40,886 nt of DNA, taken from contig JAAZFC010000014.1 of the NCBI GenBank assembly GCA_012511955.1, positions 1-40,886 of the forward strand, read 5' to 3'. Positions within the stretch are counted from its first letter, which is position 1; every line of letters starts with the position of its first letter. The notes under the pieces are model-generated. The model did no database searches. It worked only from the letters and a program-made list of their open reading frames with translations, and had not been told where the DNA came from. Below, in pieces: positions 1 through 40,886 of this stretch. This stretch comes from Fibrobacter sp. (lineage in GTDB: Bacteria > Fibrobacterota > Fibrobacteria > Fibrobacterales > Fibrobacteraceae). A program made the position numbers and the translations under genes.

Positions 1-631
1 GTGTTTGCCTATCTTTTAATTCTAATATTTTGGGTATTACTCCCGATGTAGATATGGTGAGCTTTTTACGTCCTAAATTGAATAAACTTTGATCGTGTAG
101 GACTTTACAAGTTTGATGCACATTTTCAAAATTTTGTAATGGCTCGCCCATACCCATAAAAATCACATTAGTAATGGTGCGATTAATTTCTTTTAGCAGA
201 TTATTAGCTTGAATTATTTGCTCTAAAATTTCTCCCAAACTCAAATTGCGAATAAAACCCATTTTAGCTGTGCGGCAAAAAGTGCATCCCATGGCGCAAC
301 CAACTTGAGTGGAAACACATATAGACATGCGATTTTCTTTGGGAATAATTACTGTCTCAATAAACTTTTTGTCTGCTGTGCGGAAAGCTAACTTCATGGT
401 TCCATCACTAGAAACTTGTTTCTGATGTAAATCCATGGTCTTAACAGAAAACTGCTCTTTTAATTGTTCTCTTAATTCTAAGGGAAGATTTTCCATTTCA
501 TCAAAATTAAGTACTTGATGCTTAAAAATCCATTGCCTGATTTGTTCGCTGCGGTAAGATTTTTGCCCCACCGTAGCTAACCAGGTTTGCAATTCTTGTG
601 CACTAAGATTTTTAATATCAGAAATCGCCAC
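1..631 (-). CDS. rlmN: 23S rRNA (adenine-2503-C2)-methyltransferase RlmN, 3' part cut off
   Basis: Radical-SAM enzyme that methylates C2 of A2503 in 23S rRNA and often A37 of some tRNAs. Reading the minus strand from a GTG at 631 (an in-frame TAG lies three codons upstream) gives about 210 residues, open to the window edge. The radical-SAM cluster CAMGCTFC is at residues 112-119 (Cys112, Cys116, Cys119), followed by the SAM-binding GMGEPL motif near residue 164. The N-terminal RlmN region with its QIRQWIF-type segment is present. The C-terminal part, including the second catalytic cysteine, lies outside the window. It diverges from pyrF with about 80 bases between the starts. Family assignment is secure; RlmN versus the Cfr resistance branch cannot be fully settled without the C-terminus, but this N-terminal half reads as housekeeping RlmN. 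Confidence 0.93.
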   Translation of the reverse strand, partial: MAISDIKNLSAQELQTWLATVGQKSYRSEQIRQWIFKHQVLNFDEMENLPLELREQLKEQFSVKTMDLHQKQVSSDGTMKLAFRTADKKFIETVIIPKENRMSICVSTQVGCAMGCTFCRTAKMGFIRNLSLGEILEQIIQANNLLKEINRTITNVIFMGMGEPLQNFENVHQTCKVLHDQSLFNLGRKKLTISTSGVIPKILELKDRQT

Positions 632-711
632 GATGGGCTAAATATAGAAAATTCCACAAAATTCTGTTTTAATACTTTTACAAGGGGTGTTTTATATTTT
701 AGATTTAATCC

Positions 712-1572
712 ATGAGACAAAATTTTACTAACAAATTAAGTGCAAATATTAGTCGTTTTTCCAACCCAATATGTTTTGGAATGGACCCTGTTTTAGATTT
801 AATCCCCTGTGAGGGTTCAGGAGCAGAAAAAGTAAAAAGATTTTATTTAGATATACTAGAAGAAATGTTGCGCCGTAATGTTAAACCAGCGGCTATAAAG
901 CCTAATAGTGCTTATTATGAGAGTATTAGTATTGATGCCATAAAAGTTTTGCAAGAGCTAATTACAGCTTATGAAAGTGAAGGGATTTTATCTATTCTCG
1001 ATGCTAAAAGGGGAGATATTGGTAAGTCTTCCACCGCTTATGCTCAAGCGGCTTTTGATGTTTTTGGTGCCAGCGCTGTAACCGTTAGTCCTTGGATGGG
1101 GGCGGATTCTGTACAACCTTTTTTGCAAAATAGCGGTAAGGGAGTTTTTGTTTTGTTGCGCACCTCAAATATTGGGGCTGCTGATTTTCAAGACTTAAAT
1201 ATAGGTGACGGGGAACAAGCGTTTCACGCCGTAGCAAACAAATTATTAGAGTGGAATAATGGTGATTTAGGAGCAGTGGTTGGTGCTACAAATCCCACTG
1301 AGTTAGAGCGTATTACAGTTTTTTTTGTCAAGCAAAATAGTGAGATACCGTTTTTGATTCCAGGAGTTTCCATTCCAGGAGTGCCAGGACAGCAAGGTGG
1401 CGATGCGCATACAGTAATGCAAGCTTTGCGAGCTGGTGGTTCTAAACGAAACATACATTTGCTCAACAGCTCTAGTGGTTTAAGTTATGCATGGCAAGTG
1501 AAGGGAAAAGCAGATTTATACGCTTCAGCCACAGTGGATGCTTTGGAGCGTTTATGTGAAAGCATATTGTAA
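712..1572 (+). CDS. pyrF: Orotidine 5'-phosphate decarboxylase (type 2)
   Basis: Last step of UMP synthesis: decarboxylates OMP to UMP in the cytoplasm. The 286-residue length fits the longer type 2 (archaeal/mycobacterial-style) PyrF rather than the roughly 240-residue E. coli type. The catalytic Asp-x-Lys-x-x-Asp signature is at residues 97-102 (DAKRGD) with Lys99 as proton donor. The N-terminal substrate motif CFGMDP is at residues 21-26 and the phosphate-binding region PGVSIPGVPGQQGGD sits in the C-terminal third. The ATG at 712 has no clear Shine-Dalgarno sequence; an AT-rich TTTATATTTT element lies about 15-20 bases upstream. No other pyrimidine genes are in the window, so the gene appears to stand alone, followed by a small secreted protein. 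Confidence 0.93.
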   Translation: MRQNFTNKLSANISRFSNPICFGMDPVLDLIPCEGSGAEKVKRFYLDILEEMLRRNVKPAAIKPNSAYYESISIDAIKVLQELITAYESEGILSILDAKRGDIGKSSTAYAQAAFDVFGASAVTVSPWMGADSVQPFLQNSGKGVFVLLRTSNIGAADFQDLNIGDGEQAFHAVANKLLEWNNGDLGAVVGATNPTELERITVFFVKQNSEIPFLIPGVSIPGVPGQQGGDAHTVMQALRAGGSKRNIHLLNSSSGLSYAWQVKGKADLYASATVDALERLCESIL

Positions 1573-1620
1573 TCTTATGGCTTTGTTGTTATATTATTTT
1601 TAGTTAGATAAAGGAAGCTC

Positions 1621-1920
1621 ATGAAAAAAATATTATTCTTATTTATATTGGTTATGTTCACTCAACCAATTTTTGCCCAGCGTTATCCCATTGAGGATGA
1701 GTTTGAGCTTATGATGCTTTGCGTTGAAGGGAGCAATAAACACAAGTTCCGCAGTGAAAGACAGTTAATTGATTTTTGTGCTTGTTCCATTGAAGAAGCT
1801 CAAAAAAGAGTTAGTCATTCACAATTTAAAAGAGAGTTAAGGTCTAGAAAAGGTAAAAGAGGCGGAAATTCTTTTGAAGAACACTTTCAAAGAGCTGAAA
1901 GAAAATGCAGGCGTAGATAA
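1621..1920 (+). CDS. Small secreted protein of unknown function
   Basis: Not recognised as a named family. The 99-residue product begins with a classical signal peptide (KK, a run of Leu/Ile/Phe, then IFA before Gln20), so the mature part is about 80 residues in the periplasm or outside. The mature part has four cysteines (34, 53, 55 and 96), which could form two disulfides, and a strongly basic C-terminal half (RSRKGKRGG, then ERKCRRR at the end). The start ATG has a good ribosome binding site (AAGGAAG, about 6 bases upstream) and the gene ends in a clear intrinsic terminator at 1946-1973. It lies 48 bases after pyrF and may have its own AT-rich promoter (TTATATTATT). Periplasmic Cys-pair proteins of this size are common in Gram-negatives, but no function can be inferred. 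Confidence 0.75.
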   Translation: MKKILFLFILVMFTQPIFAQRYPIEDEFELMMLCVEGSNKHKFRSERQLIDFCACSIEEAQKRVSHSQFKRELRSRKGKRGGNSFEEHFQRAERKCRRR

Positions 1921-1945
1921 CAACTGCTGTTTTATTTGAGTTTAA

Positions 1946-1973
1946 GGTGCTCCATATTTGGAGTGCCTTTTTT
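1946..1973 (+). terminator. Intrinsic terminator after the small secreted gene
   Basis: Stem GGTGCTCC / GGAGTGCC (8 pairs including two G-U) with a 6-base loop ATATTT, followed by a run of six T. It ends two bases before the stop codon of the converging EAL-HDOD gene. Confidence 0.8.
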
Positions 1974-1974
1974 A

Positions 1975-3210
1975 TTATCCGTTCTGTTGAGCAAGACTTT
2001 CTACCCAATCCCACACTTCTAATAAAATTTGTTGTAACTGTTCTTCATTAATATTTAGTTTTTTCGCAGATTTAACAGCTTTTTCATATTGGTTTTGTTC
2101 TAATTCTTTACTAGTACAAAGTAAAGTGCCTAAAATTCCACTACGATTGATTAAGGCTTCTTCAACTTCTTTTTCTAAAGATATTTCGCTTATTATTTTG
2201 CTTAGTTCTACTTTATAAAGCGCATCCATTTGGGAAACCATGCCAGTTAAAAAAGCTTGGTCACTAAGTTTTGAGTTTCCAGGAATTTCCTTAGCCATAA
2301 GTTCCATGGTTCGCGCCCGCTGAGAAGCATTTAAAAACAAAGCGCTGCGAGCATTTTGCGAATCGTGGGCAAAAGTCATAATCATTAACCATTGTTGCAA
2401 CTTTTGCATTCCAATTAATGTCAAAGCTTGTCTAATGGAAGAAATTTCATTGCGCAAGCCGATGTTAACCGAGTTAATGAATTTTAGCAAGTTTAAGGTG
2501 ATTTCTGGTTGTTGCTTAAAGGCTTCTTCTAATTCCTCTATATCTGGGTCTTTTTGTATAAGATTTAATAGTTGTAAAATACATGCAGCCCTAGCATCGA
2601 TGCTATTGCCCTCGATAATTTCTGGTTTGGCAAAAAAGTATCCCTGAAAGAGGGAAAATCCATGTTTTGAGGTGTAGTTGAAATCCTCTTCATATTCAAC
2701 CTTTTCTGCTAAAAGTACGACTTTGTGATGGCTTAAATATTTGCTTGCCTCTGATATCTGTTGTGGGCTATTTAAAGTTAAATCCACTTTAATAAAATCA
2801 GTGAAAGGAATTATGTCTTGGAAGTGTTCTAAATTGTCGGGATTCAAAACAAAATCATCTAATGCAATTTTAAAGCCAGCTTCTTTAAGGCTTTTTATAG
2901 CGACTAAAACATTTTCGTCTATTTTTACATCTTCTAAAACTTCGATGACAAAGACATTGGGATCCAAAGCGTGAAGAGCGCCTTCAAGTAGCATGTTGCG
3001 GTCGCAATTGATAAAAGCTAAAGATTTACCGACGATTTTTTCGATGCCAATGCTGTTTACCGTGTTTACTATAACTTGTGCAGTAGCTTTGGTGGCATCG
3101 TCTATAACTGCCGCCTTAGCGTTGGCACTGCGAAATAACAATTCATAGGCAAAAATATTTTTTTCTTGGTCTAAAATAGGCTGTCTCGCCATATAAATTT
3201 TGTTTTGCAT
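1975..3210 (-). CDS. EAL-HDOD signalling protein (YuxH/CdgJ type)
   Basis: Two-domain cytoplasmic signalling protein of 411 residues. Residues 1-200 form a shortened EAL-like domain of the kind fused to HDOD: it opens with ARQPILD, and the EAL motif reads ELL (residues 23-25). It keeps ALDDF, has AEKVE in place of the active-enzyme AEGVE, and ends in QGYFFAKP. Residues about 200-395 form an HDOD domain (LLKFINSVN, IRQALTLIGMQKLQQWL). Characterised EAL-HDOD proteins usually lack c-di-GMP phosphodiesterase activity and act as regulators of motility or surface behaviour; loss of activity here is inferred from the altered motifs. The gene follows hisG with a 20-base gap, so the two are probably co-transcribed, although a functional link to histidine synthesis is not evident. 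Confidence 0.85.
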   Translation of the reverse strand: MQNKIYMARQPILDQEKNIFAYELLFRSANAKAAVIDDATKATAQVIVNTVNSIGIEKIVGKSLAFINCDRNMLLEGALHALDPNVFVIEVLEDVKIDENVLVAIKSLKEAGFKIALDDFVLNPDNLEHFQDIIPFTDFIKVDLTLNSPQQISEASKYLSHHKVVLLAEKVEYEEDFNYTSKHGFSLFQGYFFAKPEIIEGNSIDARAACILQLLNLIQKDPDIEELEEAFKQQPEITLNLLKFINSVNIGLRNEISSIRQALTLIGMQKLQQWLMIMTFAHDSQNARSALFLNASQRARTMELMAKEIPGNSKLSDQAFLTGMVSQMDALYKVELSKIISEISLEKEVEEALINRSGILGTLLCTSKELEQNQYEKAVKSAKKLNINEEQLQQILLEVWDWVESLAQQNG

Positions 3211-3230
3211 ACCCTATCCAGTGCCTAACA

Positions 3231-4073
3231 CTAAATTCTAGCGGTTTTTATGGAGGAGAGTAAAATTGATTTACACCCCAAATCCCACAGTTTATCCATA
3301 ATCAAATTCGCATCGTCTTTTTCTACCATAGCTTTTACTGCTACCCAATCAGGGTTATGAAGGCTAGAAATCGTAGGGCTTTCTAAACCAGGTGTGATTT
3401 CTCTAGCTTGGTCTATAAGTTTCACAGGAGCGTTATATTCAATCATCATATATGACATAGCTACCAGTTTACCTTCGATACGCCGAATAATAGTGCGTAC
3501 ATCGGGGTCATCAATTTTGTCGGGATGGGCAAAAAGGGCTGCATTGGATTGAAAAAGTTCTTCACCTAAAATCCGTAAACCTGCTTGTTTTAAGGTGCTA
3601 CCAGTTTCTACCACATCTACTACCGCATCGGCAATGCCTAGATTTACGGAAATTTCCACCGCTCCTTCTAGAACTACTAGTTCCATATCATTTTTATCAA
3701 AATGCTTTATTACAATATTGGGAAAACTAGTGGCAATACGCAAACTAGCTAGTTCTTCCAATGACTTATAAGAACTTTCGTTAGGTACTGCTGCGCAATG
3801 TCTGGATGCGCCAAAAGGCAAATCCAAAACTTTAATTGCAGGGCTATGGCTTTCAGCATTAAAATCTATACCAGTAATACCTGCGTCTATAATCCCGCGT
3901 CCTACATACATGGGAATATCGCTAGGACGCAAAAAGAAAAATTCAATATTGTTGGAGTTATCCACTGAACTAAGTGATTTTCGCTGTTTGCTAGCCTTGT
4001 ATCCACAAGCTTTTAGCAGTTCCATGGTGGGGTCAAAAAGCATACCTTTATTAGGTAGAGCTACTTTAATCAT
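3231..4073 (-). CDS. hisG: ATP phosphoribosyltransferase HisG, long form
   Basis: First, feedback-controlled step of histidine synthesis: ATP plus PRPP to phosphoribosyl-ATP. At 280 residues it is the long, self-sufficient form with a C-terminal regulatory domain (about residues 205-280, PF08029-like), so no HisZ partner is needed. The family signature region is visible around residues 137-160 (EISVNLGIADAVVDVVETGS), which binds the PRPP phosphate, and the N-terminus IKVALPNKGML is typical. The ATG start has a strong ribosome binding site (AAGGA). The upstream divergent region holds an inverted repeat at 4110-4147. hisE lies about 0.5 kb away on the same strand but is separated by an OsmC-like gene on the other strand, so the histidine genes are scattered rather than in one operon. 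Confidence 0.94.
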   Translation of the reverse strand: MIKVALPNKGMLFDPTMELLKACGYKASKQRKSLSSVDNSNNIEFFFLRPSDIPMYVGRGIIDAGITGIDFNAESHSPAIKVLDLPFGASRHCAAVPNESSYKSLEELASLRIATSFPNIVIKHFDKNDMELVVLEGAVEISVNLGIADAVVDVVETGSTLKQAGLRILGEELFQSNAALFAHPDKIDDPDVRTIIRRIEGKLVAMSYMMIEYNAPVKLIDQAREITPGLESPTISSLHNPDWVAVKAMVEKDDANLIMDKLWDLGCKSILLSSIKTARI

Positions 4074-4109
4074 ATTCCTTCCTATATCCGTGAGCTCACA
4101 AATTTAACA

Positions 4110-4147
4110 AATCATCAGAGAAATAATGCGTTTGGTCTCAGATGATT
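4110..4147. promoter_or_regulatory. Imperfect inverted repeat between hisG and the OsmC-like gene
   Basis: Arms AATCATCAGAG (4110-4120) and CTCAGATGATT (4137-4147) are reverse complements with one mismatch, separated by 16 bases. It sits in the 123-base divergent intergenic region, about 37 bases upstream of the hisG start and 50 bases upstream of the OsmC-like start. The size and position fit an operator or a hairpin at the 5' end of one of the two transcripts; there is no T-run. A -10-like TATACT (4173-4178) lies before the OsmC-like gene. Confidence 0.4.
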
Positions 4148-4196
4148 ACAAAGCGAAGAGCTATTTAATTATTATACTATAAAATTGAGGTAAAGC

Positions 4197-4622
4197 ATGA
4201 GCAAAGTTATAGAAATAAGAATTAAAGAAGAACAACCTTTTTATTTTAAAGGGATAAATTCAGATGGGACAGTTACTTACACCGATGCGGCGGGGTTCAA
4301 GGGCGTAGAAAACAGGTCATTTAAACCCATGGAAATGATTTTGCTAGGATTGGCGGGGTGTGCTTCTGTGGATGCTTTGGTGATTTTGAAGAAACAGCGT
4401 CAAAAAGTGGATGCCTATGAAGTGAGAGTCGCCGGTACTCGGGTCGATACAGTACCAGCAGTATATGAAGATATTAAACTGCATTTTAAACTTTGGGGGC
4501 GATTAGACGCCCAAAAAGTTGAGGCTGCCATTGCGTTGTCTATAGAAAAGTATTGTTCCGTGGCAACCATGCTCGAACGCGGAGGGGTGAAAATCAGTTG
4601 GACTAGCGAAGTCTGTTCATAA
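4197..4622 (+). CDS. OsmC/Ohr family protein
   Basis: Small cytoplasmic protein of 141 residues in the OsmC-like superfamily, whose characterised members reduce organic hydroperoxides with two reactive cysteines. Both cysteines are visible: one in LLGLAGCASVD (mid-protein helix) and one in KYCSVATML near the C-terminus. It resembles the YhfA/general OsmC branch more than Ohr, so the substrate is uncertain. Ribosome binding site GAGGTAAAGC precedes the ATG. The last 6 bases overlap the 3' end of hisE on the opposite strand, a convergent overlap. It diverges from hisG. Confidence 0.85.
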   Translation: MSKVIEIRIKEEQPFYFKGINSDGTVTYTDAAGFKGVENRSFKPMEMILLGLAGCASVDALVILKKQRQKVDAYEVRVAGTRVDTVPAVYEDIKLHFKLWGRLDAQKVEAAIALSIEKYCSVATMLERGGVKISWTSEVCS

Positions 4623-4877
4623 TTTGGCATAAACTTCTTGTAAATCCACATCTTTTTCAGCCATCATACAGGCTACATAATAGAGTACTTGGGAAAGTTC
4701 TAAGGCCAAGTCATCTTTACTTTCATAGCGCGCAGCCATCCATGATTCGGCGGCTTCTTCCACCAGCTTTTTGCCAATGCCATGGGCGCCTTGCTCAAAC
4801 AACTTGGTAGTAAAACTGCCTGCGGGCATTTCTTTTTTGCGGCTTTGCGCCAATGCAACAATTTCTTCAAAGGTCAT
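4617..4877 (-). CDS. hisE: Phosphoribosyl-ATP pyrophosphatase HisE
   Basis: Second step of histidine synthesis: hydrolyses phosphoribosyl-ATP to phosphoribosyl-AMP and pyrophosphate. It is a stand-alone HisE (86 residues), not the HisIE fusion. MazG-like metal-binding helices are recognisable: KLVEEAAESWMAA (EExxE type) and the DDLALELSQVLYYV segment. The ATG at 4877 is chosen over an in-frame GTG at 4898 because GGAG lies 6-7 bases upstream of the ATG. The GTG choice would overlap the preceding MurC-like gene; with the ATG, the gap to that gene's stop is 13 bases, so hisE is the last gene of the 8.9-4.6 kb minus-strand operon. Confidence 0.92.
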   Translation of the reverse strand: MTFEEIVALAQSRKKEMPAGSFTTKLFEQGAHGIGKKLVEEAAESWMAARYESKDDLALELSQVLYYVACMMAEKDVDLQEVYAKL

Positions 4878-4890
4878 ATTATCTCCACTT

Positions 4891-6288
4891 TTATACACAA
4901 GTATTACTGTCTTGTAAATTTAAGAATACTTTTTGGGCGAAATCGCCTAAACTAGGGTCTCTTGCGCCCATAAGTAAAATAGTATCTCCACTAAAAGCTT
5001 TTTGCACCATCATTTTAATAGCTTTTTGCCTTTGGGGAACATACACTGCATTTACGCCAAGTTTTTGTAAATCTTCCACCAAATCGGAGCTGCTAATATC
5101 AGTTTGGGCTGTACCCCCAGCATAATAAATATCAGAAATGTATAGCAAGTTTTCTTGAGATGGTTTTAGTAAGCTTTCCGCTAAAGCCTGTACCAGTTCC
5201 TGGCGCAAAAACTTGGTGGGCGCAAAGCCGTGGGGCTGATACCAGGCGATGATTTTACCAGGAGTGAAGTCTTGGCAAGCGTCAATGGAAGCGCTGATTT
5301 TCGCGGGGTTGTGGGCATAATCATCTATGACTTTTACCCCTTGGACGCTTCCCACCACTTGATGACGCCGATGAATGCCTCCCCAAGTGGCCAAAGCTTC
5401 GGCGGCGGTGCGCAAGTTTACCCCAGCTGCCACGGCGCAGGCCACTGCGGCTTGGGCATTCTCCATATTATGGCGGCCGGGAACCGGCGTAACTACCTTG
5501 ACTAGCTTTCCAAAACTCCGAATGCGAAATGAAATATTGGTATCTTCGGCTTTAAAATCTACACCCTGAAAGCCTTGCCAGCCTTCGCTACCAAATTCCC
5601 AAGCCTTGTCTCGGGAAAACTGCTTGGCATGTTCGTGATCGCCATTTACCACCAAAGTTTGCTTAGTGTTTGCGGCAAAAGTCTTAAAAAGCTCCACTAA
5701 TTCGGGGATCTCTTTGTGATCTTTGTCGAGGTTTAAAATCGCCCCTATTTCTGGGTGATAATTCACCAAACTACCATCGGACTCGTCGGCTTCTATGACT
5801 AGCCATTGCCCCATTCCCGCCACGCCATTACCTATGATACCAGTTTTTTCTAATTCGGATAAACCAGCTCCGGTTATTAGTGAAGGTTCTTGTTTGGCGT
5901 ACTTTAAAATATGCCAGACCATCCCTGTCACCGTGGATTTGCCACTGGTTCCAGCAATGGCAATGGTTTTATGCTTAGTGGTGATTTCTGCTAATAATTC
6001 TGCCCGATGCATTATGGGAATATTGAGTTCTTTAGCTTTAAGAATATCGGGATTATCATCTTCGATGGCAGTGCTAACTACCACGCATTGGGTTTCAGCG
6101 CTAATACCAGAGCCATCTTGGGGATAGCAGTAAATATTTTGCCCCGCCAACTTTTCTTGAATGGGACTAAGGCTAGAAAATTGGCGGTCTGAACCCGCTA
6201 CAAAATATGCTTTTTGGGCTAAAAATTGTGCGATGGCACTCATGCCTGAGCCCGCCACGCCTATGAAAAAATAGTTTTGATACTTCAT
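4891..6288 (-). CDS. Mur ligase family protein, MurC-like
   Basis: 465-residue ATP-dependent amide ligase of the Mur family, with the three expected parts. The N-terminal Rossmann-like domain binds UDP-sugar (GVAGSGMSAIAQFLA, residues about 10-24). The central ATPase has P-loop GTSGKSTVTGM near residue 114, acidic motif IEADESDGS and LNLDKDH. The C-terminal domain has DDYAHNPAKI and ends with LLMGARDPSLGDFA. The N-terminal motif and overall order match MurC (UDP-MurNAc + L-Ala) and Mpl. However, the P-loop GTSGKST differs from the usual MurC GTHGKTTT, and D/N-x-DH is followed by an unusual KEIPEL. It may be a second, diverged Mur ligase rather than the housekeeping MurC; no other mur/fts genes accompany it. 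Its start overlaps the RluD gene stop by 4 bases, indicating coupled translation. Confidence 0.75.
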   Translation of the reverse strand: MKYQNYFFIGVAGSGMSAIAQFLAQKAYFVAGSDRQFSSLSPIQEKLAGQNIYCYPQDGSGISAETQCVVVSTAIEDDNPDILKAKELNIPIMHRAELLAEITTKHKTIAIAGTSGKSTVTGMVWHILKYAKQEPSLITGAGLSELEKTGIIGNGVAGMGQWLVIEADESDGSLVNYHPEIGAILNLDKDHKEIPELVELFKTFAANTKQTLVVNGDHEHAKQFSRDKAWEFGSEGWQGFQGVDFKAEDTNISFRIRSFGKLVKVVTPVPGRHNMENAQAAVACAVAAGVNLRTAAEALATWGGIHRRHQVVGSVQGVKVIDDYAHNPAKISASIDACQDFTPGKIIAWYQPHGFAPTKFLRQELVQALAESLLKPSQENLLYISDIYYAGGTAQTDISSSDLVEDLQKLGVNAVYVPQRQKAIKMMVQKAFSGDTILLMGARDPSLGDFAQKVFLNLQDSNTCV

Positions 6289-7271
6289 GCTTCATCTCCA
6301 TATAAAGCGGCTTCGTTGCGCAGCAAATCTAAGGCGGCCAGTAAAGAATCTTCGGGTTCTAAGCTAAAAGACATGGATTCTTTAGTGCGCGGATGCTTAA
6401 AAGAAAGTTTGCAAGCCTGTAATTGCTGCACCGAACTTAATTTTAGCAAGCGCACTGCAGCTTGTCTGTCCAAAGGACCTATGCGATGTAAAGCGCACTG
6501 GCCTCCGTCGTAAACCGGATCGCCCACAATGGGGTGCCCAATATGGCGCAAATGTACGCGAATTTGGTGAGTGCGACCAGTTTCTAAATTAACTTTGAGT
6601 AATGAGGCAAAACGAAAGTTTTCCACTACTTGGTAATGACTAATAGCTTCTTTTCCCTTGGCAGAAACTCTCATACGGGTACGATTTTTCATGTCCCTGT
6701 CTATAGGAGCATTTATGCTTCCTTGAATTTCATGGGGATTTCCCCATACCAAGGCCAAATACTCTCTTTCCACACTGCGGGCTTCGAACTGCTGGGCTAA
6801 AGCGTAATGGGCCGCATCGTTGCGGGCGGCAACCAATAATCCACTGGTGTCTTTGTCTAAGCGATGTACAATTCCCGGTCGCAAAGGATTGTTTAGCTCC
6901 GAAAGATGTTTGTAGTGGTACAATAGCCCCGCTGCAAGGGTTACTTGAGGGGAACCACTACCCGGATGCACTAAAAGATTGCGCTGTTTATTTACTACAA
7001 TAATATCATCGTCTTCATAAATGATATTTAAAGGCACAAATTCTGGTTTTAGTGTGGTATCGGGCTTTTGAGGCAGAGAAAGCACAGAAATATGCATTTC
7101 ATCATCTAAAAGAAAGTTTTTAGCAATGTTTTCACCGTTTACCAACACTTGTTTTTGGGCAATAAGCTTTTGAATATCAGTGCGGGAAAATTCTTTTAAA
7201 AAAGTTTGCAAGAACTTATCTATGCGTTGCCCTTTGTGTTCGCTTTCGGTTTGTATGGAAATTTGTTTCAT
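6285..7271 (-). CDS. rluD: RluD-family 23S rRNA pseudouridine synthase
   Basis: Converts uridines to pseudouridine in helix 69 of 23S rRNA if it is a true RluD. It has an N-terminal S4 RNA-binding domain (residues about 14-60: RIDKFLQTFLKEF to VLVNGE), then the RluA/RluD catalytic domain. Catalytic Asp139 lies in HRLDKDTSGLL (residues 136-146), and ETGRTHQIRVHLRHIGHPIVGD, split across the C-terminal half, is characteristic of the family. The 328-residue length matches E. coli RluD (326). RluC/RluD cannot be separated by eye, but S4 plus this motif set favours RluD. Four-base overlaps with the genes on both sides (7268-7271 and 6285-6288) place it in the middle of a translationally coupled operon. 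Confidence 0.88.
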   Translation of the reverse strand: MKQISIQTESEHKGQRIDKFLQTFLKEFSRTDIQKLIAQKQVLVNGENIAKNFLLDDEMHISVLSLPQKPDTTLKPEFVPLNIIYEDDDIIVVNKQRNLLVHPGSGSPQVTLAAGLLYHYKHLSELNNPLRPGIVHRLDKDTSGLLVAARNDAAHYALAQQFEARSVEREYLALVWGNPHEIQGSINAPIDRDMKNRTRMRVSAKGKEAISHYQVVENFRFASLLKVNLETGRTHQIRVHLRHIGHPIVGDPVYDGGQCALHRIGPLDRQAAVRLLKLSSVQQLQACKLSFKHPRTKESMSFSLEPEDSLLAALDLLRNEAALYGDEA

Positions 7272-8356
7272 TTTTTAAAAGAGTTTATTTGTTGTTCGTA
7301 GTTTTTAAAGCTACGCTGCACCCAACGGTTGCACCAAGCCCGTAATCCTGTAGTTCTAATGATGTTTTTTACTTGGGTGCGGGTGATTTTCACCTTTTTT
7401 TCGGCAAAAACCGCTTTTCCATCTCCCAAAGCCACTAGGGTTTCGGTGGCCATAAATAAAGGCCAAAGACAGAAAAGCCGAATGCGATGCTCCAATGAAG
7501 GAATTAAAATTGTGAATTTAACAGCATCGCTTAAATGTTTTTGAGCTTTTTCCGCCAAACGCAGGGCCAATTGAGCTTGTTTTTCGCTATTTTCATTTTT
7601 AAAAAGATCCGCAGGAGAGCTAAAGCCAGCCTCTTGAATCCAATCTAAAGGAATAAAGCAAACTTGTCTTAAGCTATCTTCTTTAATGTCTTTTACGATA
7701 TTGGTTACTTGCAATCCTAAACCAAAAGAAACAGCTAACTTACGCATTTTTTCATAGCGTTTTCTACCAATAAGCGGTGATTGTATAAAAAATAAGTCGC
7801 AAAGCATATTTCCTACCACTCCCGCCACATGATAGCAGTAGTTATCTAGGTCTGCTTCCGAGCTTATGCTTAACCAATCGTGGGCGCTGTCTTCTTGGCG
7901 ACGGGCAAATTGCGCCATTCCCACGGTCATCTCTTTTATGCACTGAATAATAGGATCTTTAATATTCTGGGAAAAATTATTGTATAAAGGCATGATCCAA
8001 GGAAGTTTAAGGCATAAAAACTGATCGGGGATTTCGCTATATGTCCAAGTTTCGGGAATTGATTCTATGAACAAATTTAAATGTTCTGTAGAGTTTTGTG
8101 CATCTGTGAAAATTTGCGAAAAAAGCCTTAAAGAATATTCCTTGGCATCGGCGCTTAAGTCGGGATCATCTTCGATGGTATCGGCGATGCGGCATAACAA
8201 GTAAGCCAAAAGTACAGGTTTTCTGAGGCGGGTGGGTAAAACTTGGATATTTAAAGCAAAAGTGCGCGATACTTTTTGTAAAATATCTTCGGCAAATTGC
8301 CACTGTTCTTTGCTATTACTCAGGGTTGCATCACTAATAAATTCGCTTTTAATCAT
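7268..8356 (-). CDS. Squalene/phytoene synthase family protein
   Basis: Head-to-head isoprenyl diphosphate synthase of 362 residues. The two Asp-rich Mg-diphosphate motifs are present: DTIED at residues 59-63 (in LLCRIADTIEDD) and DIKED at 223-227 (in NIVKDIKED), with the YCYHVAGVVG segment at about 173-182. The sequence around the first motif and the overall length resemble eukaryote-type squalene synthase (farnesyl-diphosphate farnesyltransferase) more than the roughly 280-residue HpnC/HpnD or CrtB enzymes. The product could be squalene or a related C30/C40 compound. No squalene cyclase, desaturase or other isoprenoid gene is in the window. It overlaps rluD by 4 bases and follows the membrane protein gene with no more than one base between. 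Confidence 0.82.
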   Translation of the reverse strand: MIKSEFISDATLSNSKEQWQFAEDILQKVSRTFALNIQVLPTRLRKPVLLAYLLCRIADTIEDDPDLSADAKEYSLRLFSQIFTDAQNSTEHLNLFIESIPETWTYSEIPDQFLCLKLPWIMPLYNNFSQNIKDPIIQCIKEMTVGMAQFARRQEDSAHDWLSISSEADLDNYCYHVAGVVGNMLCDLFFIQSPLIGRKRYEKMRKLAVSFGLGLQVTNIVKDIKEDSLRQVCFIPLDWIQEAGFSSPADLFKNENSEKQAQLALRLAEKAQKHLSDAVKFTILIPSLEHRIRLFCLWPLFMATETLVALGDGKAVFAEKKVKITRTQVKNIIRTTGLRAWCNRWVQRSFKNYEQQINSFKK

Positions 8357-8357
8357 A

Positions 8358-8924
8358 TTATTCCAAATTGTCGTCTAAAATATTGACTTCTTTTTCACTT
8401 TTGGCTTTAACCTTTAAATATCGCTTTAAACGGCCACTTTGGTCAGCTTTGCGCATATTTTGTTGGTGCTCATACATACAGAGATTTTTCAATTCTACTT
8501 CACTAGGCGATTTGCCACGGGTATGGGCTTCATAAGCAATGCGTTTGTAATCGTGAAAATAGCACTCTCTTTGTAAAACATAATGTTGTTTCATAGCAAA
8601 ATGCCGCAGGATAAAAAGAATACCGCAACAAATTATAAAAACCAATGCTAAAATTATTTTATTGGTAGTAAGGTTGCTTAAAGCAGCTATCCACAAATAA
8701 GCGGAAATAAACAATAAAAGCATAGAAATAGGGGAAGCCAAGGCTTTGATGACTCCCTGCCACCATTTGGGAATATAAATCCATAATTTTGGACTTCTTT
8801 TATCGCGAATCCTTTTTTCTAAATAAACGGGATAAGTGTATATCCATGACCATATAACTAACAATGCCGTGAAGGGCAATGGCAACCAAAATTGCTCTCT
8901 AAAAAAATCAGGCACATAATCCAT
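8358..8924 (-). CDS. Membrane protein of unknown function
   Basis: Family not recognised. About 188 residues with an N-terminal membrane segment (LPLPFTALLVIWSWIYTYPV), a basic cytoplasmic stretch, two further hydrophobic segments (SPISMLLLFISAYLWIAAL and IILALVFIICCGILFIL), and a charged C-terminal tail of about 80 residues rich in Lys/Arg/Glu. The ATG at 8924 is taken as the start; a GTG two codons upstream (8930) is possible. The CCATGG at 8921-8926 contains an ATG on both strands, so a dnaA reading frame extending to 8923 would overlap it. It is the first gene of the operon that runs on into squalene synthase, rluD, the MurC-like gene and hisE. Confidence 0.65.
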   Translation of the reverse strand: MDYVPDFFREQFWLPLPFTALLVIWSWIYTYPVYLEKRIRDKRSPKLWIYIPKWWQGVIKALASPISMLLLFISAYLWIAALSNLTTNKIILALVFIICCGILFILRHFAMKQHYVLQRECYFHDYKRIAYEAHTRGKSPSEVELKNLCMYEHQQNMRKADQSGRLKRYLKVKAKSEKEVNILDDNLE

Positions 8925-8973
8925 GGACACAATAATAGAAATAACTCACTCTATGTGTTATATTTGTTTTTGT

Positions 8974-10290
8974 ATGTCTTCTGTTGATAAAATGTGGAAT
9001 AAATGTCTGGAAAATTTGCAAGCTAAGCTTTCGGCTGAAGTTTTTGCAAATTTATTTACTGAGCTTAAACTTTTAGAAATAAATGAAAGAGATGTAGTAG
9101 CTTTAGTGCCATCTCACTTAGATTTGCCCCAATACCAATCTTATAAGGCTTTAGTGGAAATGGCTTGGCAAGAAGTTAATGGTATTCAAATAAATATTGA
9201 GTTTAAACATCCCCAATCTGAGGTGATAAAAAACCCAGGTCCAACCTTTTCTATGGTGGATAGTGTGGCCATGAATTCTCATTATAATTTTGAGAGTTTT
9301 GTGGTAGGTGATAAATCTCGCTTCGCATATTCTGCTGCTTATGCCGTAGCCCAACATCCTGGGGGTGGAAAGTACAATCCCATGTTGATTTTTGGAGGTA
9401 CAGGGCTAGGAAAAACTCATTTGTTGCAAGCGGTGGGTAATTATGTGCTCGAAAACCACCCCTCTAAAAAAGTGCGTTATCATACCGCCGAAGATTTTTC
9501 TAGGGAATATGTAGAGAGTTTAAAAAACCACCGTATTAATGAGATGACCAACTATTATCGCAATGAAGTAGATGTGTTGCTAATTGATGATATTCAGTTT
9601 TTAAGCGGGAAAATAGAAACCCAAAATGAGTTTTTCCATATATTTAACAGCTTATATCATTCTGGCAAACAAATAGTGTTGTCTTCTGATGTGCCCCCTT
9701 CAGAAATTCAAAATTTGCAAGATCGTCTAGTTTCTCGTTTTTCTTGGGGTTTGACCGTAGATATTCAGCCCCCTGATGTGGAAACCAGAGAGGCGATTTT
9801 ACGCAAAAAATCTGAATCCTTAAACATTGAAATGGATGAGACGGTCATAGCTTATTTGGCAGAAAGCATTGAAGGCAATGTGCGTTTGCTGGAGTCAGCG
9901 GTTCGCCGTTTAACCCTTTTAACTAGCGTTCACAAAAGAGATATAGATATGTTCTTAGCCAAAGAAGCGGTGGCAGAAATTGTGCCCACCATTCAGCGCA
10001 AGGCAAATATAGACTCTATTATAGGGGTGGTTTCGGAGCATTTTTCTGTCTCTGATGACAAGCTAGTCGCTAAGGGTCGCGGTACTAAAGAAGTTGCCCA
10101 AGCGCGTCAAGTGGCCATGTATTTGATGAGAAAATCCACTCATTTATCTTTAAAGGCCATAGGTTCTCGTTTTGGAAATCGCGATCACTCCACTGTGGTC
10201 CATGCTATTAAAACTGTTGAAGAAAATATGGAAAAAGAACCATCTATCCGCCGCTCCATAGAAAGTTTACAAAGCTCTGTAAGAGAATAG
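8974..10290 (+). CDS. dnaA: Chromosomal replication initiator DnaA
   Basis: AAA+ initiator that binds DnaA boxes and opens oriC. Domain I begins MWNKCLENLQAKLS. Domain II is short. Domain III has Walker A GGTGLGKTH and Walker B VDVLLIDDIQFL, plus sensor motifs (VSRFSWGL). Domain IV has the DnaA signature with HLSLKAIGSRFGNRDHSTV near the C-terminus. Length (438 residues) is normal. The start is placed at ATG 8974; the frame is open to an ATG at 8923 but that adds 17 residues unlike DnaA and would overlap the divergent gene. No Shine-Dalgarno sequence is visible, and TATATTTG sits 8 bases upstream. dnaN and rnpA/rpmH are not adjacent and no DnaA-box cluster was seen, so the gene seems to lie away from the origin or in a rearranged context. 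Confidence 0.95.
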   Translation: MSSVDKMWNKCLENLQAKLSAEVFANLFTELKLLEINERDVVALVPSHLDLPQYQSYKALVEMAWQEVNGIQINIEFKHPQSEVIKNPGPTFSMVDSVAMNSHYNFESFVVGDKSRFAYSAAYAVAQHPGGGKYNPMLIFGGTGLGKTHLLQAVGNYVLENHPSKKVRYHTAEDFSREYVESLKNHRINEMTNYYRNEVDVLLIDDIQFLSGKIETQNEFFHIFNSLYHSGKQIVLSSDVPPSEIQNLQDRLVSRFSWGLTVDIQPPDVETREAILRKKSESLNIEMDETVIAYLAESIEGNVRLLESAVRRLTLLTSVHKRDIDMFLAKEAVAEIVPTIQRKANIDSIIGVVSEHFSVSDDKLVAKGRGTKEVAQARQVAMYLMRKSTHLSLKAIGSRFGNRDHSTVVHAIKTVEENMEKEPSIRRSIESLQSSVRE

Positions 10291-10291
10291 C

Positions 10292-11272
10292 CTAAAATAG
10301 TGGCTGTTTGTAAGCTAAACCCGCAACTTCTTGCACAAATTTTGGAACTAAATATCCAGGAAGAATTTGGCGTAGTTTATCCATGATTTTTAATGCTGTA
10401 GTTGTATCCACTTCAAATCCTTGGGTACCTTGGGCGCGGTCAAGTTGATGCAAATAATAGGGCAAAACTCCTTGACTTAGCAATGCTTCAGAGAGTTCAG
10501 CTAATACTTTTGAATTATCGTTAATTCCTTTAAGTAAAACCGATTGATTTAGTAGGAATATGCCTTTCTCTCGCATTTTGCCAAATATTGTTAAAGAATC
10601 TGCATCTAGTTCTTGGGCATGATTAATATGATTAACTAATATGATTTTTTGTGGCAAAATATCGAGGGTTTTCCAAAAGTTTTGGTCAAAACGCTGGGGT
10701 AAAACCGTAACTAAGCGCGTGTGAATGCGGACTTTTTTTACAGAAGAGTCTTTTAATACTTTGAAAATCTCTGCCAACTGCTGATTTGAAGCTAAAAGTG
10801 GGTCGCCGCCGCTTAAAATGATTTCAGAAATATTTGCTTGATTTTGCAACCATTCTTTTAAGTTTTGTGGGAGATTATTAGCTTTTTGATCTGCGTAGGG
10901 AAAGTTTCTTCTAAAGCAATGGCGACAGTTAAGCGCGCAGGTGGCCGTGGGCATAATTAGAGCTCTACCATGGTATTTCTGTAAAATTCCTGGTTTTTGT
11001 ACAGCGTTTAAATCCCCCACGGGGTCAGAGCAAAAATTGTTTTGCAGGGTGTTTTCGCTTTTGGTGGGCAAAATTTGTAGCAAAAGTGGATCAGAATTGT
11101 TTTCAGGGTCTATTTTTTTGGCGAAATGTCTGGTTAGTAACAATGGAAAGCTTGTGTTATTTTCCCAAACCTGTGGCCATTTTTTTATGGAAATCCCTAA
11201 AAAATCTGCCAATTGTTGAGGGCTGCGTAACAAAGATTTAAGCTCGTTTTGCCAATTTGTTTGGTTTTTCAT
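10292..11272 (-). CDS. epmB: EF-P (R)-beta-lysylation enzyme EpmB, KamA family
   Basis: Radical-SAM/PLP aminomutase that converts L-lysine to (R)-beta-lysine for transfer to elongation factor P. Length 326 residues, close to E. coli EpmB (342) and shorter than catabolic lysine 2,3-aminomutases (about 415). Radical-SAM cysteines are Cys112, Cys116 and Cys119 in CALNCRHCFRR, followed by the GGDPLL SAM-binding motif. The assignment as EpmB rather than KamA is supported by the length and by the neighbours: efp and epmA start 59 bases away on the other strand. The stop codon is one base from the end of dnaA (convergent). Divergent transcription from efp suggests a shared promoter region at 11273-11331. 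Confidence 0.93.
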   Translation of the reverse strand: MKNQTNWQNELKSLLRSPQQLADFLGISIKKWPQVWENNTSFPLLLTRHFAKKIDPENNSDPLLLQILPTKSENTLQNNFCSDPVGDLNAVQKPGILQKYHGRALIMPTATCALNCRHCFRRNFPYADQKANNLPQNLKEWLQNQANISEIILSGGDPLLASNQQLAEIFKVLKDSSVKKVRIHTRLVTVLPQRFDQNFWKTLDILPQKIILVNHINHAQELDADSLTIFGKMREKGIFLLNQSVLLKGINDNSKVLAELSEALLSQGVLPYYLHQLDRAQGTQGFEVDTTTALKIMDKLRQILPGYLVPKFVQEVAGLAYKQPLF

Positions 11273-11331
11273 TTGGATAAAGCAGTATAAAAGTTATTTT
11301 TAAGATTAATTAACTATAAGGTAGGAATTTA

Positions 11332-11898
11332 ATGGCAACAGTAAGTACTAATGAATTTCGTAAAAAATTAAAAATAATGATCGATGGGCAACCCTATATG
11401 ATTGTGGAAAATCAATTTGTAAAACCTGGTAAAGGTCAGGCTTTTAATAGGGTTCGAGTGAAAAATTTGCTCACAGGTCGCACTATTGATAGAACTTTTA
11501 GATCCGGAGAAACTGTAGAAGAGGCAGAAGTTAACACCACAGATATGACCTATTTATACAATGATGGAACAAACTATCATTTTATGGATAAACAAAGCAT
11601 GGAAACTGTAGAAATAGGTTTAGACACCATGTTTGGTGCCGAAAAATGGCTGTTGGATGGCTGCGATGTAGAAGTTACTTGGTACGATGGCAAACCCATA
11701 GAAGTTATTCCCCCCACATTTATGGATTTATTGATTGTGGATTCACCCCCGGGAGTGCAAGGCAATACCTCTGGTAATGTCATGCGTCCAGCAACTTTGG
11801 AAACCGGAGCTGAAGTGCAAATCCCTCTGTTCATCGAGCAAGGAACTCGTATTAAAGTAGATACTCGCACCGGTGAATATGTGGAACGCTCCAAATAA
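11332..11898 (+). CDS. efp: Translation elongation factor P
   Basis: Relieves ribosome stalling at polyproline stretches. The 188-residue product has the KOW-like N-terminal domain, the OB domains (LLIVDSPPGVQGNTSGNV is the EF-P signature) and the usual C-terminus. The modified lysine is visible as Lys34 in KPGKGQAF (residues 31-38), the position beta-lysylated in E. coli. Its arginine/lysine surroundings suit the EpmA/EpmB pathway rather than EarP rhamnosylation, which uses Arg32. Ribosome binding site AAGGTAGG precedes the ATG. The 3' end overlaps epmA by about 20 bases, so the substrate and its modifying enzyme are translationally coupled. Confidence 0.96.
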   Translation: MATVSTNEFRKKLKIMIDGQPYMIVENQFVKPGKGQAFNRVRVKNLLTGRTIDRTFRSGETVEEAEVNTTDMTYLYNDGTNYHFMDKQSMETVEIGLDTMFGAEKWLLDGCDVEVTWYDGKPIEVIPPTFMDLLIVDSPPGVQGNTSGNVMRPATLETGAEVQIPLFIEQGTRIKVDTRTGEYVERSK

Positions 11899-12922
11899 GC
11901 AAGAAGCCCCATGGCGGCCTTCGGCCTCGCTAAAAGTGTGGCGGCAAAGATTAGATCTGATTAATGCAATCAGGTCTTTTTTTGTAGAAAAAAATGTTTT
12001 AGAAGTAGATGTGCCCGTGCTTTCTCGCGCCATGGGTACAGATCCGTATTTAGATTACTTTGCAGCAGATTATTTTGTGGATTATGGTGCAAATACAACC
12101 AAAAAAGGCAGTTATCCCCAAAGATTTATGATAACTTCGCCAGAGTTTCACTTAAAACGCTTATTGGCAGCGGATTTTGGTTGCATATATTCCTTGGGTC
12201 ATGTTTTTCGCAATGGCGAAGTGGGATCCCAACATAATCCCGAATTTACCATGTTGGAATGGTATAGAGTGGGGCGTGATTGGGAGTTTTTAATGGATGA
12301 AGTTGCAGAATTGGTACGCGTTTTGGGTGCGGTGCATGGTGGAGCTACTAAAAAAGCCTGGTTACAAAAAAACTATGTAAAAACTCCCTGGAATTTAGCT
12401 TGGCAAAAATATGCGCAAATTGATGTAAATAGCGCTGAAATCAAAGATTTTAAGAGCCTTGCAGATCAGCATAAATTTCCTCAGTTAGAAAATGCAAATT
12501 TAGAGGAATGGGTGGATTATCTGTTTACCATGTTGGTGGAACCTCGTTTGGGAGCAGAATCCATGGAGTTTATCGTAGATTATCCTCCAGAAATGGCGGC
12601 TCTAGCTTTAGTGGATCACAATGAACATGGAGAGTTGCGCAGTCGCCGCTTTGAGCTTTACATTCAAGGGGTAGAGTTGTGCAATGGTTACGAAGAATTG
12701 GTGGATGCTGGGGAACAAAAACATCGTTTCCAGGCGGATTTGCAAAAAAGAAAAGTCTTAGGAAAACGATTGCCTCCCATAGACTATAATTTTTTAGCAG
12801 CATTGCACCATGGTTTGCCCCCTTGCTCTGGGGTAGCTTTAGGTTTTGACCGCTTGGTACAATGGATTTTAGGTGCTGAAAACATCAGCGAAGTTATGCT
12901 TTTTTTCGATGATATTAGCTGA
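11879..12922 (+). CDS. epmA: EF-P--(R)-beta-lysine ligase EpmA (GenX/PoxA)
   Basis: Truncated class II lysyl-tRNA synthetase paralogue that attaches (R)-beta-lysine to EF-P Lys34. It has the catalytic core only, with no anticodon-binding domain, in 347 residues. Class II motif 2 is seen in VFRNGEVGSQHNPEFTMLEW and motif 3 in GVALGFDRLVQWI near the C-terminus. The N-terminal part (AIRSFFVEKNVLEVDVPVLS) and TSPEFHLKRLL are typical of GenX. The ATG at 11879 is preferred; a GTG at 11873 is in frame two codons earlier. The start lies inside the end of efp in another frame. The gene ends before a 134-base intergenic region carrying a CRP-type site. Confidence 0.94.
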   Translation: MWNAPNKQEAPWRPSASLKVWRQRLDLINAIRSFFVEKNVLEVDVPVLSRAMGTDPYLDYFAADYFVDYGANTTKKGSYPQRFMITSPEFHLKRLLAADFGCIYSLGHVFRNGEVGSQHNPEFTMLEWYRVGRDWEFLMDEVAELVRVLGAVHGGATKKAWLQKNYVKTPWNLAWQKYAQIDVNSAEIKDFKSLADQHKFPQLENANLEEWVDYLFTMLVEPRLGAESMEFIVDYPPEMAALALVDHNEHGELRSRRFELYIQGVELCNGYEELVDAGEQKHRFQADLQKRKVLGKRLPPIDYNFLAALHHGLPPCSGVALGFDRLVQWILGAENISEVMLFFDDIS

Positions 12923-12960
12923 ATTATACAATTTGGCGTCAAAGTTGGCGAGTGTTATAG

Positions 12961-12976
12961 TGTGATGCATATCACA
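12961..12976. promoter_or_regulatory. CRP-type operator, TGTGA-N6-TCACA
   Basis: The 16-base sequence TGTGATGCATATCACA has perfect 6-base inverted arms (TGTGAT / ATCACA) and matches the core of the CRP consensus exactly. It lies 39 bases after epmA and 81 bases before the start of the first gene of the cellulase island. That position suits activation of the downstream gene(s) by a Crp/Fnr-family regulator, possibly in response to carbon source; the regulator itself is not in the window. A TACCTTTG at 13025-13032, resembling the TAnnTTTG -7 element of Bacteroidota, lies between this site and the gene. Confidence 0.6.
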
Positions 12977-13056
12977 TAATTGTGAGGTTAATTTTATTTT
13001 CCACAAAACTAAGCCTCCGATTGTTACCTTTGTAAAAAATACTAAAGGAGTATTCT

Positions 13057-13536
13057 ATGCTTAAAAAAACATCTTTTTTCTTTTTAATACTAAGCGTTTT
13101 TGCTTTAATACACGCGAGCGATTTAGATTTACGAGTGAATCTAGGCAAAGAAGAAGCCACTTACGAGTTTTCCAAGCTTGAAAAGTTAACTTTTAAAGAT
13201 GGCAAATTAGTGATTACAGCAAATGGCAAAGAAAATTCTCACAAGTTGGACGATGTTAAATTTATGAAGTTCGGTGAAACCACCGTGGGCACCATGCACC
13301 CAGGTTTTTTAGCACAAAATGTTAAAGTAACCGTTCAAGGTGCAAACTTGCAAATAAGCGGTTTAAATGGACCGGCTAAAATCAATGTGTACAATTTACA
13401 AGGAAATTTAGTGCAGGGTTTTAGTGCTGATCAAAGCATTACAAATATAAATGTGACTCAATTTAAGTCAGGCTTATATATTTGCAAAATTCGCAGTAAT
13501 GGTATCAACTACAGCAGCACCTTTGTAGTGAAATAA
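13057..13536 (+). CDS. Secreted protein with Por-type C-terminal sorting domain
   Basis: Function unknown. The 159-residue product has a signal peptide (KK, hydrophobic run to about residue 20, cleavage near HAS). A short N-terminal domain (residues about 22-85) has the pattern YEFSKLEKLTFKDGKLVI and VKFMKF, a form common in surface proteins of Fibrobacter and Bacteroidota. The C-terminal domain of about 75 residues (VTVQGANLQISG, INVYNLQGNLV, FKSGLYICKI to FVVK at the end) matches the T9SS/Por secretion tail type (TIGR04183-like). Nearly the whole mature protein is therefore two small adaptor-like domains with no catalytic module. Ribosome binding site AAAGGAG is strong. It is 9 bases upstream of the FISUMP gene and likely co-transcribed, with the CRP-type site ahead of both. 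Confidence 0.78.
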   Translation: MLKKTSFFFLILSVFALIHASDLDLRVNLGKEEATYEFSKLEKLTFKDGKLVITANGKENSHKLDDVKFMKFGETTVGTMHPGFLAQNVKVTVQGANLQISGLNGPAKINVYNLQGNLVQGFSADQSITNINVTQFKSGLYICKIRSNGINYSSTFVVK

Positions 13537-13545
13537 GAGGCTAAA

Positions 13546-15252
13546 ATGAAATATTCTAATTTTTTAATGTCATTAATGCTGATGGTAGTATTGGCTTTTT
13601 CTTGGTCATTGCCATCACCGGTTGTAACTTTAGAAATACCCCATCATCTATACATAATCAAGAACAATACTGTAATAGACAAGTATGCTGTTGCAGAAAT
13701 AGATAGCATAGCTGTGGTAAAAACCCATTCATCTCACAGTTTGCGTTTTTTTGAAGATGGCGTAGAGCTTGCTAGCTACGATGTTAATTCAGATATAGAT
13801 AGTATAATCTTTGAAAATAGCTTAGCCGGCGAATTTCAGGATAGCATAAGTGGCGAAAAGTATTCCTGGGTGCAAATCGGTTCCACAAAATGGTTGAGCA
13901 AAAATCTTGATTACCTTCCCTCAGTTCGTACCGTTTCTGAAACCAGTAGCATTGCTAACCGCTATCATGTGTATGATTACTATGGAAACTCTACAACAGA
14001 AGCAAAAGAAAGTGCTAATTACATAACTTATGGAACGCTTTATAATTGGCAATCAGCTTTAGATGCCTGTCCCAACGGCTGGCGCCTGCCCACAAAAACT
14101 GAGTGGGAAGACCTGGTAGAGATTGCTCAAGGTGAAAAATCAGCCAGCAAAATGTTGCGCCAAGATTACACATGGAACGATAGTAGTAAAGTCAATAATT
14201 TCATGGGCTTCAGCGCTTTAGCTGGTGGTTATTTGAATAGTAATTTTGATTTTGACCAAATCAATAGTCAGGCCTACTGGTGGTCAAGTACCAAAACCGC
14301 CGACAGCGTTTATTATTTTAATTTATCCAAAGATTTAGCTGTGGTTTCAGCCACTGATCGTGAGTTTTTAGGGCATTCTGTCCGTTGCGTAGAGGGAGAT
14401 GTCATTAGACACAAAGTCTCTGTTGGTGTGCAAGGAAAAGGTTCTATTGGTGTTACAACCAGTGCTAAAAATGGCGATCGTCATTATCCTCAGCATAAAG
14501 TAATCTCTATATCCGCTTACCCCAACGATTCTTTAACCAGATTTAGTCACTGGAGTGGTGATGTACATCTTTTAGAGGATAGCACTCTAAACCCTTTAAG
14601 CTTTTCTATGCCCGATGCTCCTGTTAACTTAGTGGCTAATTTCGCTCCCAATTTAAAAATAACCATTGAGGCTAATCCTGCTGGGGCAGCTACCTTTACT
14701 GGGGGGGATGGCATTTATGGTCCTGGTGACACCGTAAGTATAAGAACAACCGTGGACCCCAATTACAGATTTTTGGGTTGGGCTGCTAACAGCGCTATTG
14801 TTGATGCCAATAATGCTAATACTAGGGTGATAATGCCTGATAGTAACCTAAAGATAACAGCTAATTTTACCCAGGCCTACCAACTAAATCTTACAGCTGA
14901 TTTAGCTGCAGGAGGAACGGTTACTGGAAGTGGTAAATACGCAGCCAACGCCGCAGTAAATATTGGTGTTAGTGTTAAATCTAATCACAAATTTATTTAT
15001 TGGACTGGGCCTGGTGCCATGTACCTTGACGATAGTACCAAAGCTTCTGCTAGTTTGAAAATGCCCTCTAATGAAGTAAATATCACCGCTAAAATTGTAG
15101 CTTTAAGCGGCACCGTAACAGATTCTAGGGATGGAAACAAATACAACTGGAAGCTAATTGGTGAATATCAGTGGTTTACTGAAAACTTAGCCTATTTGCC
15201 CAATAAGGTCCATAAACCTACAGATACTTCTTATAGTCAAGCAAGGTACTAA
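13546..15252 (+). CDS. Fibrobacter major paralogous domain (FISUMP) surface protein, truncated by in-frame stop
   Basis: Secreted surface protein of 568 residues. Order: signal peptide (about 1-22); N-terminal domain to about 95; a complete Fib_succ_major domain (about 95-285, with WVQIGSTKWLSKNLDYLP, LDACPNGWRLPTKTEW, YWWSST and HSVRCVEG). Three divergent InlB-type repeats of about 75 residues follow (starts near 287, 369 and 443, each with an F-x-x-W/G core and ending in an NLVANF/KITANF-like strand). Last is the first 45-50 residues of a second Fib_succ_major domain (YNWKLIGEYQWFTENLAYLP). That domain is cut by a TAA at 15250-15252, and the rest continues in the same frame to 15729. FISUMP proteins are abundant in Fibrobacter, thought to act at the surface, but have no proven activity. 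A stable truncated protein, readthrough, or a sequencing error are all possible. Confidence 0.85.
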   Translation: MKYSNFLMSLMLMVVLAFSWSLPSPVVTLEIPHHLYIIKNNTVIDKYAVAEIDSIAVVKTHSSHSLRFFEDGVELASYDVNSDIDSIIFENSLAGEFQDSISGEKYSWVQIGSTKWLSKNLDYLPSVRTVSETSSIANRYHVYDYYGNSTTEAKESANYITYGTLYNWQSALDACPNGWRLPTKTEWEDLVEIAQGEKSASKMLRQDYTWNDSSKVNNFMGFSALAGGYLNSNFDFDQINSQAYWWSSTKTADSVYYFNLSKDLAVVSATDREFLGHSVRCVEGDVIRHKVSVGVQGKGSIGVTTSAKNGDRHYPQHKVISISAYPNDSLTRFSHWSGDVHLLEDSTLNPLSFSMPDAPVNLVANFAPNLKITIEANPAGAATFTGGDGIYGPGDTVSIRTTVDPNYRFLGWAANSAIVDANNANTRVIMPDSNLKITANFTQAYQLNLTADLAAGGTVTGSGKYAANAAVNIGVSVKSNHKFIYWTGPGAMYLDDSTKASASLKMPSNEVNITAKIVALSGTVTDSRDGNKYNWKLIGEYQWFTENLAYLPNKVHKPTDTSYSQARY

Positions 15253-15729
15253 GTCTATGGCTATAATGGTACCAATGTAAGCACTGCCAAAAACAACGCA
15301 AATTATGAAAAATACGGTGTGCTTTATAATAATATGGCTGCCTTCTCTTTGCATGGAGATAATTGTCCCACTGGATGGGATCCAGCTTCTTCGGAGTCGT
15401 GGGATAATATAATGGCTGCTTATACAGATGTTAGGGATTTTAAAAGCACCACGGGGTGGCCAGAAGAATATTTTGTAGGGGCACCTGGTAATGGAACCAA
15501 TAAGTCGGGTTTTAATGCCAAACCCGGGGGGGTTCTTAACGGGTCTCACCAAAAGTTTGAGAAAGAAGGTCATACAGGATATTGGTGGATAGATAGTGCA
15601 TGGCCTCCAGATCGACCTACTGTAGGATGGTCATATAATTTTGTTGAAAGAATTAATAAGCATGACGAAGCAAGGACTCATGGACTATCCGTTCGCTGTG
15701 TTAAAAGAGCTTACACTCCTCCTAAATAA
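15253..15729 (+). pseudogene. In-frame remainder of the second FISUMP domain
   Basis: Continues the preceding gene without a frame change directly after its TAA. VYGYNGTNVSTAKNNANYEK aligns with the segment after the same Arg-Tyr in the first domain (RYHVYDYYGN...), so the stop replaces the residue equivalent to His. Further FISUMP landmarks follow: YGVLYNNMAAF, DNCPTGWDPASSESWDNIM, GYWWIDS and THGLSVRCVKRA. The remnant then ends normally at 15729, with an intrinsic terminator behind it. There is no ribosome binding site before the first internal ATG codons (about 15334), so independent translation is unlikely. It is best read as the 3' part of a gene broken by one nonsense codon. Confidence 0.8.
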
Positions 15730-15755
15730 TAAACTTACACTTTAATTTTAATACA

Positions 15756-15781
15756 GGGTGCGAAAATTCGCGCCCTTTTTT
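15756..15781 (+). terminator. Intrinsic terminator after the FISUMP gene
   Basis: Stem GGGTGCG / CGCGCCC (7 pairs, one G-T) around AAAATT, followed by six T. It separates the FISUMP unit from the GH5 unit. Confidence 0.85.
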
Positions 15782-15847
15782 GCATAAAAAACTTATATTT
15801 ATTTAAACATATCCATTTTGTGTAGTAAGTAGGGATGAGGAATGGTT

Positions 15848-17839
15848 ATGAGTCGAATGTTTACCACACTAATAGCAGCAGCTATGTTTTTTTCTGTTGC
15901 CTATTCGCAAAATGTTTTACCCCCAGCCCAGCAAATAGCTGATAAGTTTACCATGGGCTGGAATATTGGCAACACCATGGAGGTCCCTGGAGATCTCACC
16001 TTGTGGGGCAACCCCATGCCCACCCAAAGACTTATAGATTCAGTGAAAGCAGCGGGCTTTAACTTGATTCGCATCCCTGCGGCTTGGGATTCCTATGCCG
16101 ATCAAAACACTTTGAAAATCCGTCAGGGTTGGCTAGATACCATAAAAATCGTGGTAGATTACTGCATCAACAACGATATGTATGTGGTGCTTAACAGCCA
16201 CTGGGATGGCGGTTGGCTCGAAGAAAATCTTTTGCCAGAATCTCAGGAAACAGTTTTGCGCAAGCAAAAGGTTTATTGGGGGCAAATCGCAGAGTTTTTC
16301 AAAGATTATGATGAAAAATTGATGTTTGCCGGGGCCAATGAGCCTGGTATGCAAAATTTTGATGAAAATTCTTTTGATTCCGGTGTTTTAGAAATTCTCA
16401 AGTCTTATTATCAAGTATTTGTAGATACCGTGCGGGCCACTGGGGGCAATAACGCTTCTCGTACCTTGATTATCCAAGGGCCTCGCACCGATCCCGAGCT
16501 CACCACTAATATCATGAGCAAATCTGATTTTCCCACCGATATCATCGCCGATCGCTTAATGCTCGAAGTGCATTTTTACCCCTATCAATTTACCCTTATG
16601 GAAGAAGCTGCCAGTTGGGGTAAACCGCATTACTATTGGGGGGAAGGCAACCATTCTACCACCGATAAGGATCATAACCCCAATTGGGGGGAAGAAGCCT
16701 TTGTAGATCAAGTTTTCAGCAATCTTAATAATAAGTTTTCTGGCGTACCTATGATTATTGGCGAAATTGGTGCCATTAAACGTATAAATTTAACAGGAAA
16801 AGACCTAGAGTTGCATTTAAAATCCCGTGCAGCTTTTTACAAATATGTGGTAAAAGCGGGCAAGCAAAACAATTTGACTGCGGTAATATGGGATACGGGC
16901 TATTTGGGGAACCACAATATGACCGTGATTGATCGTAATTCTGGGGAAATAGTGGATTGGCAAGTGGTAAATGCCATGCGCGAAGCCCTGGATTTCACTG
17001 TGGTGGATCCTGGAGAAAAAAATAGTCGAGCTTTGAAAGTTCTCTATTCTGCCAAAGATTCATCATTTGGACAAGTGGATTTAGGGGTAATAAACAAGGA
17101 CTTTAGTCAATATAAATCCATAGAAGTCCGCGCCTATGTAAACGGCGAAAGAAATTATGATTCCGCCGGAGTGGAGCAATATGGCTTTATAGATATGAAT
17201 TTGGTAACCATGTCCGATAATTGGACTTGGCGTGAAGGAAACTTAGGCGAAGTGGCTTTTGATCAATGGAAAAACTACACTGTGGAATTAGCTGAGGGTG
17301 AAGATCAAGATGGCAAACTGGTGCCTGCGGATGCGAAAAATGTTGACTTCTTCGCCTTGCAAATGTATTCCCATGGCTTTAGGGGAACCATATATTTAGA
17401 CTATATCTGTTTTGTAAAATCCGATGGTACTAGAGATACCTTATATGATTTTAGTAGCGCTTCGTACCCCAATGGTGGGAATGTGGAAAAGCTTAAAGTT
17501 ATTGATGTAGTTGATGTTCCCAGCGATAAAGAGTGGCAAAGCACCACCCACAAATTATTTGGCGAAAATTCCGTATTTACTAAAAGTGAAAACCTTAAAA
17601 AGTCTTCGAAAATTAGTGTGCAGGCGGGTGTTTTGCATGGTCAAATTATGGCCGAAGCGGGAGTAGCTCATATAACAGTAAGAAATTTAAGCGGAAAAGT
17701 ACTGCACCAGCAAAATATTTCATTAAATTCAGGAGCAAATGAGTTTAATATCGCCATGCAAACTCAAGGAGCGGTGATAGTTCAAATTCAACAAAACTCT
17801 AAAGTGCTTTTACGGCAAGTTATAAGTATATTCAATTAA
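15848..17839 (+). CDS. Secreted GH5 endoglucanase with CBM-like domain and sorting tail
   Basis: Retaining beta-glucanase, probably cleaving internal beta-1,4 bonds of cellulose or related glucans outside the cell. Signal peptide to about residue 20 (AYSQ). The GH5 domain spans about 22-385, with opening motif TMGWNIGNTME, WGNPMPTQRLIDSVKAAGFN typical of subfamily 4, acid/base Glu165 in GANEPG and nucleophile Glu306 in IIGEIGA. A beta-sandwich of about 150 residues follows (ending GTIYLDYICFV), resembling CBM11-type carbohydrate-binding modules. The last 80 residues form a Por/T9SS-like tail (ITVRNLSGKVLHQQ, VIVQIQQ, QVISIFN). ATG 15848 is preferred because GAGG lies 7 bases upstream; ATG 15842 is in frame but only one base from it. 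The stop codon overlaps the next gene's start by one base. Xyloglucanase or mannanase activity is possible within GH5. Confidence 0.88.
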   Translation: MSRMFTTLIAAAMFFSVAYSQNVLPPAQQIADKFTMGWNIGNTMEVPGDLTLWGNPMPTQRLIDSVKAAGFNLIRIPAAWDSYADQNTLKIRQGWLDTIKIVVDYCINNDMYVVLNSHWDGGWLEENLLPESQETVLRKQKVYWGQIAEFFKDYDEKLMFAGANEPGMQNFDENSFDSGVLEILKSYYQVFVDTVRATGGNNASRTLIIQGPRTDPELTTNIMSKSDFPTDIIADRLMLEVHFYPYQFTLMEEAASWGKPHYYWGEGNHSTTDKDHNPNWGEEAFVDQVFSNLNNKFSGVPMIIGEIGAIKRINLTGKDLELHLKSRAAFYKYVVKAGKQNNLTAVIWDTGYLGNHNMTVIDRNSGEIVDWQVVNAMREALDFTVVDPGEKNSRALKVLYSAKDSSFGQVDLGVINKDFSQYKSIEVRAYVNGERNYDSAGVEQYGFIDMNLVTMSDNWTWREGNLGEVAFDQWKNYTVELAEGEDQDGKLVPADAKNVDFFALQMYSHGFRGTIYLDYICFVKSDGTRDTLYDFSSASYPNGGNVEKLKVIDVVDVPSDKEWQSTTHKLFGENSVFTKSENLKKSSKISVQAGVLHGQIMAEAGVAHITVRNLSGKVLHQQNISLNSGANEFNIAMQTQGAVIVQIQQNSKVLLRQVISIFN

Positions 17840-18912
17840 TGATTATATCAAATATGCGCGGCGTCAATTTTGGTGGATGGTTTAGCCAGATTGACGCCAT
17901 TCAAGAAAAAGATCCAGATACATTCCCAGGAATGTTGCCTCATATTGAGTCGTTTTTAAGCTCTGCTGATTTTGCACAAGTCAAGGAGTGGGGCTTTGAT
18001 CATATTCGTTTGCCGGTGGATTATGCCAATGTCTTTGACGAAGAAACCCTAGAACCCCGTGAAGATGTACTTTCTTTGCTTGATAAAGCCATAGATTGGG
18101 GGCGTTTGTGTGGTTTAAATGTGATTTTAGACTTACATAAGTGTCCAGGACATGATTTTCACAGTGGAACCACCACTCCCCAAAAGTTTTTTAGCGATCC
18201 GTCATACAGGGAACAAGCTAAGAAGGTGTGGGCTCATTTAGCCGAGCGTTACGGCGGCAACAGTCATGTTTTATTAGAGATATTAAACGAACCTGTGGCG
18301 CCCAATGCAGAAATTTGGAACGAAGTGAAAGATGAATTATTCGCAGAAATTCGCCATTTTGCGCCCCATGCCCCCATAGTGGTGGGCTCAAATTTGTGGA
18401 ACAACGCTTCGCAATTTGCGCATTTAACTCCGGTGGAAGATGACAATGTGCTTTACAGTTTTCACTGTTACACACCCATAGTTTTCACTCATCAATTAGC
18501 CCCGTGGATAGCTGGAGATTTCTTCCAAGAACGCCGTCCTTGGCCAGGAGAATATCCGGCTCCACCGCAAACAGAAAATAATTTGCCCCACGAGGTGGGG
18601 TTTTGGGATCAGGACCGCTTGCGCCACAGTTTACAACCGGTGCTAGACTTTCAGGAAAAGTACAAGGTTCCTGTGGCTTGCAATGAATTTGGAGTGTTTG
18701 CTCAGGTGGAGCGCCAAGCTCGTATGCGTTGGTTGCGAGAGTTTTTGGAAATTTTGCGAGAAAATCGCATAGGTTACAGCTATTGGAACTACAAAAACTT
18801 GGATTTTGGCATTATTTCCCAAGGGGAATCTTTGCATCAAGATAATGAGGAATACAACCAAAATCCAGAGCGTCGCGACGATGAATTACTGAGCTTGTTG
18901 ACCCAAGACTAA
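17839..18912 (+). CDS. CelC-like GH5 glucanase without signal peptide
   Basis: GH5 enzyme of 357 residues with no signal peptide, membrane segment or sorting tail, so predicted cytoplasmic. Landmarks are RGVNFGGWFSQ at the N-terminus, HIRLPVDY, acid/base Glu151 in LEILNEPV, SFHCYTPIVFTHQLAPW, nucleophile Glu283 in ACNEFGVF, and SYWNYKNLDFGI. The pattern closely resembles Clostridium thermocellum CelC, also an intracellular-type GH5 of about 343 residues. It probably trims imported cellodextrins or mixed-linkage oligosaccharides. The ATG overlaps the stop of the secreted endoglucanase (TAATG), which indicates coupled expression: outside cutting followed by inside processing. An in-frame ATG at 17854 is the alternative start. 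Confidence 0.87.
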   Translation: MIISNMRGVNFGGWFSQIDAIQEKDPDTFPGMLPHIESFLSSADFAQVKEWGFDHIRLPVDYANVFDEETLEPREDVLSLLDKAIDWGRLCGLNVILDLHKCPGHDFHSGTTTPQKFFSDPSYREQAKKVWAHLAERYGGNSHVLLEILNEPVAPNAEIWNEVKDELFAEIRHFAPHAPIVVGSNLWNNASQFAHLTPVEDDNVLYSFHCYTPIVFTHQLAPWIAGDFFQERRPWPGEYPAPPQTENNLPHEVGFWDQDRLRHSLQPVLDFQEKYKVPVACNEFGVFAQVERQARMRWLREFLEILRENRIGYSYWNYKNLDFGIISQGESLHQDNEEYNQNPERRDDELLSLLTQD

Positions 18913-18913
18913 G

Positions 18914-19558
18914 ATGTTTGAAGCCCGTGCGGTAAGTTCCAATCAAAAAGGAATGCACCCAGATTTAGATGCGGTGGTGCGCAGAAATTTGGAAAACGAA
19001 TATTTGCGCCCTCCTGCTTTGCACACACGCACAGCTTTTGCCATCGTAAAAGACTGGTTTTGCGGTGATAATCTTATTTTAGACTCTGGTTGCGGCCAAG
19101 GGGAAAGCACTTATAATATAGCGAAGAAGTTCCCCCAGGCCAGGGTTTTGGGCGTTGACAAGTCGGCGGCCCGCTTGGCTTTAAGCCCCGTTTTGCCCTT
19201 AAATGCAAAGATTATACGCGCAGATTTGGTGGACTTGTGGGGCTTAATGGCCCAAGCAGGGATAAAATTGCAATATCATTTTATACTTTATCCCAACCCG
19301 TGGCCCAAAAAGACGCATCTCCGCAGGCGGTGGCATGGCCACCCGGCGTGGCGCTGGTTGCTGCAATTGGGCGGCCAGTTGGAGCTGCGCACCAATTGGG
19401 AAATTTACGCCCAAGAGTTTGCCCGGGCCCTAGAAATTTCCCAATACCCTCGCCCCGAGCTTCGCAGTTTGCAAACTTCTAGCCCCATCACCCAATTTGA
19501 GCGCAAGTATAGCTTGGCAAGACAAAACCTATATCTCTTAAAGACATCATTAAAATAA
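18914..19558 (+). CDS. trmB: TrmB-like tRNA (guanine-46-N7)-methyltransferase
   Basis: SAM-dependent class I methyltransferase of 214 residues. The SAM-binding motif is LDSGCGQGESTYNIA, with LGVDKSAARL after it. The TrmB hallmark YPNPWPKKTHLRRRW is clear, as are LELRTNWEIYAQEF and a C-terminal TQFERKY segment that stands where TrmB proteins carry T-x-FE-x-K. It would make m7G46 in the tRNA variable loop. One base after the CelC-like gene, it appears to be the third gene of the GH5 operon, an unusual place for a tRNA-modification gene. Identification is good at family level; the N-terminal region is shorter than in many TrmB proteins. Confidence 0.85.
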   Translation: MFEARAVSSNQKGMHPDLDAVVRRNLENEYLRPPALHTRTAFAIVKDWFCGDNLILDSGCGQGESTYNIAKKFPQARVLGVDKSAARLALSPVLPLNAKIIRADLVDLWGLMAQAGIKLQYHFILYPNPWPKKTHLRRRWHGHPAWRWLLQLGGQLELRTNWEIYAQEFARALEISQYPRPELRSLQTSSPITQFERKYSLARQNLYLLKTSLK

Positions 19559-19661
19559 TTGTATTGCAAAGCTTTTTTTACTTGGTTTATTCCAATTAAG
19601 AATATATATCTTATGCTAGGGATTGTTGGATTATAAACCAACCAAATGTGATGAGGTTATC

Positions 19662-22600
19662 ATGAAAAAAATATTTATGGGTATTCTGCTCCTAGCAATT
19701 ACTGGAGCTTGGGCGGTAAATCACCCTTTTCCGCAAAATTCTAATTATGACGGCAGGGGGATAATAGCAACCAATGCTTCTGCCACCACCATCAAAAGTA
19801 AGTTTGATAGTTGGTTAGGTAATCATTATGTGGAGGAAGGTAACGAGGCTCGTATTAAATTTGACCAGCCAGACTATACCGTGTCCGAAGGCATAGCCTA
19901 TGCTATGATAGCTATGGTGTATTTATCTGATAACAGTAAAAGTTATCAGTCCCAGTTCGATAAACTTTGGAATTATTACAAAAATCGTCGCAATGCCAAT
20001 GGCTTGATGAACTGGAAAATTCAAGGTTTTAACACGAGTTGCAATGGTAACGATTGTAATGGTGCCACCGATGGAGATTTAGATGTGGCTTTTGCTTTAG
20101 CTATGGGCTCATATCAGTTTAAAAACAATAAAAGCTATATGGCCGATGCTAAAGATTTGATTGGAAGGATTCGCACCCACGAAATCGAAAGCAACTCGCC
20201 TCATATTTTGAAACCAGGAGATATGTGGAATGCCAAATATAATCCCAGCTATTTTTCTCCTGCTCACATGGATTTATTTAAAAGCATAGACAACGCTGGC
20301 GCTAGCAGATGGACAGCTGCCTTAGCTGACAACTATACTATGATGAAAGCTAATCAACATGGAACTACAGGTTTACATTCGGATTGGTGTAATAAAGATG
20401 GTTCTGTGAATGGACCAGACGAATTTGGTTACGAAGGTATTCGTATTCCCTGGCGCGTATCCATGGGTTATTTGTGGTATGGGCATAGCGATGCTAAGCT
20501 TATGATGGATAAAATGGCCAATTGGATTAAAAGTAAATACCCCAATCCCAGCAATATAGGTTCTGAATTTAATAGATCTTCTGGTAATGCTATGCATAAT
20601 TATTCTACTGGTGGTTTTACTGGTGCGTTTGCCAGCACTATGTTAACCAATTCGGCTAATCAAAGCTATTTGAATTCTGCTTATACTGCACTGATGTCTA
20701 TTAATGCTAGTAATGCCTATTACCATGGTGGTTTGCAAATTCTCAATGCTTTGTTAATTACTGGTAATATGCCTAATTTGGCAACTAATACCCCAGGTAG
20801 CGGTACAGGAAACACTGGTCCTGGTCAAGCTACTGGTAGTGATATTATCGATGACTTAGAAGACGGCGATCATATTACCAAGTGGGGCGGAGAATGGTAC
20901 ACCTATAATGATCACGAAGATGGTGCCAATTCTACAGTTAGTCCTTTAACTGCCAAAACTCCTCAAAAAATATTGTTTAGTCCTACAGCTGGTGGCGCTC
21001 CTGGTAGCACAGGTTATTCTGCTAAAATTACTTACAGCTTAGATCAAGGTACTTTTGAACACGATCCTTTTGTGGGTTTAGGTATGAATTTGCGTGCCGA
21101 CGAGAAATATCACGATTTAAGTTCCTGCACTGAAATTCAATATAAATACAAAGGTTCTGCCCACCGTTTCCGTGTAGAATCAAATTCTGTAGAAGATTTT
21201 AATTATCATGGTCTTGAGCAGTCTGACGCAACAAGTTGGACAACTGTAAGCTTAGGTTGGAACGATTTATTCCAAGAAAACTGGGGTCCCACTGCACCAA
21301 CAGCGGATATAAATAGCTCCGGTGTTAAAGCCTTTAGTTGGCAAGTACAAGGCGAAACTGGTTTAAGCGGTGATTTGGCCATTGACGATGTGGTTTGCAT
21401 AGGTGGTAAAGGCGATGCTAGCGGTAGTTCTGGAACTACTCCTGGCGGAAATACTTCCTCTAGTTCTTCCAGCCCTGGCGGTAATACCGATCCCGGTGGA
21501 AACACCTCCTCTAGCTCCTCCAGCCCTGGCGGCAATACTAATCCAGGTGGTAATACCACACCTGGTGGCTCTGATAAAGAAGGTTATGTTAGCGGTTTCA
21601 ACATTTGGGGTGTCTATGTAGATAAACTTGGTTCTACTGTTTCACCAGACGAGGGTGAATCTCCTGTGGTGGTTGAAAACGGGAAAAATGTTGCGAAAGC
21701 AGATATGACAGTATTGGCAGAGCCTAAGTGGGAAGAAGGTGTCGATTTAGATTATCCTTTTGTGGGTATGATGATGCAGTTTAAGAAAACTGGCACCGAA
21801 AACTTAAGTGCTGTTAAAACAATCAAAATAACTTATAAATCTTCGGGTAATATTCGCATGGCCTTGGAACAAACAGGTTTGACTGATGGTAATGAATATG
21901 GTATAGATTTAGTTCCTCAAGCTAGTTATGGTGAGGTAATCATAGCCATAACCGACCTCGAGCAACCATCTTGGGCCACAGTTAAAGCCATAAATATGGC
22001 AGCTACCAAGCAAGTTAAATGGGAACTCAAAGAGTCCACTGGTGGAACAGGAAGTATATCTATCCAAAGTTTAGAGTTTGTTGGTTATAATCCTGAAAGT
22101 GGTGGCGGAACTACCCCCGGTGGAAATACAACGCCCGGCGGAACTACAACTCCTGGCACCACTAAAGAAGGTTATGTAGGTGACTTTAATATTTGGGGCG
22201 TATATGTAGATAAGATTGGCTCCACCGTTTCACCCGATGCTGGCGAAAGTCCTGTAGTCATTGAAGGCGGAATTAATGTAGCCAAAGCAGATATGACAGT
22301 ATTGGCAGAACCTACATGGGTGGAAGGTGCTGATTTAGAATATCCTTTTGTGGGTATGATGATGCAGTTAAAAACCACAGGAACTGAAAACTTAAGTGCT
22401 GTTACTGCAATCAAATTAACTTATAAGTCTTCGGGTAATATCCGCATGGCCTTGGAACAAACAGGCTTAGGCGATGGAGCTGAATATGGCATAGATTTAA
22501 CCCCACAAGCAACCCTGACCACGGTAACTATTCCTATTAGCACTCTAGCGCAACCAGATTGGGTTTCAGGAACTCAAGTTAAAGCCATAAATATGGCAGC

Positions 22601-22970
22601 TACCAAGCAAGTTAAATGGGAACTGAAAGAGTCCACTGGCGGAACTGGAAGTATTACAATCTCTGGCATTGAGTTTGTAGGTTATACGCCCAGTACTGGC
22701 AGTGGTAATAACACCCCCGTACTAGAAAATAATGTGGTGCAAAATATGAGCATCAAGGCTGTAGCATCGGGTTTAAGTTTGCAAAGCACTCGTAGCGGAA
22801 TGGTCAAAGTCTCTGTGCATAACATCTATGGCCAAGTGCTTTTTAACCAAAACAATCATTTGGAAGCAGGTGTGAATTACATCGCCTTACCTCAACTAAA
22901 ACAAGGGGTTTATGTGGTGCGCGTAAGTTCTTATGGACAGCATGCCTCCAGAATTATAAGCATCAAATAA
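19662..22970 (+). CDS. Multimodular secreted GH8 cellulase with tandem C-terminal repeats
   Basis: Inverting beta-glucanase of 1,102 residues. Signal peptide 1-18 (GAWA). The GH8 domain spans about 20-375: general acid Glu76 in YTVSEGIAYAM, and the family signature GATDGDLDVAFAL at 134-146. A CBM11-like domain follows at about 394-580 (IIDDLEDGD to LAIDDVVCIGG). Next is a low-complexity linker with Ser6 and PGGNT repeats (about 585-638), then two near-identical 170-residue modules (640-810 and 836-1008, each starting EGYV and NIWGVYVDK) joined by a Gly/Thr/Pro linker. A Por/T9SS-like tail occupies about 1020-1102 (VKVSVHNIYGQVLFNQ to SRIISIK). ATG 19662 is chosen, with GAGG upstream; an in-frame TTG at 19623 precedes it. 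Ends at a strong terminator. The duplicated modules look like carbohydrate-binding units, but their family is not recognised. Confidence 0.9.
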   Translation: MKKIFMGILLLAITGAWAVNHPFPQNSNYDGRGIIATNASATTIKSKFDSWLGNHYVEEGNEARIKFDQPDYTVSEGIAYAMIAMVYLSDNSKSYQSQFDKLWNYYKNRRNANGLMNWKIQGFNTSCNGNDCNGATDGDLDVAFALAMGSYQFKNNKSYMADAKDLIGRIRTHEIESNSPHILKPGDMWNAKYNPSYFSPAHMDLFKSIDNAGASRWTAALADNYTMMKANQHGTTGLHSDWCNKDGSVNGPDEFGYEGIRIPWRVSMGYLWYGHSDAKLMMDKMANWIKSKYPNPSNIGSEFNRSSGNAMHNYSTGGFTGAFASTMLTNSANQSYLNSAYTALMSINASNAYYHGGLQILNALLITGNMPNLATNTPGSGTGNTGPGQATGSDIIDDLEDGDHITKWGGEWYTYNDHEDGANSTVSPLTAKTPQKILFSPTAGGAPGSTGYSAKITYSLDQGTFEHDPFVGLGMNLRADEKYHDLSSCTEIQYKYKGSAHRFRVESNSVEDFNYHGLEQSDATSWTTVSLGWNDLFQENWGPTAPTADINSSGVKAFSWQVQGETGLSGDLAIDDVVCIGGKGDASGSSGTTPGGNTSSSSSSPGGNTDPGGNTSSSSSSPGGNTNPGGNTTPGGSDKEGYVSGFNIWGVYVDKLGSTVSPDEGESPVVVENGKNVAKADMTVLAEPKWEEGVDLDYPFVGMMMQFKKTGTENLSAVKTIKITYKSSGNIRMALEQTGLTDGNEYGIDLVPQASYGEVIIAITDLEQPSWATVKAINMAATKQVKWELKESTGGTGSISIQSLEFVGYNPESGGGTTPGGNTTPGGTTTPGTTKEGYVGDFNIWGVYVDKIGSTVSPDAGESPVVIEGGINVAKADMTVLAEPTWVEGADLEYPFVGMMMQLKTTGTENLSAVTAIKLTYKSSGNIRMALEQTGLGDGAEYGIDLTPQATLTTVTIPISTLAQPDWVSGTQVKAINMAATKQVKWELKESTGGTGSITISGIEFVGYTPSTGSGNNTPVLENNVVQNMSIKAVASGLSLQSTRSGMVKVSVHNIYGQVLFNQNNHLEAGVNYIALPQLKQGVYVVRVSSYGQHASRIISIK
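21579..22091 (+). repeat. GH8 C-terminal module, copy 1
   Basis: Coding repeat of about 510 bases, closely similar at protein and DNA level to 22167-22687. Shared stretches include GTTAAAGCCATAAATATGGC and the following 40 bases with a single difference. The pair is a recent intragenic duplication and a possible recombination site. Confidence 0.8.
22167..22687 (+). repeat. GH8 C-terminal module, copy 2
   Basis: Second copy of the module at 21579-22091, in the same frame and orientation, separated from it by a 75-base Gly/Thr/Pro linker. The differences are scattered and mostly conservative. Confidence 0.8.
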
Positions 22971-22986
22971 TATTTTAAATTCTGAA

Positions 22987-23011
22987 GAGCTCCCGATTGG
23001 GGGCTCTTTTT
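22987..23011 (+). terminator. Intrinsic terminator after the GH8 cellulase
   Basis: Stem GAGCTCCC / GGGGGCTC (8 pairs, one T-G) with loop GATT, followed by five T. It closes the cellulase island. Confidence 0.88.
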
Positions 23012-23052
23012 GTTTAGCACTTATAATTAAAATATTTGTATTATTTAAAAGC

Positions 23053-23685
23053 ATGTCTTTTTATCTAAACACCAGCGCTTGGTTTTTCATTATAACAGCT
23101 TTTTCACTGATTATACATGAAGTAGTACATGCCTTGGTGGCGAATTTTTGTGGAGACGATACGGCCATAGAGTCAGGGGCTTTAAGTTTAAATCCTCGTC
23201 AACATTTTGACCTGCTGGGAGCTATAGTCATTTTAATCTTATCACTTGCACATTTAGGAGTGGGTTGGACAAAATCTTATTCCTGTAATGCATCTAAATT
23301 TAGAAATTCTAGGGTGTCTAGCTTTTTGATAGCCTTAAGTGGCCCTTTAACTCATTTTTTTATTGCTTTTTTATCGTGGTGGTTGCTAAAGTATTTAGGA
23401 AATTCCACTTTAGGAGCAAAATCTTTGTCGGTTTTATTAAAAGTTAATTTGAGTTTGGGGGTTTTCCATTTATTACCACTTTATCCTTTAGATGGTCTTA
23501 AAATATTTTCAACGCTTTTACCTCGCAAATGGTCTGCAAAATACGATTTTATGTGTTTGCGTTATGGAAGTTGGCCTTTATTGTTCTTAATTGCAGTAGA
23601 ATGTTTAGCCTTTTTAACAAATCTATTTCCAAGCCCTTGGCGTTGGTTTATGCAATTTGTTTTTCGATGTTGCGGTCTTGACTGA
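23053..23685 (+). CDS. M50/site-2 protease-like membrane metallopeptidase
   Basis: Multi-pass membrane protein of 210 residues with the zinc motif HEVVH at residues 22-26 inside the first hydrophobic segment. The second M50 motif, PLYPLDGLKI, has Asp147. About five hydrophobic segments can be seen. This layout (HExxH in TM1, no PDZ domain, LDG later) matches the minimal FtsH-independent S2P/SpoIVFB-like or Rip-type subgroup that cuts membrane-embedded substrates. The substrate is unknown. It lies between the GH8 terminator and rpsT with its own AT-rich promoter region; no anti-sigma factor gene is adjacent to suggest a target. Confidence 0.83.
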   Translation: MSFYLNTSAWFFIITAFSLIIHEVVHALVANFCGDDTAIESGALSLNPRQHFDLLGAIVILILSLAHLGVGWTKSYSCNASKFRNSRVSSFLIALSGPLTHFFIAFLSWWLLKYLGNSTLGAKSLSVLLKVNLSLGVFHLLPLYPLDGLKIFSTLLPRKWSAKYDFMCLRYGSWPLLFLIAVECLAFLTNLFPSPWRWFMQFVFRCCGLD

Positions 23686-23738
23686 CTATTTTTTTTTACT
23701 AAATTATGAAAAATTCAAAGTTTATAATGGAGTTTTAA

Positions 23739-23999
23739 GTGCCACATCATAGTTCATATAAAAAAACGCTTCGCAAAGAAGCTAAGGCCAAGGAAAAAAA
23801 TAAAGCTGTCCGCTCAGCCATTCGTACCAGTTTAAAAACTATTAGAACCGCTGAAACTAAAGAAGAAGCGCTTCAAGAAATGCCAAACTTGTTTAGCATG
23901 ATGGACAAGGCTGCTTTAAAAGGTCGTGCTGGTTTTACAGTTAATAAATCAGCAAATTATAAAGCAAAAGTTTCTAAAATCATCAATTCATTTGATTAA
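23739..23999 (+). CDS. rpsT: 30S ribosomal protein S20
   Basis: 86-residue basic primary rRNA-binding protein of the 30S subunit. The helical, Lys/Arg/Ala-rich sequence with SSYKKTLRKEAKAKEKNKAV near the N-terminus and KGRAGFTVNKSANYKAK near the C-terminus is diagnostic (the usual GVIHKNKAARxKSRL form is replaced by a shorter variant). The start is a GTG at 23739 with GGAG 8 bases upstream. TTTATAATGG (about 23721) is a good -10 candidate. A strong terminator follows at 24020-24052, so rpsT is a single-gene unit. Confidence 0.93.
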   Translation: MPHHSSYKKTLRKEAKAKEKNKAVRSAIRTSLKTIRTAETKEEALQEMPNLFSMMDKAALKGRAGFTVNKSANYKAKVSKIINSFD

Positions 24000-24019
24000 A
24001 AGCTCGTTTTTTTTGTTTT

Positions 24020-24052
24020 GGTGGTCTGAATTGCTCCGGCCACCTTTTTTTT
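24020..24052 (+). terminator. Intrinsic terminator after rpsT
   Basis: Stem GGTGGTC / GGCCACC (7 pairs with one T-G) around an 11-base loop, followed by eight T. Confidence 0.88.
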
Positions 24053-24130
24053 GATTAAATTTCATAAAGGGACACTTTTTTAGAATTTGGTAACAGTAAG
24101 TTTTATTTTGGAATGGATTTAGGAATATAG

Positions 24131-25015
24131 ATGGCTACATTGCATAGAGGTACGCGTGAAATTTCTTGTAAAATAGTTTATTATGGACCTGGCTTAAGCG
24201 GGAAAACTACTAATTTACAAGTTGTACACCAAAGAATACCACGCGATAAAAAAACAGAAATGATATCTTTATCTACTGAAGGGGATCGTACTTTGTTTTT
24301 TGACTTTTTACCTTTAAATTTAGGCAGCATCCAAGGTTTTAAAACCAAGTTTCAACTTTATACTGTTCCCGGTCAAGTATATTACAATGCCACTCGTAAA
24401 ATGGTACTGCGTGGCGTTGATGGGGTGGTTTTTGTGGCTGATTCCCAGCGCTCTCGCATGGCTGAAAATATTGAGAGTTTACAGAATTTGCGTCAAAATA
24501 TTCAAGAAAACAATTTGAAACTAGATAATTTGCCTTTGGTTATTCAATATAATAAACGCGATTTAGATGATATTTTTTCTGTAGAAGAATTAAATGAGCA
24601 ATTAAACCCTGATGGTTTGCCTTGGTACGCGGCTACAGCACATAATGGAAAAGGGGTAATCTCTACTTTAAAAGCTATTTCTATGTTAGTCATAGAAGAA
24701 TTTAATAGAAATCACGGGGTGTTGCGGAAAGTTATTAAGTCTTTTTCTGATAAAGCGGAAAGTGTGAATGTATCTGCATTTAAGCCAATTAATGCACCTT
24801 CAACCTCTGATTCTGAAGCTAAGAAAGATAAAAAAACTAAAACTCCCATGGCTGCTTCTCCTTTTAAAGCACCTAAGATTTCAAAATCAAAACCTAGCAC
24901 TGGCGTTCCTCGCATCGGTAGTGGTACAGGTTTAAATACCCCTTTGAATCTAAAAATGCCCGAAGAAGAAATTGAGCTTAGACCTTATATCCCTAAAGAT
25001 AAGGATAAAACATGA
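24131..25015 (+). CDS. mglA: MglA-type small Ras-like GTPase with long C-terminal extension
   Basis: Polarity/gliding GTPase. The first 195 or so residues are canonical MglA: P-loop YYGPGLSGKTT (residues 17-27), the MglA-specific TLFFDFLPL and YTVPGQVYYNATRKMVLRG segments, VADSQ, and the NKRD guanine-recognition motif. Typical MglA stops near 195; here about 95 further residues follow, rich in Lys, Ser, Pro and Ala (several KxSK/KxPK stretches) and ending EEIELRPYIPKDKDKT, probably disordered. In Myxococcus, MglA-GTP marks the leading pole and MglB is its GAP. The stop codon overlaps the start of the roadblock gene by 4 bases. It starts a five-gene unit reaching 29992. Confidence 0.92.
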   Translation: MATLHRGTREISCKIVYYGPGLSGKTTNLQVVHQRIPRDKKTEMISLSTEGDRTLFFDFLPLNLGSIQGFKTKFQLYTVPGQVYYNATRKMVLRGVDGVVFVADSQRSRMAENIESLQNLRQNIQENNLKLDNLPLVIQYNKRDLDDIFSVEELNEQLNPDGLPWYAATAHNGKGVISTLKAISMLVIEEFNRNHGVLRKVIKSFSDKAESVNVSAFKPINAPSTSDSEAKKDKKTKTPMAASPFKAPKISKSKPSTGVPRIGSGTGLNTPLNLKMPEEEIELRPYIPKDKDKT

Positions 25016-25434
25016 ATGATTTTTCAATTTACGCAGCTGATGCTGTAAAAATACAAGCTTTACTTCAAGCATATAGACAAAGCACTAATTGCGAATATGT
25101 GCTATTATCGCATCGTGATGGTGCTGTTATTGCAGAAGCTGGCGAAATAGAGAAAGAATCATCGACATTATCGGTCTTATGTACTGCTTCATTTGATTCT
25201 GCTCAACAAATAGGCATGATTTTAGGGGAGCCTGGTTTTCAAGCGGTGTCTTATTTGGGGAAATCTCGCTCTGTTTATATTTCTGCGGTGGGCAATTCCA
25301 TCCTTTTAATGCAAGTGTATCCTGATGATAGATTGCCAAAGAATATTGATTCCTATAGCACAAAATTAGTGGAACTTCTTATAGATGCTGTTCCAGCTTT
25401 TACTCAAGATAGTTCAAACAACCTTTCTCGTTAA
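25012..25434 (+). CDS. mglB: Roadblock/LC7 domain protein, MglB-like
   Basis: 140-residue single roadblock/LC7-domain protein, the expected GTPase-activating partner of MglA. Recognisable roadblock features are the opening helix, the hairpin YVLLSHRDGAVIAEAGE, a central helix starting SSTLSVLCTASFDSAQQIG, and the strand SVYISAVGNSILLMQVYPDD. The ATGA overlap with mglA implies coupled translation and a fixed ratio. The order mglA-mglB is the reverse of Myxococcus mglBA. The assignment as MglB depends mainly on context, because roadblock domains are hard to subdivide by eye. Confidence 0.83.
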   Translation: MNDFSIYAADAVKIQALLQAYRQSTNCEYVLLSHRDGAVIAEAGEIEKESSTLSVLCTASFDSAQQIGMILGEPGFQAVSYLGKSRSVYISAVGNSILLMQVYPDDRLPKNIDSYSTKLVELLIDAVPAFTQDSSNNLSR

Positions 25435-25441
25435 TAGTTAG

Positions 25442-25891
25442 ATGCCCTCCAGGCGAATACGAAAAACTGTGTGGGCGGGTCTAATATTAGTGGTGCTTTA
25501 TTTATTAAGCCGCATTGCATTTTACACTTTAGATCCAGAAAACATCATAGACTTAGATAAAGGGGATAATTTAAACGCAAAACAAGAAGTTTATGCAATG
25601 TGTGCTCATATAGTAGATGGCAAACCGCTGGTTTTAGATTCTGTTTTTTCTGTAAAAAAGAATATTTACGCTTATTCACAGCATTCCCATAGAACTCATT
25701 TAATGCATCATTGGTTTCTTGACTCAACTTTAGTTTTTAGCCATCTCTGTTCTTATGATACTGTGTGTATAAGCACTGACCACAAAAAAATGCAACCTGG
25801 GGAGTGGTCGGTGGATTTTGTTGAAGGTGACAAGTTAAAGTCAACAGTGCAGTTTCGCGTATTAGCTAAAGAAAATCCATGCCGAAAATAA
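25442..25891 (+). CDS. Membrane-anchored DUF2914-like protein
   Basis: 149 residues with one N-terminal membrane segment (VWAGLILVVLYLLSRIAF, residues about 10-27) and a periplasmic domain. The domain has the pattern of DUF2914: a V.A.CAHIVDGKP.. opening, a central HHWFLDSTLVFSHLC strand pair, and MQPGEWSVDFVEGDK near the end. The function of that domain is unknown. It begins 7 bases after mglB and its last 13 bases overlap the next gene, so it belongs to the same transcript. Its membrane topology would place it between the cytoplasmic MglA/MglB pair and the outer-membrane proteins encoded next. Confidence 0.6.
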   Translation: MPSRRIRKTVWAGLILVVLYLLSRIAFYTLDPENIIDLDKGDNLNAKQEVYAMCAHIVDGKPLVLDSVFSVKKNIYAYSQHSHRTHLMHHWFLDSTLVFSHLCSYDTVCISTDHKKMQPGEWSVDFVEGDKLKSTVQFRVLAKENPCRK

Positions 25892-28599
25892 CTCAAGGAA
25901 TATTAACTGGTTTGCTACTAGTTTTTTTGTCCAATGTTTTTGCTGAAACTAGGGGCTTGTCTTTGGTAGATGTTAAAATTTGGGATATGCTTGAAAAAAA
26001 TGCTTATGCTTTATATGAAAAATCCTCTCAATTAGCCCCTCAAGAAAAAGATTCTCTTTGGATAAATGGGCATAAAAGCATGCGTGTAGTAGTAGGTGAG
26101 GGTGGCTCTGAGGTGCAACAAGAGCTGCGCTTACAAATGCAGGGAGAAGTGGCCGCAGGCTGGTATTTAGAGGGACTGCTGGTAGATGAAGGACTTTCGG
26201 TGGGAGAATTGCGAGTTTCTACTCTGCAAGATGTTAGCGCCATGTATTTGCGTCTATATAAGGGTAATGTGATTTTTACTTTAGGTGAAACAGAATTTAA
26301 TCATGAGGGGTCGTTTTTAGATGATTTTAGCCATGCTACGGCGGGATTTAGCTTAAAATCTGCAGGGAAAAAGGTGAAAAGTCAAGTGGCTTTAGGACAA
26401 AGTTCAGCGCACACTAAAACAACAGTTTTCCAAGGTTACGATGGTCAAAGACAAGGCTATTTAGTTGGTGAAAACAATGAGTTTGTTGCGGTGGTTCCAA
26501 ATTCTGAGACGGTTTGGTGGCAGGGTAAAAAATTGGAGCGGGGAGTGGATTATCGCATGGAATATGTGGGTGGTGTTTTAGATTTTTTGGGAAGTAATAG
26601 CCCGTCTAGCCGAGATGAAGTGGTGGTAACTTACGAAGAATGGGAAGAAGATTCAGGCAGAGATTTTTTGGGAATAGATTTACTTGGAAAATGGAAATAT
26701 GCCAATATACGAGCATCAGTTATAGATATAACTGGAGATTCTCTAGTAGCACCCCGAGGGTTAATGTTGGCAGGAGCGGCTATTAAACCAACGAGCTTTT
26801 TGTGGTTAGAAAGTGAGTTGTTTCATAATCCATATCAGCAAGCTAATTTGTGGAGTTATAATTTGGGAAGCGATTCGGGTTGGCAAGCTAATAATCGTAA
26901 TTTTGCTTTTTCTGTTCAGGGAATGCATTTAGAAGAAGGCTTTAGTGCATTAAATTTTAATGGATTGCAAAATTACTGGAACAATCATATTTTACAACGA
27001 CATTGGTATTTAAAAGATTTGGATAGTGCAGAGAGTAAAAATTATCAACAATTACGCTGGGGGCTTAGGCCGGGCGCAAATTTAAACACTAGGATTGACT
27101 GGGGATATAAATATGGTGAAGATTGGAATGCCCAAAGATGGTCTTGGCTTTGGGAGCGCAAAACAACGAAATCCAAAGTAGATTGGGAACTTGCACACAT
27201 AGATTCTTGGCAAAAGCAACAGCAAAGTAGCGGATGGCAATCTTCGTTAAATATGCAGACTTATTTAAATAATTTGCAAATTTATGGTGGAGTATTTGGA
27301 GCGCAAAAAGAACAGCCTGCAAAAGCTGAGCATTATGAATGGGAGTTAAATTCAGGGATTAAGAGTGATTTTTGGTTGTTTCAAGATCTGCATGAAGATA
27401 TAAAATGGGAAGGAGTAGCGCAATTAAAAAATAAATATTTGGTGGATTCAATGCAAAGAATGGTATGGACCCAAAGCTTTAATATGGGAGAAGGGTGGTG
27501 GCGTTGGAATTCATTTGTGCAGGGACAATGGTGGTTGCATGGCAATGAATACCAACAAAATTATATGGGGGCTTCTGAGCAACGCTTAGATTTGTGGCAT
27601 CGAGCATGGGAATTAAACCTTTTGCATCGCATGGATCTCACCGCAGAACAGCTTTTTAGGCCAGTTTACAAAAAAGTGGAGCCTGGTTTGGGAGATGTAG
27701 TGTGGGATAGTCTTAGCGGAGAGTTTATAGAGGGTGTAGATCAAGGGGATTATATTTTTGATGGAAGCATAAGGGACGATTCTTTGGCGGCCATACGCAC
27801 CGCTGATGCGCAATTTAGCGCTGATTTATGGTGGTTTCCGCGGGAGCAGTTTGCTGTACGCCATGGAATTTTAGCAGATTTGAGTTTAGGAGCAAGTCTT
27901 TTATTGCACGGCCGCGATACCACCAAGCTTTGGGGAAGCTTACCTTGGAAAAAAAGCCATTTAAATAATCTTGTGGATGGACTTTATGGATGGTCTTTAA
28001 AAACTCGGTGGCACCCAAGTTCTGGCAAATTAAATGCGCTTTTAAGCTGGGGGAGCGAATCCCAAAGATCTGGCGGAACTTATGCGGGGGCCGAGTCGCG
28101 GGGTTTTCAGCAAATTGATTTGCATTGGCAATTGCACAAAAACTTGCGGTGGCAAGGCTTTGGTGAGCGAGAACAGGTAGAAAGGACTCTTCCCAATGCA
28201 ATGCGCTGGACATCTTGGTCGCAAAAACACTACTTATTCTGGGATTTTAAAACCCATTGGGTAGGAGCGCCAAGTTTTAGATGGCAACAAAGTGATGGTG
28301 CCTCTCTTTGGGGCAACTTACACACCAAATTATGGATTCCAGGACTTTTGATTCAATGGCAACCCTATGGTTTGTCGGTGGCGAGCATAGAGTACGGTTG
28401 GGCTTATTTACAAAGCGCCGATGCTTTAACGCCCTATAGGCTTAGTCAGGGCTATGCTCCAGGAATAACCCATCGAATAGAACTGACTGCAGACTATGCA
28501 GCCAAAGACGGTCTTTTATTTAGTCTTAGTTATTTGTTGCGTGGAGATGCTAGTGCTTGGTTCCAAAAATTAAGCGGGGAGGCGCATCTTGATTTTTAA
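25879..28599 (+). CDS. Large Trp-rich outer-membrane beta-barrel protein with SprA-like motif
   Basis: 906 residues with a signal peptide (about 1-22, NVFAE) and no other membrane helix. Residues about 125-255 hold the most recognisable part: LGETEF, FLDDF, a GYDGQRQGYLVGENNEF stretch, then SETVWWQGKKLERGVDYRMEY and the following VVVTYEEWEE. This G/S-E-x-V-W-x-(D/Q)GKxLxRGxDYxxxY pattern is seen in SprA-type (Bacteroidota T9SS) and related Fibrobacter outer-membrane proteins. The rest is a long run of alternating amphipathic strands, very rich in Trp, ending in LDF, a terminal aromatic as in barrel proteins. It is much shorter than SprA (about 2,400 residues). It may be an export barrel or a surface-attached scaffold; no exact family is claimed. 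Confidence 0.55.
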   Translation: MPKITQGILTGLLLVFLSNVFAETRGLSLVDVKIWDMLEKNAYALYEKSSQLAPQEKDSLWINGHKSMRVVVGEGGSEVQQELRLQMQGEVAAGWYLEGLLVDEGLSVGELRVSTLQDVSAMYLRLYKGNVIFTLGETEFNHEGSFLDDFSHATAGFSLKSAGKKVKSQVALGQSSAHTKTTVFQGYDGQRQGYLVGENNEFVAVVPNSETVWWQGKKLERGVDYRMEYVGGVLDFLGSNSPSSRDEVVVTYEEWEEDSGRDFLGIDLLGKWKYANIRASVIDITGDSLVAPRGLMLAGAAIKPTSFLWLESELFHNPYQQANLWSYNLGSDSGWQANNRNFAFSVQGMHLEEGFSALNFNGLQNYWNNHILQRHWYLKDLDSAESKNYQQLRWGLRPGANLNTRIDWGYKYGEDWNAQRWSWLWERKTTKSKVDWELAHIDSWQKQQQSSGWQSSLNMQTYLNNLQIYGGVFGAQKEQPAKAEHYEWELNSGIKSDFWLFQDLHEDIKWEGVAQLKNKYLVDSMQRMVWTQSFNMGEGWWRWNSFVQGQWWLHGNEYQQNYMGASEQRLDLWHRAWELNLLHRMDLTAEQLFRPVYKKVEPGLGDVVWDSLSGEFIEGVDQGDYIFDGSIRDDSLAAIRTADAQFSADLWWFPREQFAVRHGILADLSLGASLLLHGRDTTKLWGSLPWKKSHLNNLVDGLYGWSLKTRWHPSSGKLNALLSWGSESQRSGGTYAGAESRGFQQIDLHWQLHKNLRWQGFGEREQVERTLPNAMRWTSWSQKHYLFWDFKTHWVGAPSFRWQQSDGASLWGNLHTKLWIPGLLIQWQPYGLSVASIEYGWAYLQSADALTPYRLSQGYAPGITHRIELTADYAAKDGLLFSLSYLLRGDASAWFQKLSGEAHLDF

Positions 28600-29992
28600 A
28601 AATTTAGCGATGTTTTTAATTTTGTCGTCTCTTTTGTGCAGTGAGGCCAAAGCTAAGAATGTTTATTGCCCCGACCAAAGCGTGTTAAAGCGAGTTGCGC
28701 TTCAAGATAATTCCGATTCTTTGTGGCAAAACACTTCTTGGGAAAATTTAGGCGATTATGGCGCTTTACGGGCTAAAATAGATGATTTGCTGGTTTGGTA
28801 TCAAAATCATGGTTTTGTTTTTGCACAAATAAAAATTCATCACCAAAATTGCGCGCCTATGGTGGCAGTGGAATTACACAAAGGAGAAGCTTGGCTATGG
28901 GATTATGCTCAATCTCAAAATAATGTGGGAGTTAAGCCCGAAAATTTATCTAAAATGGCTTTAATTAAACGGGGAGAACCAGCTAATTTGGCAAGCTTAG
29001 AGGCAAGTCGTCGCTTATTGGCACGGCGAGCATATTTCCATGTAGGAGACTCAGTGCAATTGTTTCGCCAAGCTGATCGCAATTTACTAATACCAGTTTT
29101 TGATTTAGAAAGTCGTGCCCATAGCAGTGTCGAGGGCTTTTTTATGTACGCTCAAGATGATTTTGAAAAAAAATGGCAAAGCTGGCTGCGTTTAGATCTG
29201 CGCAATATTGGTGGAGCAGGTAGGGATTTTTCTCTATGGGGGCGGCAACTTGATGATACAAGAGAATTACAATTGCATTGGCTAGAATGGGCCTTATTTA
29301 GCACTCATTTGGATCTAAACTTAGATTTGCATATAGAAGCAGACAGTGTGGAAAATCATTGGGGTTTTCACGGTGCTTTGGGCTGGCAATACGATTATAA
29401 TTGGCATTTTAGTATGGGCTATTTGGCTCGGACTATGGAAAAAACAAGGGCTTCTCAAGGGGGAGAAGTGAGCGTAGTATATGACAGCCGTGACCAAGTG
29501 CCTTTAACTCGTAGCGGATTGCGGTGGGAGTCGCAAAATCAATGGTGGCAAAGGCCAAATGGCGCTAATAAAGGATATTTCTCCACTCATTGGCGAGGAG
29601 AGTTGTATTACCCTTTAGCCCAAAGTTTATCAGCAAAACTAGACTTGCGTTATCAAACTTTGTGGCCTCGCAAAAACAACTACAATTCTCGGGAACTATT
29701 TAAATTAGGCGGAGAAATTTTACCAGGGTATTGGCCGAACTCTATTTTAAGTCCACAGTTTGCGTTGCTAAATGTCTCATTACACAAGTATTTTTCCCAA
29801 ACCGCTTTGGGGGCTTTTGCAGAAATTGCTTGCTTGCGCACCCTAAATCCAGGTTTAGATCTTTTATGGGATTATGGTGTGTCTTTAGAACAGAATCAAA
29901 GGGGGATCACCGTATTTATGCAAATCGCCTGGGCTCGTGAAAGTAGCTTTTTAGAGGCTTTACTTAGTTTAGGAGTACGCACGAATTTCTAG
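28589..29992 (+). CDS. Omp85/BamA-like outer-membrane protein with one POTRA-like domain
   Basis: 467 residues. Signal peptide about 1-22 (EAKAK). Residues about 45-105 look like a POTRA domain (a helix with GDYGALRAKIDDLLVWYQN, then HGFVFAQIKI and MVAVELHKGEAW), followed by a linker with a second short alpha/beta stretch. A C-terminal barrel has the Omp85 feature VVYDSRDQVPLTRSGLRWE and ends in NF. Length resembles two-partner or TamA-like small Omp85 members rather than BamA (about 800). The start is a TTG at 28589 because a near-perfect GGGGAGG lies 6 bases before it; ATG 28610 would shorten the signal peptide. The start overlaps the previous gene by 11 bases, so the two outer-membrane proteins are probably made together and may work as a pair. 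Confidence 0.65.
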   Translation: MIFKNLAMFLILSSLLCSEAKAKNVYCPDQSVLKRVALQDNSDSLWQNTSWENLGDYGALRAKIDDLLVWYQNHGFVFAQIKIHHQNCAPMVAVELHKGEAWLWDYAQSQNNVGVKPENLSKMALIKRGEPANLASLEASRRLLARRAYFHVGDSVQLFRQADRNLLIPVFDLESRAHSSVEGFFMYAQDDFEKKWQSWLRLDLRNIGGAGRDFSLWGRQLDDTRELQLHWLEWALFSTHLDLNLDLHIEADSVENHWGFHGALGWQYDYNWHFSMGYLARTMEKTRASQGGEVSVVYDSRDQVPLTRSGLRWESQNQWWQRPNGANKGYFSTHWRGELYYPLAQSLSAKLDLRYQTLWPRKNNYNSRELFKLGGEILPGYWPNSILSPQFALLNVSLHKYFSQTALGAFAEIACLRTLNPGLDLLWDYGVSLEQNQRGITVFMQIAWARESSFLEALLSLGVRTNF

Positions 29993-30852
29993 GTCAGATG
30001 CTCAAATTGGTCTTGGGCGTGCCAAGAACTGCGTACCAATGGACCACTTTCGCAGTGGGAAATACCTTGTTCCTGGGCAAAACGCGCAAATTCGGCAAAT
30101 TCTTTAGGGCTATAATAGCGTTCCACTGAATGATGTTCTGAGCTTGGTTGTAAATACTGACCAATGGTTAAAATATCCACTTGTGCTTGAGCGGCGCATT
30201 CTATAAATTCAAAAACCTCATGGTTTTTTTCTCCTAAACCCAACATAATTCCTGTTTTATTGATAAAACCTTGTTTACGAGCATGTTCTAAAATTTTCCA
30301 ACTATGTTCCCAGTTGGCAAATTTGCGTATGGATTTTTGCAAACGCGGCACCGTTTCTAAATTATGGTTAAGCACATCGGGTTTAGCAGCCAAAACTTTA
30401 TCTAAAAGTTCGGTATTTCCTTGAAAATCAGGCACTAAAGCCTCTACTTTAATAGAGGGGCTAAGGCTTTTTACCGCTTGGATAGTTTCGTACCAATGCT
30501 GAGCCCCTTGATCGGGCAAATCATCGCGATCTACGCTGGTTAAAGTCAAATAACGCAGCTTCATTAATTGAGCGTTTTGTGCCAGGCGTTGGGGTTCATC
30601 TCGATCTGGGGGTAGGGGCTTGCCGGTTTTAATATTACAAAAAGCACAGGAGCGGGTGCAAATATCTCCTAAAATCATAAAAGTAGCCACTCCCCGGGAC
30701 CAACATTCCCCTTTATTGGGGCAATGAGCCTCCTCGCAGACCGTATGTAAAGAATTGTTGCGTATCAATGCGCTCAAATCTTTGTAAGCTTTACCGCCAC
30801 CTACGGGGGCTTGTAACCAGTTAGGTTTTCGCAATGCTTTACTCTTGCTCAT
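29989..30852 (-). CDS. lipA: Lipoyl synthase
   Basis: Radical-SAM enzyme that inserts two sulfurs into octanoyl groups on the E2/H proteins of 2-oxoacid dehydrogenases and glycine cleavage. Both iron-sulfur cluster motifs are intact: auxiliary cluster Cys39, Cys44 and Cys50 (CEEAHCPNKGEC) and radical-SAM Cys65, Cys69 and Cys72 (CTRSCAFC). The C-terminal RSSYHAxxxF element is present as RSSWHAQDQF. ATG 30852 is chosen; an ATG at 30873 adds 7 unlikely residues. Either way the start lies inside the end of the RDD gene (14-base overlap with the chosen start), so lipA is translated from the same message. The stop overlaps the Omp85-like gene's end by 4 bases (convergent). No lipB is adjacent. Confidence 0.95.
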   Translation of the reverse strand: MSKSKALRKPNWLQAPVGGGKAYKDLSALIRNNSLHTVCEEAHCPNKGECWSRGVATFMILGDICTRSCAFCNIKTGKPLPPDRDEPQRLAQNAQLMKLRYLTLTSVDRDDLPDQGAQHWYETIQAVKSLSPSIKVEALVPDFQGNTELLDKVLAAKPDVLNHNLETVPRLQKSIRKFANWEHSWKILEHARKQGFINKTGIMLGLGEKNHEVFEFIECAAQAQVDILTIGQYLQPSSEHHSVERYYSPKEFAEFARFAQEQGISHCESGPLVRSSWHAQDQFEHLT

Positions 30853-31561
30853 ACTTAACCCCATATTGTGCATGTACCACTCTAGTTTTTGCTAGATGGT
30901 CGTGCAAAGCTCGTCTTTTAGGGTCGAGCATTACAATAATAAATCCTATACCCAAGGTCATGGCATTTAACAAAAAGGCAAAATATCGTGAAAAACTTCG
31001 CGGCAATGATAGTTTTTGACCAGTATCAGTAACAATCCTTAAACCCACCAACATTTTACCGGGTGTACCACCATATTGCCACATAAACCAAATTTGATAA
31101 CAAGCGTCTATAAACAGGCTGGGGATATGTATTAAACGAGATTCCATCAGGCTTTGTTCGGGGATGCGGAAAACTACTGTGTAAATTAATAGTAAAATCG
31201 CATTTACCATGCCTAAAATCAGAAGATCCGCTAAAATAGCTGCCAAACGCAAGCCAAAAGAGGCGTATTTTGCTTGGAGTTCAGGTTTAGGGATTTTTTG
31301 CACAGGAACTTCAACTTCTTTATCCACTGAAGTGTCTTTTTCTGTTTTTTCTGCATTTTCCTTTTCTAATTCCGGCTCTTCAGGCTTGGGAGCAACTTGT
31401 TCCCAAGGTGTCCATTGGCTTAAGCCTTGATGCCAAACCAGAGTTTCAGGGTTAATATTTCCGTTTTTTGCCAAAAGTTCTATCATATATAATGGATATG
31501 GACCTTGTTGGCGTTCTTTTTCGCTTTTTTTATCATCAAGATAGTACCATTTTTCAATCAT
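30839..31561 (-). CDS. RDD-family membrane protein with N-terminal GYF_2 domain
   Basis: 240 residues. The N-terminal 55 residues match a GYF_2/DUF4339 domain (EKWYYLDDKKS, QGPYPLYMIELLAKNG, TLVWHQGLSQWTPW), a likely protein-protein interaction module. After an acidic linker with many Glu/Lys comes an RDD domain with three to four membrane segments (LRLAAILADLLILGMVN, the opening Arg-Asp feature, GGTPGKMLVGLRIV, and LDPKRRALHDHLAKTRVV at the end). RDD proteins include Na+/H+ antiporter-like and uncharacterised members; no substrate can be named. Ribosome binding site AGGA precedes the ATG. Its start and that of rapA are only 21-27 bases apart, so both promoters must overlap coding sequence. 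lipA follows with overlap. Confidence 0.82.
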   Translation of the reverse strand: MIEKWYYLDDKKSEKERQQGPYPLYMIELLAKNGNINPETLVWHQGLSQWTPWEQVAPKPEEPELEKENAEKTEKDTSVDKEVEVPVQKIPKPELQAKYASFGLRLAAILADLLILGMVNAILLLIYTVVFRIPEQSLMESRLIHIPSLFIDACYQIWFMWQYGGTPGKMLVGLRIVTDTGQKLSLPRSFSRYFAFLLNAMTLGIGFIIVMLDPKRRALHDHLAKTRVVHAQYGVKYEQE

Positions 31562-31582
31562 GTCCTAAAAAATAGGTAAATT

Positions 31583-34525
31583 GTGGCAATGAATGTATTT
31601 AGAATTGGACAACGATGGATTAGCGTCAACGAAATGGAGTTGGGCTTGGGTAGAGTTATGGAAATTGAAGGCCGTTTTGTGGTGATAGAATTTCCTGCAA
31701 GCTCTGAAATACGCACCTACAACAAGGCGAATGCACCCTTAAAAAGATTTATCCTAGAAAAAGATGATACAGCTAGCGATGAAAAGGGAAATAAATTTAA
31801 TATCGCCAAGGTAGAAGTAGAAGAAGGTTTGTTGCGTTACTTCAACGAAAAAGGTGAGATTTTAATCGAAGAAGACTTAAATCACCGCATCAGCGTCAAA
31901 AGAGCAGATCTTTTTGATAAAATGATTCAAGGGCAAAGCCATCCGTTAAAGCATTTTTTATTGCGGGAAAAACTTACCCAGCTCAACTTTAAATGGTTGG
32001 GTTCACCAGTTCGTGGCATGATCGGTCCTCGGGTGGATTTAATTTCTCATCAATACTATATCAGTCATCGCGGTAGTATAAGTTCTGATTTACCTCGTTT
32101 TATGCTGTCAGATGAAGTTGGTTTAGGTAAAACTATTGAAGCGGGGATGATATGGCATTCACTGCGCACGCGTCAGCGCATAACTAAAACTCTAGTAATA
32201 GTGCCAGAATCATTGAAATTGCAATGGGTGCTCGAAATGCTACGCCGTTTCAATCATTTTTTCACTTTGGTGGATTTAGAATATATTCAGTCCTTGGAGC
32301 CCATTGGCGACGATCCCATGCCAAACCCGTTTACCACCCGCAATGAAATGATTTGCACTTTTGAATATTTGCTAGAAGAACCTTCGTTGTATCACGATCT
32401 TTTAGAAGTGGATTGGGATTTGGTAATTGTTGATGAAGCTCACCATTTGCGTGCCGAAGATGGCGAGGCTAGCCCAGAGTTTGTTATTGTAAGTAATATT
32501 GCAGATAAAACTAAGGGGTTATTATTTTTAACAGCAACACCTTTACAGTTAGACGAAGAGTCGCATTTCAATCGTTTGCGCTTATTAGACCCCAGTCGTT
32601 ATCAAGAATATTCTCAGTACCAAAAAGAACAAAGTTCTTATCAAACCCTTGTTAAAGATTTAAACGATTTTGTAGATGCTCAAAATGAAAAAAATCTCAC
32701 TTGGGAAAGTTTAGACGAAGCTATTCCCGCAGAATCGCAAATAAGACCCTGGTTAGATAATGTTTCTAGCGATAGCTTAGAGGCTGGGGAGTGGGTGCGC
32801 CGCATAGTAGATGCTTTGGGGACTGGCTCCACAATATTCAGAAATACTCGCAAAAACATTTCTGGTTTTCCCCAAAGAATTTTACACGCTTACCCCTTAG
32901 AAGCTAATCCCGAATACCGAAATATTGTCAGTATGTCGGTGGATAAGTTTTTGGATGATAGCTTAGATTTTAGCATAAATGGTATGCTAGGCATGGAACT
33001 TCCAGAAATCTGGGAGTTAGACGAAAGAGTGGCTTGGCTAGAAAATTTTTTAAACATCCACAAAAAAGAAAAAATTTTGCTGATTTGCTCAGATATTGAA
33101 GTGGTGTTAAATCTTGCGAAAATTTTGTCTAAAACCATTGCTGCTAAAGATTTTGTGCTTTTTCACGAGCAGATGGAATTGCTTTCCCGAGATAGAGCAG
33201 CTACGCATTTTGCCCACAAAGATGGTGCGCGCTTGTTGATTTCATCGGAAATAGGCTCTGAGGGGCGTAACTTCCAGTTTGCTAGTCATCTTATATTATT
33301 TGATTTACCATTGCAAGCCACTTTGCTAGAGCAAAGAATAGGTCGCTTAGATAGGATTGGACAAGGAAATGAGGTTCATATTCATGTGCCTTATGCAAAA
33401 GGTTCAGGACTTGAAAGCTTATTTGTTTGGTATCACGAAGTTTTTGATGCCTTTCAACGGCCTTTTATGGGTAGTGAATTTATTTATAAAAAGCATCAAG
33501 ATTCCTTGCTGGAAGCTATAATTGTGCCGCAATTACTACCATCTTTTAGAGAAGAGGTAATTCCAACGGTAAAGCGGGATGTAGAGCAGTTACGCATAGA
33601 CATAGAGCTGGGGCGTGATAGATTGTTGGAGTATAATTCTTTTAATAAAAACTTAGCCAATGAATTGGTAAATGAGGTGGATGAATTTGATGCAGATGAT
33701 GAGTTTTACGATGCCATAGTGCAAGCCTTAGAAGAATTTGGTGTAGATGTGGAAGAGGCTTCATTGCCAAGATCTTTGCTTTTGCGTAGCACGCCCCAGT
33801 TAAAAGTTGAAATTCCAGGTCTTTTTGAAAGGTCTCAAGCCATCGCTAATGTTAGCGATAGCGAAGCTTTAGAAGATGAGTTTGGAAATAGATCTAACGA
33901 TGCCATGGTGGTGTCTTTAGACCGCTATGAAGCTCTAAATCACGATGAAGTAGAGTTCCTGAGCTGGGAGCATCCCATAGCTCAGGGTGTCTTTGATTTG
34001 GGCATGGAAACAGAATTTGGCTCGGTAAGTATAGCTGGTTGGCAAGGTGCGCCAGAAAAGCAGGTTTTGATGCAGTTTAATTTTATCCATGAAATTCCCA
34101 CAGCTTCTCATTGGGGAATCTCTGATTTGACAGCGCCAAAATTGATTAAAGTATTGGTAAATGCTACGGGCAAAGATTATTCAGCATGGTTAGAGAAATT
34201 ATCACCAGATGATTTCAAACCTTTGGCCTTGAAGCCTGGAGCTTCCTTAGAGGCCAGGGTTAAGCAATTTGCCACCAAAGGCTTAGAGGCGGCAAAAAAG
34301 CTTGCCGAAGATCAATCTGAGCAATTTATGCGTCAAAGTTTAGACCAAGTGTCTGAGCGCTTAGATAAAGAGTATCAGCGAGCCCAATATTTGCTTTCTT
34401 TAAAAGGTAAAACTCGCAATAGTAGTTTACTAAAAACAATGCGTTCAGAAGGTATAGAGCGCAGGCGTGCTGTACAGAATCCCCAGTTGCGTTTAGATAG
34501 TGTGTGCTTGTTAGTTTGCGTATAA
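31583..34525 (+). CDS. rapA: RNA polymerase-recycling ATPase RapA (HepA), SNF2 family
   Basis: Swi2/Snf2-type translocase that binds core RNA polymerase and helps release it after transcription. 980 residues against 968 in E. coli. N-terminal tandem Tudor/KOW-like domains (FRIGQRWISVNEMELGLGRV and the following strand-rich 100 residues). Helicase part: Walker A DEVGLGKTIEAGM (about residues 175-188), DEAH box VDEAHHLR (about 281), LTATPLQ, motif V ISSEIGSEGRNFQFA and motif VI LEQRIGRLDRIGQ. The C-terminal spacer and RapA_C regions are recognisable by length and position. Start is GTG 31583 (AGG upstream) or ATG 31589. RapA is mostly known from Gammaproteobacteria, so its presence in this lineage is notable. 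Confidence 0.88.
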   Translation: MAMNVFRIGQRWISVNEMELGLGRVMEIEGRFVVIEFPASSEIRTYNKANAPLKRFILEKDDTASDEKGNKFNIAKVEVEEGLLRYFNEKGEILIEEDLNHRISVKRADLFDKMIQGQSHPLKHFLLREKLTQLNFKWLGSPVRGMIGPRVDLISHQYYISHRGSISSDLPRFMLSDEVGLGKTIEAGMIWHSLRTRQRITKTLVIVPESLKLQWVLEMLRRFNHFFTLVDLEYIQSLEPIGDDPMPNPFTTRNEMICTFEYLLEEPSLYHDLLEVDWDLVIVDEAHHLRAEDGEASPEFVIVSNIADKTKGLLFLTATPLQLDEESHFNRLRLLDPSRYQEYSQYQKEQSSYQTLVKDLNDFVDAQNEKNLTWESLDEAIPAESQIRPWLDNVSSDSLEAGEWVRRIVDALGTGSTIFRNTRKNISGFPQRILHAYPLEANPEYRNIVSMSVDKFLDDSLDFSINGMLGMELPEIWELDERVAWLENFLNIHKKEKILLICSDIEVVLNLAKILSKTIAAKDFVLFHEQMELLSRDRAATHFAHKDGARLLISSEIGSEGRNFQFASHLILFDLPLQATLLEQRIGRLDRIGQGNEVHIHVPYAKGSGLESLFVWYHEVFDAFQRPFMGSEFIYKKHQDSLLEAIIVPQLLPSFREEVIPTVKRDVEQLRIDIELGRDRLLEYNSFNKNLANELVNEVDEFDADDEFYDAIVQALEEFGVDVEEASLPRSLLLRSTPQLKVEIPGLFERSQAIANVSDSEALEDEFGNRSNDAMVVSLDRYEALNHDEVEFLSWEHPIAQGVFDLGMETEFGSVSIAGWQGAPEKQVLMQFNFIHEIPTASHWGISDLTAPKLIKVLVNATGKDYSAWLEKLSPDDFKPLALKPGASLEARVKQFATKGLEAAKKLAEDQSEQFMRQSLDQVSERLDKEYQRAQYLLSLKGKTRNSSLLKTMRSEGIERRRAVQNPQLRLDSVCLLVCV

Positions 34526-34531
34526 AGCCTT

Positions 34532-34555
34532 TTATCACTATTCTTATGGTGATAA
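34532..34555. other. Perfect 7-base-pair inverted repeat between rapA and the histidine kinase gene
   Basis: TTATCAC and GTGATAA flank a 10-base spacer just after the rapA stop codon. No T-run follows, so it is not a standard terminator. It may be an operator for the downstream two-component genes, about 45 bases before their start, or a transcript-end hairpin. Confidence 0.35.
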
Positions 34556-34600
34556 TCGGTTTGCGCTAGTATATAGCTCTTTTTAACTTATTATTCAGGC

Positions 34601-35716
34601 ATGAGTATGCGAGTGTTTTTTACTTATTTAAAAAAATGGTTACGCGAACGATATTATCGTATGTGTTTACTTCCTTCAGCCATGGTTACTATGGTCTTAA
34701 CTGCTTTTGCTTTTATGACTTTGGGATTTCCCATGACTGGGGGAGTGTTTTTTAAGATTTTAGCCCTAATAGCATTTTTTACCTTTTCCATAGGTTCTTT
34801 ACTTATTGTTTTGTGGGGAATTTGGTCTTTATTACCTTTGCGCTTAAATAGATTTGAACGACATTTGAGTTCTATATTTTTAGTAATAGTGGGAGTTTTT
34901 ACTGGAACCACAGTTACAGTTTCCATGGCAGCTCAGTTGTTAGGTCGTAATTTTTACGATGTGGTACGGCAAGTAATGTTATTTAATGGATTACTTACTT
35001 TAATAGTTATTTCTTTGATGGTAATTTATGAACAAATGCGCACTCGTTTAGAAATAACCCTAGCACAATTAAAAGAAAAAGAAATTAATGAACAAAGATT
35101 ACTCCGTTTAAAAACCCAAGCAGAGTTAAGTTCCTTGCAAGCTAAAATTAACCCGCATTTTTTATTTAACAGTTTGAATTCCATTGCCAGTTTGGTGTCC
35201 ATAGATCCGCGCCGAGCTGAAGAAGCTGTGGAAATGCTATCGAAATTACTGCGTTTTTCACTGCGTTCTTCTGAAAAGAGGGTGGTGCTTTTGCGTGATG
35301 AGTTCGATATCGTGCGCACATATTTGGATTTGGAAAAGCTGCGTTTAGGGCATCGTTTAGAATACCAAATTGAGCTGATTGGCGATGTGGATAAGGGTTG
35401 TGTGCCAGGTATGTTATTGCAACCACTGGTCGAAAACAGCATTAAGCACGGCCTAGTGCGTAAAATAGGAAAAGGCACAGTTTTGGTGCGCGCTTCAGTG
35501 GAATATGAAGAAGGCGGCGATATTTGTCGTATTATAGTAGCTGACAATGGTTGTGGTTGGACAGCTAAATCTCGAGTGGGTGGCATAGGGATCGCTAACA
35601 TAAAAGAAAGATTGAATTTATATTTTGATGGCAGATGTTCTATTGAACAATATAACAGAGATGGTGCTGTTATAGAAATTACTTTTCCCGTGGAGGGTTC
35701 ATGTACCGTGTTTTAA
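34601..35716 (+). CDS. LytS-type sensor histidine kinase
   Basis: 371-residue membrane kinase of the His_kinase (PF06580) family. Four hydrophobic segments occupy residues about 20-145, without a large periplasmic loop. A coiled coil (ITLAQLKEKEINEQRLLRLK) leads to the phospho-acceptor motif with His186 in NPHFLFNSLNSIASLV. The C-terminal ATPase domain has PLVENSIKHGL (N box) and DNGCGW and GIGIANIKERL (G boxes). Partner of the LytTR regulator encoded immediately after, with a 16-base overlap. The signal sensed is unknown; membrane-embedded sensing is suggested by the lack of an extracellular domain. Confidence 0.9.
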   Translation: MSMRVFFTYLKKWLRERYYRMCLLPSAMVTMVLTAFAFMTLGFPMTGGVFFKILALIAFFTFSIGSLLIVLWGIWSLLPLRLNRFERHLSSIFLVIVGVFTGTTVTVSMAAQLLGRNFYDVVRQVMLFNGLLTLIVISLMVIYEQMRTRLEITLAQLKEKEINEQRLLRLKTQAELSSLQAKINPHFLFNSLNSIASLVSIDPRRAEEAVEMLSKLLRFSLRSSEKRVVLLRDEFDIVRTYLDLEKLRLGHRLEYQIELIGDVDKGCVPGMLLQPLVENSIKHGLVRKIGKGTVLVRASVEYEEGGDICRIIVADNGCGWTAKSRVGGIGIANIKERLNLYFDGRCSIEQYNRDGAVIEITFPVEGSCTVF

Positions 35717-36459
35717 TTGCAGATGACGAAGAATTGGCACGTTTGCGTATGCGCAAGTTGTTGCAGGCTTATAGCGATAAGCTAGAAATTGTGGCAGAAG
35801 CTAAAGATGGGGTGGAAGCTTTGGAAAAAATCAAAAGCGAAGATCCCGATATAGTATTTTTAGACATTCAAATGCCAGGGATGACCGGCATCGAAGTGCT
35901 TAGCAAACTTGATTCCGACAAAATGCCCTGGGTGGTTTTTGCCACGGCTTTCGAGGAATACGCCATCAAAGCTTTTGAAGAAAATGCGGTGGATTATCTA
36001 TTAAAGCCCATCGAAAGCAAAAGATTGGCCAATACCATCGCAAAAATAGATCGCATTGTAGAAAAGCGAAATTCGCCGCAATTAGTGGAAACAATTAGGC
36101 ATTTAATGAGCTCACAAACAGCTAGTAGCTCTTTTTTACAACGCATTCAGGTTAGAATAGGAGATAGAACAGTTTTAGTGAATGTAGAAGATGCTATTCG
36201 CTTTGAGTCTGAAGATAAATATACGACTTTGCATACCGATACCAATCGTTATGTAATTGATGCTCCGCTTATTGAACTAGAAAAAAAGCTAGATCCAGAG
36301 CATTTTATGCGCGTGCACCGTGCTCATCTGGTGAATATTGGGCGCATTAAAGAAATTCAAAGGCAGTTTGGCGGTCGTTTAAAGTTATTAATGAATGATA
36401 AACAAAGATCGATTTTGCCTGTGAGTAGGAATTTTGCTGATAAGGTGCGAAAATTATAA
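35701..36459 (+). CDS. LytTR-family response regulator
   Basis: 252 residues. The receiver domain (1-120) has the acidic pair DDEE near the N-terminus, phospho-acceptor Asp55 in FLDIQMPGMTG, and LLKPIES (conserved Lys). The LytTR DNA-binding domain occupies about 150-250 (VRIGDRTVLVNVEDAIRFES, FMRVHRAHLVNIGRIKEI, LPVSRNFADKV). It binds direct repeats upstream of targets as in AgrA/LytR. Coupled with the kinase by overlap; the next gene (GGDEF) begins 56 bases later and may be a target or a third member. No obvious pair of 9-base direct repeats was found upstream of it. Confidence 0.93.
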   Translation: MYRVLIADDEELARLRMRKLLQAYSDKLEIVAEAKDGVEALEKIKSEDPDIVFLDIQMPGMTGIEVLSKLDSDKMPWVVFATAFEEYAIKAFEENAVDYLLKPIESKRLANTIAKIDRIVEKRNSPQLVETIRHLMSSQTASSSFLQRIQVRIGDRTVLVNVEDAIRFESEDKYTTLHTDTNRYVIDAPLIELEKKLDPEHFMRVHRAHLVNIGRIKEIQRQFGGRLKLLMNDKQRSILPVSRNFADKVRKL

Positions 36460-36515
36460 AAATTCCTTGTAAAGCTATTAACTATTCTTTATAATGATAT
36501 TTAAAGAGGTTTTTT

Positions 36516-37409
36516 ATGAGTGAAACTGTAAAGTCTAATACTTACAAGGTTTTTTATTATATAGTTTTTGCGGTGTTAATAACTTGGCAGTTGTGGGCAG
36601 CTTCTGCAGGGGCTGCAACAGTTTCTGCCCCTTCAGATATGTCGCTTTGGTTAAGTTTTGCCAGTTCTTTATTGGTATTTGTATGGATAATTGTACTCGC
36701 TTTTACCCCCGTGACATTTATAGTTTTTCTTGCTTTGTTTTTAGGTTTTTCTGGTTTGTTTTCTGTATGCACTATAGATCTTTTGTCTTTTTATAGAGAA
36801 ATTAGTCCTAAAATATTAAGTTACCAAGAAGTGCAAAAAATCTTTGCCTTAGGCTTTATTTCTGTAGGGGTTATCTCTTGGAGTATAGATCGCCGCAAAG
36901 AGCATAAGGCTAGTAAAACTCTCATAGCTATAGATAGCTTAACAGGACTTTATAATACCAGATTTTTCTATCAAGAACTGGAAAATGAAATTCGTCGTGT
37001 GCGTCGTTATCAGAGAGAGTTAGCTCTGCTATTAGTGCGGGTAGAAGGTTTACGCGAGTACAATGAGCTATACGGTTACAGTGAAGGTGATAAAGTGCTT
37101 AAAGATATGGGGCAATCCATATTGGGTTATCTGCGCCGTTCGGACATAGGATGCAGGTTTGGAGCTAGCGAGTTTGCGGTGTTATTGCCCGAAACCCCCA
37201 GTGCCGGAGCAGCTTTAGTGGCTCAACGACTGCAAAATCGATTGCAAAGCCTAAAGTTTATGGTTGATGGCAAAGAACTGTATCAAAAGATTTCTATTTC
37301 CATAGTACAATTACAAGAAGACGAAACTTCCATGGGCTTGGTTCGCCGTGGAGAAAAACTATTAGAAGTCGCCATGGAGCAAGGTGGTAACATGATTATA
37401 AAAAAGTAA
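36516..37409 (+). CDS. Membrane GGDEF-domain protein with degenerate active site
   Basis: 297 residues with four hydrophobic segments in the first 125 residues (YYIVFAVLITWQLWAASAG, LWLSFASSLLVFVWIIVLAF and others), then a GGDEF domain from about residue 140 (DSLTGLYNTRFFYQELENEI). The signature loop is GASEF at residues 216-220 instead of GG(D/E)EF. The third residue, normally Asp/Glu that binds the catalytic metal, is Ser, so diguanylate cyclase activity is probably lost. The I-site RxxD is possible in LRRSDIG upstream. It may act as a c-di-GMP or GTP sensor. Ribosome binding site AAAGAGG precedes the ATG, and TTATAATG is a -10 candidate. Confidence 0.85.
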   Translation: MSETVKSNTYKVFYYIVFAVLITWQLWAASAGAATVSAPSDMSLWLSFASSLLVFVWIIVLAFTPVTFIVFLALFLGFSGLFSVCTIDLLSFYREISPKILSYQEVQKIFALGFISVGVISWSIDRRKEHKASKTLIAIDSLTGLYNTRFFYQELENEIRRVRRYQRELALLLVRVEGLREYNELYGYSEGDKVLKDMGQSILGYLRRSDIGCRFGASEFAVLLPETPSAGAALVAQRLQNRLQSLKFMVDGKELYQKISISIVQLQEDETSMGLVRRGEKLLEVAMEQGGNMIIKK

Positions 37410-37426
37410 AGTCTATTTATACTTTT
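37402..37426. terminator. Possible bidirectional terminator between convergent genes
   Basis: AAAAGTA (37402-37408) and TACTTTT (37420-37426) form a 7-pair stem around an 11-base loop, overlapping the stop codons of the GGDEF and SDR genes. A-run on one side and T-run on the other would serve both strands. The stem is AT-rich and weak. Confidence 0.35.
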
Positions 37427-38150
37427 CTAAAGCTTTTTGATAAGATTCCTCTATGCTTAAACCAGCAAAATCTTGGGCATGAAACAGTCGTCCACTGATA
37501 CCGTCGTTTAAAAGAGCGGGAATCAAGGCTCCAGGGATCACACTTTCTACACTATTAGGAGCATTAGGACCACCTAAATCTGTGCGTAGCCAGCCAGGAT
37601 CTAAAAGGTTCATTTGAACACCAGAATCTTTGAGCTTAGGAACTAAATCGGCTACAAATTTGTTAAGCGCCGCTTTAGAAATTGCGTAAGCTGTGAGTTC
37701 GGGTTCATCAGCAATGCCTGAAGTGGTATTGATCACGACTCCACTGCGCCTAGCGAGCATAAGTGGTACCAAACGATGGCAAATCCTGATTAAACTGATA
37801 GTATTTACTTCAAAACTCTGTCTAAATTCTTTAGCGGGGGTATTCCAAAAATCTGAGTGGTAAGGGGTCATAATTACGGCATTATTGTACAAAATATCAA
37901 TTTGTGGACTCATTTTAAGAGCCTTATCGAGCATGGCATCCACTTGAGCCTGGTCGTTTAAATCGCCATAAACACTCTGTGCAGAGACTCCCAGTTGGCG
38001 GATTTCTGTTAATAAGTCTGTGGTATGCTCGATTTTACGGCTGTGCAAAATGACATTACAACCCTGTTGTGCCAATGCTAAGCTAATTTGCTTGCCTACA
38101 CCACGACTAGCTCCAGTAACTAAAGCCCATTTGCCTTTAAGATCTCTCAC
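37413..38150 (-). CDS. Short-chain dehydrogenase/reductase
   Basis: Classical SDR of 245 residues, NAD(P)-dependent. The N-terminal cofactor motif TGASRGVGK is near residue 14. NNAV replaces the NNAG structural motif. The catalytic triad is Ser in INTTSGIADE and Tyr/Lys in YAISKAALN. A basic residue after the second glycine and HSRK at the end of beta-2 suggest NADP(H). Substrate unknown; SDRs cannot be assigned a substrate from sequence alone. Its first 14 bases overlap the end of the NagZ-like gene, so it is the last gene of the minus-strand unit rarA - NagZ-like - SDR. Confidence 0.88.
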   Translation of the reverse strand: MRDLKGKWALVTGASRGVGKQISLALAQQGCNVILHSRKIEHTTDLLTEIRQLGVSAQSVYGDLNDQAQVDAMLDKALKMSPQIDILYNNAVIMTPYHSDFWNTPAKEFRQSFEVNTISLIRICHRLVPLMLARRSGVVINTTSGIADEPELTAYAISKAALNKFVADLVPKLKDSGVQMNLLDPGWLRTDLGGPNAPNSVESVIPGALIPALLNDGISGRLFHAQDFAGLSIEESYQKALEKYK

Positions 38151-39261
38151 TTGTGATACTCCTTATAATGTTTTTTTGTTGCTCAAACAAGCCCCCACGC
38201 TTTTTCATTTGCAAAATTCTGAGGCTAGATTCATTTATGCGCTGAAGCAGTGCAGGGTCTTTTTGGGCTTCATCTGCTAATAAATCTATCATCTCTACCG
38301 CCTTAATAGGATAGGTAATCATAAGCATGTCGATTCCTGCACGAACCGCAATTAACACGAGTTTTTTAAAGTCTGCGGCAGAATAATGGTTATCCACTTT
38401 AGGCTTTTGGCTAATCCAACTTCGCAAAGCTGCTCCCCATAAATCATCGGTCATAATTACCGCTTCAGGATGGTCTTGGCGAACCCAACCCACAATTTTG
38501 GGGTCGAAAACCGCAGGGGATTGGGAGAATTTATGATATTGTACGCTGGTCATCATAATAGAATGAGTATAAGGTGCAAGGGCAATAAAAGGCTCTCTAT
38601 AACGCAATAAATCTACGCTATCTGCATCGCTCATGGCGATTTCATGGTCGGAGTTACCCTGGGAGTCATATCCAGGATAGTGTTTGCTTACACACATCAT
38701 GCCTCCGCGCGCCATGCCTTTGCTAAAAGCTTGGGCATTTTTGATGATTTCTACTGGTTTTTTCCCATAAGAGCGGCGGGAATGGGCCATAAAAGTAGCT
38801 TCTCCATGGCTATTTAGAGAAGGGTCTAAAACTGGGGCTAAATTAGTGTTCATACCAATTTCTGCCATTTTCAAACTCACGCGATGGGCATAGTTTTCTA
38901 AAGAATCTAAGCCCATGCTGGCTTGTTCCTCTGCAGAAGGTTCGTTTTTCCATGCCGCAAATCTATTTAATCGATTAACTTTGCCTCCCTCTTGGTCTAA
39001 ACTCACAATTAAAGGGATTTTCAAGGTGGCTTGCAAAGTATCTAGGTCTTTTTTGAGTTGTTCTGGCTTGCGCAGCGAAGGACTCATCACTAAAACGCCC
39101 CCAAACTCGTGTTTTTGCATAAAAAACACTGGAGAGTGATACACCAAAACCATTTGCGCTATTCTTTGACGCAAGCTTAAAGCTTGCCATAGGGAGTCGA
39201 TATTAGTTGCAGAAATTATGCTAGATGTTAAAAATATTGTTAATAAAAACCGGGAAATCAT
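38137..39261 (-). CDS. Secreted GH3 family beta-N-acetylhexosaminidase (NagZ-like)
   Basis: 374-residue GH3 enzyme that likely removes GlcNAc from muropeptides or other glycans. LGG/GFxGG-like opening (FGGVLVMSP), SLDQEGGKVNRL, the substrate loop KHYPGYDSQGNSDHE with the His/Asp pair typical of NagZ, and nucleophile Asp in VIMTDDLWGAAL are visible. The ATG at 39261 gives a plain signal peptide (ISRFLLTIFLTSSIISATN), so the enzyme is probably exported to the periplasm or outer surface, unlike cytosolic NagZ of E. coli. The alternative ATG at 39300 would overlap rarA and hide this signal. It lies 5 bases after rarA. Confidence 0.85.
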   Translation of the reverse strand: MISRFLLTIFLTSSIISATNIDSLWQALSLRQRIAQMVLVYHSPVFFMQKHEFGGVLVMSPSLRKPEQLKKDLDTLQATLKIPLIVSLDQEGGKVNRLNRFAAWKNEPSAEEQASMGLDSLENYAHRVSLKMAEIGMNTNLAPVLDPSLNSHGEATFMAHSRRSYGKKPVEIIKNAQAFSKGMARGGMMCVSKHYPGYDSQGNSDHEIAMSDADSVDLLRYREPFIALAPYTHSIMMTSVQYHKFSQSPAVFDPKIVGWVRQDHPEAVIMTDDLWGAALRSWISQKPKVDNHYSAADFKKLVLIAVRAGIDMLMITYPIKAVEMIDLLADEAQKDPALLQRINESSLRILQMKKRGGLFEQQKNIIRSITSERS

Positions 39262-39266
39262 AGGTT

Positions 39267-40589
39267 TTATTTTCCTTTTTCGGCTCGCTCTTTTCGCCAT
39301 TTTTTAAGCTGATCTAAGCGAGTTGCTAAGTTTTGTTCGTTACCGTAATTTGTGGGCTTATAAATTACGGTGCCTAAAAGTTTTTGAGGTAGATGATCTT
39401 GCCCAGAATAAGCATTAGGGGCATCGTGATCGTATAAATATCCGTGCCCATATCCCAATTTGTCTGCTGTTTTGCTGGAGTTGGGTCTAAAAGCTTTGGG
39501 AACTGGCAAAGTGCCATGCTCTTTAACCAAAGCATCGGCGTGGGCTGCCGCTATTTCTAAAGCATTGCTTTTGGGAGCTAAAGATAAGTAAACAGTAAGT
39601 TGATCTAAGGATATTAATCCTTCGGGTTTCCCTAAAAAATCATAAGCCTCTCTGCAAGAAGTGGCAATTTGTATGGCATGGGGATCCGCTAAACCAATAT
39701 CTTCCATGGCCATACGCATCAAGCGACGCAACAAATAGCGGGGATCTTCGCCGGCTTGCAACATGCGATGCAACCAATAGAGCGCGGCGTGCACATCGGA
39801 GCCTCGTACAGATTTATGCAAAGCCGAGATTAAGTTGTAATGCTCGTCGTATTGTTTGTCGTAACGCAGGGGTTTTTGGTATTGAATTCCTTCTAAGTCA
39901 GCTAAAGCTATGCTGTTTGGATTATTTAAAGCTTGAAAAATCCATTCGATTTGATTGAGTAAATAGCGCGCATCTCCTTCACTTTGATACACCAACTTTT
40001 TTACCACCGCATCGTCAATTTCCACTTGTTTTTGTCCCAAACCTCGTGGATGGTCCTTTACTGCCAGCCAAAATAGTTTATATAAATCGTCTTCTTTGAG
40101 TGGAGAAAACAAAATTAACTGGCAACGGGAAAGCAAAGCATTGTTAATTTCAAAGGAAGGATTTTCTGTGGTGGCGCCAATTAAAGTGATGGTTCCATCT
40201 TCTACAGCTCCTAAAAGTGCATCTTGTTGGTTCTTATTAAAGCGATGAATTTCATCTATAAATAAGATGGTCTTTTGCCCTCTACGGCGTCTTTCATGGG
40301 CTTGACCAATTGCATCTTTAACATCGCGTACTCCAGCATTTACTGCAGAAAGTTTGGCGAAAAAACTACGACTTTGCTGTTCTATAACATGGGCCAGAGA
40401 AGTCTTTCCACAGCCCGGCGGTCCCCAAAATATTAATGAGGGAATGTTATCTGTTTCCAAAGAGCGGCGTAAAATAGAATTATCGCTTAAAATACGAGAT
40501 TGACCTAGCACTTCGTCTAGGTTTTGAGGGCGCATGCGCTCGGCTAATGGGCGTGTGCTTTCGGGCACAGCGAATAAGTCGGATTGCAT
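39267..40589 (-). CDS. rarA: Replication-associated recombination protein RarA (MgsA)
   Basis: AAA+ ATPase related to clamp-loader subunits and RuvB that works at stalled replication forks. 440 residues, typical length. PLAERMRPQNLDEVLGQ at the N-terminus, Walker A GPPGCGKTS near residue 57, Walker B ILFIDEIHRFNKNQQDALL, sensor 1 GATTENPSFE, and the C-terminal MgsA region with YLLRRLMRMAMEDIGLADP and PVPKAFRPNSS. The upstream FliN-like gene ends 20 bases before its start on the same strand, so co-transcription is possible. Confidence 0.94.
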   Translation of the reverse strand: MQSDLFAVPESTRPLAERMRPQNLDEVLGQSRILSDNSILRRSLETDNIPSLIFWGPPGCGKTSLAHVIEQQSRSFFAKLSAVNAGVRDVKDAIGQAHERRRRGQKTILFIDEIHRFNKNQQDALLGAVEDGTITLIGATTENPSFEINNALLSRCQLILFSPLKEDDLYKLFWLAVKDHPRGLGQKQVEIDDAVVKKLVYQSEGDARYLLNQIEWIFQALNNPNSIALADLEGIQYQKPLRYDKQYDEHYNLISALHKSVRGSDVHAALYWLHRMLQAGEDPRYLLRRLMRMAMEDIGLADPHAIQIATSCREAYDFLGKPEGLISLDQLTVYLSLAPKSNALEIAAAHADALVKEHGTLPVPKAFRPNSSKTADKLGYGHGYLYDHDAPNAYSGQDHLPQKLLGTVIYKPTNYGNEQNLATRLDQLKKWRKERAEKGK

Positions 40590-40609
40590 GGTTTAAATGT
40601 ACTTAAAAA

Positions 40610-40886
40610 CTAAAGACTTCTAAGTCTTTCTTCGGGATTTAGTAGAGTTACTAAACGAAACGAGAGCAGATTGTTCATAACCACTACTTCGCCTTTAGCT
40701 ATGGTTTTACCATTTACCACTAAATCCACATTTTCCCCTGCAATGCGGTCAGTGGGAATTATAGAGCCATTTTGTAAATCTAAAAGTTCGCGAACAGTAA
40801 TTTTAGAATGCCCTATAACCATAGAAACATCAAATATTACATCTTGCAAATTCTCTACATCTAAACTTTTTCGAGAGGATTTGTGA
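40610..40886 (-). CDS. FliN/SpoA-domain protein, 5' end beyond the window
   Basis: C-terminal part (91 residues seen) of a SpoA-domain protein: VIFDVSMVIGHSKITVRELL, LQNGSIIPTDRIAGENVD, LVVNGKTIAKGEVVVMNNL and the terminal LLNPEERLRSL. This is the FliN/SctQ C-ring fold, where the final LNPEERLRSL-like tail is common in FliN. The frame stays open across the window edge (SLDVENLQDV precedes the visible TTG at 40849), so the TTG is not the start. It may be a flagellar motor switch component or a type III secretion C-ring part; neighbouring genes that would decide this lie outside. Confidence 0.85.
   Translation of the reverse strand, partial: HKSSRKSLDVENLQDVIFDVSMVIGHSKITVRELLDLQNGSIIPTDRIAGENVDLVVNGKTIAKGEVVVMNNLLSFRLVTLLNPEERLRSL

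Follow-up and report, generated by a model that had tools for sequence, protein, structure and literature searches.

The window, i.e., the whole stretch of 40,886 nucleotides that was analysed, carried five same-strand genes, which are listed with their associated features in Table 1. The ORF list gave, in order, an overlap of 4 bases, a gap of 7 and overlaps of 13 and 11 bases at the junctions, and these coordinates confirmed the tight arrangement that had been described in the earlier note. The 11-base overlap between the barrel gene and omp85 depended on the TTG start of omp85; an in-frame ATG at 28610, which was 21 bases after the TTG, was an alternative start and would leave a 10-base gap instead. 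The hairpin between rpsT and mglA had a stability of -12.8 kcal/mol (z -3.43), and none of the shuffled sequences (0/200) was equally stable. This hairpin was the probable 5′ boundary of the five-gene unit. Given the hairpin and T8 run before mglA, the unit probably had its own promoter, and a scan for consensus promoters gave matches at chance level only. On the 3′ side, omp85 was followed by a convergent lipoyl-synthase-like gene, which overlapped the omp85 end by 4 bases. The overlapping or tight junctions, together with the terminator before mglA, suggested that the five genes may form a single transcript. Just upstream, positions 19623-22970 of the window encoded a secreted protein of ~1,100 aa with a C-terminal T9SS type A sorting domain (TIGR04183, 23.7 bits against a cut-off of 23); by eye, its N-terminal part resembled a GH8-type cellulase.

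Table 1. Genes and sequence features of the five-gene locus, in window positions.
Feature	Position	Strand	Description
Terminator-like hairpin and T8 run	24020-24052	+	Between rpsT and mglA
mglA	24131-25015	+	294 aa, ATG start; small GTPase of MglA group 1, extended at the C-terminus by ~100 residues
MglA tail peptide EEEIELRPYIPK	24962-24997	+	Conserved, near the MglA end, behind a variable linker
mglB	25012-25434	+	140 aa, ATG start; roadblock/LC7 protein
DUF2914-like gene	25442-25891	+	149 aa, ATG start
Barrel gene	25879-28599	+	906 aa, ATG start; large outer-membrane beta-barrel protein
SprA-like segment of the barrel protein	26488-26640	+	Residues 204-254
omp85	28589-29992	+	467 aa, TTG start; Omp85-family protein

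Residues 3-196 of MglA matched the solved Myxococcus MglA at 1.2e-71. According to the alignment of 17 orthologues, the P-loop GPGLSGKTTN, R53 (the intrinsic arginine finger) and the TVPGQ motif T78-Q82 with the catalytic Q82 were invariant. This motif set and the position of mglB directly downstream, with the 4-base overlap, agreed with the published definition of group-1 MglA (PMC4316618). The length of the protein placed it outside the small single-domain set of the same study (<240 aa), which is a size class and not a catalytic criterion, and extensions of similar or greater length were the rule across the phylum. The mean pairwise identity was 0.89 for the G domain, 0.45 for the linker and 0.76 for the tail with its conserved peptide EIELRPYVPKKK. 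The tail motif was present in 30 of 30 further MglA proteins from the family, and the sister family also had it. A tail that is conserved while the linker before it varies resembles a docking peptide, as far as the alignment can tell. The link between the tail and the operon may reflect common descent alone, because the two families with the tail were sisters. The MglA proteins of other Fibrobacterota families (L140-L157) had long proline-rich tails, with ORFs of 429-760 aa and clade-specific conserved C-terminal ends.

The window copy of MglB alone scored 21.6 bits, which was below the Pfam Robl_LC7 cut-off of 23. The family profile, built from 18 orthologues, found the solved MglB at 5.2e-10 and identified the roadblock domain. 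The protein was a divergent MglB and was presumed to be the GAP of MglA. In a table published in 2010, MglA of Fibrobacter succinogenes was listed with 313 aa and without MglB (PMC3000849); unlike in that table, mglB adjoined mglA in every family genome whose MglA neighbourhood was read. The third gene was assigned as DUF2914-like through its orthologues, seven of which (7/18) matched PF11141 with a best value of 1e-5; the window copy had no match. The predicted layout of this protein was a basic N-terminus, one membrane span at ~residues 10-30 (by eye) and then a periplasmic domain, in which two cysteines, C103 and C109, were invariant in the orthologue alignment.

The product of omp85 scored 25.5 bits for PF01103, above the cut-off of 24. 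The AlphaFold model (pLDDT 80.9) had two POTRA-like units (~residues 57-161) and 16 strands, and the Foldseek search returned the BamA fold at E 1.9e-19. On the basis of the POTRA units and 16-strand barrel of the model, the protein is a clear member of the Omp85 superfamily. The housekeeping BamA was rejected as its identity, since TIGR03303 gave 28.1 bits against a cut-off of 297; the true BamA was another gene of the genome (947 aa, 399 bits; G000:C99).

The barrel protein had no Pfam match, none of the searched libraries contained a model of its family, and its profile had no match among the solved structures. The AlphaFold model was of modest confidence (pLDDT 71.9, pTM 0.59) and consisted of nearly all beta strands, with ~41 strands that were at least 8 residues long according to our own count. 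The top Foldseek matches were mostly outer-membrane proteins with TM values near 0.2; given these values and the modest confidence, the model supported the description as a large outer-membrane barrel and no finer class. The gene identities that had been claimed from the sequence, the operon structure and the assignment to cytoplasm, inner membrane, periplasm and outer membrane were supported.

The relation of the barrel to SprA was explored with profiles. On the window barrel, TIGR04189 gave E 0.0023 and 15.2 bits over 51 residues, below the equivalog cut-off of 200 bits, and 13 of the 21 barrel family members matched this model (best 5.7e-6). The hhalign comparison of the barrel with the Fibrobacterota SprA gave 96% at E 3.6e-9 over 208 columns; the other alternative hhalign alignments were noise, with no homology along most of the >2,000 aa SprA. 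The low score, the limited number of columns and a separate SprA in the window's genome led to the rejection of the barrel as the T9SS translocon SprA itself. The SprA-like segment, the presence of SprA in 168/168 phylum genomes and the T9SS-tailed protein encoded just upstream are consistent with a T9SS accessory, in which the barrel would be a second, smaller translocon or a SprA partner that is assembled by its own Omp85. This reading was very unlikely: the similarity was confined to the 208 columns and a score far from the cut-off, the operon had no T9SS gene, and the co-occurrence of SprA and the barrel was uninformative because SprA was universal in the phylum genomes. The SprA match of the window's genome (L184, G000:C1:14500-24500) contained one in-frame TGA and had a longest ORF of 1,757 aa, compared with 2,100-2,450 aa in relatives, which indicated either a broken gene or an assembly fault.

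The conservation of the gene order was evaluated across the phylum. The complete order MglA-MglB-DUF2914-barrel-Omp85 occurred in 17/20 family neighbourhoods, and the other three, all from genus g4, held the barrel alone. Moreover, in 89 of the 92 Fibrobacteraceae genomes, the barrel gene lay within 6 kb after mglA, and the two shared contig and strand. Two of the three exceptions had MglA split between contig ends, and in the third the barrel was on a different contig from mglA and the DUF2914 gene; all three look like assembly breaks. The ORFs of the relatives were called mechanically, so that their starts and exact junctions were approximate. The three envelope proteins had identities of only 21-26% in the most distant pairs. 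An order that is kept despite such low identity is more than chance, and its survival over so deep a divergence speaks for a functional link. In the sister family f2 (L099), the order was mglA-mglB-barrel-omp85 without the DUF2914 gene, and the interval between mglB and the barrel was empty. Hence, the order was conserved across the Fibrobacteraceae, and the sister family had it apart from DUF2914; the possibility raised in the earlier note that it was unique to the window's genome was rejected by the counts above.

The range of the barrel was widened by a profile search in 65 genomes, most of them from other families, and barrel matches were found in 138/168 phylum genomes, although some of the weak ones were the SprA segment and not the barrel. 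The barrel and Omp85 co-occurred across the class. The barrel-omp85 pair was adjacent without MglAB in families f3, f4 and f14. Directly before the pair, f3 and f4 (L092-L098) had related genes of ~300 residues without a confident Pfam match, several of which were apparently lipoproteins. In family f5, mglA-mglB was followed by priA and then by omp85, and the barrel lay elsewhere; an apparent 1,062-residue omp85 fusion in this family was rejected as a frame read-through over priA. A scan of genome contigs with MglA gave MglA genes of Verrucomicrobiota, none of which had the other four genes nearby. The barrel tree contained long branches, including that of the window copy, and for this reason no fine history was drawn from it.

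Natural losses of the genes were examined as well. MglA was absent from 12/12 genomes of genus g4 and from the single genome of genus g2, and MglB was absent from 11/11 of these MglA-less genomes that were searched (g4: 10/10). Genus g4 kept the barrel in 9/12 genomes, Omp85 in 8/8 searched and DUF2914 in 8/12, on different contigs. The four genomes of genus g15 had neither MglA, MglB, PilT nor PilB and retained the barrel and SprA, with omp85 adjoining the barrel in the three g15 genomes that were examined closely. Single absences mean little because some assemblies were 60-80% complete; joint absences carry weight. Judged from gene content, the losses separate two modules, i.e., MglAB and the envelope genes, and the idea that the barrel pair requires MglAB was rejected for g4 and g15. 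The persistence of the envelope genes indicated that they can do without MglAB and argues that they have their own job, which MglAB could at most control. Genus g15 (G160-G163) was a small-genome genus that also had no FlgK. At four loci of genus g4 (L043, L056, L192 and L195), flgK preceded the barrel on the same strand at a distance of 10-72 bases. Other g4 members had unrelated barrel neighbours; flagella were therefore rejected as the common partner of the barrel, and the proximity to flgK was read as opportunistic.

The surroundings of MglAB outside the family were also informative. A TPR gene (~700 aa) and a DUF4388 gene preceded mglA at 14 of the 19 MglA loci of other Fibrobacterota families (L140, L142-L148, L150-L154 and L156); of the five loci without them, three were all from family f8 and two were on short contigs. 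In Myxococcus xanthus, the TPR protein SgmX mediates the action of MglA-GTP on pili (PMC7519303). By analogy, TPR-DUF4388-mglA-mglB is possibly an SgmX-like effector locus, and these neighbours suggest that MglAB serves pili in this phylum. PilT was over the cut-off in every genome with MglA; because PilT was found in nearly all genomes, this overlap carries little weight, apart from genus g15. According to the earlier note, the GTPase could position or gate the barrel complex, which is a hypothesis. The envelope genes persisted where MglA and MglB had both been lost, and the TPR and DUF4388 neighbours of MglAB elsewhere pointed to the usual polarity role for type IV pili.

A shared transcript with separate jobs would fit many of these observations. 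MglAB would define the pole at which type IV pili act, probably by way of a TPR effector, and DUF2914, the barrel and Omp85 would perform an unrelated envelope task, with the operon serving only for common expression, e.g., on surfaces. The 14 TPR-DUF4388 loci and the SgmX precedent, the PilT in all MglA genomes, the joint absence of MglA, MglB, PilT and PilB in g15, and the envelope genes that persisted in genomes lacking MglAB were in its favour. However, genus g4 kept PilT (11/12) and PilB-like ATPases (9/10 searched) without MglAB, which indicated that the pili were independent of MglAB there too, and an order kept in 89/92 genomes and in the sister family exceeded what chance cohabitation needs. 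A shared transcript with separate jobs is a plausible account that stays clearly below an even chance.

An envelope system under spatial control, with a barrel assembled by Omp85, was favoured over mere co-transcription, and its chance was close to even, if slightly short of it. In this view, MglA and its GAP MglB, as a polarity switch in the cytoplasm, would be joined with an outer-membrane module in one transcription unit. Omp85 would insert or hold the large barrel, the DUF2914 protein would be an inner-membrane-anchored periplasmic link to the module, and MglA-GTP, via its conserved C-terminal peptide, may mark the cell site where the envelope complex is built or active. Here, we infer that the genes are co-transcribed, that Omp85 acts on the barrel, that DUF2914 forms the bridge and that MglA contacts the envelope proteins at all. 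The orders mglA-mglB-barrel-omp85 in f2 and mglA-mglB-priA-omp85 in f5, and the retention of both the barrel and Omp85 when dispersed in g4, were consistent with spatial control, as were the five-gene order of the family despite the low identities, the tight junctions, the adjacent barrel-omp85 pair in f3, f4 and f14, and the conserved MglA tail peptide. The envelope genes without MglAB in g4 and g15, the TPR and DUF4388 neighbours of MglAB outside the conserved order, and the chance level of the promoter scan were against it.

Pili and gliding are the known targets of MglA control, and F. succinogenes, a member of Fibrobacterota, is a major rumen cellulose degrader. According to the genome paper of strain S85, no motility had been demonstrated, and the species was described as not actively motile (PMC3079729). 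An MglAB pair that shares an operon with outer-membrane proteins throughout the family raises the question of what the polarity GTPase controls there. The operon might supply the outer-membrane components of a gliding machine of the Agl-Glt type that is switched by MglA, as in Myxococcus, where MglA drives this machine; homologues of the Glt/Agl core were reported from a Fibrobacteres genome (PMC3169522). The outer-membrane group-A genes were placed in Deltaproteobacteria only by the same study (PMC3169522), no Glt/Agl gene was recognised within the operon, and the description of F. succinogenes as not actively motile also spoke against gliding, which made this the least likely of the readings considered. 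In a stronger form of spatial control, MglA, in bacteria not known to move, would directly place or gate an outer-membrane machine, which would consist of the very large single-chain barrel and its own Omp85 assembly protein, through the inner-membrane DUF2914 link and the docking peptide at the C-terminus. This form was considered unlikely; if it were true, it would be a new output of polarity control by bacterial small GTPases. If MglA positions a surface complex, cell polarity would be tied to the contact with plant fibre.

No paper describing the five-gene operon or the function of DUF2914 was found in the literature searched, with most subscription papers outside reach. MglA, MglB, Omp85 and DUF2914 are known families; the genomic context, the envelope module and the conserved MglA tail peptide are new. 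Compared with the MglA/MglB module of M. xanthus and Thermus, the locus had the same group-1 GTPase with P-loop, R53 and TVPGQ and the same roadblock MglB, but MglA had a tail of ~100 residues with a conserved peptide, and the operon continued with genes for one inner-membrane and two outer-membrane proteins. The ancestral TPR-DUF4388-MglA-MglB locus of other Fibrobacterota families shared the same MglA and MglB, usually with one MglA per genome, whereas the neighbours differed and the MglA tails were longer with other conserved ends. The likeness to the Agl-Glt machinery of Myxococcus was in idea only, namely an MglA switch combined with outer-membrane proteins, and the operon differed in its lack of any recognised Glt/Agl gene. 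SprA/Sov, the outer-membrane translocon of the T9SS, resembled the barrel in ~200 aligned columns and in being a large outer-membrane barrel, whereas the barrel had 906 aa against about 2,100-2,450 and no further detectable homology. Finally, the Omp85 protein shared POTRA units, a 16-strand barrel and the BamA fold with BamA and TamA of the Omp85 superfamily, and differed from them in its length of 467 aa, its two POTRA-like units and its position beside the gene for a large barrel.

Follow-up and report, generated by a model that had tools for sequence, protein, structure and literature searches.

A SprA-related predicted outer-membrane barrel protein encoded with an Omp85-family partner and MglA/MglB homologs in Fibrobacter

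RESULTS

A compact five-gene cluster encodes a large predicted barrel protein

We analyzed a 40,886-nucleotide stretch of Fibrobacter sp. DNA (contig JAAZFC010000014.1; hereafter, the window) and compared it with the rest of its genome (G000) and with related genomes. Genomes, contigs, loci, families, and genera are referred to by our own numbers (G, C, L, f, and g). Five genes on the forward strand overlap or nearly touch, with overlaps of 4 bp between mglA and mglB, 13 bp between the gene for a protein that we call X and the barrel gene, and 11 bp between the barrel gene and omp85. Their coordinates, and those of the modules discussed below, are listed in Table 1.

Table 1. Features of the gene cluster and of the flagellar genes that share a module with it
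Feature	Position	Strand	Evidence
mglA, Ras/Arf-type small GTPase	24131..25015	+	Pfam Arf, 7.7e-9
mglB, Roadblock/LC7 protein	25012..25434	+	Pfam Robl_LC7, 1.9e-4, just under cut-off; NCBIfam MglB, 3.8e-6, below cut-off
Protein X, 149 aa	25442..25891	+	One N-terminal hydrophobic segment; Pfam uninformative
Large predicted outer-membrane beta-barrel protein, 906 aa	25879..28599	+	Open ORF
N module of barrel protein, residues ~56-188, co-linear with SprA ~160-313	26044..26442	+	hhalign
M module of barrel protein, residues 203-262	26485..26664	+	hhalign match to SprA 560-700
Conserved insertion of barrel protein, residues 597-635	27667..27783	+	Run of invariant columns, 22-member alignment
Omp85/BamA-like partner, 467 aa	28589..29992	+	Pfam Omp85, 1.2e-5; POTRA, 0.0099
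FlgK/FlgL with M module	G000 contig C15, L003:1-1119 and 1129-2799	-	M-module profile

The translated barrel ORF begins with a signal-like hydrophobic segment and ends in phenylalanine, and this last residue (F906) is invariant in a 22-member family alignment. The protein had been described as Trp-rich in an earlier note on this DNA, and its tryptophan content (52 of 906 residues, 5.7%) is indeed the highest among 43 aligned family members. A Pfam search of the protein returned zero families up to an E-value of 1. The insertion at residues 597-635 follows the pattern Y..V.PG.GDV..DSL.G.FI.GVD.GD...G..R.DS and was unmatched in the profile comparison with SprA. Directly after the signal segment, at residues ~31-36 (window 25969-25986), most relatives in family f1 carry a conserved DSLPVW peptide, which reads DVKIW here. 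W35 is invariant in the 22-member alignment, and the peptide is a possible candidate for a periplasmic docking site.

The mglA product contains P-loop (GPGLSGKTTN) and NKRD motifs and is the only MglA match in the genome; MglB is probably its GTPase-activating protein. The side-by-side genes for a Ras-like GTPase and a Roadblock protein recall MglA/MglB of Myxococcus and Thermus. Unlike in those systems, the Fibrobacter MglA tail ends in EIELRPYxPK and the operon runs into outer-membrane genes. This tail is long and variable, but its ending is kept in all ten aligned f1 proteins (one reads EIVLRPY) and is recognizable in family f2 (L083); the motif is a candidate docking peptide.

The Omp85 partner consists of a signal-like segment, one POTRA-like region, and an Omp85 barrel. 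Its Pfam score is above the cut-off for Omp85 (25.5 bits; cut-off, 24) and below it for POTRA (17.0 bits; cut-off, 21.3), and the best solved matches of its profile are BamA structures (5e-23). This layout resembles that of BamA and TamA of the Omp85 family. However, BamA and TamA have several POTRA domains, compared with one POTRA-like region here, and the partner gene adjoins a single client-like barrel gene.

Two consecutive N-terminal modules match SprA

The earlier note had read a SprA-type motif in the barrel protein at residues 209-255, followed by a VVVTYE strand. The motif is present as read (SETVWWQGKKLERGVDYRMEYVGGVLDFLGSNSPSSRDEVVVTYEEW, with VVVTYE at 248), and it lies within the best local profile-profile alignment between 43 barrel family members and 22 Fibrobacterota SprA proteins (residues 176-286; 96.8% probability, E = 2.3e-10). 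We refer to this region as the M module; its pattern is VxGSExVxxNGxxLxRGxDYxVxYxxGxLxF...IxVxYE. Aligned to SprA 560-700 with hhalign, it scored 84.0 (E = 4.7e-16), and the highest of 60 column-shuffled controls scored 18.3.

A second match lies upstream. The N module is predicted to consist of antiparallel strands and has conserved G..G.GG, Q.L, and LGD positions. A slice covering residues 55-190 aligned to SprA 150-440 with a score of 35.8 (E = 7e-5), compared with a top score of 19.9 and a lowest E-value of 0.029 among 60 column shuffles. For a slice extended slightly beyond this, the E-value was 0.0029 with the whole SprA alignment as the target and rose to 0.35 when that alignment was reversed. 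The two modules occur in the same order in both proteins, with ~280 residues between them in SprA. Going by these profile comparisons, the N and M modules of the barrel protein are homologous to those of SprA.

The profile comparison of the C-terminal two thirds of the barrel protein with SprA gave nothing significant (E = 0.0016 to 0.008, including matches to the SprA C-terminus), and we do not claim a likeness between the two C-terminal parts on values of this size. Because the rest of the barrel protein has no convincing match, the part common to both proteins comprises the two N-terminal modules, and the two barrels may have independent origins behind this front part. Sequence searches of solved structures with the single barrel protein or the 22-member profile returned no match.

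The M module also occurs in flagellar proteins

The SprA profile TIGR04189 aligns to residues 204-254 (model positions 603-653); this match spans 51 positions and reaches 15.2 bits, far short of the cut-off of 200. With the same profile run across the contigs of the genome, the barrel protein scored 16.8 bits, less than the 20.4 bits of a 574-aa frame on contig C15. This frame is FlgK (FlgK_D1, 3.3e-55), and the product of the gene beside it, which has a Flagellin_N domain (FlgL), also contains the M module. A 64-position M-module profile matched four places in the genome, namely the barrel protein, SprA, FlgK, and FlgL, and only SprA and the barrel family in three others (G145, G105, and G163). 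FlgK and FlgL with the module were also seen in G031 (L157 and L161). By profile match, then, this module of about 60 residues is common to flagellar hook-junction proteins and outer-membrane barrels. We dropped the motif alone as proof of SprA kinship: since FlgK and FlgL carry the same module, by itself it is weak evidence. The earlier view that the motif points to SprA holds for the ordered pair of N and M modules and not for the motif taken singly.

Within genus g4, flgK is the immediate upstream neighbor of the barrel gene in at least three genomes (L070:7604-9595, L012:1-1470, L024:2867-4324, and L033:2812-4287), and the adjoining flgK encodes one or two M-module copies. Other g4 genomes (L008 and L010) have the barrel gene without a flgK neighbor. 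FlgK was found in genera g1 to g4 (G000, G043, G044, G045, and G056) and was absent from sampled g5, g6, g7, g9, and g11 (G057, G095, G105, G145, G147, and G152). This distribution suggests that flagella were lost within the Fibrobacteraceae.

The predicted structure is neutral on SprA kinship

An AlphaFold2 model built from 43 sequences was almost all beta (pLDDT, 79.5; pTM, 0.70); 33 of its strands are 10 residues or longer, and 42 are 8 or longer. SprA is a single 36-strand barrel, and the counts for the model fit the SprA size class, although strand counts do not prove closure as one barrel. A Foldseek comparison with SprA, as the earlier note had proposed, yielded no SprA-specific match. 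For the whole model, MtrB, SlpA, and LptD outranked SprA, ushers were also among the matches, most TM-scores were ~0.13 to 0.27, and SprA 8GL8 appeared at rank 18 (E = 4.6e-6). For the slice spanning the N and M modules, SprA was absent from the best 50 matches. Because Foldseek returned only generic large barrels or chance matches, the predicted structure neither supports nor excludes kinship with SprA.

A separate SprA is encoded elsewhere in the genome and across the phylum

Three secreted proteins of the window had been read as ending in Por-type sorting domains. Two of these tails score above the TIGR04183 cut-off of 23 bits (ORF 13057, 32.7; ORF 15842, 19.3; ORF 19623, 23.7), and the tail of ORF 15842 falls below it. 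A translocon homolog had been expected nearby on the strength of these tails, but the real SprA lies on another contig, C1, as a 2,282-aa frame that scores 882 bits with its parts (TIGR04189). In this assembly, sprA (L127:2237-9085, - strand) is broken by one in-frame TGA into parts of 1,757 and 519 aa; it is intact in the relatives compared.

SprA scored above the cut-off in all 100 of the phylum genomes searched (each at least 90% complete). PF14349 (SprA_N) is missing from the barrel protein and present in a Fibrobacterota SprA (L128, 1.4e-23). PorV-like proteins, suggested earlier as something to look for elsewhere in the genome, do occur on other contigs; two of these PorV-family proteins are above the cut-off, and none is encoded next to the barrel gene. 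Since a separate SprA is present in this genome and in all 100 searched, and the PorV-family proteins lie elsewhere, the barrel protein is, as far as sequence can tell, neither SprA nor a core part of the type IX secretion system (T9SS), nor is it the translocon of that system. It had been proposed to be either a minimal relative of SprA or a distinct paralog. The second description fits better. The outcome that the earlier note had named as counting against its proposal, a lack of any match to SprA domains, did not arise, as two consecutive modules match in order.

The barrel family spans the Fibrobacterota

Single-sequence searches found the barrel family in 143 of 168 Fibrobacterota genomes, covering most families sampled, and a profile search added genomes that had been missed (for example, G165 and G001). 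The genome studied here has one copy, and members range from 833 to ~1,225 aa. When six deep members were used to scan 84,980 species genomes, the matches included Fibrobacterota members, a number of them titled Chitinispirillia or Chitinivibrionales, and two Armatimonadota proteins (L178, 851 aa; L179, 905 aa) that are distant and share the length and the N-plus-M layout. Also found was a 1,612-aa protein from UBP8 in which the M module occurs several times. The M module further brought up a SprA-like fragment from Gemmatimonadaceae and, in two Olivibacter species, the true SprA. In a profile search of six genomes that included these two, both Olivibacter genomes had SprA and no barrel family member was found in either. 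A plasmid collection searched for the family was unmatched.

The libraries and the literature that we searched, the latter mostly outside subscription journals, held no description of the barrel family. It is best filed as an undescribed family that shares N-terminal modules with SprA and has different partners.

Omp85 is a steadier partner of the barrel than MglA

The order mglA-mglB-X-barrel-omp85 is complete in 10 of 10 long f1 loci outside genus g4. Among 29 shorter f1 loci, X lies directly upstream of the barrel gene in 24, and the five exceptions all belong to g4; omp85 follows the barrel gene in 23 of those 24, and the remaining locus (L018) stops too soon after the barrel gene for omp85 to be visible. 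Family f2 has the order mglA tail, mglB, barrel, omp85, without X. In families f3, f4, and f14, the barrel gene is paired with omp85 without adjacent mglAB, so that omp85 adjoins it in five families (f1, f2, f3, f4, and f14). Locus comparison revealed no neighboring Omp85 partner in most of the deeper families (f7, f9, and f11).

Genus g4 has lost the operon. Each of the six g4 genomes searched has an unlinked Omp85 copy, which begins within the POTRA region or beyond it, and the barrel is present in five of these genomes. In the sixth, G055 (94% complete), the Omp85 partner was found and the barrel was not. A separate 924- to 937-aa protein in g4 genomes matches the Omp85 profile more weakly and is probably BamA proper. 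MglA was not found in the six g4 genomes or in four others (G160, G163, G166, and G167); the barrel is present in all of these except G055.

Omp85 is therefore the steadier partner of the barrel, because g4, in which MglA was not found, lost the operon yet kept an unlinked Omp85. MglA is an optional, lineage-specific layer, since the barrel is also present in genomes that gave no MglA match. The Omp85 partnership is itself not universal, since families f7, f9, and f11 have the barrel without a neighboring Omp85 gene.

DISCUSSION

We infer, with a probability of about 0.5, that the barrel protein is a SprA-related outer-membrane conduit or platform that has a dedicated Omp85 partner and comes under MglA/MglB control in some lineages. 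The Omp85 partner, as a paralog of BamA, would most likely insert, complete, or gate the barrel, and the two would together form one outer-membrane device, either a conduit or a surface platform. In the Fibrobacterales, where the pair shares one operon with mglA, mglB, and the gene for X, MglA and MglB would probably set where or when the device acts, as a positional cue or as a switch. A bridge between the inner membrane and the device could be provided by protein X, perhaps relaying MglA/MglB. A fuller proposal, that the barrel is a second SprA-derived conduit apart from the T9SS, serving an undescribed transport or surface machine with its own Omp85 and with MglA/MglB spatial control in the Fibrobacterales, is one that we hold only tentatively and consider rather unlikely.

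SprA/Sov (TIGR04189 and PF14349; structures 6H3I, 8GL6, and 8GL8) is the closest known system, resembling the barrel protein in the order of the N and M modules and in forming a very large outer-membrane barrel. It differs in length (2,000 to 2,450 aa, compared with 906 aa) and in gene neighbors; the barrel protein lacks PF14349, coexists with a separate SprA, and has no detectable homology to SprA over its C-terminal two thirds. It is highly improbable that the barrel is a minimal SprA, acting as a substitute translocon that exports the Por-tailed proteins of the window in the T9SS. The ordered modules and the cargo-like proteins nearby would fit such a role. The separate SprA in every genome searched, the missing PF14349, a TIGR04189 score of 15 bits where 200 are required, and the absence of a PorV-type neighbor, with PorV-family proteins located elsewhere, all argue against it. 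One reservation is the in-frame stop in this assembly's sprA, though across the phylum the barrel occurs beside an intact SprA. Less improbable, though still doubtful, is that the protein is a large porin-like or uptake barrel of the ordinary kind and has only picked up a promiscuous M module, in which case its SprA likeness would be due to module shuffling. The presence of the module in FlgK and FlgL, its several copies in the UBP8 protein, and the generic large barrels returned by Foldseek are consistent with shuffling. FlgK and FlgL have helical domains before the M-module motif. Shuffling would not explain why the N module also matches SprA, and in the right order, as flagellar proteins are not expected to share it; nor do variable uptake porins resemble a family that most of the phylum carries, generally in single copy, and that has its own Omp85 partner.

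The barrel might instead be the outer-membrane part of an MglA-driven or MglA-positioned gliding or attachment machine, replacing the Glt outer-membrane proteins of Myxococcus. The sole MglA gene found in the genome lies in the same tight operon as the barrel, and the gene order is kept in nearly all sampled f1 loci outside g4 and, without X, in f2. Homologs of the Glt/Agl core complex have been reported in Fibrobacter, but GltA, B, F, H, I, J, and K occur only in the Myxococcales and Bdellovibrionales (PMC3169522), which makes a gliding role a serious alternative. Set against this, MglA was not found in g4, G160, G163, G166, or G167, nearly all of which keep the barrel, and barrel and Omp85 are encoded together without adjacent mglAB in f3, f4, and f14. 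Because the barrel occurs without MglA, gliding is unlikely as its original function, and we regard this account as a whole as unlikely too.

As a SprA-related conduit or platform, the barrel would bear on two questions. SprA ranks with the largest known outer-membrane barrels made of one chain, and its origin calls for an explanation; a smaller family that has a SprA front end and occurs with SprA in most of the phylum is a natural comparison for finding the export-specific parts of SprA. In relatives of Fibrobacter, the operon also sets the gene for a polarity GTPase next to genes for outer-membrane proteins, which bears on the outer-membrane side of surface behavior.

A further feature of the window concerns a gene for a FISUMP-domain protein (13546-15729), which is interrupted at 15250-15252 by an in-frame TAA, past which its second FISUMP domain carries on in the same frame.
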